Source: Patescibacteria group bacterium (GTDB lineage: Bacteria; Patescibacteriota; Patescibacteriia; Patescibacteriales; UBA12465). Taken from it: a stretch of DNA of 56,957 nucleotides. Position 1 is the first letter of the stretch. The number at the start of each line of letters is the position of its first letter. Under the pieces are notes generated by a model. That model saw only the letters and a list, made by a program, of their open reading frames with translations, was not told the DNA's origin and did not search any database. Both the position numbers and the translations under genes were made by a program. Of the stretch, positions 1 to 56,957 are shown in pieces. The stretch spans positions 1 through 56,957 of the forward strand of contig JAKLGM010000003.1 in the NCBI GenBank assembly GCA_022710685.1. The letters are read 5' to 3'.

Positions 1-15
1 TAGTGAGGGCACATT

Positions 16-2100
16 ATGACCACTCTGTCTTCCCCCATTTCAGCTCTGAATCGGGTGGGCAAGACTACAGCCCAACGCTTCAAAAAATTAGGCCTTGAAA
101 CCGTTCAAGACCTGATTTTTTATTTCCCTTGGCGCTACGACAACTTCGGCCAAAAAATAGCTATCCAAGATATTGCCCCTGGCTCTCCAGTCAATATCGT
201 CGGTCGCATTGATTTAATTCACAACAAAAGAAGCTTCCGCAAGAGAATGAACATTACCGAGGCCCTAGTCCAAGATGAAAGTGAGACCATCAAAGTTATC
301 TGGTTCAATCAGCCCTTCATCACTAAGACTCTGAAAGTGGGCGACTTGGTGTCTTTGGCTGGAAAAGCCAGCCTCAAAGACGGTCAGATAATACTAATCT
401 CACCGGCCTATGAAAAAATCTCTGACACCGAGCCGACCGAACTCATTCATACCCAAGGACTGACCCCGATTTACAGCACAACGGCTAATCTCAGCCAAAA
501 ACAAATCCGGTATTTGATTAAGCAGACGATTGATCTGGGAAAAAATATTTCTGATTGGCTGCCAGAAAACATCAAAAAAAAGCTAAAATTAATTGACCTT
601 ACTAAAGCTCTCTACCAGATTCACTTCCCGCAAGATGAAAAAGAATTGCGCCAAGCCAAAAGCCGCTTGGGATTTGCCGAGCTTTTCTTGCGCCAACTAG
701 AAGCCCAGCGCGCTAAAAAAGAATTAGCCGATAGCATTTCTCCGGTTATAAGATTTCAAAAATCCACTACCCAGAATTTTGTCACCTCCCTGCCATTCCA
801 GATAACCGATGACCAGAAAAAAGCCGCCTGGGAAATACTGCAAGATTTGGAAAAAGGTGCTCCGATGTCCCGTCTCCTGGAAGGTGACGTGGGCAGCGGC
901 AAAACCCTGGTAGCCATCATCGCCCTTTTAAACGTCGCTAAGAATAATGCGCGCGGCGTCCTTTTGGCCCCCACTGAAATATTAGCCGAGCAACACTTTG
1001 CCACTATCAAAAAACTCTTGGGCAACGAAGATATCACAATCGGCCTTTTAACTAACAGCCAGAAAAAAATCAGCTTCCGCCAAGAAGAAAAGACTAAGCT
1101 CAAGCCCCAAGAAATTATCAACCGCTCCCAAATAATCATTGGCACCCACGCCCTCATTCAGCCCAAATTAGACTTTCCTGATCTAGCCCTCATTATCGTG
1201 GATGAACAGCATCGTTTTGGCGTCAAACAGCGGCAAAAGCTACTCCTTAGCCCCAAAACTAAGGCTATGCCGCATTTCCTGTCTATGACCGCCACTCCCA
1301 TTCCCCGCTCCCTAGCCCTGGCTATCTATGGCAATTTGACTGTTTCGCTGATTAAAAACAAACCGCAAAACCGGCAAGAAATAATCACGAAAATAGTGAC
1401 CGAAAATGAGAGGGGCAAGGCCTATGACTTTATCCGGCAAGAGATAGAAACCGGCCGCCAAGCCTTTGTAATCTGTCCCCTCATAGACCCTTCAGATCGC
1501 CTAGGCGTTAAATCGGTCAAAGAAGAACACCTGAGGTTAGATAAAGAAATATTTCCAGAACTAACAGTCGGCCTGCTTCATGGCCGCCTCAAAGGAGCAG
1601 ACAAAGAAAAGATAATGCGTGATTTTTTAGATAATAAAACCCAAATATTAGTTGCTACTTCGGTTATTGAAGTTGGCATTGACGTACCAAACGCTACCAT
1701 CATGATGATTGAAGGCGCTGAGCGTTTCGGTCTAGCCCAATTACATCAATTCCGTGGCCGCGTCGGCCGCGGCGAGAAGCAATCATATTGTTTTCTCTTT
1801 CCTCAAGCTGATAATGAAAACAATCAAAAAAGCCAAGAGCGCCTGGAGGCCCTAGTGAAACACCAGGATGGTTTTCTTTTGGCCAAAGAAGACTTGAAGC
1901 TCCGTGGCGCCGGAGAAATCTATGGCACTATCCAAAGCGGCTACCCCGAGCTGAAAATTGCCTCTCTCTTTGATTATGAGGTTATCAAACAAGCTCAAGA
2001 GGAAGCTAAAATATTAATCGACCAAGATCCAGAACTCAAAAAATATCCTCTGATAAAGCAGAAACTGAAAAGTAGCAATGAACCAATCCATTTAGAATAA
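16..2100 (+). CDS. recG: ATP-dependent DNA helicase RecG
   Basis: This is a superfamily 2 helicase that remodels stalled forks and Holliday junctions in recombination and repair. The N-terminal part carries the OB-fold wedge domain (about residues 50-135). Walker A GDVGSGKT is at 290-297 and the Walker B box DEQH at 396-399. The C-terminal helicase half has the motif VI region HQFRGRVGRG and a TRG-like end. The length of 694 residues is normal for RecG. The ATG at 16 is the first in-frame start and a terminator follows the stop directly. The identification rests on clear family motifs. Confidence 0.97.
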   Translation: MTTLSSPISALNRVGKTTAQRFKKLGLETVQDLIFYFPWRYDNFGQKIAIQDIAPGSPVNIVGRIDLIHNKRSFRKRMNITEALVQDESETIKVIWFNQPFITKTLKVGDLVSLAGKASLKDGQIILISPAYEKISDTEPTELIHTQGLTPIYSTTANLSQKQIRYLIKQTIDLGKNISDWLPENIKKKLKLIDLTKALYQIHFPQDEKELRQAKSRLGFAELFLRQLEAQRAKKELADSISPVIRFQKSTTQNFVTSLPFQITDDQKKAAWEILQDLEKGAPMSRLLEGDVGSGKTLVAIIALLNVAKNNARGVLLAPTEILAEQHFATIKKLLGNEDITIGLLTNSQKKISFRQEEKTKLKPQEIINRSQIIIGTHALIQPKLDFPDLALIIVDEQHRFGVKQRQKLLLSPKTKAMPHFLSMTATPIPRSLALAIYGNLTVSLIKNKPQNRQEIITKIVTENERGKAYDFIRQEIETGRQAFVICPLIDPSDRLGVKSVKEEHLRLDKEIFPELTVGLLHGRLKGADKEKIMRDFLDNKTQILVATSVIEVGIDVPNATIMMIEGAERFGLAQLHQFRGRVGRGEKQSYCFLFPQADNENNQKSQERLEALVKHQDGFLLAKEDLKLRGAGEIYGTIQSGYPELKIASLFDYEVIKQAQEEAKILIDQDPELKKYPLIKQKLKSSNEPIHLE

Positions 2101-2103
2101 AAT

Positions 2104-2134
2104 AAAAAGACTTCGGATCAACGAAGTCTTTTTT
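2104..2134. terminator. Bidirectional intrinsic terminator between recG and the minus-strand 102-aa gene
   Basis: An 8-bp stem (AGACTTCG / CGAAGTCT) with a 6-nt loop is flanked by A-rich and T-rich runs. It can therefore stop transcription from either side of this convergent gene pair. Confidence 0.85.
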
Positions 2135-2153
2135 CTTGAAAACTAGACCGAAG

Positions 2154-2462
2154 TTAGGGCCGGACCTTACCTTTGTAAACCAGGTGTCGGTCGCAGTAAT
2201 TTCCCCACCATTCCCAAAATTTCTTTTGGTTGGCAAAATAGTAACCAAGGATTACTATAACGGCCAGCGGTATTAACGACCAGGGGTGGACGATAATCCA
2301 GCGAAATGCCACTTCTATAGAAGAACCGCTTGGTTTGACTTGACCGAGCATCACGCCTAAGAAGATGAAGCCCATCATGATAGCGAAGGCAACGATAGAA
2401 CCGGCAGCCAGAATGGTGATTAGTTTAAACAGGTCTCTTAAAAAGAGCAAAGTTTTTTTCAT
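2154..2462 (-). CDS. Small two-TM membrane protein, function unknown
   Basis: This 102-residue protein has a basic N-terminus, two hydrophobic segments (about 13-40 and 57-77) and a short aromatic, basic C-terminal tail (FWEWWGNYCDRH). I recognise no family. The start at 2462 sits 32 nt downstream of a good TTGACA/TATGAT promoter, which supports it as a real gene. It is transcribed on its own, divergently from the next gene, and converges on recG over a shared terminator. Confidence 0.7.
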   Translation of the reverse strand: MKKTLLFLRDLFKLITILAAGSIVAFAIMMGFIFLGVMLGQVKPSGSSIEVAFRWIIVHPWSLIPLAVIVILGYYFANQKKFWEWWGNYCDRHLVYKGKVRP

Positions 2463-2494
2463 TTTTCCCTAATTTTTAATGAAACAATGGTTTT

Positions 2495-2523
2495 ATCATA
2501 TTAAATATAAAGGATTTTGTCAA
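2495..2523 (-). promoter_or_regulatory. Sigma70-like promoter for the 102-aa membrane protein
   Basis: Read on the minus strand, TTGACA (2518-2523) is separated by 17 nt from TATGAT (2495-2500). It lies back to back with the plus-strand promoter at 2528-2556. Confidence 0.75.
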
Positions 2524-2527
2524 ATTA

Positions 2528-2556
2528 TTGACTTATACCAACAAATATGATACAAT
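2528..2556 (+). promoter_or_regulatory. Sigma70-like promoter for the gene at 2586
   Basis: TTGACT (2528-2533), a 17-nt spacer and TACAAT (2551-2556). The predicted start of transcription near 2563 lies after the first in-frame ATG at 2547, so that ATG cannot be used and the ATG at 2586 is the likely start. Confidence 0.75.
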
Positions 2557-2585
2557 TCCCCCGGAACCTTTTAAAATTATCAAAA

Positions 2586-2894
2586 ATGAGCTTATACCCC
2601 GGTTATTATCACAGAGGAGAAAGTGTCACTCTATTGAACGACACCCTCCAAAAAAGAAAAGATGGCGCAGTCTATGTCCAGGTAATCTATGACGAGTCAA
2701 ACGACTTGAGTTCCAAAACGGTCAAATTGGATGAAATTATTTTCTCCGCCGACCCCAATAAGAACGACAAGATCAAAAACCAACTCAAAAAAGAAGCTAC
2801 CAGGCCGGTTCCAATCAGAAAGCCTAAAACTGCCAAAAGTTTTATGCTTTTCCCGGCAATCAAACTAAGACTTCTCGCCTACAATCTCAACTAA
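2586..2894 (+). CDS. Hypothetical protein, 102 aa
   Basis: A small soluble, strongly basic protein with no recognised domain. The first half is mixed beta-like sequence (SLYPGYYHRGE, AVYVQVIYDES). The second half is Lys/Arg/Pro-rich (KKEATRPVPIRKPK). The frame is open further upstream to an ATG at 2547, but that codon overlaps the promoter, so I use 2586. There is no Shine-Dalgarno sequence. It is a single-gene unit with its own promoter and terminator. It could bind nucleic acid, judging only from its charge. Confidence 0.65.
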   Translation: MSLYPGYYHRGESVTLLNDTLQKRKDGAVYVQVIYDESNDLSSKTVKLDEIIFSADPNKNDKIKNQLKKEATRPVPIRKPKTAKSFMLFPAIKLRLLAYNLN

Positions 2895-2906
2895 ACAAAA
2901 AAAATT

Positions 2907-2931
2907 AAAAGCGGCCTCAAAGCCGCTTTTT
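2907..2931. terminator. Bidirectional terminator between the 102-aa gene and radA
   Basis: The stem AAAAGCGGC / GCCGCTTTT has a 6-nt loop and A and T runs on its two sides. It sits between convergent stop codons at 2894 and 2955. Confidence 0.85.
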
Positions 2932-2954
2932 CATTTTACCAAATAATTTCTAAA

Positions 2955-4322
2955 TTAATCCTTGGCTACTGCATCAACCGCCTCGGCCAAAGTCTTAACT
3001 TTAACAATCTCTATCTTGTCCGATTTTCCCAGCGATCCAATTTTGCTGTCCGGCAACATAACACGAGTAAATCCCATCTTCTCCGCCTCTTTCAATCTGG
3101 CTTCTAATTTGGCCACCGGCCGCAGTTCCCCGCCTAAGCCGACCTCACCCAAAACTAACATCCGGCGATCTAAAGGCAGGTTAAGGAGAGAGGAAACCAT
3201 TGCCAAACAAACCGCCAAATCTAGAGCCGGATCACTAATCTTAAGACCGCCAACAACATTTAATATCACATCCTGGGTGCTCAAATTGACCTTCTGACGC
3301 TTAGACAGGACGGCTGTCAAAACTTGCAAACGATTAAGATCAAAGCCAGAAGCCTTGCGTTGTGGGTAGCCAAAAATAGTCTTGGTGACCAGAGCCTGGA
3401 TATCTACCAAAAAGGGACGCGTCCCCTCAATAATACAACTGATAACGGAACCGGGCAAGCCACGATCGCTTTCTCCCAGAAAAACTGCGGTCGGGTTAGC
3501 CACTTCTTTGAAACCGGAGCCAGTCATTTCTAATATTCCTAACTCATTGACGCTCCCGAACCGGTTTTTACTGGCGCGGAGAATATAATAATTATTTAAA
3601 GTCTCGGTTTCCAAATATAACACCGTATCCACAATGTGTTCTAATGATTTTGGGCCGGCAATCTGGCCATCTTTAGTAATATGGCCGATTAAACAGACAG
3701 CAATATTGTAGGTTTTAGCTAATTCCAGGAATTTTACCGCGCTAGCCCTAATTTGGTTCAAGCTACCGGCCTCAGACAGCACCTGAGAAGAATAAACGGT
3801 CTGGATAGAGTCCACAATTACCAGCTTCGGTTTGACGGAAATGGCCGCCGCCACAATCTTTTCTACATGGGTCTCACTAGCAAATTTGATATTATTCAAA
3901 TTGCAAGCTAAACGCTCTAAGCGCGACTTAACCTGAGCCGCTGATTCTTCGCCCGAAACATAAAGAATGGAATCATTTAGGCCGTTAGCCATTTGGGCAA
4001 TCAAAGTTGATTTGCCCACTCCTGGCTCGCCACTCAAAAGAATTAATGAGCCCGGCACCAAGCCACCACCCAACACCCGGTCAATCTCACCCAAACCGAC
4101 AACCGAGCGCTCTAAACTAGCCGCCTTAATCTTATTTAGATCTTCTATTTCAGCGCCCTTGATATTTTTCATTTGTTCCTTGCCACCCCGATTCGGACTG
4201 ACATCTTGCGCTTCTTGCGAAATCGTGCCCCAAGCGCCACATTCTAAACAACGCCCACTCCATTTGGAGTATTGGGCGTCGCATTTAGAGCAGACAAATA
4301 AAGTATTGTGCTTTTCGGCCAT
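2955..4322 (-). CDS. radA: DNA repair protein RadA
   Basis: RadA is a RecA-family ATPase that acts as a branch-migration helicase in recombination. It has an N-terminal C4 zinc finger (Cys11, 14, 25, 28), Walker A GEPGVGKST at 98-106, the diagnostic KNRFG motif at 252-256, and a C-terminal Lon-protease-like domain. The length of 455 residues is typical. It lies 9 nt downstream of the 90-aa membrane protein and may be the last gene of the secretion locus transcript, although its role is unrelated. Confidence 0.97.
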   Translation of the reverse strand: MAEKHNTLFVCSKCDAQYSKWSGRCLECGAWGTISQEAQDVSPNRGGKEQMKNIKGAEIEDLNKIKAASLERSVVGLGEIDRVLGGGLVPGSLILLSGEPGVGKSTLIAQMANGLNDSILYVSGEESAAQVKSRLERLACNLNNIKFASETHVEKIVAAAISVKPKLVIVDSIQTVYSSQVLSEAGSLNQIRASAVKFLELAKTYNIAVCLIGHITKDGQIAGPKSLEHIVDTVLYLETETLNNYYILRASKNRFGSVNELGILEMTGSGFKEVANPTAVFLGESDRGLPGSVISCIIEGTRPFLVDIQALVTKTIFGYPQRKASGFDLNRLQVLTAVLSKRQKVNLSTQDVILNVVGGLKISDPALDLAVCLAMVSSLLNLPLDRRMLVLGEVGLGGELRPVAKLEARLKEAEKMGFTRVMLPDSKIGSLGKSDKIEIVKVKTLAEAVDAVAKD

Positions 4323-4331
4323 AATAATAGG

Positions 4332-4604
4332 TTAGCGGATGCGCGGACATTCCGGGACAGTAATCATCGGATCGCCGCCGCAATTAGCCGCGCGATATTG
4401 GTCAAATTTATGGCGCTCATAAATCCAGTTAGTGCCATCACCCGTTTGCGGGGTGATGCTCAGGCGCCACAAAACCAAAGTAATACCAGCGATAATGAAG
4501 ATCAAAATAGAAATCAGGATAAAGAGACGGACCGGAAACTCCTTAGGTTCAACTTTAGCCGGAGCCGGTTTAACTTTAGCAGTAATTTTTTTCTTGGTAG
4601 GCAT
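4332..4604 (-). CDS. Small single-pass membrane protein at the end of the secretion locus
   Basis: This 90-residue protein has a Lys/Pro/Ala-rich cytoplasmic N-terminus (residues 1-26), one TM helix (about 27-47) and a short outer tail. The tail holds two cysteines in CGGDP and CPRIR contexts that could form a disulfide. It is 9 nt from the VirB8-like gene upstream and 9 nt from radA downstream, so it is co-transcribed with both. No known family is recognised. Its position suggests an accessory component of the secretion apparatus. Confidence 0.7.
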   Translation of the reverse strand: MPTKKKITAKVKPAPAKVEPKEFPVRLFILISILIFIIAGITLVLWRLSITPQTGDGTNWIYERHKFDQYRAANCGGDPMITVPECPRIR

Positions 4605-4613
4605 ATAGTTATA

Positions 4614-5225
4614 TTATTTTTGCCAAGCAGCGCTCTTGGTCTTCCACTCGCCTTTAATTTTTTCAAAATTGATCAAAACGTCTTGGTTAAAAACCTTAGC
4701 CTCAGCTGACCCGACCACTTCTTTTCTCTGAGTAGAAACTAGAATCTCAGCCTGACCGGCGGTATCATCAAAATTATTAACCACGCCAGATATTGCCACG
4801 GTAGTAATGCCATAATAATCGGTATTGCCATTGTTCTGTTTTTTCAGCTGAACCACATAATCATCGGCCCAATCTTGCATCGCCGGGGTCATAAATACTT
4901 TCAAATCGCTGATATTGCCATAATTAGCTTGATTAGAGTAAGAACCGAAGCGTTCAGCGAAGGACAAGGCCATCTTTCTTAGATCCTCTGAATTCAAGGC
5001 CCGATTAGCCTCGACTGTCGGGTCAAAAACATAATCAACCTTATTCTCCTGTCCCAAAGTCTTTTCCCGCAAAGCATCGGGATTAACAATCTCTAACGGC
5101 GTGGTTGTCGCCTGATTGCCTTCATTCTGCCTCTTGTTGAAGATAAACATAAAAATAGCAGCCGCAATCAAGATGATTAAGGCAGTGCCGATGATAAAGA
5201 TACCTAAACGCTTATTGTCGTCCAT
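4614..5225 (-). CDS. Membrane-anchored VirB8-like protein (putative)
   Basis: This 203-residue protein has a short cytoplasmic N-terminus, one TM helix (about 7-29), a Thr/Asn-rich linker and a mixed alpha/beta C-terminal domain (about 75-203). VirB8/TrwG proteins, which form the periplasmic core of type IV secretion systems, share this layout with an NTF2-like fold. The assignment rests on architecture and on location 22 nt after the VirB4 ATPase gene, not on a motif. A role outside the membrane as a structural partner of the VirB6-like protein is likely. Confidence 0.55.
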   Translation of the reverse strand: MDDNKRLGIFIIGTALIILIAAAIFMFIFNKRQNEGNQATTTPLEIVNPDALREKTLGQENKVDYVFDPTVEANRALNSEDLRKMALSFAERFGSYSNQANYGNISDLKVFMTPAMQDWADDYVVQLKKQNNGNTDYYGITTVAISGVVNNFDDTAGQAEILVSTQRKEVVGSAEAKVFNQDVLINFEKIKGEWKTKSAAWQK

Positions 5226-5247
5226 ATGATATAAATTAAATTATAAA

Positions 5248-7167
5248 TTATTTAGTGCCTCCGACTTCCTGCTGCAAGCTCTCTTCAAATTGCTTCTTGG
5301 CTTCTTCAATTTCCAGCAATTGCCGCGGATCAGAAGTAATCAACTGGTCCTCGGTATAGGAGGCCACCACCTTAATGGCCACGTGCTTGTTACCGGCGAA
5401 AAAGATACCCTCACCTAAGCCGCACTCTAACAATAGATACTTCTCGCCCTCGGTCAGCATGAAAGTCTTCTGAACTAAATCAATAGCCGCTGGCGATTGT
5501 TTCAATAATATCTGAAGCGAGGAATTGGTAACAATAGCCTGACCATAAGGTGAAGTCAAAAAGTCATTAACATCCTGGGTGATAGTCGTGACGCCTAAAT
5601 AGTATTTGCGGCAACGTTTTACTAAGGCAAAAATAAACTTAGCGCTGTCAGCGTTTTGCATCATCCACCAAGCCTCGTCAATCACCAACATGCGCTTCTT
5701 AGTTTCGCTTCTAACCACGTTCCAAATATAGTTAACAATGGTATAAATAGCTATCGGACGTAATTCATCTTCCAGGTCGCGCACTGAAAAGCAAATCAAT
5801 TGGTTGTTCATTTCCACGTTGGTCGGATTATTCAACAAGCCGGCGAAAGTACCTTCTGTATACTTTTTCATACGCTCGGCTAACTCTCCAGCACCTTCCA
5901 TGCCGTCTAAAACCTGATAAAAATCAGACATAGTCGGGGGCTCAATTTGGCTCAAATCAGAGTCCGGGGTGATATCTTTCTTGGCATAGGTTTCGAGCAG
6001 AGCTCTATCCACCAAGGAATCTTCTTCGTTGGTCAAATTTCCAATCATTAATCGCACCAAACCCTTAAGGGTGATAACGGCGCTACGGATGATATCTTTA
6101 GGCTTGGCTTCGCCGCCAATAGCACGGGGTAAATCAAAAGGATTAATCTTGTTTTCACTGGAAAGTGAAATATTGATATAAGTGCCGCCCACAGCGTCTG
6201 ACAAATGCTTGTATTCATACTCTGGATCAATGATAATCGTATCAGTGCCCATCATTAAAGAGCGCAGAACCTCTAATTTAATCGTATAACTTTTACCGGC
6301 ACCCGAAGTAGCAAAAACCACTGAGTTGGCATTCGGCAAAGAAAAGCGATCAAACAAAATCAAACTGTTGTTGTGCCGATTAATGCCATAAAGGATGCCC
6401 TTGTCGCTGGTTAATTCCGAAGAAATAAAGGGGAAGGATGAGGCCACCGGCGAAGAATTCATATTAAAAGTGATAAACAGCTCGTCGTTACATAAAGGCA
6501 GAGTAGAATTAAAGCCTTGCTCAGCTTGGTAAAATGCCCTCTTAGAATAAACCAAACGAGAGCCGAAAATATCTTCTACTTGGTCGGACAAGCGCTCTAA
6601 CTCTTCCATCGTGTCAGTATAAATAGTGACATACAAAGCGAATTGGAAGAATTTTTCCGTTCCCTGGGTAAGCGCATCGCGCAGATACTCAATATCGCGC
6701 AAAGCAGTCTCTCGAATCGGATCGCGCGGCGCGCCTTTATCAGCATCAGCTACGATTTGGGCCTCCAGGTTACCTACCCTATTCTTTAACTGTTTCAAAA
6801 TCATAGCTGATTTCACCGGATAGAAGAACATGGAAACATCAAAGGTATAATTCAAATTGATAATCGGAGCGAACCAGCCGACTGAAATATAACGCGGGTA
6901 GCTGACTACAAAAATAGTACGCAAGAATTTTTTTCCTAATTGCAATGAAGTTGGACTGACTTTCAAGCTCGCCGGAGCAATCAAATCGCGCACCGATAAT
7001 ATACCACGGCGATAGGCTAGTTCCTCTTCAATTATTTCCTTCGTTAAATCAACGTTTTCTTCAATTTGGGAAGACACCTTAATCTTATTATCCACCACAA
7101 AAACGCCGCTTTTACTTTCGGGCTTCTTCTGCTCGGCCGCTTGTTCCGCTTGTTTGAAATTTATCAT
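5248..7167 (-). CDS. VirB4/TraC-like secretion ATPase, C-terminal (motor) part
   Basis: This P-loop ATPase powers a type IV secretion-like machine. Walker A is in VFATSGAGKS (K292), Walker B in RMLVIDEAWW (D497, E498), and a downstream TITQDVNDF segment matches motif 3 of the VirB4/HerA family. Residues 1-250 contain the SYPRYISVGW region that precedes the motor in VirB4 proteins. At 639 residues it is shorter than a full VirB4 (about 800). The missing front part is encoded by the gene just upstream, so VirB4 is split into two proteins here. Confidence 0.9.
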   Translation of the reverse strand: MINFKQAEQAAEQKKPESKSGVFVVDNKIKVSSQIEENVDLTKEIIEEELAYRRGILSVRDLIAPASLKVSPTSLQLGKKFLRTIFVVSYPRYISVGWFAPIINLNYTFDVSMFFYPVKSAMILKQLKNRVGNLEAQIVADADKGAPRDPIRETALRDIEYLRDALTQGTEKFFQFALYVTIYTDTMEELERLSDQVEDIFGSRLVYSKRAFYQAEQGFNSTLPLCNDELFITFNMNSSPVASSFPFISSELTSDKGILYGINRHNNSLILFDRFSLPNANSVVFATSGAGKSYTIKLEVLRSLMMGTDTIIIDPEYEYKHLSDAVGGTYINISLSSENKINPFDLPRAIGGEAKPKDIIRSAVITLKGLVRLMIGNLTNEEDSLVDRALLETYAKKDITPDSDLSQIEPPTMSDFYQVLDGMEGAGELAERMKKYTEGTFAGLLNNPTNVEMNNQLICFSVRDLEDELRPIAIYTIVNYIWNVVRSETKKRMLVIDEAWWMMQNADSAKFIFALVKRCRKYYLGVTTITQDVNDFLTSPYGQAIVTNSSLQILLKQSPAAIDLVQKTFMLTEGEKYLLLECGLGEGIFFAGNKHVAIKVVASYTEDQLITSDPRQLLEIEEAKKQFEESLQQEVGGTK

Positions 7168-7187
7168 ATAAAAATAATGAATAATTA

Positions 7188-7871
7188 CTAAGCTTCCACC
7201 CTAATCTTATCGACATCAACCAAGGGTTGATTTTTAGAAGTTTCCGGATTATAGGTGCGATAATAAAGCTCGATTAATTCCTGAGTATCTAATTGATGGA
7301 CATCAACCCCCAAAGAAGATAAAGATTGGGTAATGCTATCAACTCGGCGATAGAGCGACTCTTTATACTTCAAAAACTTAGCCTCTTTTAATTTTAAAGA
7401 AGTAGCCGGCCGGAAAGCTTCGCCTAAAGAAGTGAAAAACCCTTTCCGCTCATCGGAGGTGGCGCTATAGGAGACGATCACATAAAAACGCTTGTTCATG
7501 ATTTTGCCGATAGAAATCAATTCTTTAATATATTCAATATATTCCGCGGTCTGAATCTTCAAAAGCTTGTTGGTCTGCTCTTTTTCTTTTTGCTTCAAAT
7601 AATCCAAATATTGGGAAATATTCAATTCCCTCGACTGGATGACAATTTGAATCATCGAGCTGATATTATTCAAAAATCCAACATAAGAAGCGATGACAGC
7701 GTTCTGCTCATCTTCGCTTTTTAAAGCAAAATTAATACTGGAAACAGCTAAAACTGCGCGCAAAGTACCATCCCGCATCACTACCGTATTGTCTTTTATC
7801 TCGGCAATATCTAAATACTGCTGGGTAGAAACAGCAACGTTATTTTTAGCTAATTTACTTTTCTCAGCCAT
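7188..7871 (-). CDS. VirB4/TraC N-terminal-domain protein
   Basis: The 227-residue sequence begins TQQYLDIAEIKDNTVVMRDGTLRAVL, the typical opening of VirB4/TraC proteins that contact the membrane complex. It carries no P-loop. It stops about where the second VirB4 gene begins (20-nt gap), and the two proteins together give a full VirB4. Its job is probably to dock the ATPase to PrgI and the VirB6-like channel. The identification is firm on context and moderate on sequence. Confidence 0.8.
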   Translation of the reverse strand: MAEKSKLAKNNVAVSTQQYLDIAEIKDNTVVMRDGTLRAVLAVSSINFALKSEDEQNAVIASYVGFLNNISSMIQIVIQSRELNISQYLDYLKQKEKEQTNKLLKIQTAEYIEYIKELISIGKIMNKRFYVIVSYSATSDERKGFFTSLGEAFRPATSLKLKEAKFLKYKESLYRRVDSITQSLSSLGVDVHQLDTQELIELYYRTYNPETSKNQPLVDVDKIRVEA

Positions 7872-7898
7872 GGTATTTAAAATAATTTAATAGTCAAA

Positions 7899-8330
7899 CT
7901 AAGCGCCCAAATTGCCATTTTCCCCTTTATACTTACCCTTAGTGTCAATAATCAAAGATAATTCCTCTAACTGGGCCTCATTCAATTTTTTGTTGACAAT
8001 AGTTTCCTCAAACTTCACTTCCTTGTTCTCTTTTTCCTCAAAACTAGAGCTACGATGATTCCAGACCCTCAGCCCTGGCTTTTTCAAGGTTTGAATCAAA
8101 TTCAGAACAAAATAATGGAAAGGGCGACCATTGATTTTCAAAAAGGCGAAGGTACCGGCGAGCAGAAAAACCAGGATGCCGATGGTCAAAAATAAACCAA
8201 AATCAAAAATCTTGTAAGAAATGAAAATGATCAGAGCGGCGCCAAGAAAAATCAAGAATTGTCGAGTCGTGATCGGACCGATGATCTTCGCCTCCACGTC
8301 AATAAATTGCGGGACAGTATATTGTTGCAT
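7899..8330 (-). CDS. PrgI-family membrane protein
   Basis: At 143 residues, the protein opens with QQYTVPQFIDVEAKIIGPITTRQF, the hallmark of the PrgI family found next to VirB4 in Gram-positive and CPR type IV secretion loci (VirB3-like role). Two TM segments follow (about 25-43 and 48-64), then the NGRPFHYF motif and a charged cytoplasmic tail. It lies 27 nt upstream of the VirB4 N-terminal gene. Confidence 0.85.
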   Translation of the reverse strand: MQQYTVPQFIDVEAKIIGPITTRQFLIFLGAALIIFISYKIFDFGLFLTIGILVFLLAGTFAFLKINGRPFHYFVLNLIQTLKKPGLRVWNHRSSSFEEKENKEVKFEETIVNKKLNEAQLEELSLIIDTKGKYKGENGNLGA

Positions 8331-8340
8331 AATCTTAATC

Positions 8341-9603
8341 TTAGAACTTTAATTCGCTATTCAGGGTAATAATCGCCTCAACTTCTTCCGGCGTCAGATA
8401 ATCTTGTTTCTGATTCATCAAAGCCGTGATTACTTGCTTGATCGGAACTCCCTGGCTCATGCTATTGTTAATAATCTTTAAGTAAGTTTTGTTGACCGGA
8501 CTCTGGCGCCAAGCCGTAACGGCCGCTAAGCCCTTCTCATAGTCCTCACCTTCCAACAACTTAATGCGGCTTTTAATCTTCTTAGTAATATCATTTGGAT
8601 CTTTGGCCATACGGCGAAAATTAACCAAATCCATATAGCGCAATTCGTCAATTGGGTTCATTATCCTAATCGGCTTAATATCCTCTAAACGCGGTTTAAC
8701 TTTATTCTCGGCTGGCTTAACCGGGACAACCGGCCGAACCACTGGTGGCACAACTACCGGTGCTGCCTTAACCACAACCGGCGGAACCGGGATAGACGGA
8801 GCAATTGGAGCTGCTGGAGCGACCGGGACAGTTGGAACCACCGGCTTGACCGGAGCAATCTCGTGCTTTAGGTCTAAACCACCCTTAATCTCATGCTTAG
8901 TATCCAACAAAGAAGCTAAATTATAATCTGATTCATTCCGAGTAGCACTTTTAGCTAACTCTCCTAACTTCGCCAAAACTCCAGACTCCGGCTTTTTGAT
9001 ACTAGCTTGCTTGCGGCTAATCATGGCCGCTTTTTTGGTATCAATAGACTTCAAAAAACCGTCAGCCGCCGCCTCAGACAGAGAAAAACCAGCATCAGTT
9101 GTTGGCTTAACCAAAACTGAGCGAGTGTCAATCTTGCTCCGAACTTCACGCCAATATAATTTAGTAGTAGCAACCAATTTTTCCCCCGACTCAGGAGAAA
9201 GATTCAAATTCATTTCCACAATAGCGGCCCTGATAGCGGCTTCAATTTCTTGGTCATAAGGGTTGGCTATTGCTGAAGATTCAGCTGAAACCGATTGAAC
9301 CGGGGCGACAAATAACTGGCTTAAATCCAAACCCAGATAATCAGCTACCCCTAAAAATACTTTTTCTTTCAACTCTTGAGATAATTTCTGCGCTGGCTCT
9401 TGCGCCAAAGAAAACTCATCAGCCAAATGAATGGCCAAATCATTAATCGGGATAGCCTTAATCATAATACGCATGATAATCGCGGCCAGATCAACATTAT
9501 ACTTATTTTCTAGGGAATCAACCACGCCCAAAATAAAGGGATTGGATACCTTTTCTTTAATTTTGGGATCTAAATTATTGAACTTCTCCAAATAATCAAA
9601 CAT
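8341..9603 (-). CDS. Secretion-locus protein with Pro/Ala/Val-rich linker (paralogue A)
   Basis: This 420-residue protein has no signal peptide or TM helix. An alpha-helical N-terminal domain (1-100) contains FSLAQEPAQKL ... GVADYLGLD. A long Pro/Val/Ala linker occupies about 250-300. A C-terminal helical domain (about 310-420) begins MNPIDELRYMDLVNFRRMA. The N-terminal block is repeated in the neighbouring 433-residue protein (FSLADDQAKKL ... PVADWLGED), so the two are paralogues. The linker suggests an extended cytoplasmic tether at the base of the secretion apparatus. The family is not recognised. Confidence 0.75.
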   Translation of the reverse strand: MFDYLEKFNNLDPKIKEKVSNPFILGVVDSLENKYNVDLAAIIMRIMIKAIPINDLAIHLADEFSLAQEPAQKLSQELKEKVFLGVADYLGLDLSQLFVAPVQSVSAESSAIANPYDQEIEAAIRAAIVEMNLNLSPESGEKLVATTKLYWREVRSKIDTRSVLVKPTTDAGFSLSEAAADGFLKSIDTKKAAMISRKQASIKKPESGVLAKLGELAKSATRNESDYNLASLLDTKHEIKGGLDLKHEIAPVKPVVPTVPVAPAAPIAPSIPVPPVVVKAAPVVVPPVVRPVVPVKPAENKVKPRLEDIKPIRIMNPIDELRYMDLVNFRRMAKDPNDITKKIKSRIKLLEGEDYEKGLAAVTAWRQSPVNKTYLKIINNSMSQGVPIKQVITALMNQKQDYLTPEEVEAIITLNSELKF

Positions 9604-9614
9604 AATTGGATTAT

Positions 9615-10916
9615 TTATATTGGTTTTTGGCGTTTTTTAATTTCCTCTTTAATAGCCCGGGCTTCCAAAGAATTAGCCGGGTATTTACTTAATAAAGAAA
9701 ATAAATCATCGGACATTTTTATCTTCATTAAATCACTGATCGGTTCAGCTACCGGCTCGGGTTTAGTTTTAACAATCGGTGAAACAATTGGAGCCTCAGC
9801 CATGGGCTCTTTAACCACTGATTTAGCAGCTGCCGGCGCAACAATCGGTTCGGGTGAAGTTGGAGCTTCTGCAACGATAGCCGGAGCAGCTGGCTGGACA
9901 ACATCCAATGTTTTTTCCTCAACAACTGAAGGTGCCGGTACCTCTGGCTCCGGCATGGTTTCTCGGATAGCGGAGCTAACCGGAGTAACATCCTTCTCTA
10001 TCGGGAATATCTGCCATTCTTCCTGCGGCATATTAGCCAAAGAGTCCGGGAAGAAGACTAAATTACGATATAGCTTTAATACTTTGCGCACCATTTTTTT
10101 CTCGGCCTCATCTAAAACCTTGGCATTAGCCGAGGTCGTCAAAAAGCGGGACAGGGCCACAACATTGAACATCTCACTGCCATTCTGGCTGATAAAATCC
10201 TTGAGCCAATTGGCGATAGTGCCACGCTCCTGCTTTTCACCTAAGAAAAATGGATGGCTAGTAATTACCTCCTGATTGACATACAATAATTTTTCCAACT
10301 CTTTGCGGAAAGAATCGTCCTCATACATGAGCTTGATTAATATGTAATTGTATTCATCAATAAATTCTTGATCTTCTAAAGTCAGAACGCTCAAAATATC
10401 ACCTTCAAACAAATGGGCGCTATCTTCCTTCTCTTTTACCGGATCAATTTCCTTCTCCGGTTCGGGTAAAGTCGGCGGCGGCAAGAAAACATATTCTTCC
10501 TCTGGCGCATTCTGCTCGGCGAAATATTTTGCCTCATCCATTAGCGCTTTCTTCTGCTCATCTAAATAATGGGCGTAATCCAAAGGATTACCACCTAAGG
10601 CCTTGATATAACCATTAATATCTTCGCCCAACCAATCAGCTACCGGCAACAATCTGATACCGGCAATATCCATAGCCAATTTCTTAGCCTGATCATCAGC
10701 TAGAGAAAAATCTTCCCGCGCTTGATTGACTAGATTAGAAAGCTTGATTTCCTTAAAAAACAAGCCACTAACTAAATCTAGATACTTAGGCAACTTATCA
10801 TCAGCGATGCTATATTTTTTGGTAATCAAGATATTAAGGTCAGCGCTAATAATGGAAGTCAAAAAATCCTTGACAGCTTGAGGCAATTTATCCAATTTTA
10901 GAGAAAAATCTTTCAT
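9615..10916 (-). CDS. Secretion-locus protein with Pro/Ala-rich linker (paralogue B)
   Basis: This 433-residue cytoplasmic protein is related to its downstream neighbour through an N-terminal helical domain (about 1-110). A middle helical domain (about 170-310) follows, then a Pro/Glu/Ala/Val linker (about 325-395) and a short C-terminal helix ending KKRQKP. It is separated by 11 nt from the next gene and 7 nt from the VirB6-like gene, so it belongs to the same operon. The function is unknown. The shared domain plus flexible linker in both proteins points to paired structural roles. Confidence 0.75.
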   Translation of the reverse strand: MKDFSLKLDKLPQAVKDFLTSIISADLNILITKKYSIADDKLPKYLDLVSGLFFKEIKLSNLVNQAREDFSLADDQAKKLAMDIAGIRLLPVADWLGEDINGYIKALGGNPLDYAHYLDEQKKALMDEAKYFAEQNAPEEEYVFLPPPTLPEPEKEIDPVKEKEDSAHLFEGDILSVLTLEDQEFIDEYNYILIKLMYEDDSFRKELEKLLYVNQEVITSHPFFLGEKQERGTIANWLKDFISQNGSEMFNVVALSRFLTTSANAKVLDEAEKKMVRKVLKLYRNLVFFPDSLANMPQEEWQIFPIEKDVTPVSSAIRETMPEPEVPAPSVVEEKTLDVVQPAAPAIVAEAPTSPEPIVAPAAAKSVVKEPMAEAPIVSPIVKTKPEPVAEPISDLMKIKMSDDLFSLLSKYPANSLEARAIKEEIKKRQKPI

Positions 10917-10923
10917 AGGTTAT

Positions 10924-13692
10924 TTAAATAAGAGAATTCAATTCGTTATCATTTCTAATCTTGTCTATATCTGTCTGTTTACTATAATTCATTAGTATCG
11001 GCAGCAGCTGTCGAACCAAATCCGGATTATCGCCCTGTTTCAACATGCTCTTAATCTTAACATAATCAATACCTTGGCCAATAGCAGTTTTAAGTGGAGT
11101 AATTTGATTACCATTCTGAATAGTATTCAATACTACTTTAGCATCCATCTTATTTAAATCACCGGCCTTAGCTTCTTTTAAATAATTAGACAAAGCCGCC
11201 ACATTAATACCGGGCCCCTGTTTGTCCTTAAATGACTCCATAACATTACCTGTTAGCTTGGCATGCTGTTTGGCATAGGTGTCATCAGCATCCACTTGAC
11301 CGGCAGGATTCATTTTTCTGTTGGCCAGCAAGGCATCAGATACTGGCTTTTCGTATTTGCTACCGCGGTCATAGATAGTTTTGACTACGCGGCCAAAATC
11401 CTGGCCAGAGTATTCCTTGATAGCCGACATAGTGTCAGCGTCATAAGACTTCATCTGAGTCATATTAATCTTACCGCTTTCAATCCTATTCTTGAACGTA
11501 TTGCGATCAGCACTATTAGTTAAATCATAATTTAAGTGGGCTTGTTTGGAGTCAACCGTATCATTAAACTGTTTCAATAATAACGGGTTGCCCTTAAGGG
11601 CATTCTTGGCTTGATTAACATCAGACTTACTCTTAAAGCCTTCCTTGACCGCCAAAGTCATAGCTAAAGCCATCTTCTTGGTATTAGAAGTCGTGGCGTC
11701 ATTTAGATTACGCAGCATATCGCCATCTGACATACCCGAAGCGGCAATCTTTTCCTGCTCCTTGGTAACCTTTTCTTCTTGGGCTTTATTCTTAGCGGCA
11801 CTGGCGGCGCCGAAAGACGACTTCCAGGCATCACGAAAGCTCTCGCCGACGGCCGTCATTTGAGTCACTTTCTTGCCGGCCTTATTAGTCAAAACTGACT
11901 TCTCGATAGCGCCAGTTTTCTGGGCCACAGCATTAGCGCTCAACTTATCATTATTGCTATCCACGAAATCACCCGCATTCTTATCATACTTATATGCCTT
12001 GTTATTAACCTTAACAGCGGCATCAGAATTAACTTCAGCAAAATCCTTAAACTCTTTGCTGGTCAAATCCTTATTATTGTGTTTCAAAATTTCACCATTC
12101 TTCTTCACTTGGCCATTAGCATCCAACTCGTGGAATTTGTCGGTCTGCTTGTCATATTGATAATCCTTGCCGTTATGATTCAAACTATAATTCTTATTGG
12201 TATTCTGCCAATTCATAGCGTGGACGTCATTGCCGGTAGCAGTCTTCTCTACATAACCCTTAGTATTGGTATCATATTTATATGTCCGGCCATCCTGCTT
12301 AATCTCACCATCAGCCTTACGACTAACGTCGCGGCGCTTCTCATTCAAATCCTTGTCTCTAACAACTCGCTTTTGAATATAAGCCTTCATGTTGCCCGGG
12401 AAATTTCTGACAGCGGCCGTGCTAGTTCCAACAAAACCCTTGCCGCCAAAAACCGGCTTATCAGCCGTACCATATTTACCCCCAGTCGCCTTTCTTATTC
12501 CAGCGTCAACTGCCTTGCCTCCAAGTCTGTCAGCAGTGCCGCCGACAAATTTAGCGACACCTAAAGCGCCCCGACCGGTAGAAACAGCCGCCCTCTTACC
12601 TAAACGACCAGCGGCTCTACCAGCAGCGCGTAACGGTCGAGCACCCATAGCTTGTAATCTGCCAATGCCCTTTTTAGCCATACCGCCAGCTTGGCTGCCC
12701 AATTGCTGAGAAACCATTAAACCGCCGATAAGCATAGAAATGGAAATAGCAAATTTCATCATATGCTCCGTACTGCCAGCTTGAGTTAAGCCAACGCTCG
12801 GGGCATTAGAGGAAGCGTCCTCAAAGACGCCCTCGCCACCGGCTTCGCCTTTATCAACGATATATTGCACGTCCGGATTGCTAACACCACCCAAAGAGAC
12901 GAAAGACAACCAAGTAAAGAAAGCCAGAATCGGACCGACAATCAAATTTTTAGAAAACTCCTCCCACCATTGAGCCGAATATTTTTGACCGGCCGGAAAA
13001 GAGGCTAGGAGATAGGCTAAGGGCGACAAGACAACATAAATCCAAATCATGATAATTCTAATACAGAGCGTCGCTAGCATCATAATTACGGTGATTAGGG
13101 CGATAATAGTATACATCAAGGCCAACATATATGTGCCCAAAATAGTCCAAGAACTAACCTCTTCCGAGGTGGTGGTATCGCTCATGTTCATCAAGTTCTC
13201 AATACCAAGCATGTTGGAGAGGTTACCTTCGCCCACATCCTTGAAGCCGTTGACAAAAGTCAACATGATGACCTGGGTAAAATCAATGAAGACGCCACAA
13301 ATCAATTTAGAAAAATTAATCAAGATAGCCATCAAGATCAATTTGGGTAATAATTTTTTGAAGCTATACTGCTCAACCTGTAAAATGGTAGCAAAAGCGA
13401 TAATCAAGAGGATTAAAATAAAAAACATGTTGCAGACATCGCGGACGATAGTCCAGCCATATTGGATCGGCTGGGCGTTAATGAAATTATTATACTGAGC
13501 CACGGCAATCAAACCCCACATCACGAGCATTAAAAGCTTGCCCAAAACCCAGATGATACCGTAAACCATCCAAGACAAAGCCTCGGCGATAAAATCACCG
13601 ACACCAGCATGAGCATAATTAGCCAAAACAAAACTACCTAAAACTACTAGGCAAATGGAAAGTATTTGTTTTTTGTTGGCTTTTATTTTCAT
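10924..13692 (-). CDS. VirB6/TrbL-like polytopic membrane protein with large C-terminal domain
   Basis: This 922-residue protein has a signal-like N-terminus (1-29, ending NYAHAG), about six to eight hydrophobic segments between 30 and 335, and a Gly/Ala/Arg-rich stretch (340-400). A soluble region from 440 to the end completes it. The membrane half resembles VirB6/TrbL channel proteins and always sits near PrgI/VirB4 in such loci. The soluble half contains three repeats built on YKYD or YQYD (471-474, 511-514, 567-570), each followed by a hydrophobic/aromatic turn. It is the probable inner-membrane pore of the system. Confidence 0.8.
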   Translation of the reverse strand: MKIKANKKQILSICLVVLGSFVLANYAHAGVGDFIAEALSWMVYGIIWVLGKLLMLVMWGLIAVAQYNNFINAQPIQYGWTIVRDVCNMFFILILLIIAFATILQVEQYSFKKLLPKLILMAILINFSKLICGVFIDFTQVIMLTFVNGFKDVGEGNLSNMLGIENLMNMSDTTTSEEVSSWTILGTYMLALMYTIIALITVIMMLATLCIRIIMIWIYVVLSPLAYLLASFPAGQKYSAQWWEEFSKNLIVGPILAFFTWLSFVSLGGVSNPDVQYIVDKGEAGGEGVFEDASSNAPSVGLTQAGSTEHMMKFAISISMLIGGLMVSQQLGSQAGGMAKKGIGRLQAMGARPLRAAGRAAGRLGKRAAVSTGRGALGVAKFVGGTADRLGGKAVDAGIRKATGGKYGTADKPVFGGKGFVGTSTAAVRNFPGNMKAYIQKRVVRDKDLNEKRRDVSRKADGEIKQDGRTYKYDTNTKGYVEKTATGNDVHAMNWQNTNKNYSLNHNGKDYQYDKQTDKFHELDANGQVKKNGEILKHNNKDLTSKEFKDFAEVNSDAAVKVNNKAYKYDKNAGDFVDSNNDKLSANAVAQKTGAIEKSVLTNKAGKKVTQMTAVGESFRDAWKSSFGAASAAKNKAQEEKVTKEQEKIAASGMSDGDMLRNLNDATTSNTKKMALAMTLAVKEGFKSKSDVNQAKNALKGNPLLLKQFNDTVDSKQAHLNYDLTNSADRNTFKNRIESGKINMTQMKSYDADTMSAIKEYSGQDFGRVVKTIYDRGSKYEKPVSDALLANRKMNPAGQVDADDTYAKQHAKLTGNVMESFKDKQGPGINVAALSNYLKEAKAGDLNKMDAKVVLNTIQNGNQITPLKTAIGQGIDYVKIKSMLKQGDNPDLVRQLLPILMNYSKQTDIDKIRNDNELNSLI

Positions 13693-13702
13693 TTTATATT
13701 TA

Positions 13703-14482
13703 TTATAGCCCCAGAACTTTAGCTAATTCATCCACTAATGCTTGGCCGATTTCTAATGCTGCTTCAGTAAACTTAGCCAAGATATAAACAATAACGCAAA
13801 TAATAGTGATAATAATCAACCAAATGGTGCCGCAGCAAGCGTTAGCCAGACAACAGCAGCCCTGTTCTACCATGCCGATAGAGTCGCCAAACGATTTAGC
13901 TTTCTTCGGGGCTCGCTTGGCCAATTCGGCCGGAATCCACTCGTGCCCCAACTTTGGGAACATCTTGGGAAATATCATGTTCAAAAAAACAAACAGGTCA
14001 ATCGCGAAAATAGAAGTACCAAAACTATAAAAAATAATATTCTGCCAAAAGACTTTCAACAGCTTGCCCAAAGTATCCTTGATCTTGTCCATCGCCTTGT
14101 TAGAACTGGCCGGATCGGATTCTTTTTTTGATTGGGCTTGCTGTAGCTCCTGCAATCTAGCGGCATTACCCATTTGAGCTAAAGGGCTATAAGGACCGAA
14201 ATCAATATCTTCCTCTTCGTCCTCATCTTCATCTTGGTCATCAGCGACTTCATTGGCAGCTTCATTCTGAATGCGAGCTTGATTCTTGGCTTGAGCCAAT
14301 TTAGCGGCCATGGCCGTCTCATTGATTTTATTAGGGGATGGGATATGAGCTAAACGTTGGTCTATATTTTGCGCTGCCTCTGATCCGCCCTGTATAGAGC
14401 CTGGGATATGAGCTAAACGTTGGTCTATATTTTGCGCTGCCTCTGATCCGCCCTGTATTGGATAATCTTTATGAATAGCCAT
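13703..14482 (-). CDS. Cys-rich membrane protein with a 21-residue tandem duplication, first gene of the secretion locus
   Basis: This 259-residue protein starts with two copies of a 21-residue segment (IQGGSEAAQNIDQRLAHIP), followed by an acidic run (DEDEDEEEDID, about 80-92). The C-terminal half has two hydrophobic segments (about 145-170 and 218-238) separated by a cysteine cluster GCCCLANACCG. The duplication is almost perfect at DNA level and so recent. No family is recognised. It lies 10 nt before the VirB6-like gene and has a TATAAT box 28 nt upstream of its ATG. Confidence 0.75.
   Translation of the reverse strand: MAIHKDYPIQGGSEAAQNIDQRLAHIPGSIQGGSEAAQNIDQRLAHIPSPNKINETAMAAKLAQAKNQARIQNEAANEVADDQDEDEDEEEDIDFGPYSPLAQMGNAARLQELQQAQSKKESDPASSNKAMDKIKDTLGKLLKVFWQNIIFYSFGTSIFAIDLFVFLNMIFPKMFPKLGHEWIPAELAKRAPKKAKSFGDSIGMVEQGCCCLANACCGTIWLIIITIICVIVYILAKFTEAALEIGQALVDELAKVLGL
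14339..14458 (-). repeat. Tandem in-frame duplication, 63-bp period
   Basis: Positions 14339-14395 and 14402-14458 are identical over 57 bases, with a 63-base (21-codon) offset, inside the 259-aa gene. The identity includes silent positions, which indicates a recent or homogenised duplication. Confidence 0.95.
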
Positions 14483-14509
14483 AATTAGAAATCTATCGCA
14501 TTAATTCTT

Positions 14510-14515
14510 ATTATA
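14510..14515 (-). promoter_or_regulatory. Probable -10 box of the secretion operon
   Basis: TATAAT is read on the minus strand 28 nt upstream of the first secretion-locus gene, just after the groEL terminator. No convincing -35 is visible. Confidence 0.5.
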
Positions 14516-14540
14516 TTTTACTACAAAACAAAAAAAAGGG

Positions 14541-14572
14541 CAACAAAAGGAGGAGCTAATTAGCTCCTCCTT
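14541..14572 (-). terminator. groES-groEL terminator
   Basis: A perfect 26-base palindrome (14547-14572, arms AAGGAGGAGCTAA) is followed on the minus strand by TTGTTGCCC and a run of Ts. It separates groEL from the secretion operon. Confidence 0.8.
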
Positions 14573-14602
14573 AAAGAATATATCTATTAATATGTCAATA
14601 GC

Positions 14603-16559
<1,957 letters not shown>

Positions 16560-16573
16560 ATTATTTGCAGTTA

Positions 16574-16600
16574 ATTATAATTTATTTGGCACTCTATCAA
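16574..16600 (-). promoter_or_regulatory. groES: groESL promoter
   Basis: On the minus strand, TTGATA (16595-16600) and TATAAT (16574-16579) are spaced by 15 nt. The -35 lies inside the CIRCE element, so HrcA binding would block RNA polymerase. Confidence 0.7.
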
Positions 16601-16612
16601 AGAGAGTGCTAA
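16586..16612. promoter_or_regulatory. CIRCE operator of groESL
   Basis: The inverted repeat TTGGCACTC-N9-GAGTGCTAA differs at one position from the HrcA consensus TTAGCACTC-N9-GAGTGCTAA. hrcA itself is encoded at 32131-32820 in this window. Confidence 0.92.
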
Positions 16613-16649
16613 GATATTTTAGCACATCTTACGCTCACGTCAAGCTAGC

Positions 16650-16677
16650 AAAAAAACCTGCCCGAAAGCAGGTTTTA
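16650..16677 (-). terminator. Terminator at the end of the ATP synthase transcript
   Basis: The stem AAACCTGC / GCAGGTTT is followed by a T run on the minus strand. It lies just after the 277-aa gene and upstream of groES. Confidence 0.8.
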
Positions 16678-16699
16678 TCATTAAAAATCAGGGTTGTTG

Positions 16700-17533
16700 T
16701 TAGCCACGGATAGAAGCTTCTATCTTGATGCGGCCGTTAAACTGCGGGTCAGAAGCCACTAAAGCCGCAACCTTCATCAAGCGGTCCATATTGCCGCTAT
16801 TGCCCAAGAGCAACAGATAGAAAGGGCTTTCTAAATCATGCTCCATCTTGCCATGATGAAAAGCAATCTCAGCCAGCTTAGTCAGCTCGGTCCGCAAATA
16901 TTCATCACTGACGCCATATTGGGCGCTGGCGGAATTGAAGAATTGCTGGTCGCCGACTTTGATGAAACGTTCGTCAAAATCAATGGCGGAAACGATGATT
17001 CCAGATTCATTGTGCTTCTCCTTGCCCGGAGCAAAATCAGCCATGTGATAGTATTCACTGCCGACTTCTTGCGCTAAGCGCTTGGTAAAAATCTCTCCCA
17101 GCTCATCGGATGTTTCCGGCAAAGCCGAAATCCCTAGCCAAGAAAAAATTTCGTCCACTGATCTTTCTTCAGCTATCATCTTCTGCAATTCCTTGAAAGC
17201 TAAACCAGCAGCGCCGCAACCCACATGGCTAGCAATAGCTTCCGGTCGGTCAGCTCTAGACTTTAGATTGTTGATGAAAGCCTCCCGTTCCGCCGGAGAG
17301 AATAATAATAATATTCCCTGCCCGGCTAAGCCGGACTTCTCCATTATCGCATCAGACGGCTCAAAGCGGCCATCAGAGCAGCAAGCGCATTTCTTTTTAA
17401 CAGCAAAAGCAGCTTCCGGCAATTCTTTCATAATAGCGGAAAAATCTTCTCCAGCTTGCAATCGTTCCAATAAGTTGATTGGTTCAATCGCGATTTTTTC
17501 AGGTTGAGACATGGTCTCGTGGTTACTCTCCAT
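16700..17533 (-). CDS. Beta-carbonic-anhydrase-like protein (divergent)
   Basis: This 277-residue soluble protein contains CSDGR at 52-56 and HVGC at 103-106. Beta-carbonic anhydrases bind zinc with Cys-x-Asp-x-Arg and, about 50-56 residues later, His-x2-Cys. The spacing of 51 here fits. Extra cysteines (C49, C51) precede the motif. Residues after 140 do not look like the usual enzyme and may form a lid or partner domain. It sits 32 nt after atpC, so it is probably the last gene of the ATP synthase transcript. The activity is inferred only. A zinc-binding fold with another function is also possible. Confidence 0.55.
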   Translation of the reverse strand: MESNHETMSQPEKIAIEPINLLERLQAGEDFSAIMKELPEAAFAVKKKCACCSDGRFEPSDAIMEKSGLAGQGILLLFSPAEREAFINNLKSRADRPEAIASHVGCGAAGLAFKELQKMIAEERSVDEIFSWLGISALPETSDELGEIFTKRLAQEVGSEYYHMADFAPGKEKHNESGIIVSAIDFDERFIKVGDQQFFNSASAQYGVSDEYLRTELTKLAEIAFHHGKMEHDLESPFYLLLLGNSGNMDRLMKVAALVASDPQFNGRIKIEASIRG

Positions 17534-17565
17534 ACAAATTGGTTTTTATATTAACTAAATGAACT

Positions 17566-18006
17566 CTATTTTATATTATTCAAATTTCTCCAGCGTTTAA
17601 CCGCCTTGGAGCGAGCTAATTGCTTCTCAATCAAACCACTGATTTCAGCAAATTGAGCCGCATCAATATCCTTCCATTTCTTCATTTCTTCCGCCTTTTT
17701 CTTAGCTTCTTCAATCCGAGCCTCATCCAACTCCACTGCTAATTCTGCGGTATCAGCCAAGATAACAATCTTGTTTTTCATCACCTCCACGAAGCCGCCG
17801 GAAACGGAAATGACTTCATTTTCTCCGCTGATCTTTTTTAGTTCGATCACTCCCGTGCGCAAAATAGCCACCAACGGAATATGGTCAGGCAAAACGGTTA
17901 TTTCGCCCGACTGGGTCGGTACGCTCGCCTGGAGCACTTCCTCTTTCAAGACGATGCGCTCTGGGGTCACGATTTCAAATTTAATTGTTTTTTTATCCGT
18001 TGACAT
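17566..18006 (-). CDS. atpC: ATP synthase epsilon subunit
   Basis: The epsilon subunit sits on the central stalk of F1 and inhibits ATP hydrolysis. The N-terminal beta-sandwich is evident (IKFEIVTPERIVLKEEVLQASVPTQSGEITVLPDHIPLVA), followed by the C-terminal helical hairpin. The length of 146 residues is normal. It is separated from atpD by 119 bp, an unusually wide gap for this operon that contains a plus-strand promoter and hairpins. Confidence 0.95.
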   Translation of the reverse strand: MSTDKKTIKFEIVTPERIVLKEEVLQASVPTQSGEITVLPDHIPLVAILRTGVIELKKISGENEVISVSGGFVEVMKNKIVILADTAELAVELDEARIEEAKKKAEEMKKWKDIDAAQFAEISGLIEKQLARSKAVKRWRNLNNIK

Positions 18007-18027
18007 AATATATTTTTATCCTATAAT
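18000..18027 (+). promoter_or_regulatory. Consensus plus-strand promoter inside the atpC-atpD gap
   Basis: TTGACA (18000-18005), 16 nt, TATAAT (18022-18027). It overlaps the atpC start codon on the opposite strand and points toward the hairpin-terminator at 18078-18107. Confidence 0.7.
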
Positions 18028-18033
18028 AACCAT

Positions 18034-18107
18034 TAAAGGTAGTGCCTGTTTTATACGGGCTCTCTACGTGCAATGGAAGAACTTCTTTAACTAGAGGTTC
18101 TTTTGTT
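18034..18107 (+). ncRNA. Candidate small RNA between atpC and atpD
   Basis: The predicted transcript of about 75 nt starts 7 nt after a consensus -10 box. It can form a first hairpin (GTAG / CTAC with CC/GGG inside) and ends in a 9-bp hairpin (18078-18086 with 18093-18101) followed by TTTGTT. It contains no plausible ORF. Its strand is opposite to the atp operon. Existence is inferred from promoter and terminator only. Confidence 0.45.
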
Positions 18108-18125
18108 ATACTAAAAAACAACAAA

Positions 18126-19538
<1,413 letters not shown>

Positions 19539-19566
19539 AGATTAAATTTCAAAAAGTCCTTTTATT

Positions 19567-19791
19567 ATGAAAATAGCAGTAATAATTTCTTGGCTGGAAA
19601 CCCCAATTGGCATTCTATGTTTTTTCGGTAGTTTCTTCGGTTTATTGGGAATCGGATTAGTGCTTAACTACACTATCATCGTTACCGACCCCAAAGAACA
19701 AATTAATGTTTTTGTCGGGGCTATGATGATAGTTTATGCCCTGGCTTTTTTTGCCGGAGCCCACTATTTCAAAACCAAACCGAAAGAATAA
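19567..19791 (+). CDS. Small two-TM membrane protein inside the atp operon, opposite strand
   Basis: This 74-residue protein has two hydrophobic segments (about 4-34 and 48-67) and a Lys-rich tail. It is encoded on the plus strand between atpG and atpD, which are both on the minus strand. It has its own promoter and a strong plus-strand terminator. No family is recognised. Because the atp transcript must cross it, its mRNA would be complementary to the atpG-atpD message. The membrane topology and location allow, but do not show, a link to the ATP synthase. Confidence 0.7.
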   Translation: MKIAVIISWLETPIGILCFFGSFFGLLGIGLVLNYTIIVTDPKEQINVFVGAMMIVYALAFFAGAHYFKTKPKE

Positions 19792-19811
19792 TCTTTCCCA
19801 GCCTCAGCTTT

Positions 19812-19840
19812 AACCGCTCCCTCAAAAGAGCGGTTTTTTA
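19812..19840 (+). terminator. Terminator of the plus-strand 74-aa gene
   Basis: The stem AACCGCTC / GAGCGGTT is followed by TTTTTTA on the plus strand only. There is no T run on the minus strand, so it should let the atp transcript pass. Confidence 0.85.
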
Positions 19841-19841
19841 T

Positions 19842-20789
19842 TTAGGCCAAAGCATTGGCGCCGGCGCTGATTTCCGCAATCTCAGCGGTAATACTAGCTT
19901 GACGCGCTTTGTTGTAGAACAAAGTCAATTCGCTCACCATATCCGAAGCGGCTTCAGTCGCTTGATGCATGGCGGTCATTCGAGCGCTATGCTCAGAAGC
20001 GTTTGATTCTAATAACGCTTGATACAATTGGACCTCAATCAGGCGCGGCACAATCCGGTCCAATACTTCATTAGCGCTTGGTTCAAAAGCATACTCATAT
20101 ATAAATTCGCCTGACTGTAAATGTTTCTTTTCTTTTTCTTCAATATACTCCTTGCTGGTACCGACAGCTTCGTCTTTTCCAACCACGCCCAAATATTGAT
20201 CTTCGGCTGAAATATCAACTGGCAATAACTGCTTGACGCGCGGCTCTTGCTTGACGCCACTGATAAAGTCAGTATAGGCCAGCATGATTTTGTCATACTT
20301 ACCGGATAAATATTCCGCCGTCGCCATGCGAGCAATCGGATTAGTCTCAGCGGCGGATAAAACTAAGTCGGCTTTTTCAAATTCAGCTGCGATATGATAT
20401 CCTTGTGGCGCCAAAATTCCACCCTTCCTGCCAACTAATACAATCTCGGTGTCAACATCATGCTTCTTAATTGATTCTTTAACTTTGGAAATAACAGCCG
20501 CATTAAAACCGCCACATAAACCGCGATTAGAGCTAATTAAAATTAGCCCTACTTTTTTGACCTCTTTTCTCTTGGTCAAAAGCGGGTGGCTCATTTCATC
20601 CCTTTTCTCAGCTAATTTAGCCAAATGTAAAACCGTCTCCCAGCTTAAATTAGCATAAGTGCGAGTTTTGAGAACCGCTTCTACGGCTTTTCTCATTTTA
20701 GCCGCCGCCACCATCTCCATTGCTTTAGTAATCTTCTTGGTGTTTGAAACTGACTTTATACGGCGGGATATTTCCTTGGTCTTAGCCAT
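19842..20789 (-). CDS. atpG: ATP synthase gamma subunit
   Basis: The rotating central stalk of F1. The N-terminal helix is canonical (TKEISRRIKSVSNTKKITKAMEMVAAAKMRKA), as is the C-terminal helix (SEHSARMTAMHQATEAASDM). At 315 residues it is somewhat longer than the usual 285-290, with the extra sequence in the middle (about 195-230, charged, EEKEKKHLQSG). The gap to atpA is 2 nt. Confidence 0.97.
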   Translation of the reverse strand: MAKTKEISRRIKSVSNTKKITKAMEMVAAAKMRKAVEAVLKTRTYANLSWETVLHLAKLAEKRDEMSHPLLTKRKEVKKVGLILISSNRGLCGGFNAAVISKVKESIKKHDVDTEIVLVGRKGGILAPQGYHIAAEFEKADLVLSAAETNPIARMATAEYLSGKYDKIMLAYTDFISGVKQEPRVKQLLPVDISAEDQYLGVVGKDEAVGTSKEYIEEKEKKHLQSGEFIYEYAFEPSANEVLDRIVPRLIEVQLYQALLESNASEHSARMTAMHQATEAASDMVSELTLFYNKARQASITAEIAEISAGANALA

Positions 20790-20791
20790 AT

Positions 20792-22315
20792 TTATTTAAT
20801 CAAATAATCCAAAGTTGCTTTGTAATCTTCAATAACCTTCTTCAATTCGGCTTCAATCTCGTCGGTCAATTCTTTCTTCTCTTCAATTAAAGCCAAAGCT
20901 TTATTGTTCAAATCAGCATACTGGAATAATCCAGCTTCAAACTCTCTAATTTTTTCCACCGGCACATCATCTACGTAGCTGTTGATCAAGGCATAATAAA
21001 TCAAAACCTGCTTGGCAACATGAACCGGCAAATATTGTTCCTGCTTGAAAATTTCATACAATCTCTTGCCTCTTTCCAATTTCTTCTTGGTGTCTTCATC
21101 AAGATCGGAACCGAATTGGGCAAAAGCCGCTAACTCGCGATATTGCGCTGCCTCTAGGCGCATCTTGCCGGCCACTTTTTTCATGGCCTTGATTTGAGCC
21201 GAAGAACCGACGCGAGAGACGGACAAACCGGCGTTCACTGACGGGCGCTGACCTTGGTAGAATAAATCCGGCTCCAAATAAATCTGACCATCGGTAATGG
21301 AAATAACATTGGTTGGAATATAAGCGGAAACATCGCCGGCCTGGGTTTCAATGATTGGCAAAGCAGTGATAGAGCCACCGCCAAAATCCTTGTTTAGCTT
21401 GCAAGCACGTTCCAGTAATCTGGAATGGAGATAAAAGACATCACCCGGATAAGCTTCGCGGCCCGGAGGACGGCGGAGTAATAATGATATTTCACGGTAA
21501 GCTACAGCATGCTTGGATAAATCATCATAAATAATTAGAACATCTTCACCCTGATCCAGAAAATATTCAGCCATAGCACAACCGGCATAAGGGGCGATAT
21601 ACAACAATGAAGCGGAAGTAGAAGCGCCGGCCAAAACAATCGTGGTATAGCTCATAGCGCCAGCTTCTTCTAATTTAGCCACGATATTGGCAATCTTAGA
21701 TTCCTTCTGACCAATCGCGACATAGACGCACTTCATATTCTGGCCTTTCTGGTTAATGATAGTATCAATCGCGATAGCCGTCTTACCAATCTGGCGATCA
21801 CCGATGATCAGTTCTCTCTGGCCACGGCCAATCGGAATCATAGCGTCAATCGCCTTGATACCGGTCTGCACCGGCTCTTTGACTGAAGCGCGGGTAATAA
21901 CGCCCGGAGCTATCTTTTCTACCGGATAAAATTTAGCGGCTTCAATCTTGCCCTTGCCATCAAGCGGTTCGCCTAAAGGGTTAACAACCCGGCCGACCAT
22001 GTTCGGACCAACTGGAACTTCTAAAATTCTCTTGGTGCAAGCCACCTCATCGCCCTCCTTAATCGCCATATAATCGCCCAGAACGATAGCGCCGACTAGG
22101 CCTTCTTCTAAATTCAAGGCGACGCCTACAATCTCCTGACCGCCGGATTTGAATAACAAAATTTCCGACATCATAGCGTCGGACAAACCGGAAACCAAAG
22201 CGATGCCGTCAGATACTTTTAAAACCCGACCGACAGTCTGCTCCTTGGCCGCGGCTTCAAAGCCAGCAATCCGATCCTTCAATTGATTAATAATAAAATC
22301 TTTCGTCGTTGACAT
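20792..22315 (-). CDS. atpA: ATP synthase alpha subunit
   Basis: The regulatory nucleotide-binding F1 subunit. It contains Walker [10 protein letters not shown], the signature [17 protein letters not shown] and the normal length of 507 residues. It lies between atpH and atpG in the standard order, and its start is the ATG directly followed by [15 protein letters not shown]. Confidence 0.98.
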
Positions 22316-22348
22316 ATATTTTTTATATTCTTATTTAAATAAAATTAT

Positions 22349-22750
22349 TTATTTTTTCATGCTCTCTTTTAAATCCCAAACTGCGGTCTTCAAACTGGCA
22401 TCAACTATCTTGTCTTCATAACGGACCACAAAACCGCCTAAAATTTCCGGAGACACTTTTTCGGTCAATAGTATTTTTTTAGCTCCGGTCTTCTCCAGCA
22501 GATAAGATTCAATAGCTTGGCGCATTTCAGCGGTTAAATTACGGGCGCTTTCAACCTCAACCGGAACTTCGCCCGCCTCTTTGTTCCAAATAGCCACCAA
22601 AGCGTCTAAAATTTCAGGCAAACGATTAGTCTCCCGACTATCTGACAAAATCTGAATAAAACTATCCAAAACAGCGCCAACCTCAGCTTCAGGCTTATCG
22701 GCCAGAGCCAAAGCTAGACCAGCAGCATATTGTCGGGCTGATATTTTCAT
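22349..22750 (-). CDS. atpH: ATP synthase delta subunit
   Basis: This subunit connects the peripheral stalk to the top of F1. At 133 residues it is short compared with the usual 170-180. The N-terminal helical bundle is reduced, while the C-terminal region (KKILLTEKVSPEILGGFVVRYEDKIVDASLK) matches the conserved OSCP end. The identification is also supported by its place between atpF and atpA. Gap to atpF is 2 nt. Confidence 0.9.
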   Translation of the reverse strand: MKISARQYAAGLALALADKPEAEVGAVLDSFIQILSDSRETNRLPEILDALVAIWNKEAGEVPVEVESARNLTAEMRQAIESYLLEKTGAKKILLTEKVSPEILGGFVVRYEDKIVDASLKTAVWDLKESMKK

Positions 22751-22752
22751 AA

Positions 22753-23244
22753 TTATTGCTTAACAATCTTATTAATTAACTCCTTGTCTTTGGCATCAGT
22801 CATTTTTTCCTTGATAACCTTTTCCACAGCTAAAACTACCAATTCGGCCACTTCCTGGCGCATCTCTTTTAATGACTCCTCTTTTTCCTGAGCGATGCGC
22901 GCTTTTTCCCCGGCAATAATGGCCGCTACTTCCTGCTTAGTCTTCTCAATCAACTTCTGTTTGTTCTGCTCCGCAGACTGATTAGCATTTTCAATAATTG
23001 CCAAAGCTTCTTTTTTGGCTTCATTGGTAATTCGCACCTGCTCGGCGTTAGCCTCGGTTAATTTCTTCTCTACTTCCTTGGCGTCGTCCAAGCTCTTCTC
23101 AATCGTCTGAGTTCTCTCCTGCATCACCTTAGCAATTGGCTTGAAGGCGAATTTGTAGAGCACGAAAAAAATGATGGCGAAGTTTATCAACTGAGCCAAG
23201 AATAATTTCAAATCGATGTGGAAGATGGAAATTAATGATTCCAT
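22753..23244 (-). CDS. atpF: ATP synthase b subunit
   Basis: This is the peripheral stalk. One TM helix (about 9-30, LKLFLAQLINFAIIFFVLYKF) is followed by a long charged coiled coil rich in Lys, Glu and Ala. Its 163 residues are normal. It lies between atpE and atpH. Confidence 0.95.
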   Translation of the reverse strand: MESLISIFHIDLKLFLAQLINFAIIFFVLYKFAFKPIAKVMQERTQTIEKSLDDAKEVEKKLTEANAEQVRITNEAKKEALAIIENANQSAEQNKQKLIEKTKQEVAAIIAGEKARIAQEKEESLKEMRQEVAELVVLAVEKVIKEKMTDAKDKELINKIVKQ

Positions 23245-23310
23245 ATAAAAAATGATTAATTATATAATAGTTTCACCTCTGCCCCGGATAAGGGGCAGCA
23301 CGTCAAACTA

Positions 23311-23541
<231 letters not shown>

Positions 23542-23566
23542 TTATATTTATTAACTATTTTTCTAA

Positions 23567-24421
23567 TTAATGCTCCTCGGCAGTCGTAGCGATAGACAAA
23601 TATATCAGGACTAGGATAGAAAATATTAATGCTTGAATCAGACCGACAATAATCTCCAAAAACATGAAAGGCAGAGGTAGACCGAAAGCTAAGATAGCAG
23701 ACATGGAGGCCAAGAGAACTTCACCCGCGAAAATATTACCAAAGAGACGAAAAGACAGACTGGCAATCTTAGCGAACTCACCCACAATTTCAATCACGCC
23801 GACAAAAAACTTGATTGGATTAATCAGCAATATGGTCGGTTCTTTGATAATCTTTTTTGGAATCTCTAACAATATCTTGAAATTTAAAAACTTGTTCAAA
23901 TATTTCCACCAACCGACCACGACCACGCCCAAAATATGGCTAGCCACGACAGCAATTGTTGCCAAAGCCAGAGTAGTATTCAAATCAGCAGTGGCGCCAC
24001 GAAAGTACGGGATAAATAATTTATGCTCACCCTCAGCCACGATTTGACCGATGGAGCCGACGCCTGGTAATAGTCCCATCCAATTATTCAAAAGGATAAA
24101 GAAAAAGAAAGCTAGAACGAAGGGGGCGAATTGCAAAGTCTTTTTGCGGCTACCGGTAACAGAATCAAAGATGCCAAAGAAAGCCTCAAACACCATTTCC
24201 AATCCATTTTGCAAACCGCGCGGCACTAACTTTATCTTCTTCCGTTTCAAAGATAACGCCAAGATGATTACGATAATTACTACTAACCAAGAATTCAACA
24301 TGGAATTGGTTATCGGAAAACCACCGACATGGAAAACCGGTTCAGCATAAAGAGTGTTCTCGTGTAAGATTTCCTCTTTAACTTCAACATTAGTATTTGT
24401 TTGTTCTGCGCTATGAGCCAT
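23567..24421 (-). CDS. atpB: ATP synthase a subunit
   Basis: The proton channel of Fo. Five to six TM helices and the essential arginine in ASLSFRLFGNIFAGEVL are visible. An in-frame TTG start 18 nt upstream would overlap the preceding gene. I prefer the ATG at 24421 (MAHSAEQ...), 1 nt after the atpI-like stop codon, which fits translational coupling. The resulting 284 residues are normal. Confidence 0.95.
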   Translation of the reverse strand: MAHSAEQTNTNVEVKEEILHENTLYAEPVFHVGGFPITNSMLNSWLVVIIVIILALSLKRKKIKLVPRGLQNGLEMVFEAFFGIFDSVTGSRKKTLQFAPFVLAFFFFILLNNWMGLLPGVGSIGQIVAEGEHKLFIPYFRGATADLNTTLALATIAVVASHILGVVVVGWWKYLNKFLNFKILLEIPKKIIKEPTILLINPIKFFVGVIEIVGEFAKIASLSFRLFGNIFAGEVLLASMSAILAFGLPLPFMFLEIIVGLIQALIFSILVLIYLSIATTAEEH

Positions 24422-24422
24422 A

Positions 24423-24665
24423 TTATTTACGCTTCTCAATATTTTTATACTCCTTCAAGGCATCTTTGACCAAGCCCGCCATGGAAATGACGAAAGACAG
24501 ACCGACAACAATTAGAAACCACTTAGGCGAGCTATTATATCTATTATCTAACCATTTACCCAATAAAACCCCTAAAAGCACCGGGAAGACGATCCAGGCC
24601 GAGAGCCGGAAAAACATCTTTAAAGGCTCTACCCAGTAGTTTTTGTCATTTTTCTTCTCTTCCAT
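24423..24665 (-). CDS. AtpI/AtpZ-like small membrane protein
   Basis: This 80-residue protein has a charged N-terminus (MEEKKNDKNYWVEP) and two TM helices with FPVLLGVLLGKWLDNRY between them, the pattern of AtpI/AtpZ (ATP synthase gene 1) proteins. These help assemble the c-ring or move Mg2+/Ca2+. It is the first gene of the atp operon, about 70 nt after its promoter. A TTG start at 24686 is possible but the ATG at 24665 is more likely. Confidence 0.85.
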   Translation of the reverse strand: MEEKKNDKNYWVEPLKMFFRLSAWIVFPVLLGVLLGKWLDNRYNSSPKWFLIVVGLSFVISMAGLVKDALKEYKNIEKRK

Positions 24666-24741
24666 AGACGGCGCCAAACAAAACAAGAGCTAAAGCCCTT
24701 GATAGTCAATTAGGCAAAATTTATTTTTTTCTTAACATTTT

Positions 24742-24771
24742 ATTATATGTGTAGACCCCCAAAAAAGTCAA
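24742..24771 (-). promoter_or_regulatory. Promoter of the ATP synthase operon
   Basis: On the minus strand TTGACT (24766-24771), 18-nt spacer, TATAAT (24742-24747). It is the only good promoter upstream of the atp genes. Confidence 0.8.
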
Positions 24772-24834
24772 GGGTGGGGCAAAATTGAAATAATTGACAA
24801 TCTGGGCGAAACATTACAATATGGCCAGAAAAAT

Positions 24835-24866
24835 AAAAAAGCCATCACTAAAGAGTAATGGCTTAC
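24835..24866 (-). terminator. Terminator of the 267-aa gene
   Basis: An 11-position stem (AAGCCATCACT / AGTAATGGCTT, one mismatch) is followed on the minus strand by six Ts. It lies just upstream of the atp promoter. Confidence 0.8.
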
Positions 24867-24891
24867 AAAAAATCTTTCCAAAGAACAATGA

Positions 24892-25695
24892 TTAATTCTC
24901 AATTTTCCGGCAGATAACAACACGCAAAGAAGCACATAGATCAGCATCGTGATGATTACGAACGAGCAATCCAGAATCATCGAAATCGCCGACGCTAATA
25001 CGACTACCATCCGAACGCAGAACAGCCGAACGATGAAGCCAATTAGCGGCCATCCTTTCTCCTTTTAATTTAAAAAGTGAAATAATAGCTTCACTAAAAA
25101 CGTGGGGGTTAACCCGCTCGCATCCAGAAAAATTTTTAGCAATTTCTAGGTCCTGCTTGCCATAATTTACATTAGCGCCAATCGGCTGAAAATTAATCAA
25201 ACAGTAATTGGCCGCCTCTGCTGGCTGGACATTCCAAGTGTTTTCAGCTTCTTCTAAATACCAGTCGTTGTTATTATAAAAACAAGGTTGCTGGAATTTA
25301 TCTACGCCGACAATTTCTCTCTGACGACACAATGTCTGCCCAATAATATAAACCAGCCTCCAATCAGCTTTCCCACTTTTATTTGCGGCAGCACAAGTCA
25401 GAATGGTTTTTTCACTGTAGCAAACGGAAGAATCCAGGGGCGGCGATACACCCCAGACGGAACAAACGGCTTCAGCAGTCAACACTTTGTCAGCGCCTAA
25501 AATATCGGCGGCGGCCGCCATAGTTATCGGCTCGCAGCAATCACTGTCTACTTTTGAGAACTTCTTAGGGTTATCCAAAAAAGATTCCAACTCTTCAAAT
25601 CCAATACTTCCGTCTTTTATCATCCGGAAAAAATCTTCTAACTGCTCGGCCGTCACTGACGACTGAGTGATAACGACCTTTTTTCTCATAGTCAT
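24892..25695 (-). CDS. Hypothetical soluble protein, 267 aa
   Basis: I recognise no family. The protein has no TM segment and an even alpha/beta composition. It has about eight cysteines, including an adjacent pair (DCCEP) near residue 53. The sequence reads as one globular domain after an N-terminal helical stretch (VTAEQLEDFFRMIKDGSI). The ATG at 25695 is preceded by a GTG at 25698 and followed by another in-frame ATG at 25689, so the start is uncertain by a few codons. It is monocistronic, bounded by terminators on both sides. Confidence 0.7.
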   Translation of the reverse strand: MTMRKKVVITQSSVTAEQLEDFFRMIKDGSIGFEELESFLDNPKKFSKVDSDCCEPITMAAAADILGADKVLTAEAVCSVWGVSPPLDSSVCYSEKTILTCAAANKSGKADWRLVYIIGQTLCRQREIVGVDKFQQPCFYNNNDWYLEEAENTWNVQPAEAANYCLINFQPIGANVNYGKQDLEIAKNFSGCERVNPHVFSEAIISLFKLKGERMAANWLHRSAVLRSDGSRISVGDFDDSGLLVRNHHDADLCASLRVVICRKIEN

Positions 25696-25783
25696 CACAG
25701 ATTAGGGAGAATAAAACAATAGGTAAATTGTAAAAATGCTTCCTCAAGCATGCTACTAACTTCTATTTTTGTCAATGACATAC

Positions 25784-25813
25784 TAAAACACCTCATATTC
25801 TGAGGTGTTTTAT
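25784..25813. terminator. Terminator after tatD
   Basis: An 11-bp perfect stem (AAAACACCTCA / TGAGGTGTTTT) with a 5-nt loop, T-rich on both strands. Confidence 0.85.
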
Positions 25814-25835
25814 ATGAAATACCAGTAATTGCAGC

Positions 25836-26684
25836 TTATATCCCAAAGATCCTCTGGGCATTCTTATGGGTTTTATCCCCCACCTCGGCTTGATTCAGCC
25901 CTTTTAATTCACCAATCTTTTGGGCCACATACTGAACATAGAGTGGCTCATTGCGCTTACCCCGAAAAGGGGTCGGCGCCATGTACGGGGCATCGGTTTC
26001 AATCATTATTTTCTCTAAAGGAAAATTACGGATTACACTATCCCAATTTTTGGCAAATGTGACGAGACCAGTAAAAGAAATCATTAAATTTAATTTCCGA
26101 TATTCTTCCGCCAAGGCTTCGTCGCCAGAGAAACAATGGATCACGCCCCATTCCTTTACCTGATCTTTTTTATACTGCTGATAGAATTCCTGCATGATAG
26201 GCAGGAGATCTTGATGGGCTTCACGACAATGGATAATTACCGGCAGATTAAGGTTGTGGGCCAGGAGTAATAATTCTTTAAAAACTTTCTGTTGCTTGGC
26301 TTTAACCGCCTCAATATCTTTTTCCTGATCAATATGAAAATAATCTAAACCAATCTCGCCGATAGCGACAACTTTTTTATTGTCTTTGGCCAACTTAAAA
26401 TATTTGTCATAATCAAACTCTTCGGCGCGGGAATGAAACTCATAGTTCCCTTCATCGCCTTCATGCTTGACCATAATGTCTTCTAGGTGAATCGGATGTA
26501 AGCCAATAGCGGCGTAGACTCCTTTACCATATTTATTAGCATAGTCTACGGCTCGCTCTGAGGTTTTATATTCAGCGCCAACTAGAATCATTTCCGTCTG
26601 GTTGTCTAAACTCCGTTTGATTACTTCGTCAGCATCATCTTTAAAATCCTTGAAGTTCAAGTGACAATGGGTATCAATATACAT
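25836..26684 (-). CDS. tatD: TatD-family metal-dependent DNase
   Basis: A TIM-barrel hydrolase. The metal-binding motif HCH is in IDTHCHLNF at 4-8, followed by GEIGLDYFH, HCREA and the late E-T-D-A-P-Y motif. The 282-residue length is a little above the common 260. TatD enzymes degrade DNA or process 3' ends. It is 3 nt downstream of dnaJ and co-transcribed with it. Confidence 0.93.
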   Translation of the reverse strand: MYIDTHCHLNFKDFKDDADEVIKRSLDNQTEMILVGAEYKTSERAVDYANKYGKGVYAAIGLHPIHLEDIMVKHEGDEGNYEFHSRAEEFDYDKYFKLAKDNKKVVAIGEIGLDYFHIDQEKDIEAVKAKQQKVFKELLLLAHNLNLPVIIHCREAHQDLLPIMQEFYQQYKKDQVKEWGVIHCFSGDEALAEEYRKLNLMISFTGLVTFAKNWDSVIRNFPLEKIMIETDAPYMAPTPFRGKRNEPLYVQYVAQKIGELKGLNQAEVGDKTHKNAQRIFGI

Positions 26685-26687
26685 ATA

Positions 26688-27755
26688 TTATAGTTTTATC
26701 TCTTCAATTAATTTTTCATCTTTCCGGCTCAAATCTTTAGGAATCTTGACAGTCACTTCTACTAAGTGGTCGCCCCGATAACGGCTATTTAACTTAGGGA
26801 CCCCCTTGTCCTTTAAACGGAAAACGGTTTGGGATTGGGTACCAGCCGGGATTTTCAACTTCAATTCCCCGTCAACCGTATCGACCTCGATTTTGTCTCC
26901 CAAAATGGCCTGTTTAATATTAATAGTCTCCTTGGTGTGGATGTCATAGCCGGCCCGGAAGAATTTTTTGCTCGGGGTAACGCGAATATGCAAGAAAAGA
27001 TCGCCTGCCGGAGCGCCTTTGACGCCGGCTTCACCCTGACCCGAGAGCCTAATGGTCTCGCCGCTATCAATGCCGGCCGGAATTTTTACTTTCAATTTGG
27101 CGGTGGTCTGTTTGACGCCGCGGCCTTGGCAATTATGGCATTTCTCGCTATAACTCTTGCCTTCGCCCTGGCAATGAGGACAGACTGACTCAACGCGCAT
27201 ATTACCCAAAATGGTTCGCTGAACCGAAGCTACCTTGCCCTGGCCATTACAAGTCTTGCAAGTCTCCACCTTAGCCCCAGGCTCAGCGCCCGAGCCTTTA
27301 CAGTGGGAACAATTTTCCAAACGCTGGAAGTTAATTTCCTTTTCGGCGCCAAAAACCGCTTCCATAAAATCAATGGTGATAGCTATTTCCATGTCATCGC
27401 CGCGACTGCGTCTCTGATTGCGGCCGCGGGACGAAGAAAAGCCGAACATATCTCCCATGCCGCCAAATAGATCACCTAAGTCGCCAAAATCATAATTACC
27501 ACCTTGATAATTCTGCCAGTTAAACCCAGCACCGCCGGCTTGACCATTTTGAAAACCAGAACCGAACTGATCGTATTGCTGCCGCTTCTCCGCGTTGCCT
27601 AAAACCTGGTAGGCCTCATTAATTTCCTTAAACTTCTCGGCGTTGCCGCCTTTGTCCGGATGATGTTCATGGGCCAATTTGCGAAAAGCAGCCTTGATTT
27701 CATCTTGGCTGGCAGTTTTATTGACGCCTAATGATTTGTAGTAATCTTTATTCAT
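26688..27755 (-). CDS. dnaJ: Chaperone DnaJ
   Basis: The Hsp40 partner that delivers clients to DnaK. The J domain carries HPD at 32-34. A Gly/Phe-rich stretch (about 65-110) and four zinc motifs (CSHCKGSG, CKTCNGQG, CPHCQGEG, CHNCQGRG) follow, then the substrate-binding beta domains. The length of 355 residues is normal. It is separated from the rest of the hrcA-dnaK group by the structured RNA locus and the HExxH gene. Confidence 0.97.
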   Translation of the reverse strand: MNKDYYKSLGVNKTASQDEIKAAFRKLAHEHHPDKGGNAEKFKEINEAYQVLGNAEKRQQYDQFGSGFQNGQAGGAGFNWQNYQGGNYDFGDLGDLFGGMGDMFGFSSSRGRNQRRSRGDDMEIAITIDFMEAVFGAEKEINFQRLENCSHCKGSGAEPGAKVETCKTCNGQGKVASVQRTILGNMRVESVCPHCQGEGKSYSEKCHNCQGRGVKQTTAKLKVKIPAGIDSGETIRLSGQGEAGVKGAPAGDLFLHIRVTPSKKFFRAGYDIHTKETINIKQAILGDKIEVDTVDGELKLKIPAGTQSQTVFRLKDKGVPKLNSRYRGDHLVEVTVKIPKDLSRKDEKLIEEIKL

Positions 27756-27806
27756 AATAAAAAATTTCTTGATAACTTTTTAACGGTTTCTTAAACCCCA
27801 ATATTG

Positions 27807-27812
27807 TATAAT
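27807..27812 (+). promoter_or_regulatory. -10 box upstream of the structured RNA
   Basis: TATAAT on the plus strand, 12-18 nt before the G-rich start of the RNA. No clear -35 at normal spacing. Confidence 0.5.
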
Positions 27813-27901
27813 TAATAGTCTGATGGGGGCGGCAGGCTGCAAGATGGGAATCGTCACTCCACACCTTCCGGGTTCGACCCCCGGCGCTTCCACCAGCATG
27901 A

Positions 27902-27929
27902 TTGACGTAATTATTTAAGAGTATATAAT
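27902..27929 (+). promoter_or_regulatory. Internal promoter within the structured RNA locus
   Basis: TTGACG (27902-27907), 16 nt, TATAAT (27924-27929). A transcript starting near 27936-27939 would begin with the segment complementary to the upstream RNA and run to the terminator, about 65 nt. Confidence 0.6.
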
Positions 27930-27973
27930 ATTAGTATCAGTGACGATTCCTCTGTTTGCGCCTGTAAGGCAAC

Positions 27974-28004
27974 AAAAGCCGCCCCACTATTGGGCGGTTT
28001 TTTG
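27974..28004. terminator. Terminator shared by the RNA locus and the HExxH gene
   Basis: The stem AAAAGCCGCCC / GGGCGGTTTT is followed by Ts on the plus strand. On the minus strand it overlaps the stop codon of the 336-aa gene (27987) and is followed by CTTTTG. Confidence 0.8.
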
Positions 28005-28997
28005 TTGGGCGATAACACTGTTTAAATATTCTAAAATTTCTTGATCCCGCGCATCAATTTTAGTATAGTCTGGTTCAATATTTTCGCCTTCCCGTTCTTT
28101 GTCTAATCGCCGGCAACCAAGGCTAGAAAGCTTTCTCAAAGCCTTAGGCTCTAACACTTCTTCAATGGCGCGAAGATGCATCATCCGGCCGGTGAACATG
28201 CCTAATTTGAATTTTTTCCAAACTGAACTCTTATCTTCGTTTTTCTTTTGGGCTATCAAATCCATAATATTATCGACTAAATTACAATAGGGCAAATAAG
28301 AAGCTACGGAAAATTTTTTCCAATCATCTTCAGTAATAGCAAAATCAGCCGCTATTTTAGCTTTGTTATTGAGAAAAAACTGATAAACGAACAAATCGGT
28401 CACGGCCTCATTAAAGCCGGTAAATTTTTCAACATATAAGCTTTCAAACGGCACATCAACTTCATCTTTATTTTCTGTCTTCAATTCGGCCAAAGCCTTC
28501 TCGGCCTGAGACCGCTTATCAGTAGCATAGCCGGTTTTATAATTTTCATAAACCTGCTTTTCTTTGTCTGATTTTTGATAAAGACGGAAGGAAGCGGCGT
28601 GGGTCATCTCATGAACAATTGATATGAAGAGATCCAGATTAGAGCGAGCCTTTTCTTTGTTTATAAAAATTGCATGATGATGAGGCGAATAGAAGCCTTC
28701 AGAGCCTGAGACCCCAATAGTAGGCGAAGTTGATTCAAAACTGGACGACGGAAGAAAATGAATTTTTTCAATCGGGAAGGGGCGATAGTCGTCTAAATCT
28801 AGACGCTTGAATTCCTGGGCTAAATAAGTATTAAAGGAATCGATAAATTTAATTTCTTCCGGAGACTTTGGCATCTCATTATCCATCACCTTATTAAAAT
28901 GAGTATCTAGTATTTCCCGCCCCAAAACCTCGGAATCTTCCTGAGAAAAATCCCGCACATGATGGTTGTCCACTTTAAATATTGGCCGCTCTGACAT
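27987..28997 (-). CDS. Putative zinc metallopeptidase-like protein (HExxH)
   Basis: This 336-residue protein contains HEMTH at 129-133 in a helix-like context (ISIVHEMTHAASF). Sixty-odd residues later comes EAVTD at 197-201, which fits the glutamate third ligand of gluzincin-type zinc peptidases. No signal peptide or TM is seen, so it is probably cytoplasmic. It lies 55 nt after dnaK on the same strand and may share the heat-shock transcript, which would suit a role in protein turnover. The family is not named with confidence. Confidence 0.65.
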   Translation of the reverse strand: MSERPIFKVDNHHVRDFSQEDSEVLGREILDTHFNKVMDNEMPKSPEEIKFIDSFNTYLAQEFKRLDLDDYRPFPIEKIHFLPSSSFESTSPTIGVSGSEGFYSPHHHAIFINKEKARSNLDLFISIVHEMTHAASFRLYQKSDKEKQVYENYKTGYATDKRSQAEKALAELKTENKDEVDVPFESLYVEKFTGFNEAVTDLFVYQFFLNNKAKIAADFAITEDDWKKFSVASYLPYCNLVDNIMDLIAQKKNEDKSSVWKKFKLGMFTGRMMHLRAIEEVLEPKALRKLSSLGCRRLDKEREGENIEPDYTKIDARDQEILEYLNSVIAQQKTAQ

Positions 28998-29011
28998 AAT
29001 TATTGATTAAT

Positions 29012-29039
29012 GAGTTGCCCGATAATGCTATCAGGCAAC
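29012..29039. repeat. Inverted repeat between dnaK and the HExxH gene
   Basis: The arms GTTGCCCGATA / TATCAGGCAAC form an 11-position stem with one mismatch and a 4-base loop. No T run follows, so it is not a classic terminator. It may be an mRNA processing or stability element. Confidence 0.6.
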
Positions 29040-29052
29040 CTATAATTCCTAA

Positions 29053-30936
29053 TTATTTCTCGACTTCGCCTTCTACCACATTTTCATCTTTCTTTTCTTC
29101 CGTCGGCGCTTCACCTCCAGCCGGAGCGGCCGGTTCCTGCGCCTGATACATGGCAGCGCCAATGCGCTGGGCCACCTGGTTCAATTCTTCCATCTTCTTT
29201 TTCATTTCTTCATACTGCTCGCTATCCTTGATAGCCTTTAAGGCATTGGTTTTTTCCTCTAATTCCGCTTTGTCCTCCGGCTTCATCTTGTCGCCTGATT
29301 CTTTCAAGAGTTTTTCAGTAGTGAAGACCACGGCATCAGCCTGATTCTTAATTTCCACGTTTTCTTTCTTCTTTTTGTCTTCATCGGCATGAGCTTCGGC
29401 CTCCTTCTTCATTTTTTCAATCTCTTCCTTAGACAAACCAGAGGAAGCGGTGATAGTTATTTTCTGTTGCTTGTTAGTAGCTTTGTCGGTAGCGGAAACA
29501 TTCAAGATACCATTGGCGTCAATATCAAACTTGACCTCAACCTGTGGCACGCCGCGCGGAGCCGGCGGAATGCCATCCAGGATAAAGCGACCTAAAGTCT
29601 TATTGTCTCCGGCCATTGGTCTTTCTCCTTGGAGGACATGGATCTCCACGCTTGGTTGGTTGTCAGCCGCGGTAGAAAAAACCTGGGATTTAGAAGTTGG
29701 GATAGTAGTATTTCTTTCAATCAAAGGAGTGGCCACGCCGCCCAAGGTCTCAATACCTAAAGTCAAGGGGGTGACATCCAAAAGCAAGACATCTTTGACA
29801 TCGCCCTGGAGAACGCCGGCCTGGACAGCCGCGCCTAAAGCCACGACTTCATCCGGATTGACGCTCAGGTTCGGTTCCTTGCCGAAAAATTCCTTGACCT
29901 TCTGTTGCACCAAAGGCATGCGGGTCATGCCGCCGACCATTAGCACTTCATTGATTTCAGTTAAAGAGAAGCCGGAGTCAGCCAAAGCTTTTTTGCAAGG
30001 CTCGATAGTCTTCTCCACCAAGTCCATAATCAGAGACTCCATCTTGGCGCGTGATATTTTCATTAACAAATGTTTTGGTCCATTGGCATCAGTGGTGATG
30101 AAAGGTTGGTTGATCTCAGTTTCCATAGTAGTGGACAGTTCAATCTTCGCCTTCTCGGCCGCTTCCTTGATGCGCTGCAAGGAAAGGGTATCTTTAGACA
30201 AATCAATACCCTGATCCTTTTTGAATTCTTCAATAATCCAATCGATTAGACGTTTGTCAAAATCTTCCCCGCCCAAGTGAGTATCGCCGTTAGTGGCTTT
30301 GACTTCTACGGTGTCAGCGGAAATATCAAGGACAGAAACATCAAAAGTGCCGCCGCCTAAATCATAGACGACTATCTTCTGACCCTGCTTCTTGTCAAAG
30401 CCATAGGCCAAAGCGGCCGCCGTCGGTTCATTAATGATTCTCTTGACGTCTAAACCGGCAATCTGGCCGGCATCTTTAGTGGCCTGACGCTGTGAGTCGT
30501 CGAAGTAAGCCGGAACAGTGATAATCGCCTCGGTAATCGATTCGCCCAATTTAGCCTCGGCGTCAGCCTTTAATTTAGCTAAGATCATGGCCGATATTTC
30601 CTGGGGCGAATAATCCTTACCATTCATAGAAACCTTGACACCTTCGCCGGCCTGGACGATTTTGTAAGGCATGGTGGAAACATCACGGGAAACTTCTTGG
30701 TCGCTGAATTTGCGGCCAATCAAGCGTTTGACAGCATAAACCGTATTCTCCGGATTAATGACTGCTTGGCGTTTAGCGGTCTGGCCGACTAAGCGCTCCC
30801 CTGTCTTAGAGATGGCCACAATGGACGGGGTGGTCCGATTACCTTCAATGTTTTCGATGATTTTAGGCGCGCCGCCCTCCATGATAGCCATGGCGCAATT
30901 GGTGGTGCCTAAATCAATTCCTAAAATTTTTCCCAT
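29053..30936 (-). CDS. dnaK: Chaperone DnaK (Hsp70)
   Basis: An ATP-dependent chaperone. It has the N-terminal phosphate loop [12 protein letters not shown], the motifs [12 protein letters not shown] and [11 protein letters not shown], the substrate-binding domain with [14 protein letters not shown], and an acidic C-terminal end. The length of 627 residues is normal. It is part of the hrcA-grpE-hsp20 transcript. Confidence 0.98.
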
Positions 30937-30953
30937 ATTATTTTATTTATTAA

Positions 30954-31157
30954 TTATTGATTTAATTCATTTTGAATTTGCTGATTGTATTTGTCGGTCG
31001 TCCGCTCAATCTTATTCAGATCAATCGTTGCCTGGTCCTTGGTGGCCTTATTCTGAACTAATAGGCCGCTGCGAGAGAAAGCGATGAGAGCGATAATGAT
31101 AGCAGCGAGCAGCAGGATTAGGACTAACGGGCTGCTAGCTGGTAGTTTTTTTAACAT
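30954..31157 (-). CDS. Small single-pass membrane protein in the heat-shock operon
   Basis: This 67-residue protein has one TM helix (about 10-34, LVLILLLAAIIIALIAF) and a charged, probably helical C-terminal tail (LNKIERTTDKYNQQIQNELNQ). It is tightly packed, 17 nt before dnaK and 2 nt after hsp20, so it is translated with them. It is unrecognised, but the location suggests a membrane-linked stress role. Confidence 0.7.
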   Translation of the reverse strand: MLKKLPASSPLVLILLLAAIIIALIAFSRSGLLVQNKATKDQATIDLNKIERTTDKYNQQIQNELNQ

Positions 31158-31159
31158 AA

Positions 31160-31594
31160 TTATTTTTTCTTAGTCTGGATCTTAATGCTCTTCGGTTTAG
31201 TTGCGGGCGCTTTCGGGATAGAGATCTTCAAGACTCCTTCGACCGCGACAGCGGAAGCTTTGTCGCCGACAACTTGGCTGGGGAGAGGAATGGAACGGAA
31301 GAAAGAGCCACGACGGATCTCTTTGCGATAGTAATTCTTGTCTTCCACCTCGCTCTTCTTCTCGCTTTCGCCCTTGATAGTCAAAACGTCATTGACGATA
31401 GCAATATCGACTTTCTCCGGATCGATTCCGGCCAATTGCGTTTCAACAATCACATTATTCTTGTCTTCGTACATATCGATTGCCGGGGTAAAGCCCATTT
31501 GGTTGGCGGATAACGGCGCTAAATCGCGCATCATCTTATCCATTTCTTCAAATGGGTTCTCGGCTAAAAATGGGGTCCATTTGATTAAAGACAT
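31160..31594 (-). CDS. Small heat-shock protein (Hsp20/alpha-crystallin)
   Basis: This ATP-independent holdase prevents aggregation. The alpha-crystallin domain spans about residues 40-130, with AGIDPEKVDIAIVNDVLTIKGE and the late GVLKISIPKA. A C-terminal IKI motif (PKSIKIQ) matches the family's I-x-I anchor. The frame is open to a TTG further upstream, but the ATG at 31594 (MSLIKWTPF) gives the expected 144 residues. Confidence 0.94.
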   Translation of the reverse strand: MSLIKWTPFLAENPFEEMDKMMRDLAPLSANQMGFTPAIDMYEDKNNVIVETQLAGIDPEKVDIAIVNDVLTIKGESEKKSEVEDKNYYRKEIRRGSFFRSIPLPSQVVGDKASAVAVEGVLKISIPKAPATKPKSIKIQTKKK

Positions 31595-31661
31595 ATATTT
31601 ATCTATTAGCTTCTTATAAAACTCCAAGTAGGAGGGAGTAGATATAAAAAGCGCTTAATTA

Positions 31662-32114
31662 TTATTTTACCGTAACCTTGGCGGCGATAATGACCTTGCC
31701 GTTAAGCTTGTATCCGGGCTTCAACTCCTTCTCCACTGTTTCCCCTTCACCGCTCATCGCTTCCATGGTTTCCGGATCAAACTTCTCTCCCACTGTCTTG
31801 ATTTCCTCCACGCCCTTGGCCGCTAAAGCTTCCTGGAATTGACGTAAAACATGCCGGACGCCAGCCACCCAAGGATTCTTTTCTTCTGCCGGGCTTAAAC
31901 TGGCTACGGCCAGCTTCAAATGATCATAGGTCGGTAAAAGGTCATAAAGGAAGTCGGCAAGAGCATAACGGAAAAATTCTTCTTTCTCTTTCTGGGTCTG
32001 GCGCGACAAATTTTGATAATCCGCCAAAGCGCGCAGATAACGCTCTTTATAATCTTCTGAATCTACTGCCACCTCTTTCTCTTCGGCGGCATCAACTATT
32101 TTTTCTTCACTCAT
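31662..32114 (-). CDS. grpE: Nucleotide exchange factor GrpE
   Basis: GrpE releases ADP from DnaK. It is 150 residues with an acidic N-terminus, a coiled-coil region (YKERYLRALADYQNLSRQTQKEKEEF) and the C-terminal beta domain (GEKFDPETMEAM, GYKLNGKVIIAAKVTV). It follows hrcA by 16 nt. Confidence 0.95.
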   Translation of the reverse strand: MSEEKIVDAAEEKEVAVDSEDYKERYLRALADYQNLSRQTQKEKEEFFRYALADFLYDLLPTYDHLKLAVASLSPAEEKNPWVAGVRHVLRQFQEALAAKGVEEIKTVGEKFDPETMEAMSGEGETVEKELKPGYKLNGKVIIAAKVTVK

Positions 32115-32130
32115 ATAATACTCCTTAAAT

Positions 32131-32820
32131 TTATAATTTCTCCTCCAAATAATCCACTAATGATAAATTCTTTTCATAATCCATCCGCATCGGTCCCAGT
32201 ATCCCAAAAACTCCAGTCTGATTATTATTCTTGTATTTTAACACCACTGTACTCAAGAAATGGCCAAAAGGATTGTTCGGGCCGATTAACACCTGACGGC
32301 CTGAAGGCAGGTCGTTAAAAACCTCATCAATAATTTCTTCCAGGCGGTCAATCACCGCGGAAACATCGCAAACTAGATTAACCTGGCGGAATTCCGCCTG
32401 AGAAAAAAGATTGGAGATACCAGTATAATACAAATCATTTTTATGAAAGGCCCAAAAGACAGCACTATCTGATAATTCGGCGATAATTTTGGCTACCTGC
32501 TTGAACGAAGCCTCATCTTTCTTAAAGGCCGCATCTAGAAGCCGCCGGTGGCTGTCGCTTAATTTCTTCTTCTTCTCGCCGATAGTTTCCCGCACATACA
32601 AATCATAGGCCAAGGCAGTCGGCAAACGACCGGCCGAAGTGTGGGGCTGGTAGATATAACCCTCGTTTTCAAGCTCCATCATCTCATTGCGGGCCGTGGC
32701 CGGAGAGATATTCAACTTGTATTTTTCCACCAAAACCCCAGAAGAAACCGGCTGAGCCGTCTTGATATATTCCTTGACAATAGTCTGGAGGATGAGTTTT
32801 TTGCGCTCGGAAATAGCCAT
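32131..32820 (-). CDS. hrcA: Heat-inducible transcription repressor HrcA, short form
   Basis: HrcA represses heat-shock operons through CIRCE. The N-terminal winged helix (about 1-75) contains SGVLVEKYKLNISPATARNEMMELE and the typical YQPHTSAGRLPT. The C-terminal GPMRMDYEKNLSLVDYLEE is also conserved. At 229 residues it is about 110 shorter than the classical protein. The GAF-like middle and insertion domains are reduced, but both ends are intact. Its own promoter carries a perfect CIRCE, so it is autoregulated. Confidence 0.94.
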   Translation of the reverse strand: MAISERKKLILQTIVKEYIKTAQPVSSGVLVEKYKLNISPATARNEMMELENEGYIYQPHTSAGRLPTALAYDLYVRETIGEKKKKLSDSHRRLLDAAFKKDEASFKQVAKIIAELSDSAVFWAFHKNDLYYTGISNLFSQAEFRQVNLVCDVSAVIDRLEEIIDEVFNDLPSGRQVLIGPNNPFGHFLSTVVLKYKNNNQTGVFGILGPMRMDYEKNLSLVDYLEEKL

Positions 32821-32838
32821 ATTTATTATTACAAAACT

Positions 32839-32866
32839 ATTTTAACATAATTAGCACTCCTGTCAA
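32839..32866 (-). promoter_or_regulatory. hrcA: hrcA operon promoter
   Basis: On the minus strand TTGACA (32861-32866), 16-nt spacer, TAAAAT (32839-32844). The -35 and part of the spacer lie within CIRCE. Confidence 0.8.
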
Positions 32867-32877
32867 GGGAGTGCTAA
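32851..32877. promoter_or_regulatory. Perfect CIRCE operator of the hrcA operon
   Basis: TTAGCACTC-N9-GAGTGCTAA with no mismatch. Confidence 0.97.
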
Positions 32878-32903
32878 TAATCCAGACTAAGCTAATTTAA
32901 TGA

Positions 32904-34505
32904 TTATTGATAGTCGCCGCGACTATCCATTTTAACAATATAAAAATCCATCCCGTCGCCATCGGTTCTACCGGCGGTAACAAAGCCGCCATCACTAGTC
33001 TCTTGCATAGAATAAGCCGCTTGATAGCCAGTAGCGTCCCCGATAGTTTTAATACCGCTAGTGCCAAAGCTGGAGACAAAGCCGCCATTCTGATCTAAAC
33101 GGATTAAATACATGTCGCCATTATTAGGGCTAGTGCGGCCGGCAACAGCAAAACCGCCATCGGAAGTTGCTTTAATCGAACGAGAAATCTGAGAATCAGC
33201 GTCGCCAAGGAATAAGGTACCGCCACTGCCAAAGCTAGCAACTAAATTACCATTATCATCCAGACGAACCGTATAAGTATCTCCATTATTAGCATCGGTA
33301 TTTCCGGTTACCGCCAAACCGCCGCCCAAAACTGGAGTGACAGAATAAGCTAGCTGGGCGCCGCTACCGCCTAAACGTAGGACTCCATTAGTACCAAAAC
33401 CAGAAACCAAATTGCCATTATCATCAAAACAAGTTAAGTACATGTCGCCACCGTTTAAATCATCCCGACCAGCGGCCACATAGTAACCATTATCAAGCCG
33501 GGCTAAAGCATAAGCCCACTGCGCCCCAGCATCTCCGATGTCTTTTATGCCGCCACTACCAAAACTAGAGACTAAATTTCCCGTAGCATCCAGTTTAAAA
33601 ACCTGAACATCATTATTATTACTGCTAGTTTGTCCGGCGGCAATAATATCACCGTTAGGCAGCTCTTTGAGGGCATAAGTTGCCTGAGTTCCAGCAGCGT
33701 CTATGTTTACTTCGCCACCAACACCAAAAGTCGGGACTAAATTGCCCAATTCGTCCAAACGGACAATATAGTGATTATAACTACCGCTGGTGTTAGAATA
33801 ACCACCAATAATAAAATCGCCATTAGCTGCCTGATCTAGGGCCCAGGCTCGCTGAATAGAAGAATCGCCGATGGTCTTTATTCCATTTACCCCAAAAGTC
33901 GGAACTAAATTACCCAACTCATCCAAGCGGACAATATAAAAATCATCACCGTTAGTGGTAGTATAGCCGATTATAATATAACCGCCATCGGCTGTTTGCT
34001 GGATGAGAGCCGGAATCTGATCTCCGGGAGCGCTGATAATAGTGGCAAATTTTTTAGGACTGCAATCAATACCTAAAATTCCACCCGGGGTTAAGCATTT
34101 AGAGCCCGCCGCTAAAGTGCCGGTAGTATTGCCCAAACAAAAAGAAATAGTATAAGAGTTGCCATTCTCTGTTTGATTATAAGAAAAAATATTTTGATTA
34201 GAAGTACACGATCCATCATTGGGAGTGGGAGCAGATGGAATAATTTGCATGTAGGTTGAAGTCGATCCGCTATTGGCAGATAATATTTTCCCGGTATTCC
34301 ACTCGGCAACCGTCGGATATCTGTTTTTGTCATTAAAAAACAGCTCTAAGGCAGTCTGAATCTGCTTCATATCACCCGCCCTTTTAGCATCACGGGATTT
34401 AGCTCGAGCGTTAGATAGAGCAATAATGGAAATGGTAGCAATGACGCCGATGATGGCGATGACGATAAGAAGCTCAATGAGAGTGAAGGCTTTTTTGGTC
34501 TTCAT
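32904..34505 (-). CDS. Type IV prepilin-like protein fused to a seven-repeat (delta-60-like) propeller
   Basis: The N-terminus has a short basic leader and the prepilin peptidase site with helix (KKAFTLIELLIVIAIIGV), then a typical pseudopilin segment to about residue 130. After that come seven repeats of about 43 residues, each of the form ...DGGxxxxGxT...GDxYxxRLDxxGNLVxxFGxxG. These match delta-60/propeller repeats. The product of 533 residues would be a pilus subunit carrying a seven-bladed beta-propeller outside the cell, a good adhesin design. A longer start at 34541 overlaps the -10 box, so the ATG at 34505 is used. Confidence 0.85.
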   Translation of the reverse strand: MKTKKAFTLIELLIVIAIIGVIATISIIALSNARAKSRDAKRAGDMKQIQTALELFFNDKNRYPTVAEWNTGKILSANSGSTSTYMQIIPSAPTPNDGSCTSNQNIFSYNQTENGNSYTISFCLGNTTGTLAAGSKCLTPGGILGIDCSPKKFATIISAPGDQIPALIQQTADGGYIIIGYTTTNGDDFYIVRLDELGNLVPTFGVNGIKTIGDSSIQRAWALDQAANGDFIIGGYSNTSGSYNHYIVRLDELGNLVPTFGVGGEVNIDAAGTQATYALKELPNGDIIAAGQTSSNNNDVQVFKLDATGNLVSSFGSGGIKDIGDAGAQWAYALARLDNGYYVAAGRDDLNGGDMYLTCFDDNGNLVSGFGTNGVLRLGGSGAQLAYSVTPVLGGGLAVTGNTDANNGDTYTVRLDDNGNLVASFGSGGTLFLGDADSQISRSIKATSDGGFAVAGRTSPNNGDMYLIRLDQNGGFVSSFGTSGIKTIGDATGYQAAYSMQETSDGGFVTAGRTDGDGMDFYIVKMDSRGDYQ

Positions 34506-34539
34506 GGTATTAAAAAATGGTATAAGTGATTGTAAATAC

Positions 34540-34545
34540 ATTATA
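34540..34545 (-). promoter_or_regulatory. -10 box of the pilin-propeller gene
   Basis: TATAAT on the minus strand, about 35 nt upstream of the ATG at 34505. No strong -35. Confidence 0.5.
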
Positions 34546-34574
34546 CCATTTATAAGTAAAAGATGAAGCTGGGG

Positions 34575-35771
34575 CTATTGCGGATAGGAAAATTGGGGCA
34601 AAAGATTGGAATAATAGAATTCATGGGCCAAAGAGCCGAAAGTATAATCCGTGCCATTAATTTCTATGATTGAGCCACCCACCTGAGGGTCAGCCTTAGG
34701 CTTGGAGCCGGTAAAACCGATATTAAATAGAGTAGCGATGACCTCCGGCCGTTTCTTAATATTATAACCGGAACGATCCCACTGAGCCGATAATTCCTTG
34801 ACTAACAAGCCGCCATAAAGATAGGAATAATAATGGTCGCGGCTGTTAGTCAGGCGCTCATATCTTTCTTTATTCTGATTGTCAGTAGCAAAATCCAACA
34901 AATGGGCATACTTCTCTCCCAAATAAAAAGCTGAGTTCGAATTTTTCAAGTGATTTTCAATATCAATCGCCGTCACCTCCTTGATGGCCATCACGCCCCA
35001 GGCCATTTTGTTGGCATTAGCCAAAATTTCTAAAGGCTTGAAAAACTTTTCAAAATATTCCCGCTGAGTATTATAAAGGCGCAGCTGCTCCACGATCAAA
35101 ATCGAAACTATGGTACGAGAATCAACTCCTAATTCACTCGCTACGCGCTTGATAACCGCTTCGTCTTTCAAAATAGCGCGCTCCACTACCTCCCAAGACT
35201 CAGTGTTAACCCAAGGGAAAATATTATTAGCTTGAACATTTTCATAACGCTCGATGATTTCACTTTCGGAAATATCAACAGTACTAGCTTCCTGGCAAGC
35301 CAAGAGACGATTTTGCCAATCATTATTATTGGCCAAATGCAGGGACACGGCCAATACCATCTGGTTAAAGAGCCAAGAAGAAGAATTCCCTTTATAAACC
35401 GCCAGAATCTCCCGGGCATTAGCCGGGGCCGCCTCGCCAATGACGTTAATCTGGCACAAATCGCGCAGTTTGCGCAATTTAATATCAGCTAGCTCTTGCG
35501 AAGCGGTATTTAAAGCGGCAATCTGCTTTTCTAAATCATCAATCGCCAAAGTTGAGGTTCCTTGCTGACTGGCATCTAACGCCACCTGATTATATTTATC
35601 CGAATCAGAGAACCGCAAAGACAAAGCCTGATATTTATCATTATTCTTATCAACTACCGCTACCGTATTGGTTAGATTATACTTAACTGCAAAAAAACCG
35701 GCAGTCAAGATAAAGCCGATAACGGCGAAACTATAAACCAGGAATTTAAAAATGATTTTTATTACTTTCAT
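34575..35771 (-). CDS. Membrane-anchored envelope protein, possibly lysozyme-like
   Basis: This 398-residue protein has an N-terminal TM anchor (about 8-29) and an extracytoplasmic part. Helical segments in the first half lead into a region (about 205-360) with ASELGVDSRTIVSILIVEQLRL, ERYERLTNSRDHYYSYLYGG and RPEVIATLFNIGF. That spacing of a glutamate helix and a closing NIGF helix recalls soluble lytic transglycosylase/DUF1402-type folds, but no diagnostic motif is complete. It starts 3 nt after the PBP2 stop, so a peptidoglycan role is likely. Confidence 0.6.
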   Translation of the reverse strand: MKVIKIIFKFLVYSFAVIGFILTAGFFAVKYNLTNTVAVVDKNNDKYQALSLRFSDSDKYNQVALDASQQGTSTLAIDDLEKQIAALNTASQELADIKLRKLRDLCQINVIGEAAPANAREILAVYKGNSSSWLFNQMVLAVSLHLANNNDWQNRLLACQEASTVDISESEIIERYENVQANNIFPWVNTESWEVVERAILKDEAVIKRVASELGVDSRTIVSILIVEQLRLYNTQREYFEKFFKPLEILANANKMAWGVMAIKEVTAIDIENHLKNSNSAFYLGEKYAHLLDFATDNQNKERYERLTNSRDHYYSYLYGGLLVKELSAQWDRSGYNIKKRPEVIATLFNIGFTGSKPKADPQVGGSIIEINGTDYTFGSLAHEFYYSNLLPQFSYPQ

Positions 35772-35774
35772 ATA

Positions 35775-37856
35775 TTATAGCTGTTTATTTTCTTCTTCTA
35801 CTTTATCGGGATTAAAATAATATTGCAATATTTCTCCCGCCAAGGGCACGGCCACCGAGCTGCCTTCGCCGCCCTCTTCTAACAACACTGTAATAACAAT
35901 TTCCGGATTATTATAGGGGGCGAACCCGGTAAACCAGGCCTGGTGTTTGCGGATGCTAGACCATTGGGCCGTACCAGTCTTGCCGGCCACCTCGACGGGC
36001 AAAGAATTTAACGCCCGGCCGCTGCCCGAAGTAATAGTCTGGCGCAAGCCTTCGCGCACTATCTTGATATTAGCCGCCTTGATAAAATTATCCCGAATAA
36101 CTTTTGGCTTAATATCTTCCACTAATTTATTATCACTATCCAATATTTTTTTGACAACATGCGGCACTACGAGCTTGCCGCCGTTGGCGAACACAGCGGT
36201 ATAATTAGCAACTTGCAGCGGCGTGGCTGTAATATCGCCCTGGCCGATAGCGGCATGATAAGTATCGCCAATATACCAGACCTCATCCTTTGCCTCTTCT
36301 TTCCATTCGGGTGAAGGCAAAAAGCCACTGGCTTCATTAGGTAAATCAATACCGGTTATTTCCCCTAGACCGAAAAGGCGGGAGTATTCCATCATCTTAT
36401 CAATCCCCAAGCCCTTGAAATCGCCATAGCCGCCGCCGATATAATAGAAAAAAGTATTGACTGATTCAGCTAGCGCTTTTTTGACGTTAGTCAAACCATG
36501 CCCGCCAGCCTTCCAATCGGGAAAAGACCATTGGTTAATATGCAAACCGCCAGAACTCATGAAACTAGTATTTTCATTAATTATCTTCTCTTCCAAGGCC
36601 GCGGCAGCCATCACCGGCTTGAAAGTGGAACCAGCCGGAAACTCACCGGAAACTGCCCGGTTAAATAAAGGGCGGCTGGGGTCAGTCAAAAACCGGCTGT
36701 ATTCTTCGGCCTTGATACCACGAGCAAAGATATTATTATTATAAGCCGGCCAACTGACTAAGGTCAAAATCTCTCCGGTGTTCGGATCCATAACAACAAC
36801 TGAAGCTTTCTTTAGCCCTAGACGGCCCAAATATTCTTTGACGATATCTTCGCTGGCTTTTTGCAAGTCATAATCAATGCTCAAGACTAAATTATTGCCA
36901 TCTTGCGGCGGGGTCTGACTGACTATTTTCTTCTCTTTGCCCAGGGCATCAACTTCAATATTCTTCTGTCCCTTCTTCCCTTTTAGTTGGTCTTCAAAAC
37001 TATATTCAATTCCAGTCTTACCTAAATAATCAATCAAAGAATATTGACTGCCATATTTGGCCAATTCTTTATCATTAATTTTCCCAGTATAACCCAAAAT
37101 GTGAGACAAACTACTCTCTTCTAACGGCAAGCGGCCGACGGTAGAGGTGGAGGCGGTGACATAATTGCGTCTGATCTTGTTAGAGATGAAAACTCCGGGT
37201 ATCTTTTCTGCCTCCAAATACAATTCCAAGGCAACTTGATATTCTAAATTATCCATAATAAACAGCGGCTGATAGGCCTCCAGGGAATTGATTTTTATCT
37301 TATCTAATTCATTTTTTATCTCATAGAAAGAAGGGCTGTCGGCGACCAACTTCAAATCACCGACCTGCGAACTGGCACTGCCCGATTTATCCAAAATAGA
37401 GCTTATCCGGCGTAGAGCATTATCCCGAGCCAATTCTTCATGCGGCAAATCATTCGGAATCAAATACAAGATAAAATTAGCTTCATTGCGCACTAAAGGC
37501 CGCTCTAGCCGGTCATAGATAATACCGCGCTTGGGCTCGATGTTTACAATTTTCAAACGATTGCCCTCGGCCATAGAATAATAATAACTGCCACGGACGA
37601 CTTGCAGCCAAAAGATGCGGGACAAAAGAACGGCAAAAAATAGGAGCAAAAAACCAGTGATATAACGGAGTTTGGATAAATCAAAAGTCCGGCGCAACAT
37701 TTCTTTGTCGTTGTTGCCCGAAAGGAAAGACTCTTCGGCCCAATCTAAATGGTAGAAAGAATCTTCTAACGACGCTCCCTTGAATTTCCCTTCGCGGATT
37801 ACGAAAGGATTTTGCCCCCGCCGTTTTTTATTACTAATTTCTTCTTGAAAATCCAT
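35775..37856 (-). CDS. mrdA: Penicillin-binding protein 2 (class B transpeptidase)
   Basis: This enzyme cross-links peptidoglycan during elongation. One TM helix (about 65-85) is followed by the PBP dimerisation domain with RGIIYDRLERPLVRN, then the transpeptidase domain. The active-site residues are STFK (410-413), SVN (465-467) and KTG (626-628). The 693-residue length fits PBP2/MrdA better than FtsI. Usual partners (rodA, mreBCD) are not in the window. Confidence 0.93.
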   Translation of the reverse strand: MDFQEEISNKKRRGQNPFVIREGKFKGASLEDSFYHLDWAEESFLSGNNDKEMLRRTFDLSKLRYITGFLLLFFAVLLSRIFWLQVVRGSYYYSMAEGNRLKIVNIEPKRGIIYDRLERPLVRNEANFILYLIPNDLPHEELARDNALRRISSILDKSGSASSQVGDLKLVADSPSFYEIKNELDKIKINSLEAYQPLFIMDNLEYQVALELYLEAEKIPGVFISNKIRRNYVTASTSTVGRLPLEESSLSHILGYTGKINDKELAKYGSQYSLIDYLGKTGIEYSFEDQLKGKKGQKNIEVDALGKEKKIVSQTPPQDGNNLVLSIDYDLQKASEDIVKEYLGRLGLKKASVVVMDPNTGEILTLVSWPAYNNNIFARGIKAEEYSRFLTDPSRPLFNRAVSGEFPAGSTFKPVMAAAALEEKIINENTSFMSSGGLHINQWSFPDWKAGGHGLTNVKKALAESVNTFFYYIGGGYGDFKGLGIDKMMEYSRLFGLGEITGIDLPNEASGFLPSPEWKEEAKDEVWYIGDTYHAAIGQGDITATPLQVANYTAVFANGGKLVVPHVVKKILDSDNKLVEDIKPKVIRDNFIKAANIKIVREGLRQTITSGSGRALNSLPVEVAGKTGTAQWSSIRKHQAWFTGFAPYNNPEIVITVLLEEGGEGSSVAVPLAGEILQYYFNPDKVEEENKQL

Positions 37857-37900
37857 AACTCTTATACTTTAAAGCAAGCAGCGCCAAAAAGCAACGTTTT

Positions 37901-37926
37901 AAAAAAGCCCGAAACGGGCTTTTTTA
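37901..37926 (-). terminator. Terminator after the half-ferritin-like pair
   Basis: The stem AAAAAAGCCCG / CGGGCTTTTTT with a 3-nt loop, T-rich on the minus strand, upstream of the PBP2 gene. Confidence 0.85.
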
Positions 37927-37947
37927 TGATAAAATTAAAGCTATTTC

Positions 37948-38187
37948 TTATTTCTGATACTCCGCCACGTAAAAACTCTTAACCACGGTAATCAGATTTT
38001 CTGTAATCTTGATATGCTTCTCCTCGTCATCGATGATTCTCTGGATTTGGGCCCGATCAGCTTCATCTTCTAATAGATTTAAAGCCTCCTGGCAAAGATC
38101 ACGCGCCCGATATTCGCTGTCTAAACCTTTTTGCAAATTGAGCAAAATGCCTTCCTGGCTCATGGAACACTCTTGGTTAATATTCAT
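37948..38187 (-). CDS. Small helical ferritin-like protein A
   Basis: This 79-residue, fully helical protein is predicted to form two helices. The first carries GLDSEYRARDLCQEAL and the second DDEEKHIKITENL. The second contains the E-x-x-H pattern (EEKH) of ferritin/rubrerythrin diiron helices, and the first offers the additional glutamates. Two copies could build a four-helix bundle, as in encapsulated ferritins. A TTG at 38196 is an alternative start. It lies 12 nt after a similar gene. Metal binding is inferred only. Confidence 0.6.
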   Translation of the reverse strand: MNINQECSMSQEGILLNLQKGLDSEYRARDLCQEALNLLEDEADRAQIQRIIDDEEKHIKITENLITVVKSFYVAEYQK

Positions 38188-38199
38188 ATAGTTCAAATA

Positions 38200-38418
38200 T
38201 TAATATTTATCGACAATCTTCGCCACAATTTCCTTGTGAATGCGAGATTCCTCGTAAAGCACGGACATGCCTTTGCGGAAGACTTCTTGCTGGTCTCCCT
38301 CTAAACAATTTTCAATGCCCATGTCCAGAAGGGTTTTGTAGAGCCAAATCAAATGGTTCTCAGTTTCCTCCTCCATGTCTAATTCTTCTAATAATTTTTT
38401 CACTTGATCTTTTTCCAT
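38200..38418 (-). CDS. Small helical ferritin-like protein B
   Basis: This 72-residue protein again makes two helices, with EEETENHLIWLYKTLLD in the first and YEESRIHKEIVAKIV in the second. Both helices contain E-x2-3-H patterns. The size and motif arrangement match the next gene, although overall identity looks low. The adjacent pair could form a hetero-oligomeric helical bundle. An alternative is a small regulatory helical protein with no metal. Confidence 0.6.
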   Translation of the reverse strand: MEKDQVKKLLEELDMEEETENHLIWLYKTLLDMGIENCLEGDQQEVFRKGMSVLYEESRIHKEIVAKIVDKY

Positions 38419-38586
38419 AATATTAAAGATATTTAATATTTTAATGCCCTTTAATTATACCATAAATCCATTGGGGAAACAATTTATATTAAAAAATCAA
38501 AAAAACCAATAAAAAAGCCAAATTTATAGAATAATCTTTTAATTTTTCTTTAATATTACTTTAGGCCAGCTTGAAGCGAAAAAAGC

Positions 38587-38592
38587 TATAAT
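38587..38592 (+). promoter_or_regulatory. -10 box upstream of the methyltransferase gene
   Basis: TATAAT 29 nt before the ATG at 38621, in a 200-bp AT-rich gap (38419-38620) that otherwise shows nothing recognisable. Confidence 0.5.
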
Positions 38593-38620
38593 ATCATTAG
38601 CTAGACACTAACTAAAAGCT

Positions 38621-39310
38621 ATGAATATTTATGAAGCCTTAGACACCATTTTCGCTTTTATTCCAGAAACTACCAGGCGGGAATTCAAGAACCAGGGATT
38701 ATACAGTCCGATAATATCTGGCCGGGCCAGGTGCGCCGGCGACATCTATCTCTATCTCAACGCTAAGCAAGCCATTTGGCAAAAAACCGATTACGGCTTC
38801 TTGGCTCGAGCGCTCAAACCCCATCTTCGGTCCGGATCAGTTCTGGAAATTGGTTGCGGCGACGGCAATCTCCTGAAGCAACTAAGCCGCCGCCGCTTCC
38901 GACCGCTCTACGGCCTAGATCATAGCCCGACTATGATCCGTCTGGCCAAGAAAGAGCTGAAAACCTGCCCCCAAAGTTACCTGATTACAGAACGGGCAGA
39001 AGATTATAATCTGAAAAAATTGTCAGGCATTGATAATATAATAATTAACAATTTTTGGGGTCTACTACCCAAGCGCGAATCTATCCGCCTGCTTCTAGAA
39101 CTCAAGAAATGCCTGCACCATGACGGACGCCTAGTCATCGGCCCCATCGACCCAAAACTGCCACCCCGGCTGAAAGAAGCGGCGGACTATCTAGAAAAGC
39201 ATCTCAATTTCAAGTATAGCTATCCGCTCTTTACCAGTTTCCACTCATTAGGCTACCAGGAAAAGAAGCTAGAAATCGCCGGGCGAACCTATTACCTACT
39301 CTCGCCCTAG
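38621..39310 (+). CDS. SAM-dependent methyltransferase
   Basis: A 229-residue class I methyltransferase. The SAM-binding motif is VLEIGCGDGN at 74-83, with the acidic motif II region LYGLDHSP about 15 residues on. The N-terminal 60 residues (FAFIPETTRREFKNQGLYSP) precede the fold. The substrate cannot be told. It is the first plus-strand gene of the signalling island, directly upstream of the peptide/kinase/prenyltransferase cassette, though an extended -10 promoter lies between them. Confidence 0.85.
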   Translation: MNIYEALDTIFAFIPETTRREFKNQGLYSPIISGRARCAGDIYLYLNAKQAIWQKTDYGFLARALKPHLRSGSVLEIGCGDGNLLKQLSRRRFRPLYGLDHSPTMIRLAKKELKTCPQSYLITERAEDYNLKKLSGIDNIIINNFWGLLPKRESIRLLLELKKCLHHDGRLVIGPIDPKLPPRLKEAADYLEKHLNFKYSYPLFTSFHSLGYQEKKLEIAGRTYYLLSP

Positions 39311-39314
39311 AGTG

Positions 39315-39323
39315 TGCTATAAT
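39315..39323 (+). promoter_or_regulatory. Extended -10 promoter of the ComX/P/Q-like cassette
   Basis: TGCTATAAT is an extended -10 box starting 5 nt after the methyltransferase stop. Transcription would start near 39330, leaving a leader of about 50 nt before the peptide ATG. Confidence 0.65.
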
Positions 39324-39354
39324 GGAAGAGTTATAACTCAAGGTCGGCTCTTCC
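39324..39354 (+). promoter_or_regulatory. Inverted repeat at the cassette start site
   Basis: GGAAGAG (39324-39330) and CTCTTCC (39348-39354) are perfect 7-bp inverted arms, 17 nt apart, overlapping the predicted start of transcription. It could be a regulator binding site or a leader hairpin. Confidence 0.45.
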
Positions 39355-39378
39355 TTATTCAAATAATAAGATAAACAC

Positions 39379-39480
39379 ATGAGCCAATTGATTACGCTAA
39401 TATTAAGTTCGAAAAAATACCGCCAGCCCGAAGCTTGGAATAATATCCAATTCCTCTATGGTATTCCCTGGCGCCAATAA
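39379..39480 (+). CDS. ComX-like pheromone precursor peptide (33 aa)
   Basis: This is a small ORF bounded upstream by an in-frame stop (39367-39369) and ending TAA two bases before the kinase ATG. The peptide has a hydrophobic N-terminal part (LITLILSS), a basic middle, PEAWNN, and the C-terminal end GIPWRQ with Trp31 three residues from the end. ComX pheromones have a prenylated Trp near the C-terminus, often third from last. Strain RO-E-2 makes GIFWEQ, which shares G, I, W and Q at the same places. ComX precursors are usually 50-70 residues, so this one is short. Function is inferred from sequence end and neighbours. Confidence 0.65.
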   Translation: MSQLITLILSSKKYRQPEAWNNIQFLYGIPWRQ

Positions 39481-39482
39481 AT

Positions 39483-40883
39483 ATGAACTCGGCCGGAGAC
39501 GACGGCATTGCCAGTCGACGCGAATCTATCCTGAAAAAATTAAGCTTAGGATCACTGCTATTAGCCTTGAGCGCTAGCCTAATATTGTGGTGCGACCAAC
39601 TTAAATATCAGGAATCATATCACGGCCTGCCAGTGACGGTGGCCATCGGTCTCAGCCTTATTTTTTTCCTAGTTTATGTCCTCTCCCGTCGCCACCTTTC
39701 AATTTTAGCCTCAATCATCTTTATTATCAGCTACCTAGCCCTAAACACCGCCTTCCTGGCGGCCTGGGGAGCTGAACTGCCGCTCGGTATTATATTCTAC
39801 GCCCTGATTATTATCAGTAGCGGCATCCTGCTAGACACTATCGGGGCTACGAGCAGCGCCCTATTATCAGCCGCTTTAATAATCGGATTGACCCTAGCCC
39901 AGAACCACGGACTAACCCGGCCGGACTTGAGCTGGCGGACAGAAGCTATCTCAATCCTAGACCAAATTCCGGCAATAATAATCTTGGGTATCATTCTTTT
40001 GGTGAGCCATATCTATAATCGCGAAGTCAAAAAGTCATTAGCCCGCGCCCGGCGCTCCGAGGCTGAACTTAAAGCTGAGCGCGATTTGCTGGAAGTAAAA
40101 GTAGAAACGCGAACGCAGGAGCTGAAGCAAGCCCAAATTGAAAAAATGTCCCAACTCTATCGCTTAGCCGAATTCGGCCGGCTGGCTTCCGGCGTCTTCC
40201 ATGATTTAATGAATCCTTTAACTGCTTTGACTCTCAACCTGGACCAAGCCCAAAAACAAAGCCAAAATGTCAACAGCAAGCTCCAAACCGCGATCCAAAC
40301 CAGCCGCAAGATGGCTAACTTTATCAGCGCTCTCAAGAAACAATTACGGCGCCAAAGCGATCAAAGGATATTTTCGTTAAACGAAGAGATAATAAGCGTC
40401 TGCCAGATACTTAATCATAAGACAATAAAATATAATTTACGCTTGAAATTTTCGCCTGCAGCTGGAATCAACCTTTACGGCGATCCGATTAAATTCAGCC
40501 AAGTAGCTATTAACCTGATAGCTAACGCCGTTGATGCCTATGCCGCCAAACCGCACCTCAAAATACGAACCATTAATCTTAAACTATATAAATCCGAACG
40601 GCATGTCTGCTTCTCGGTCCGGGACCAGGCCGGCGGTATTGCTCCAGATATCTTATCCCAAATTTTTCAACCATTTTTTACCACTAAAGACGGCCCTGAA
40701 TCCGGTTCGGGTATCGGACTATCATCGACCAAAAGTATTGTGGAAAAAGATTTCAATGGGATAATCAAAGTTAAAAATGATTTTGGCCAAGGCGTAAAAT
40801 TCATCGTCAAATTGCCCCTAGCACTATGCCGCCAACCGTCGGACAGTTCATCGCTTCAACAAAACAAAAACCTGATTATTTAG
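39483..40883 (+). CDS. Six-TM sensor histidine kinase, ComP-like
   Basis: This 466-residue protein has six TM helices (about 20-37, 50-68, 71-95, 98-118, 122-140, 160-178) with almost no extracellular domain. A coiled coil (180-225) follows, then the phosphoacceptor His240 in GVFHDLMNPLTAL. The catalytic domain has N348 (NLIANAVDAY), the G1 box DQAGG (381-385) and the G2 box GSGIGL (408-413). Its ATG is 2 nt after the peptide stop, suggesting coupled translation. No response regulator is encoded in the window. The multi-TM sensor without a large loop suits a lipidated or small hydrophobic ligand. Confidence 0.85.
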   Translation: MNSAGDDGIASRRESILKKLSLGSLLLALSASLILWCDQLKYQESYHGLPVTVAIGLSLIFFLVYVLSRRHLSILASIIFIISYLALNTAFLAAWGAELPLGIIFYALIIISSGILLDTIGATSSALLSAALIIGLTLAQNHGLTRPDLSWRTEAISILDQIPAIIILGIILLVSHIYNREVKKSLARARRSEAELKAERDLLEVKVETRTQELKQAQIEKMSQLYRLAEFGRLASGVFHDLMNPLTALTLNLDQAQKQSQNVNSKLQTAIQTSRKMANFISALKKQLRRQSDQRIFSLNEEIISVCQILNHKTIKYNLRLKFSPAAGINLYGDPIKFSQVAINLIANAVDAYAAKPHLKIRTINLKLYKSERHVCFSVRDQAGGIAPDILSQIFQPFFTTKDGPESGSGIGLSSTKSIVEKDFNGIIKVKNDFGQGVKFIVKLPLALCRQPSDSSSLQQNKNLII

Positions 40884-42076
40884 AGAACAATCTCCCCTAC
40901 CAAAATCCCATCCAGACATTCCAAATATTAAATCAAATTCAAACAAAAGCGCCAGAATTAATCACTCCTCGACTGTTAGCTCGGATTACCAAATTCCTCC
41001 TCCAAATAGAAATTAATCCGGGCGGACCATACACTTCTGACCCGGCCACTAACCGAGCAATCGACACCTTCCTTTCCTCCCAAAACATCAAGCTAGAGGG
41101 GCTGAAAAACTATCTAAAGAAACTATTTCCGCTTAAACCAACTTCCCGGGGACGACTCTACGACCACTTAGCCCGCCAGGCTGAAACTAGCGCCCGCTAT
41201 TTTCCTCAACCGACCAGAACTTTAGTCAAAAATAAAATCCGAGAAATGATAGACGGCGACCACGATCAGCAGATTCTACTCCTGCCCTATTTCTTCAAGC
41301 TAGCCCTCGGAGCCAAGGGACAAAAAATATCATCCCAAACCATTCAAGATCTTGGTCTGGCTAATCTCTTCCTCTGGTTGGCCTACACCAACTATGATGA
41401 CATTATTGACAACGACAGTGATATCAAAACCCTACCGCTCGCCAACTGGTTTCTCAAAGAGTTTGCCCGTATCTATGGCCAGCAAAAACAATCTCCCAAT
41501 TTCAAGCGCCTCTACCTTCAAATCAGCGCCCAAACTGACTATGCCCAAATTTGGGAATTGGAAAAAGGGCGCTTCCAACCTGGAGAAAAAAATATTTTTG
41601 CCAGCAGCGCCAGCTACCAAAAACCCAGCGCCCTCTATCGCCGCTCCTTAGCTCATTCTCTAGGGCCGCTACTGCTATTGGATCAAATAAAATATCCGCC
41701 CGCTACGCCCGATGCCAAGGCCATCTTATCTTTCTTCAAATATTATCTGGCCAGCCGCCAGCTCTGGGATGATATTAACGATTTTGACTCTGATACTAAG
41801 AGAGGCATAATTACGGCGGCCAATATCAGGGTCTTAAGGAATGTTTCGGATCCCCAAAAATATCAAAATTATTTTCTCAGTTCTGAGCTTCCCCGTTTAG
41901 CCCGAAGAGCTGATCGCTACCAAGCCCTCGCCCGCTCCCAGCTCCAAGGAGCGACTATTATCAAATACCCTATTTATTTAGAAAAATTATTAACTCCCCT
42001 TAAACAGCGGGCCCTAGACCTAGAAACAGAGGCCGGAGAAATCAATGAATTTCTAAAAGCCTACGAAAACGGCTAA
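40826..42076 (+). CDS. ComQ-like isoprenoid-synthase-fold protein (putative peptide prenyltransferase)
   Basis: A 416-residue protein. The C-terminal 280 residues show the trans-isoprenoid synthase pattern. The first Asp-rich motif is DDIIDND (191-197), a YQKPSALYRRSLAHSLG segment follows about 70 residues on, and the second Asp-rich motif DDINDFD is at 315-321. ComQ proteins share this fold and use it to prenylate ComX on Trp. The extra N-terminal 130 residues contain INPGGPYTSDPATNRAID, a faint echo of terpene-cyclase/prenyltransferase alpha-helical repeats. The only ATG overlaps the kinase end by 58 nt. A general polyprenyl synthase is the main alternative. Confidence 0.7.
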   Translation: MPPTVGQFIASTKQKPDYLENNLPYQNPIQTFQILNQIQTKAPELITPRLLARITKFLLQIEINPGGPYTSDPATNRAIDTFLSSQNIKLEGLKNYLKKLFPLKPTSRGRLYDHLARQAETSARYFPQPTRTLVKNKIREMIDGDHDQQILLLPYFFKLALGAKGQKISSQTIQDLGLANLFLWLAYTNYDDIIDNDSDIKTLPLANWFLKEFARIYGQQKQSPNFKRLYLQISAQTDYAQIWELEKGRFQPGEKNIFASSASYQKPSALYRRSLAHSLGPLLLLDQIKYPPATPDAKAILSFFKYYLASRQLWDDINDFDSDTKRGIITAANIRVLRNVSDPQKYQNYFLSSELPRLARRADRYQALARSQLQGATIIKYPIYLEKLLTPLKQRALDLETEAGEINEFLKAYENG

Positions 42077-42095
42077 AATCAAAGAAAAATATAAT

Positions 42096-42123
42096 TTGAC
42101 AATAACCGATATTATGTTAATAT
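42096..42123 (+). promoter_or_regulatory. Promoter of the TPR protein gene
   Basis: TTGACA (42096-42101), 16-nt spacer, TAATAT (42118-42123). Confidence 0.65.
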
Positions 42124-42172
42124 AGCCTATTGTTGCTTTGAAATCATAGTATTAACCAAAAAATAGTAGAAA

Positions 42173-43039
42173 ATGAAGAAAATCAGCTTTTTATTGATTG
42201 TCAGTTTTCTGGCGATCAACCCAATCGGAGCTTTTGCTCAAAAAGTGGACTCCACTAAAGTTTTAGACTCCTTAAAACTGCTTAACAACAAAAACGCTGA
42301 GCTCTATCTGCGTTTAGCTGATATCAGTTTTAAGGCCGGAGATTATAATAGCGTGATAAATTACGCTGACTCCGCCTTGAACCGGAACGCCAAATTACCC
42401 TTTGCCTATCAGCTGAAAGGTGAAGCCCTATTCCAGAAAAAAGAATACGCTAAAACAATCGAAGTAATGTCTGCCGGCGTCCAATTGCAAAACAGCAACT
42501 TCTCAATGCATTATTACCGCGGCCTCAGCTATCACCTGATTGATAGCCTGAAGTACGCCAGCCTGATTGCTCAGGACATGACTTGGGCTGTCACCATCAA
42601 CCCGCTCGATTCAAACAGCTATTACTACAAAGGGATGGCGAACTTCGTGCTTAGTGAAAAAGAAGGAGCCCCGAAGCTGATGGAATGCATCAATGATCTG
42701 ACGCAATTCATAAAGCTGCAACCGGACAATTTCGTCGCTCATTACATCCGCGGCCAAGCCAATTTCTTTTTAGGCAGCAGCGGCCAGGATGGCGATGGCG
42801 GCGAAGATAATGCCGGGAAATATTTTGTGGCCACGGCGGCTGATATGGATGAGTGCTTGAGGCTTGATCCCGATAACCCGGAGTGTTTGTTTTACCGTTG
42901 CATGAGCTACCTAATAATCGGTAACTTTGCCGGGGTGGTAAAAGATGCTACGGTTCTGGGAAAGATTGACGCTAAAGGCAAAACCGAAGCGCCGCGCAAA
43001 GGTTTTATTTTCAGAAGGAAAGACAAAACCAAAAAATAG
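42173..43039 (+). CDS. Secreted TPR-repeat protein
   Basis: This 288-residue protein has a classical signal peptide (cleavage probably after FAFAQ-like GAFAQ, about residue 23). At least five tetratricopeptide-type helical repeats follow (for example YLRLADISFKAGDYNSVINYADSAL and AYQLKGEALFQKKEYAKTIEV), with a Gly/Asp-rich insert (GQDGDGGEDNAG) and a basic end. The signal peptide ending and the KVDSTKVLDSL start look like Bacteroidetes proteins more than its neighbours do, which may indicate transfer. It should act outside the cytoplasm as a protein-binding scaffold. Confidence 0.8.
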   Translation: MKKISFLLIVSFLAINPIGAFAQKVDSTKVLDSLKLLNNKNAELYLRLADISFKAGDYNSVINYADSALNRNAKLPFAYQLKGEALFQKKEYAKTIEVMSAGVQLQNSNFSMHYYRGLSYHLIDSLKYASLIAQDMTWAVTINPLDSNSYYYKGMANFVLSEKEGAPKLMECINDLTQFIKLQPDNFVAHYIRGQANFFLGSSGQDGDGGEDNAGKYFVATAADMDECLRLDPDNPECLFYRCMSYLIIGNFAGVVKDATVLGKIDAKGKTEAPRKGFIFRRKDKTKK

Positions 43040-43053
43040 GTTTTCTCTCCACC

Positions 43054-43080
43054 AAAAAAGGGTCAAACGACCCTTTTTTT
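43054..43080. terminator. Bidirectional terminator after the TPR gene
   Basis: The stem AAAAAAGGGTC / GACCCTTTTTT between convergent genes, T-rich on both strands. Confidence 0.85.
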
Positions 43081-43103
43081 ATTTTTCAATTTTTCTTAAG
43101 TGA

Positions 43104-43454
43104 TTATTTCCGCTCCGGGCCCACGAGATATTCCGACAAGACTTGATCGGTAAAAGCGCTGCTATGTTTTTTAATCTTGTCAAACAATAAGGTAGAATCA
43201 ATACCGCAAGAATCAGCCACATTATTGCCACCCGGATGCTGTCCCGATTCAATATAGGCCGTAATATCATAAACTTGCCCAGAAATTATCGTCCAACAAT
43301 CTGAAGCGCTATTATGCTTGGCAACATCCGGTAAGGCATAACCTTCGACTGAGCTGGAAGTTTCAACCACGGTATTATTGGCTGGCGCTTTAGTGCAAGC
43401 TGACAGGACTAAAACTAAAGCAAATAAAGCCAGTAAAGAAATTGTTTTTTTCAT
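43104..43454 (-). CDS. Cytochrome b5-like heme-binding lipoprotein
   Basis: This 116-residue protein has a lipoprotein signal with lipobox LSAC (Cys20), so it is anchored on the outer face of the membrane. The rest is a cytochrome b5-like domain with HPGG (His73) and His97 as candidate heme ligands. A possible disulfide joins Cys53 and Cys83. It lies 10 nt after the 7TM histidine kinase gene in the same transcript, which suggests redox or heme-related sensing. Confidence 0.85.
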   Translation of the reverse strand: MKKTISLLALFALVLVLSACTKAPANNTVVETSSSVEGYALPDVAKHNSASDCWTIISGQVYDITAYIESGQHPGGNNVADSCGIDSTLLFDKIKKHSSAFTDQVLSEYLVGPERK

Positions 43455-43464
43455 AATATTTTAA

Positions 43465-45558
43465 TTATTTTTTAATCGGCAAAGAAAAATAGAAAGTAGT
43501 GCCTTTGTTTTCTTGGCTTTCAAACCAAATATCGCCACCGTGGGCCTTAATTATCTTGCGCGCGATAAAAAGACCTAAGCCAAAACCGTTGGGCGACATG
43601 GAGGTCGCTTCCGCACTGCGGAAAAATTTCTTAAAGATGCTAGCCTTATCTGACTCGCTAATACTAACGCCATTGTCAGAAACAGATACCACCAAGCTGC
43701 TCTTGCTATTGAAATTGCTAAGAGCCAGAGAAATGGCAACCTTGCCTCCAGCCGGAGTATAGTTAACAGCGTTTATCAATAGAATATCCAATACCCGTCG
43801 AATCTTATCCTTATCGCCAAACAACCCGTCAGCCTTGATCTTGCCAGGAGCAAACTCCAGGCGCAAGCGTTTATTCTTTATAATTATTTTGTTATCCAAC
43901 AATAAATTAGAAATCATTTTATTGATATCAATCTGTTCCTTTTTGACGACCATCTCCTTTTCTTCAATTTCTAAAACCGTCAAAAGCTGATCTAATTGAT
44001 GCCCCAAAGAACTAACGCCCTCGTAGGCGGCCTTCATGGTGGTATTTTTTTCTTCCGCGGTCAGGCCGTCATCTAAAGCTAATTCCAGATTACAACGACT
44101 GATAGTGACCGGGGTGCGCAATTGGTGGGAAACGACAGAGATAAAATTAGATTTAGCTTCATCCAAGCGCTTTAGCTCTTCGAACGATTTAGCATTATCA
44201 ATAGCTGAACTCATTTCCCAAGCCGCATGCTGCAATAGCTTAATATCATCCTTGTTGAAAGAATCACCCGACTTCTTGGCTCCCAGAAGATAGACGCCGA
44301 CCAACTTACCTTTGAATTCTATCGGCACTACTAGAGAAAACCCAATCTTGTCTAGCTGCGCCACTAACTCCTGGCGGGCCGAATCGGACAATCCTTTAAA
44401 ACCCGGATTACGCTCAACTTCTTCCCTATCCAAAAAACTGCCGCTGAAAGAATTTAAATAAGTGATGATGGGATTATTATGCTTCAACTCTAAGCTAGTA
44501 ATGTCAGTCCCGATAATCTGCCGGGAAGCAAAATGATCGCGCGGGATAAGAATCAAAATTACCGCTTTTTCCAGCTTTAAAGCATTGGCGACTATTTGAT
44601 TGACCGATTCTAAGGAGCTGTTTAAATCCAGACCGGAAGCATGGATGCTGGCCTCAATATTCCCAATCAAATCGCCCAACTTATAATGCTTTCGAAAGAA
44701 AATCTTGTCAGTCGCCAACTCAATCAACCTCTTTAACGGAATAAAGCCGATGGTGATAAAGAATGACGGCAGAATAGAGTTCCAAGGACTGCCAATATGG
44801 AGATAATATACTAAGAGATAGTTAAAGGATACGAAAAAAAATGATATCACGCCTAGGAGCAAAGTGAATATAGTCCCCAAGCGAACCAAGACCCAGACAT
44901 CCATCAGATGATAGCGCAGGATTGAATAAGAGATTGCTAATACCATGAATAAAGAGAAAGCCGGACCGATAGAATTCAGCTGCCAAAAATTAAGAAATGT
45001 TGGCAGCAGCATGTTTGTCAAGACCGAAGGCACCACAAAAGAGAAAATACCCAAAAAGACATATCTGATCTTCATTCTTTCATTGCCGCTATTAGTCTTG
45101 TATTTATAAATAAGGACAGCCAATATTGTTAACAGGTAAAACGCTAAATATATAACAAAGACTGAATAAAGGCCGCCAAAAGTATTGATTACAAAATTAT
45201 CATTAACCGCCACGGATTTTATTATTTCTCCCCCGAGAGAAAACAAGCTTACAATAACCGCAGGAATCAAAAGCAGCGCTAATAATGCCTTATACTTAGG
45301 AGACCTCACTCCCAAGGCACAAGAAAAAAGAAGCAAGAAAGCAGCGCTTAAAGAAGAAAAAACAAATGGGAGTTGACCCCAAATAATCGTTTGAGAAAAA
45401 TTCAACAAAATGAAAATAGAAAATATCCAACCGGCAGCAGTCAAGCAAAAGAGAAAAAATGTTTGATTCAAAAACTTTTTAGGACGGCTCAATAGAACGG
45501 TAAAGCCCAAAAATACAATCAACACCGCGGAGGTAAAAAGTAAAACCGATGACGCCAT
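43465..45558 (-). CDS. Sensor histidine kinase with 7TM-type N-terminus and GAF-like domain
   Basis: This 697-residue protein has about eight hydrophobic helices in residues 1-280, the arrangement of HisKA_7TM kinases. A GAF-like domain (about 300-455) contains LVVPIEFKGKLVGVYLLGAKKS. The HisKA box SVVSHQLRTPVT carries His478. The ATPase domain has DNGVSISESD and GFGLGLFIARKI. No response regulator gene is adjacent. It is followed closely by the cytochrome b5-like lipoprotein and preceded by the acyltransferase-fusion gene across a hairpin. Confidence 0.9.
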   Translation of the reverse strand: MASSVLLFTSAVLIVFLGFTVLLSRPKKFLNQTFFLFCLTAAGWIFSIFILLNFSQTIIWGQLPFVFSSLSAAFLLLFSCALGVRSPKYKALLALLLIPAVIVSLFSLGGEIIKSVAVNDNFVINTFGGLYSVFVIYLAFYLLTILAVLIYKYKTNSGNERMKIRYVFLGIFSFVVPSVLTNMLLPTFLNFWQLNSIGPAFSLFMVLAISYSILRYHLMDVWVLVRLGTIFTLLLGVISFFFVSFNYLLVYYLHIGSPWNSILPSFFITIGFIPLKRLIELATDKIFFRKHYKLGDLIGNIEASIHASGLDLNSSLESVNQIVANALKLEKAVILILIPRDHFASRQIIGTDITSLELKHNNPIITYLNSFSGSFLDREEVERNPGFKGLSDSARQELVAQLDKIGFSLVVPIEFKGKLVGVYLLGAKKSGDSFNKDDIKLLQHAAWEMSSAIDNAKSFEELKRLDEAKSNFISVVSHQLRTPVTISRCNLELALDDGLTAEEKNTTMKAAYEGVSSLGHQLDQLLTVLEIEEKEMVVKKEQIDINKMISNLLLDNKIIIKNKRLRLEFAPGKIKADGLFGDKDKIRRVLDILLINAVNYTPAGGKVAISLALSNFNSKSSLVVSVSDNGVSISESDKASIFKKFFRSAEATSMSPNGFGLGLFIARKIIKAHGGDIWFESQENKGTTFYFSLPIKK

Positions 45559-45568
45559 ATAATAAAAT

Positions 45569-45612
45569 TAGGCAAGGTCTAAGCTGCTGAGCTTTTTAGA
45601 CCTTGCCTTTTT
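45569..45612 (-). terminator. Hairpin between the acyltransferase-fusion gene and the 7TM kinase gene
   Basis: A perfect 12-bp stem (AGGCAAGGTCTA / TAGACCTTGCCT) with a 15-nt loop. On the minus strand it is followed by AATTTTA, a weak U tract, so termination may be partial. Confidence 0.65.
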
Positions 45613-46879
45613 AGTTAATTTTTTGCTCGATTGTCTCAATTATCTTCATATTTTCTTCAATGGGACCGACAAAAGCGACTATTTGCCATTTACCATGATA
45701 GGAAAATGGCTCACTGACGAAATCAAAGCGTATTCCGATGATTCTCAGGGCTCGCATCAGCTCCACTCTCATTGTACCACAAAGATAATTAAATTTACAG
45801 CTGGCGGCATATGACATGGCGGCCCCCAGCAACAAAACGAAGTCCTGGCCCTCACGATACTCACGCCTAAAGCCAAAACGCGAAATTTCCAAGGCCTGGC
45901 GAAAGTCGAAGAATGAATCCGGAACCTGATAAAGGCCACGGAACGACCAGCTGGCGGTAGGGATCTTGATTAAACGCATAACACCGACCGGAAACCCGTT
46001 CTTAGAGGCTAAAAAATGAGTAGCTTCGGCGTCATATTCATCAATATCGCTCTCTAAGGGGAGATTCTCCTCCGCAATAAAGATTTCTTGACGCAGAACG
46101 AAAACTCGATCCTGGTCAAGCTTAGATTTTGCTACCTGGATTAATAATTTTGGCTTAGACAAAACAAAAAATAAGTCCTGGTCGCCATAGATAAAGCCCG
46201 AATGCTTTATTTTTAATCCCAGCTGCAAAATTTCATTAGTAATTACTTCCCGCTTAAAGCCCTCAATCTTCTTGTCGATAATCTTATTAAAAATTGCGAC
46301 AAAAATAAACTTAAAAGCGGCAGTGGTAAAACCAAAAACTTTTATAACCCGAACAAACCAAGAAAAAATGTTTTTTATTTCCCATTTTTCATCCGGTTCA
46401 TGAGCGTGTTTAAAAGCTTTGACAATCAATGGCATCTGATAATTCTCTTTGAGGGTTATAATTATCATCTGGCCATCGCTTTTGAGAACCCTGTTAAATT
46501 CAGCCAAAGTTTTTACCGGATCAGGCAGGGCATGCAAGACATTAATCGTAACTATTCGATCAAAATAATCGTTAGGAAACGGCAACGTCTTGTCTAAGTT
46601 GCAGTCTCTGATAGAAATTGATTCATGGGTGGCCAATTTTTTCTTAGCCCGCTCTAGCATGGCAGAGGAAAAATCAATCGCCGTCACGGCACAATTTTCA
46701 GCAGACAAGATCAAATCTAAATTGCCTGTGCCACACCCGGCATCCAAGATCTTATATTTTTTTTCTTCCTGCAAAGATAGTTCCGCCTTAACTCTCTCGA
46801 GCATAGATTGGTAAGGGCCGAACTCCAGTAGGACGTCATAACACCGAGCATATAAGCTCCAAAAAAAACTGCTAATCAT
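45611..46879 (-). CDS. Methyltransferase fused to a LuxI/FeeM-like N-acyltransferase domain
   Basis: A 422-residue two-domain protein. Residues 1-240 are a class I SAM methyltransferase (DAGCGTGN at 46-53, VLHALPDP later). Residues 245-422 match the autoinducer synthase/FeeM/PEP-CTERM-associated acyltransferase branch of the GNAT fold. Key features are VLRQEIF (261-267), DEYDAEATHFLA (280-291), GVMRLI (299-304), EISRFGFRREYR (331-342) and the late YHGKWQ (394-399). Such enzymes join an acyl chain to an amine. Its ATG has a strong Shine-Dalgarno (AAGGAGG, 7 nt before), rare in this window. The exact substrates are unknown. Confidence 0.8.
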   Translation of the reverse strand: MISSFFWSLYARCYDVLLEFGPYQSMLERVKAELSLQEEKKYKILDAGCGTGNLDLILSAENCAVTAIDFSSAMLERAKKKLATHESISIRDCNLDKTLPFPNDYFDRIVTINVLHALPDPVKTLAEFNRVLKSDGQMIIITLKENYQMPLIVKAFKHAHEPDEKWEIKNIFSWFVRVIKVFGFTTAAFKFIFVAIFNKIIDKKIEGFKREVITNEILQLGLKIKHSGFIYGDQDLFFVLSKPKLLIQVAKSKLDQDRVFVLRQEIFIAEENLPLESDIDEYDAEATHFLASKNGFPVGVMRLIKIPTASWSFRGLYQVPDSFFDFRQALEISRFGFRREYREGQDFVLLLGAAMSYAASCKFNYLCGTMRVELMRALRIIGIRFDFVSEPFSYHGKWQIVAFVGPIEENMKIIETIEQKIN

Positions 46880-46885
46880 TTTTGT

Positions 46886-46892
46886 CCTCCTT
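46886..46892 (-). promoter_or_regulatory. Strong Shine-Dalgarno of the methyltransferase-acyltransferase gene
   Basis: AAGGAGG on the minus strand, 6-7 nt upstream of the ATG at 46879. Most genes here have no visible SD, so this one decides the start and hints at high or foreign-style translation. Confidence 0.75.
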
Positions 46893-47087
46893 GAAATTAA
46901 TGGTTAATAATTCTAGACACAACCGCAACATTAAGTTGGGGACGGAAAAAGGTAGTTTTGCTCAATATAATTTCGCCGGAAATAGTGGCCCTATTTTTGG
47001 TTTACATTTTAAAGAACTTTAAACTAATACCTCTAACTAATAAATAATAACACTAATATTAATTATTTTCAAAGATTTGCCGCCAAA

Positions 47088-47116
47088 TTGTGCTATCCTT
47101 TCGATTTTGCTACAAT
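47088..47116 (+). promoter_or_regulatory. Promoter of the EamA transporter gene
   Basis: TTGTGC (47088-47093), 17-nt spacer, TACAAT (47111-47116), 30 nt before the ATG at 47146. Confidence 0.6.
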
Positions 47117-47145
47117 TTATCCATAACAAAATAATTGTCGAAATT

Positions 47146-47568
47146 ATGTGGGTCCTTTACGCTATATTATCAGCCGTCTTTGCAGCCGGCGTGGCTATTG
47201 CCGGCAAACTAGGCCTAAAAAACCTAGATTCTACCCTGGCCACCACCATCCGCTCTTTTATAATGGCCGCCTTTCTGCTCCTGGTCAGCCTCTTTCTAAG
47301 AAAATTCCGCGGCTTCAATATCCACGACCTCTCCGGCAAAGACTGGCTGCTCATTGCTCTCGCTGGAATCTTCGGAGCCTTGTCTTGGCTCTTCTATTTC
47401 TTTGCCCTCAAGTACGGGCCGGCTACTCCAGTGGCCGCCCTGGATCGCCTCAGTCTCGTCTTTGTCTTTGTCTTAGCTATCCTTTTCTTAGGCGAAAGCT
47501 TCTCCTTCAAATCCCTCATCGGCGCCCTCCTGATGGTTGCCGGAGCGATTATCATCTCCTGGAAATAA
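47146..47568 (+). CDS. EamA/DMT-family membrane transporter, half-size
   Basis: This 140-residue membrane protein has five hydrophobic helices. The sequence fits one EamA repeat (for example ATPVAALDRLSLVFVFVLAILFLGESFSFKSLIGALLMVAGAIII). Half-size members act as dimers, exporting or importing small metabolites. The frame is open further upstream, but the promoter and hydrophobic start MWVLYAILSA place the ATG at 47146. Confidence 0.88.
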   Translation: MWVLYAILSAVFAAGVAIAGKLGLKNLDSTLATTIRSFIMAAFLLLVSLFLRKFRGFNIHDLSGKDWLLIALAGIFGALSWLFYFFALKYGPATPVAALDRLSLVFVFVLAILFLGESFSFKSLIGALLMVAGAIIISWK

Positions 47569-47580
47569 TTATTGGAAACA

Positions 47581-47606
47581 AAAACAGGCCTCACGGCCTG
47601 TTTTTT
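47581..47606. terminator. Bidirectional terminator after the EamA gene
   Basis: The stem AAAACAGGCC / GGCCTGTTTT with loop TCAC, between convergent genes. Confidence 0.85.
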
Positions 47607-47628
47607 ATTAACACTAAAAATAATATAA

Positions 47629-48267
47629 CTATTTTTTCTTTTTTACCACCTTCTTAGTAACTGGTTTCTTACTCACCTTCGGCTTAGCTTTTTCCGCTAT
47701 AGCTTTTTTTACTTCCGGCTTAGTCGGAGTCTTTTCTTCCTTTACCGCTTTCTTCGGATTAGACAAAGACAGGCTGGCTAAGATATCATCGAGCTTACGG
47801 TCAATCGCCTGCAATTGACGTTCAAATTGACCGGAATTATTAGTGCTAGCTTTTTTCTCTTGACCCTTAGCGCCCTGGCCAAAACAATTACTGCAGAAAA
47901 CCGGCTTGTCGCCAGTCGGACGAAACGGCACTTCGCAGCTATCGCCGCATTCGGAGCAAGTAGCTTTGAACATTTTCTTGTCGCCGAAGCTATCATGGCC
48001 AAAACTTCTCTTCTCAAAATTCCGATCTCTGTCGCCAAACTTACCCTTACTTTGACCGAAACAAGCGCTGCACAAAACCGGCTTGTCGCCAGTCGGACGA
48101 AACGGCACTTCGCAGCTATCGCCGCATTCGGAGCAAGTAGCCCGATGCATTGTCGGCCGGCCGCCATCACGACCGCCTTTGTTGAAACCGCCACGACCGC
48201 CTTTGTTGAAACCGCCGCCGCCAAAACCACCGCGACCGCCTCTACCTCCCTGACTAAATTTTCCCAT
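47629..48267 (-). CDS. RGG-box protein with two zinc-ribbon repeats and Lys-rich tail
   Basis: This 212-residue protein has three parts. A Gly/Arg/Phe-rich RGG-like N-terminus (1-38) resembles RNA-binding tails. Two nearly identical C4 zinc modules follow, each of the form CSECGDSCEVPFRPTGDKPV-x-CSxCF (about 45-70 and 104-129). A helical segment (ERQLQAIDRKLDDILASL) and a Lys/Pro-rich C-terminus complete it. CxxDR-type zinc proteins with this VPF motif are frequent in CPR genomes. Nucleic-acid or ribosome binding is likely but not shown. Confidence 0.8.
   Translation of the reverse strand: MGKFSQGGRGGRGGFGGGGFNKGGRGGFNKGGRDGGRPTMHRATCSECGDSCEVPFRPTGDKPVLCSACFGQSKGKFGDRDRNFEKRSFGHDSFGDKKMFKATCSECGDSCEVPFRPTGDKPVFCSNCFGQGAKGQEKKASTNNSGQFERQLQAIDRKLDDILASLSLSNPKKAVKEEKTPTKPEVKKAIAEKAKPKVSKKPVTKKVVKKKK
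47897..48141 (-). repeat. 68-bp perfect direct repeat encoding the zinc modules
   Basis: 47897-47964 and 48074-48141 are identical with a 177-bp offset, including silent positions, so the module duplication is recent or is kept uniform by gene conversion. Confidence 0.95.
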
Positions 48268-48373
48268 ATAATTTTATTAATTATTTATAAAATTTGACTG
48301 TATAATTGGTCTTTTGCCCAAGCATTGACATTCTCCTAACAAAATACCACACAACTAATTAAAGAGCAATGAC

Positions 48374-49300
48374 TTATTTATTAAACAAAAACTCCGTTAA
48401 AACAAAAATCAAGTAAAAAAAGAATAGAAAAATCGCTTCTTTGCGGCTCAAGACCCGATCCGATTTCATAAAATAGAACAAGAGGAATACCGCTAAAAGC
48501 ATAAACAAGCCAGTGATATAGATAATGCGCATATTAAAAGCAAAGGGGCTGATTAGGGCCATAATACCCACTACAATAGTGGCGTCAGCGACAACCGTCC
48601 CCAAGATATCACCCAAAGCCAAATCGTCATGGTGATGCTTAGCGGCTCTGATGGAAAAGAATAGTTCTGGCAAGGTTGTCCCTAGGCCCACTACCAACAT
48701 ACCAATCAAGATTGGGTTGACCTTTAATCCATGAGCAAAATCTACGCCATATCTGACGGTAAAATGGGAACCTAAGAGAAGGCCGCCCATACTAAGCAAC
48801 AAGAACAATAAATTCTTTAACTTGAATTTTTCCCGATCAATCTTGGCGACATAAATATTTTTTTGCAAAATTATATAGTAGAAGAACGCACCAGCCAGGA
48901 TTAACAATATCCCGTCTACCCGGGAATAATAACCATTCAACCCTAAGATAATCGGCACGGCCAGCGTCCCGATATGCAAAAATCTATTTTTGATAAGCCG
49001 GCTCTCAATCTTTAATCTCCGCCCGGAAACAAACACCACCAAAGCAAAAACCAAAGTCATATCGGCGACGTTTGACCCAAATAATGTACCCAAACCAAAA
49101 GCTGGGATCTTTTCAATGGCCGCCGTTACCGCGATAAAAGTTTCCGGCAGGATAGAAATGACAGCTACGACCGCAAAGCCGATAATATACTTGGGCAAAT
49201 TAAAACTCTCCGCTAGGTGGGTAGAATAGCGGATGGCCAAGTTGGCGCTTTTAATTACCACCAACAATGAAATTAATAAAAGGATGAATGATATAAGCAT
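48374..49300 (-). CDS. Na+/Ca2+ exchanger-like membrane protein (CaCA family)
   Basis: A 308-residue, roughly ten-helix transporter. The two alpha repeats are visible: ISILPETFIAVTAA with GTLFGSNVADMTLVFALV in the first half and GTTLPELFFSIRAA with LGDILGTVVADATIVVGI in the second. These are the cation-binding motifs of the family. The frame is open upstream into the tRNA-Gln gene, but the ATG at 49300 starts at the first helix. Confidence 0.92.
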   Translation of the reverse strand: MLISFILLLISLLVVIKSANLAIRYSTHLAESFNLPKYIIGFAVVAVISILPETFIAVTAAIEKIPAFGLGTLFGSNVADMTLVFALVVFVSGRRLKIESRLIKNRFLHIGTLAVPIILGLNGYYSRVDGILLILAGAFFYYIILQKNIYVAKIDREKFKLKNLLFLLLSMGGLLLGSHFTVRYGVDFAHGLKVNPILIGMLVVGLGTTLPELFFSIRAAKHHHDDLALGDILGTVVADATIVVGIMALISPFAFNMRIIYITGLFMLLAVFLLFYFMKSDRVLSRKEAIFLFFFYLIFVLTEFLFNK

Positions 49301-49366
49301 AACGCTTGAACCAAATAATGTTATTACGAAAAAACAGGCATTTTGCAACCTGTTATTCCATCTCTG

Positions 49367-49437
49367 CTCGGGGACAGGGACTCGAACCCCGATCGACGCC
49401 TTCAAAGGGCGCTGTCCTACCATTAGACGATCCCCGA
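49367..49437 (-). tRNA. tRNA-Gln (anticodon TTG)
   Basis: 71 nt on the minus strand. The acceptor TCGGGGA / TCCCCGA and the T-stem around TTCGAGT pair well. The anticodon stem GCGCC / GGCGT encloses CTTTGAA with anticodon TTG. CCA is not encoded. Confidence 0.95.
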
Positions 49438-49517
49438 ATAAATTAAGAGCCGATTAAACAATCAGCCCCCATATATTACAAAAACTTGCCCCTAGAGTCA
49501 ATGGCCCGATAATGCTG

Positions 49518-50429
49518 TTAAACCCGGGCATAACGCCTGATAGCCAACCAGCTAGATAGGACGCTAATCAAAGAAACGGCCACAAATTGCAGACTAAATA
49601 TAACCCAGAAATTATCAAGGAAATAATTGATAATATTGATATTATAATCCATGAAGAAAACTTCCAGATAAGGCTGGAGCAAGCCCAAGAAAGGATAGAA
49701 GATGGCGATGATAATCAAGACGCTCATTAAGGCGTAAATGATTCCGGAGAAGACAAAGGGCAAATAGATGAAAGTATTGGGGGCGCCCACCAAACGCATG
49801 ATTTCAATTTCCCGCCGATGAGTATAAATTGCCACCTTGATAGAGTTATAAGCCACCAACATGCTGGTAAATATAAAAATGCTAATGATAAATAAACCAA
49901 CCTCTTTCACCTTGTTAGTAATTCCATTAATCTTTTCCAAAATCAAAGCGTTGTCAGCAAAATCACGCGATTCAATAATATCACTATCCATTTTTTTAAT
50001 CTCATCAATTAGCATCGGCGCTTCATCAGCGCTGTTAGGCATGATTATCAAACTCGGAGACAAAGGGTTGCGGCCTAATTCTCGTAAAGCCGTTAAGACC
50101 TCGGGGTTATCTTTATTCTTCTCCCGAAAAAACCGCAAAGCATCAGCCTTGGAAGTATAAAGCACTTTTTTTACCCGGCTCATCTGGGAGACCTGGGAGC
50201 GCAAGCTGGAAATCTGTTCCTCGCTGGCATCGGACTTCAAGTACAAGCTGATATCCACCTTTTCCTTGACTGCTTCAATGGCATGGCGGCTCAACATTTC
50301 CACGGTCAGCAAAACATTGACGGAAAAAAGCGCCAATACCAAAATCGTCACCGTAGCGATGGTTAGCCAAACGTTGCGGCTAATATCCTGGATACTAAAT
50401 TTTACAATACGCACGAATGAAAGCAGCAT
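49518..50429 (-). CDS. ftsX: Cell division protein FtsX
   Basis: The membrane partner of FtsE, controlling peptidoglycan hydrolases at the septum. At 303 residues it has an N-terminal TM helix, an extracytoplasmic domain (about 45-160) and three C-terminal TM helices with THRREIEIMRLVGAPNTFI. The start at 50429 is 4 nt after the ftsE stop. An upstream in-frame start would overlap ftsE. Confidence 0.94.
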   Translation of the reverse strand: MLLSFVRIVKFSIQDISRNVWLTIATVTILVLALFSVNVLLTVEMLSRHAIEAVKEKVDISLYLKSDASEEQISSLRSQVSQMSRVKKVLYTSKADALRFFREKNKDNPEVLTALRELGRNPLSPSLIIMPNSADEAPMLIDEIKKMDSDIIESRDFADNALILEKINGITNKVKEVGLFIISIFIFTSMLVAYNSIKVAIYTHRREIEIMRLVGAPNTFIYLPFVFSGIIYALMSVLIIIAIFYPFLGLLQPYLEVFFMDYNINIINYFLDNFWVIFSLQFVAVSLISVLSSWLAIRRYARV

Positions 50430-50433
50430 ATGA

Positions 50434-51114
50434 TTATAGTAAATATTTGCCTTTTTCTTGGTCAGACACCACCTTGCCGTTATCAATAGTAATGACCCGC
50501 TTCTTTAACTGGTTAACAATCTCCCGATTATGGGTCACCAAGATAACTGTAGTGCCAAACTTGTTAATCCGCTCTAATAAATCAATAATTTCATTAGCAT
50601 TAATAGAATCTAAATTACCGGTTGGTTCATCCGCCAACAAGATCTTGGGCTGGTGCACTAAAGCGCGGGCAATAGCTGTCCGCTGCTGTTCACCGCCGGA
50701 AACTTCATGCGGATAGCGATTCTTCTTGTCCTCTAAGCCGACCAGACGCATCACGCTAGAAACGATCTTTTCAATCTTGGCCGGACTCTGGCCGCAGACC
50801 TCTAAAGCAAAGGCGACATTTTCCCATAAAGTCTTTTTAGGCAGCAATTTGAAATCTTGGAAGATGACACCGATCTGACGGCGTAAATATGGCACTTCCC
50901 TTTTAGAAATTCTAGTAATATCCCAGTCGCCGATAATCACCCGGCCGCCGCCAACTCGCTCCTCGCCAATTAAAACCTTAACGAGAGTAGTCTTGCCACT
51001 GCCGCTTTGGCCAACCAAAGACACAAACTCCCCGGCCTCAATATATAAATTGATGTCGTGGAGAATCTCAATATTCTTCAAATAGGATTTAGAAACGTTA
51101 ATTAGCTTGATCAT
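50434..51114 (-). CDS. ftsE: Cell division ATP-binding protein FtsE
   Basis: An ABC ATPase of 226 residues. It has Walker A GQSGSGKTT (35-43), the signature VSGGEQQRTAIARAL (138-152), Walker B LLADEPTGNLD and the switch histidine in VTHNRE. It is co-transcribed with ftsX. Confidence 0.96.
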   Translation of the reverse strand: MIKLINVSKSYLKNIEILHDINLYIEAGEFVSLVGQSGSGKTTLVKVLIGEERVGGGRVIIGDWDITRISKREVPYLRRQIGVIFQDFKLLPKKTLWENVAFALEVCGQSPAKIEKIVSSVMRLVGLEDKKNRYPHEVSGGEQQRTAIARALVHQPKILLADEPTGNLDSINANEIIDLLERINKFGTTVILVTHNREIVNQLKKRVITIDNGKVVSDQEKGKYLL

Positions 51115-51170
51115 AGTAAAAAAATCAACTTATCTCCATTATAACAAAATAATCCAAAGGGGACAAATAA

Positions 51171-51198
51171 AAACTCCCGCCTTAAAGCGGGAGTCAAA
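51171..51198 (-). terminator. Terminator after the RlpA-carboxypeptidase gene
   Basis: The stem ACTCCCGC / GCGGGAGT with T runs on both strands, located between ftsE and the 51211 stop codon. Confidence 0.85.
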
Positions 51199-51210
51199 AA
51201 TTATATAGTA

Positions 51211-52890
51211 TTATTCCACGCTAGCCGCCTTAACTTTCCCCTCGGAGACTAATTTGGCGCTATAACGCATCAATTGCTCGGTTTCAGAGAAACTGGCGGT
51301 GCGGCTCTTGGCATTCATGGTCAAAACTATCAAGCTGTCCTTCCCGGCCTGGAAACGGGTCATTAAGCAATAGCCGGCTTCTTCTAAATAGCCAGTCTTG
51401 GAGCTGGTAATTTTGTATTTGGACCAATCTAAAATGTCATTAGTATTATAAATCGTATGCGGTTTCTGATCATTAATATTTTTAAAAGAATATTTTTTAA
51501 TTGTGCTAGCCGTGGCAATGATATTGTCAGTTGCAATCTTCTGGATAATAGCCACGTAATCGGCAGCCGTGGTCATATTCTTCGGAGACAATCCGGTCGG
51601 TTCGACAAAAACGGTATCTTTAGCTCCCCAAGCCTTGGCATTATCATTCATTTTCTTGATAAAGTCAGCTCGACTGACGCCAGATACTCGGACTAAAGTT
51701 TCAACTGTATTATTGAAAGACCCAGCCAGGCTGGAGTAGATCATGTCTTTAATGGTTGCCTTGTCTCCTTCCTTAAATTTGACCTTAGGCGATTCCCAGG
51801 GCTTGCAGTAGTTATAATTCATTTTTTCATCCTGGACTTTATAGCTAACAGTTTCGGCTAAACGCTGGCGATTATTATCAATATCTAAAAAAGTTTTAAC
51901 GGCAACCATCTTGGTCAAACTAGCCAAAGGCACAGTAGAGGTAGAATTCTTAGAAAAAATAACCTGGCCATCACTCTCTCGCACCACCAATACATTTTTA
52001 GCGCTCAATTTTGGGGTAGCTGAAGCGCCTCCTTTCGGCACGCCCATTAAATTGCCTGAACTATCAGCCTTAATCTCTAATGGCTCAACTCGGACATTAA
52101 TAATACCGGCACCGGTAGAAGCTATCTTTTTGAAAGCCACCTTGTCTAAGTCCACCGCTCGATCCGGATGCTTGTCGCGCTCCGGGCCGTAGTCGTTAAC
52201 GGTAACGTCCACGAATTTATTATTAGCCAAGTTATAAACGCGCAATCTTGATCCTTTGGGAAAGTCCGGTGAAGCCGTGTACAACCCACCTTTATAAGCA
52301 TACCAGCTGGCTTTGCCACTCACTAAGACTCCAGGAAAGGACAAGACAGCCAGACGGGCATAAGGCATACTGACAGTAGCCGAAACATATTTTTTAGCTT
52401 GATTATCTTTGGTTGGTAACGGCTTCCAGCTATCACTATTTCGATCGTAGAAGAAAACCTGCTTATATTCAGCCAGGGCCTGCTGCTCATCATAGCTAAT
52501 TTCCACTTTGAATGTCTTAGGCAAGTTCTGGCGGCCAAAATCAAACTGATAGATATGGCTCACTTTGTTCAAGTTCCATGGCGTAGCGATATTTTCGTTT
52601 AATTGAGTCAGCTTAATCTCAGCGCTCAAAGCCAGGCCAGATGTGCTGGTGGCTGCCGGGAAGATTAAGCGAAAATTATTGTTAAAAGCGGAGATTGTCT
52701 TACCCTTAACCATTTCTTCCTGGCTGATAACAATGCTGGATTCCGCATTTAGCGGGTTGCTGTCACCCACTAAAGCCAAAATAACATTATCTGGCACAAA
52801 AGAAGCTAGAACTAACAAGGCGATCAAAAGAGCGCGGCCGTTCTGCTTGATAATTCGGGTTAATAAATTGAATTGGTCTTTTAGATTCAT
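51211..52890 (-). CDS. RlpA-like domain fused to a D-alanyl-D-alanine carboxypeptidase (peptidase S11)
   Basis: A 559-residue exported protein. A signal/TM helix lies at about 19-42. A beta-rich region (about 50-185) is followed by an RlpA-type double-psi beta-barrel (about 188-270), with SGKASWYAYKGG and VNDYGPERDKHPDRAVDLD. The S11 domain has SLTK (324-327), SFN (391-393) and KTG (498-500). The two activities would trim stem peptides and possibly cleave glycan strands in the wall. The GTG at 52908 is an alternative start. Confidence 0.88.
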   Translation of the reverse strand: MNLKDQFNLLTRIIKQNGRALLIALLVLASFVPDNVILALVGDSNPLNAESSIVISQEEMVKGKTISAFNNNFRLIFPAATSTSGLALSAEIKLTQLNENIATPWNLNKVSHIYQFDFGRQNLPKTFKVEISYDEQQALAEYKQVFFYDRNSDSWKPLPTKDNQAKKYVSATVSMPYARLAVLSFPGVLVSGKASWYAYKGGLYTASPDFPKGSRLRVYNLANNKFVDVTVNDYGPERDKHPDRAVDLDKVAFKKIASTGAGIINVRVEPLEIKADSSGNLMGVPKGGASATPKLSAKNVLVVRESDGQVIFSKNSTSTVPLASLTKMVAVKTFLDIDNNRQRLAETVSYKVQDEKMNYNYCKPWESPKVKFKEGDKATIKDMIYSSLAGSFNNTVETLVRVSGVSRADFIKKMNDNAKAWGAKDTVFVEPTGLSPKNMTTAADYVAIIQKIATDNIIATASTIKKYSFKNINDQKPHTIYNTNDILDWSKYKITSSKTGYLEEAGYCLMTRFQAGKDSLIVLTMNAKSRTASFSETEQLMRYSAKLVSEGKVKAASVE

Positions 52891-52918
52891 AAAAAAATTG
52901 TTATTCACTCTTAAAATG

Positions 52919-52989
52919 AGCCTCTTGTCAGAATCGAACTGACGTCGACGGTTTACGATACCGCTGCTTTGCCACTAAGCTAAAGAGGC
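52919..52989 (-). tRNA. tRNA-Thr (anticodon CGT)
   Basis: 71 nt on the minus strand. Acceptor GCCTCTT / AAGAGGC, anticodon stem GCGGT / ACCGT enclosing ATCGTAA with anticodon CGT, and T-loop TTCGATT. CCA is not encoded. Confidence 0.94.
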
Positions 52990-52990
52990 T

Positions 52991-53440
52991 TTAATTAAAA
53001 AAATAGTTGAACCACTTATGAGGATTGGATAAATTTTTGGAGCTAGCTGCGCTCGGCAAACTTTCAGCCACTTGGGGACGGTCCGAAATAACCACCACTT
53101 TCTCCCCGGCCTTCTTTAACCCTAGATTGAGACGAGCCTGGTCCTCGACCGCCTGATCCGATTCTAAATAATTGATAACCTCCTTGATCTCCTGGTTCTT
53201 GGCGGAAAAACGCTCGATTTCAGCTTGGGCCTCCTTGATTTCAATATCAATTGCCTTTTGCTGGCCATAATTTTTGACTGCCGGAACGCCAATCAAAACT
53301 AAAACGCCAATAGCCAAAACAGTGAAAAGCCATTGCCCCGCCACTAAACGAGACCAGGTATTTACCGGGGCTCCGACTACGCCTTTTTGGACATAGGCCA
53401 CTTTTTTAGTTCGGCTGAGTCGATATTTACGATCAAGCAT
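52991..53440 (-). CDS. DivIC/FtsB-like septum formation initiator
   Basis: A 149-residue bitopic division protein. A basic cytoplasmic N-terminus is followed by a TM helix (about 36-54), a short coiled coil (EIKEAQAEIERFSAKNQEIKEVINYL) and the conserved ARLNLGLKKAGEKVVVI end. A Ser/Asn tail follows. It overlaps the P-type ATPase stop by 8 nt. Confidence 0.85.
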   Translation of the reverse strand: MLDRKYRLSRTKKVAYVQKGVVGAPVNTWSRLVAGQWLFTVLAIGVLVLIGVPAVKNYGQQKAIDIEIKEAQAEIERFSAKNQEIKEVINYLESDQAVEDQARLNLGLKKAGEKVVVISDRPQVAESLPSAASSKNLSNPHKWFNYFFN

Positions 53441-56114
53441 GGCGTTTGTGATTAAAGAAATATTTGACTGATTCCATCATCAAGATATTAATAAAAGCAG
53501 CTAATAAAATCAATAGCCAAGCATTTACTCCTAGGGCCTTGGTCTGCAAAATACCTTGGAATAACGGGAGATATATAGCTAATATTAGCAGAATAAGACT
53601 AAAAAAGAAAGCCCCCAAAAGATAGCGATTATGGCCATGATCGATGCGAAAAATAGATAAAGAAAAACTACGTAGGCTAAAAATCGCCGTCAATGATTTG
53701 ACCCCCAAAAGGGCGAAGAAAAAAGTCCTCAAATACTTCAAGTCCCAACCCCAAGCTTCACTGTGGTAATATAAATAGATAAAAGCAAGGAGGAGCAAAG
53801 AATCACGGAAAAGACCGAGCCAGATAATAATAATTTTCATTTCCCGACTAATCAAAGGCTCGTGCCGCCCTATCGGTTTCTGGTTCATGACGTTATTCTC
53901 GCTCCGCTCAAAGGCCAAGGAAAAATTAGGAAAGCCATCATTGACGATATTGATCCACAAGATCTGAGTGGGCAAAATGGCCAAAGGCAGGCCGAAAAAA
54001 ATAGAGCCGGCCACCAAGACCACTTCGGAAAAACAATCCGAAATCAAGTAAGTAATAGACTTCCTAATATTCCAAAATATTATCCGGCCCTCCTTGATGG
54101 CGGAAACTATCACCTGAAAATTATTATCCAACAAGACTAAATCTGAAGTCTCTTTGGCGACGTCAGTGCCAGAGCCCAAGCAGACCCCAATATCAGCCGC
54201 TTTCAATGCTGGCGAATCATTCAGGCCATCACCCGTCATTGCCACCACTTCACCATTATGTTTCAAGGCTTCCACTATCCGCAATTTGTGGCCCGGACTG
54301 ACCCGGGCAAAAATATTATGCTTCCGAACCAAGCGTTGCAATCCTGAATCATCAGTCTGTTCTAACACATCGCCGGTAATGACGTCTTCTGATTTTCCGT
54401 CTAAACCAACCTCCAAAGCAATAGCGTGAGCCGTCAGCTTATGATCACCGGTAATGAGAATCGGCCTAATCCCGGCTTGGCGGCACTCCAATATGGCACC
54501 TCGCGCTTCGGCGCGCAACGGGTCCTTAAAGGCTATTAAACCGACAAAAACTAGGTCATTATCAATCCTTTTCCAATCTTTATGTTCGTCCTCCAAAGAC
54601 CAAGGCAATTTATCTAAATCACGATAGGCGGTAGCGATGACTCGCAATCCCTGAGAAGTAAAATTTTCATACTGGCTAAGTAATAAATCTTTTTCTGATT
54701 GACTCAGCTCTCTAACGCCATTATTGGAAAATACGAACTTGCTTTTAGCTAAAATAAACTCCGGCGCGCCCTTTTCATAAATGACATAAGAATCAGCTTT
54801 CTGATGAAGCGTCACCATGAACTTATTGTCGCTGTTGAAAGGCAATTCAGCTAAGCGCGGCTCCTGGGATAATAATTTTTCCCGCTCTAAGCCCAAGTCT
54901 AAACCAGCCGCTAACAAAGCCACCTCTGTCGGCTGTCCAATCATCTTCTCCGGTAGCAAACCGCTCTTAGCATTTTCAATTATAGCGTTATTACACAACA
55001 AGCCAATTTCTAGATTTCGGACAATCGCTAAAAAATCCTTTTTTTCCGCCGTCAACTTAAACTCCGCTAAAGATATTTCTTGGCCACCGGCGACCATATG
55101 AGCTAGGCGCATATTGCCTTCAGTCAGGGTTCCAGTCTTGTCGGAACAAATAACAGTAATCGATCCTAACGTTTCAGCTGCCACCAACTTACGCGTCAAA
55201 GCCTTTCTTTTTAATATCTGCTTCATGCCCAAGACCAGAATAACCGTAACGGCCACAATCAATCCCTCAGGAATTGAGGCCACCGCTACGGCGATAGCAG
55301 TGATAAAAATATCAAAAAAATTACGTCCCTGAAGCCAACCGACAACCACTATCATGACTGATATAACCCCGACGATAATGCCAAAAAGACGTGAAAGCTT
55401 AGCCAGCCTTTCTTGCAAGGGCGTTGGCGCCTCTTTGGCGGCGGCGACCATCTGGGCAATCTGGCCAATTTCAGTATTGGCGCCGATAGCAACGACTAAG
55501 GCTTGACCAGTGCCGGAGAGAACTTCAGTGGCAGAATAGGCCATGTTCTTTCTATCAGCTAAAACTGTGCCAGCTGACATTGCTTGGTTGGTCTTGAAAA
55601 TCGCCAAAGACTCCCCGGTTAAAGAAGCTTCGTTAATTTGTAAATCAACACAACTCAAAATTCTGGCGTCAGCCGGAACTTTTTGACCAGCGCGCAAGAC
55701 GATAATATCACCTGGAACCAAATTAATACTATCCAATTCTTGCTCCCGGCCATCACGGATTACCAACGCCTTATACTCAACTACCTTTTTTAATTGCTCT
55801 AAAGAATTATTAGCTTTATTCTCCTGGATATAACCAATAATGGTATTGATTAAGACAGCGGTCAAAATCACCTCAGCGTCAATATATTCTTTAACCAAAA
55901 TGGAAATTATCGCTGCTCCTAAAAGGATATAGACCAAGGGGCTCTTAAACTGAGTCAAAAATATTCTAAGACGGCCAATAGGTTTAGCCGCGGGCAAGGA
56001 GTTCAAGCCAAATTTAACCTGACGCTTCTTCGCTTCAGCAGCGCTTAATCCTTGGTAACTACTTTTACTTTCGGCTAATGCCACCTCGGGGCTTAAATTA
56101 TGGAAATTAATCAT
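53433..56114 (-). CDS. P-type cation ATPase, Ca2+-type (P2A)
   Basis: An 893-residue pump. The N-terminal domain (HNLSPEVALAESKSS) is of the SERCA/PMR1 kind. The actuator loop LTGES is at 165-169, the TM4 motif SIPEGL at 280-285 and the phosphorylation site SDKTGT (Asp325). TGDHKLTAHAIA, MTGDGLNDSPAL and ten TM helices complete the pattern. PEGL in TM4 supports calcium (or manganese) export. An upstream in-frame start would lie in the rRNA terminator hairpin, so the ATG at 56114 is used. Confidence 0.93.
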   Translation of the reverse strand: MINFHNLSPEVALAESKSSYQGLSAAEAKKRQVKFGLNSLPAAKPIGRLRIFLTQFKSPLVYILLGAAIISILVKEYIDAEVILTAVLINTIIGYIQENKANNSLEQLKKVVEYKALVIRDGREQELDSINLVPGDIIVLRAGQKVPADARILSCVDLQINEASLTGESLAIFKTNQAMSAGTVLADRKNMAYSATEVLSGTGQALVVAIGANTEIGQIAQMVAAAKEAPTPLQERLAKLSRLFGIIVGVISVMIVVVGWLQGRNFFDIFITAIAVAVASIPEGLIVAVTVILVLGMKQILKRKALTRKLVAAETLGSITVICSDKTGTLTEGNMRLAHMVAGGQEISLAEFKLTAEKKDFLAIVRNLEIGLLCNNAIIENAKSGLLPEKMIGQPTEVALLAAGLDLGLEREKLLSQEPRLAELPFNSDNKFMVTLHQKADSYVIYEKGAPEFILAKSKFVFSNNGVRELSQSEKDLLLSQYENFTSQGLRVIATAYRDLDKLPWSLEDEHKDWKRIDNDLVFVGLIAFKDPLRAEARGAILECRQAGIRPILITGDHKLTAHAIALEVGLDGKSEDVITGDVLEQTDDSGLQRLVRKHNIFARVSPGHKLRIVEALKHNGEVVAMTGDGLNDSPALKAADIGVCLGSGTDVAKETSDLVLLDNNFQVIVSAIKEGRIIFWNIRKSITYLISDCFSEVVLVAGSIFFGLPLAILPTQILWINIVNDGFPNFSLAFERSENNVMNQKPIGRHEPLISREMKIIIIWLGLFRDSLLLLAFIYLYYHSEAWGWDLKYLRTFFFALLGVKSLTAIFSLRSFSLSIFRIDHGHNRYLLGAFFFSLILLILAIYLPLFQGILQTKALGVNAWLLILLAAFINILMMESVKYFFNHKRHA

Positions 56115-56147
56115 AAAAAAAATGGAATTATTGCTAATTCCATTATA
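56114..56147 (-). terminator. Hairpin with T run just before the ATPase start (rRNA operon terminator or attenuator)
   Basis: A perfect 10-bp stem (AATGGAATTA / TAATTCCATT) with a 4-nt loop is followed on the minus strand by Ts directly abutting the ATG. A TATAAT box (56142-56147) overlaps the same arm. Confidence 0.75.
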
Positions 56148-56180
56148 CCATACTAGATTTAGATAACAAAAAAACACCAT

Positions 56181-56300
56181 AGTTCTGGCGGCGGTCTACT
56201 TTCCCAGGGCTCAAGCCCAAGTATCATCGACGCTAGAGGTCTTAACTTCTGAGTTCGGGATGGGATCAGGTGTGGCCCCTCCGCTCGAACCACCAGAACT
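56181..56300 (-). rRNA. rrf: 5S ribosomal RNA
   Basis: The minus-strand sequence has the family core (GATCCCATCCCGAACTCAGA and AAGTTAAG). Helix I pairs AGTTCTGG with CCAGAACT. The pairing continues 7 bp into the flanks (ACACCAT / ATGGTGT), giving a precursor stem followed by a T run. Ends are approximate. Confidence 0.95.
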
Positions 56301-56332
56301 ATGGTGTCTTTTTTATAGTCTTAAAACCAAAA

Positions 56333-56957
<625 letters not shown>

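Follow-up and report, generated by a model that had tools for sequence, protein, structure and literature searches.

Layout of the locus

Does a locus in which a short Trp-tailed reading frame precedes a histidine kinase and an isoprenoid-synthase-like enzyme encode a peptide pheromone together with its modifying enzyme and its sensor? The question arises from a 56,957-nucleotide stretch of a Patescibacteria genome (contig JAKLGM010000003.1), referred to below as the window. A first-pass annotation had read three of its genes as a ComQXP-like cassette in the order X-P-Q. The open reading frames, gap, overlap, DDxxD motifs and extended -10 element named there were all recovered from the sequence at the same positions, and X, the kinase and Q follow each other in that order on the forward strand.

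Translation of the first open reading frame (39379..39480) yields the 33-residue peptide X (MSQLITLILSSKKYRQPEAWNNIQFLYGIPWRQ), which ends in GIPWRQ with its tryptophan at position 31. A gap of 2 nt separates its stop codon from the start of a membrane sensor histidine kinase of 466 residues (39483..40883), assigned from Pfam (HATPase_c 1.5e-19, HisKA weak), alignment and hydropathy. The hydropathy profile fits about six transmembrane helices, as had been proposed, and H240 and N348, singled out by the annotation as kinase motifs, are invariant in 16 aligned kinases, as are D381, G410 and G412. The kinase gene overlaps by 58 nt that of protein Q (416 residues, 40826..42076), which contains the motifs DDIIDND (residues 191-197) and DDINDFD (315-321). 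From its AlphaFold model, Foldseek matches and invariant residues, Q is predicted to be a class I isoprenoid-synthase-fold enzyme that prenylates tryptophan.

Upstream of X and on the same strand, an extended -10 element (TGCTATAAT, 39315..39323), on which a pattern search also lands, is followed by a 5' leader (39324..39354) with a hairpin, GGAAGAG/CTCTTCC, that encloses AAGGTCG (39340-39346). Directly before these lies a forward-strand gene for a SAM methyltransferase (38621..39310; Methyltransf_25, 3.9e-10). Only four of 145 relatives have this gene (the window genome, G001, G002 and G044), each time beside X or Q. The methyltransferase is a possible partner of the locus, outside the general system.

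Conservation of peptide X

The same-genus genomes G001 and G002 have the methyltransferase, promoter, leader, X and kinase in synteny at contig ends. The view that G002 lacks the system was discarded as unsupported; its contig breaks inside the kinase. TATA(T/C)T occupies the equivalent promoter position in both genomes, and the leader stem and AAGGTCG element are the same. The X orthologues (MSHLIESILKDKSRRSKEYLEKIFFLAGIPWRQ and MSRLIESILKHKSRRSSRYLEKIFMENGIPWRQ) diverge in the middle and keep GIPWRQ unchanged, with synonymous codon changes only. Of the 16 same-family loci examined first, 15 have, in the gap before the kinase, a short ORF whose product ends in (P)G(T/I/K)PW(R); in the remaining one the ending is SLPWGS. 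Variation in the PGTPWRS codons is almost exclusively synonymous.

Counting by script over the 68 loci that have both kinase and Q, a Trp-tailed short ORF was found just before the kinase in 67 and a Pro-Trp ending in 56; the exception, L114, is truncated where its contig stops. In two of the 67 loci the Trp-tailed ORF runs past the estimated start of the kinase, 11 loci have a residue other than Pro before the Trp, and for a few (e.g. L115 and L131) the ORF was chosen by eye. Dinucleotide shuffles of the same loci gave means of 29.4 Trp-tailed and 1.7 Pro-Trp endings (maxima 39 and 6), and the reverse strand gave 17 and 3. Before other long ORFs of these loci, Pro-Trp endings occurred at a rate of 4/377 (~1%), and one of these four cases is a kinase of the system with a frameshift. 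These three controls rule out a chance origin of X.

Across the phylum, X peptides are mostly 33-40 aa long (overall range 22-44 aa) and follow the pattern MxKLIxxxLTDKxAR...xPWxx. The tryptophan is followed by 0-7 residues; it is the last residue in 1/67, and Trp plus two residues is the commonest ending (27). The window X has no match in Pfam. X is under purifying selection. The first-pass annotation had staked its reading on related loci keeping both the short ORF and the C-terminal Trp, and both are kept (67/68 loci; synonymous-only changes in GIPWRQ).

A short ORF directly before a kinase gene, with Pro-Trp close to its stop codon, could also act in regulation, as a leader or arrest peptide through which translation or transcription of the kinase and Q genes is controlled, with no signal being secreted. 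The conserved 5' leader element fits such a role, as does a hairpin resembling a terminator that several family members have between X and kinase. However, the N-terminal LTDKxAR-type pattern is kept as protein, the variable 0-7 residues after Trp are unlike a fixed stall site, the window has no terminator in its 2-nt gap, and an isoprenoid-fold enzyme accompanies X wherever it is found. We therefore consider it very unlikely that X acts as a leader peptide. The leader itself has no match in Rfam, and a GTCG element with inverted-repeat flanks is present in about half of the loci. A regulon search with the pattern TATAAT-N-AGGTCG gave no enrichment over a reversed-pattern control. Single matches to this pattern precede type IV pilin and secreted-protein genes, a suggestive observation.

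Distribution and gene neighbourhood

Homologues of Q were detected in 19 of 60 related whole genomes. Profile searches found them in 22 of 39 same-family genomes and in 20 and 21 of 380 sampled across the phylum (about 5%). A scan of GTDB species genomes, built on two peptide patterns and hence not exhaustive, returned 51 loci. They belong to Falkow-, Colwell-, Davies-, Shapiro-, Levy-, Magasanik-, Moranii-, Doudna-, Nomura-, Uhr-, Dojka-, Berkel- and Saccharibacteria and others, including a few labelled only "bacterium"; the scan had no named match outside Patescibacteria. The system is phylum-wide in Patescibacteria, usually with an adjacent response regulator.

The usual order, seen across dozens of lineages, is OmpR-type regulator, X, six-TM kinase and Q, with the regulator (domains Response_reg and Trans_reg_C) directly upstream in most loci. 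In the window no regulator adjoins X-kinase-Q. The genome has exactly one full-length member of the regulator family, unlinked at G000:C11:5514-6188 (3.9e-93) and close to a VIT1-like gene. Because other genera of the same family also have a VIT1-like gene close to their intact locus, we infer that X-kinase-Q was parted from its cognate regulator in the window's genus. Distances between Q, kinase and regulator proteins correlate (r 0.56-0.74, with 0/200 permutations as high), a correlation to which shared phylogeny contributes. Q occurs without a kinase in two loci: in L087, X stands directly before Q, and in L020 (G044) X is missing as well.

No transporter or protease is linked to the locus. 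In another reading, X is no self-signal but a prenylated peptide with antimicrobial or host-directed action, and the adjacent kinase and regulator control how much of it is made, in the manner of lantibiotic clusters. Antimicrobial activity is possible for small, modified peptides that are secreted, hosts are the presumed habitat of Patescibacteria, and a ComX-like cluster in Priestia (L157) adjoins lantibiotic genes. Yet the flanks of the locus have no conserved immunity gene or dedicated transporter, and a single sensor and regulator are its sole consistent company, so that an antimicrobial role appears quite unlikely.

Fold and domains of protein Q

The AlphaFold model of the window Q is confident and all-alpha (pLDDT 91.3, pTM 0.82). 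Its best Foldseek matches in the PDB are uniformly prenyl diphosphate synthases and their relatives (probability 1.00; TM by target mostly 0.45-0.68; E about 1e-3 to 1e-2), and a class I isoprenoid synthase fold is accordingly what the model predicts. Against a viral structure library the matches were weak and non-specific only, the best being a viral trans-prenyltransferase. Residues W184, D191, D195, E244, Q312, D315, D316, D319 and D323 are invariant in the Q alignment. The first Asp-rich motif (FARM) is conserved, the second (SARM) is intact in 80 of 83 homologues, and GGKRxR was found in 0/83. The window Q has no significant match in Pfam or NCBIfam, PF00348 (polyprenyl_synt) included; among 18 Q relatives there was one weak PF00348 match (E 0.018). 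The annotation had left room for Q to be a housekeeping polyprenyl synthase, but with neither a PF00348 match nor GGKRxR it does not group with these enzymes, and that identification was rejected.

About half of the homologues (46) are long forms of 557-731 aa. In 42 of them the N-terminal domain contains DxDD, the class II cyclase motif, mostly as YPDDLDDT, and among the distant Q proteins most have such a class II terpene cyclase domain fused to the class I part. In the model of one long Q (pLDDT 93.9), one half resembles drimenol synthase (1e-10), squalene-hopene cyclase and the meroterpenoid cyclase MstE, and the other half prenyl diphosphate synthases. In the window Q, which has lost DxDD, the stretch ahead of the class I core (residues 1 to ~145) aligns to part of the cyclase domain and has the appearance of a class II cyclase remnant.

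An intact SARM together with a fused cyclase domain would equally suit a synthase of free terpenoids. Q would then release a free terpenoid for the kinase to sense, in the case of the long forms a cyclised sesqui- or diterpene, and X would have another role, such as that of a co-signal or a chaperone of Q. The motif counts, the structural neighbours of the long-form N-terminal domain and the occurrence of Q without X or kinase in G044 are all in keeping with this. It leaves unaccounted for, however, the near-terminal Trp in 67/68 peptides under purifying selection and the presence of X before Q in the kinase-less L087, and window-type Q has neither DxDD nor GGKRxR. We regard a free-terpenoid product as the main output of the locus as unlikely. 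As the short ORF and its Trp are kept and Q stands apart from housekeeping synthases, signalling by a prenylated peptide is the best reading.

Proposed mechanism

Its genes give the locus the make-up of a lipidated-peptide two-component system, with precursor, modifying enzyme, membrane sensor and regulator. By analogy with known systems, we think it reasonably probable that the locus encodes a Patescibacteria peptide-pheromone two-component system in which Q isoprenylates X on its Trp and the kinase senses the product. Q would recognise the ribosomally made precursor through the N-terminal part of X and move an isoprenyl group from a prenyl diphosphate onto the conserved C-terminal Trp. Once modified, and probably also trimmed, the peptide would exit the cell and be sensed by the membrane kinase, which would phosphorylate the OmpR-type regulator (in the window genome, the unlinked gene on C11). 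About half of the Q proteins include a class II terpene cyclase domain, so that in these long forms cyclisation of the prenyl group, before or after transfer, is probable. On the same analogy, the reaction of Q would most likely be Trp isoprenylation of X, and its product would most likely serve as the signal for the kinase.

Comparison with known systems

ComQ and PalQ are isoprenoid-synthase-fold enzymes that prenylate the Trp of a kinase-adjacent peptide, and ComQ has a FARM and a degenerate SARM (PMC10853753). Like ComQXPA, the system unites, in overlapping genes on a single strand, a short Trp-tailed precursor, an enzyme of isoprenoid-synthase fold, a kinase with several TM helices and a regulator. 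The order, however, is R-X-P-Q (X-P-Q in the window) instead of Q-X-P-A. Two ComQ comparators match PF00348 at 4.8e-17 and 7.2e-15, whereas Q does not match it; the second Asp motif, degenerate in ComQ, is intact in Q; and many Q proteins have a class II cyclase domain. The window kinase is HisKA-like (weak) with HATPase_c, while the ComP comparator has HisKA_3 (PF07730). The regulators are OmpR-type here and LuxR/NarL-type (PF00196) in ComQXPA. Bacillus ComX matches PF05952, but the window X and two consensus-like peptides do not.

Descent of Q from ComQ was rejected as a claim, since the profile comparison of Q with ComQ is too weak for it (hhalign E 0.003-0.011, probability 4-10%); at the sequence level, homology of Q to ComQ or PalQ below the level of the fold is not demonstrable. 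Acquisition of a true ComQXPA from Firmicutes would explain the shared logic and the Trp-tailed precursor. It is extremely unlikely, given that enzyme, kinase and regulator belong to other Pfam families, that there is no ComX match, and that a published census of ComQXPA has none outside Firmicutes (PMC4008528). By family membership all four parts fail, and on this sequence evidence the system is not ComQXPA by descent. Of the original reading as a ComQXP-like cassette from the same parts, prenylated-peptide signalling stands as the best reading and the identity of the parts does not: enzyme, kinase, regulator and precursor are of other families. By analogy, the system probably works like ComQXPA and PalXQP.

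The PalX/PalQ/PalP cluster of Paenibacillus alvei likewise combines a RiPP precursor, a Trp prenyltransferase of isoprenoid-synthase fold (predicted here) and a histidine kinase (PMC10853753). PalX differs in having an NHLP leader, which the 22-44 aa peptides described here lack (those scanned had no Pfam match), and in ending on its Trp, which in X is usually followed by 1-7 residues. Like PalQ, Q has both FARM and SARM and, three residues ahead of the latter, a conserved Gln, which canonical synthases have too. With class II terpene cyclases (drimenol synthase AsDMS, squalene-hopene cyclase, meroterpenoid cyclase MstE) the N-terminal domain of long Q shares the fold and DxDD; it differs in being fused to a class I prenyltransferase-like domain beside a peptide-kinase-regulator operon, and in the window Q the domain is absent or degraded. 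Housekeeping isoprenyl diphosphate synthases have the same fold and two Asp-rich motifs, but Q lacks their PF00348 match and their GGKRxR IPP site and is co-encoded with X and kinase. Some Q carriers encode a genuine isoprenyl diphosphate synthase separately.

Supply of the prenyl donor

In the window genome (89% complete) searches found no PF00348 synthase, UppS, HMG-CoA reductase or IspH, and most Q-carrying family members likewise lack these four. Elsewhere in the phylum, several carriers of long Q possess a synthase as well as UppS, and one Berkelbacteria locus (L089/L149) has a gene for a true polyprenyl synthase (PF00348 3.6e-57) in the operon, between regulator and X. From the absence of these genes in the window genome, scavenging of the donor is likely, and the window lineage may obtain it from a host or neighbour.

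A bolder proposal, which we consider rather doubtful, is that throughout the phylum the Trp of X carries a cyclised drimane- or labdane-like terpene, attached via the fused cyclase-prenyltransferase, with the lipid derived from the host in lineages seemingly without isoprenoid synthesis. If true, such a host-lipid pheromone would report both host contact and the density of the bacteria themselves.

Significance

The first-pass annotation knew of no report of such a system in Patescibacteria. A literature search, whose coverage lay outside most subscription journals and preprints, found no published description either. A survey of CPR quorum-sensing genes (Bernard et al. 2020, PMC7567580) also predicts cell-cell signalling in these organisms, with synthases beside kinases. 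It deals with other signals (e.g. AHK, AI-2, photopyrones, LuxI), and ComX and ComQ are absent from its text.

The locus looks like a seemingly undescribed chemical-signalling system of many ultra-small Patescibacteria. It would be a self-contained, phylum-wide communication system in mostly uncultured, host-dependent bacteria, using a lipid-modified peptide as Bacillus does, but built from other protein families. The fusion of a class II cyclase with a putative Trp prenyltransferase points to a new enzyme class, and the system poses the question of the lipid source in cells without isoprenoid synthesis. It would open a route to the signals by which Patescibacteria may find each other or their host.

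Gene neighbourhood of the peptide and predicted prenyltransferase genes

The kinase gene is absent beside Q, the gene of the predicted Trp prenyltransferase, in two of the loci. In L087 (genome G405), a typical peptide with the end VETPWFD is encoded directly 5' of Q, and in L020 (genome G044) a methyltransferase is the sole companion of Q. Such a SAM methyltransferase is encoded in the window at 38621-39310 and in L020/L113 at 1635-2351. Just 4 of the 145 relatives have this gene; they belong to two taxonomic families, and in each of them it adjoins Q or the peptide gene X. The enzyme may tailor the product, as in carboxyl methylation after prenylation, or it may be a chance neighbour. The window (42173-43039) and the Falkowbacteria genome of the same genus share a gene for a secreted TPR protein directly 3' of Q (L036, 2386-3210), which was not seen at this position in the other loci listed.

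An apparent ComX/PalX-like cluster is carried by a Priestia megaterium plasmid (NZ_CP140271, 1358-4399; L157). Its order is X-Q-P: the 57-aa ORF is Trp-tailed, the protein encoded next belongs to the polyprenyl synthase family, and the third gene encodes a kinase. Lantibiotic genes adjoin the cluster.

Promoter and leader elements

Direct repeats of the type TTTAAC-N5-TTTAAC, about 11 bp apart, lie near the -35 region of the regulator and X promoters in many loci (e.g. L184, 5440-5500). They are of the kind bound by OmpR/PhoB-type regulators and suggest possible autoregulation.

Upstream of X, about half of the loci, from many lineages, contain a 5' leader hairpin (window 39324-39354; L183, about 974-1025; also L189), the 3' arm of which is abutted on its 5' side by a conserved AAGGTCG(A). 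Folding received modest support (mean z -1.1) and no match was found in Rfam; the hairpin may represent a novel RNA or a novel regulatory element. The same type of promoter-leader also precedes a type IV pilin gene in the window's genome (contig C22) and in the same-genus genome G001, as well as secreted-protein genes in other relatives. Through this leader, pili and surface proteins may be linked with the peptide system.
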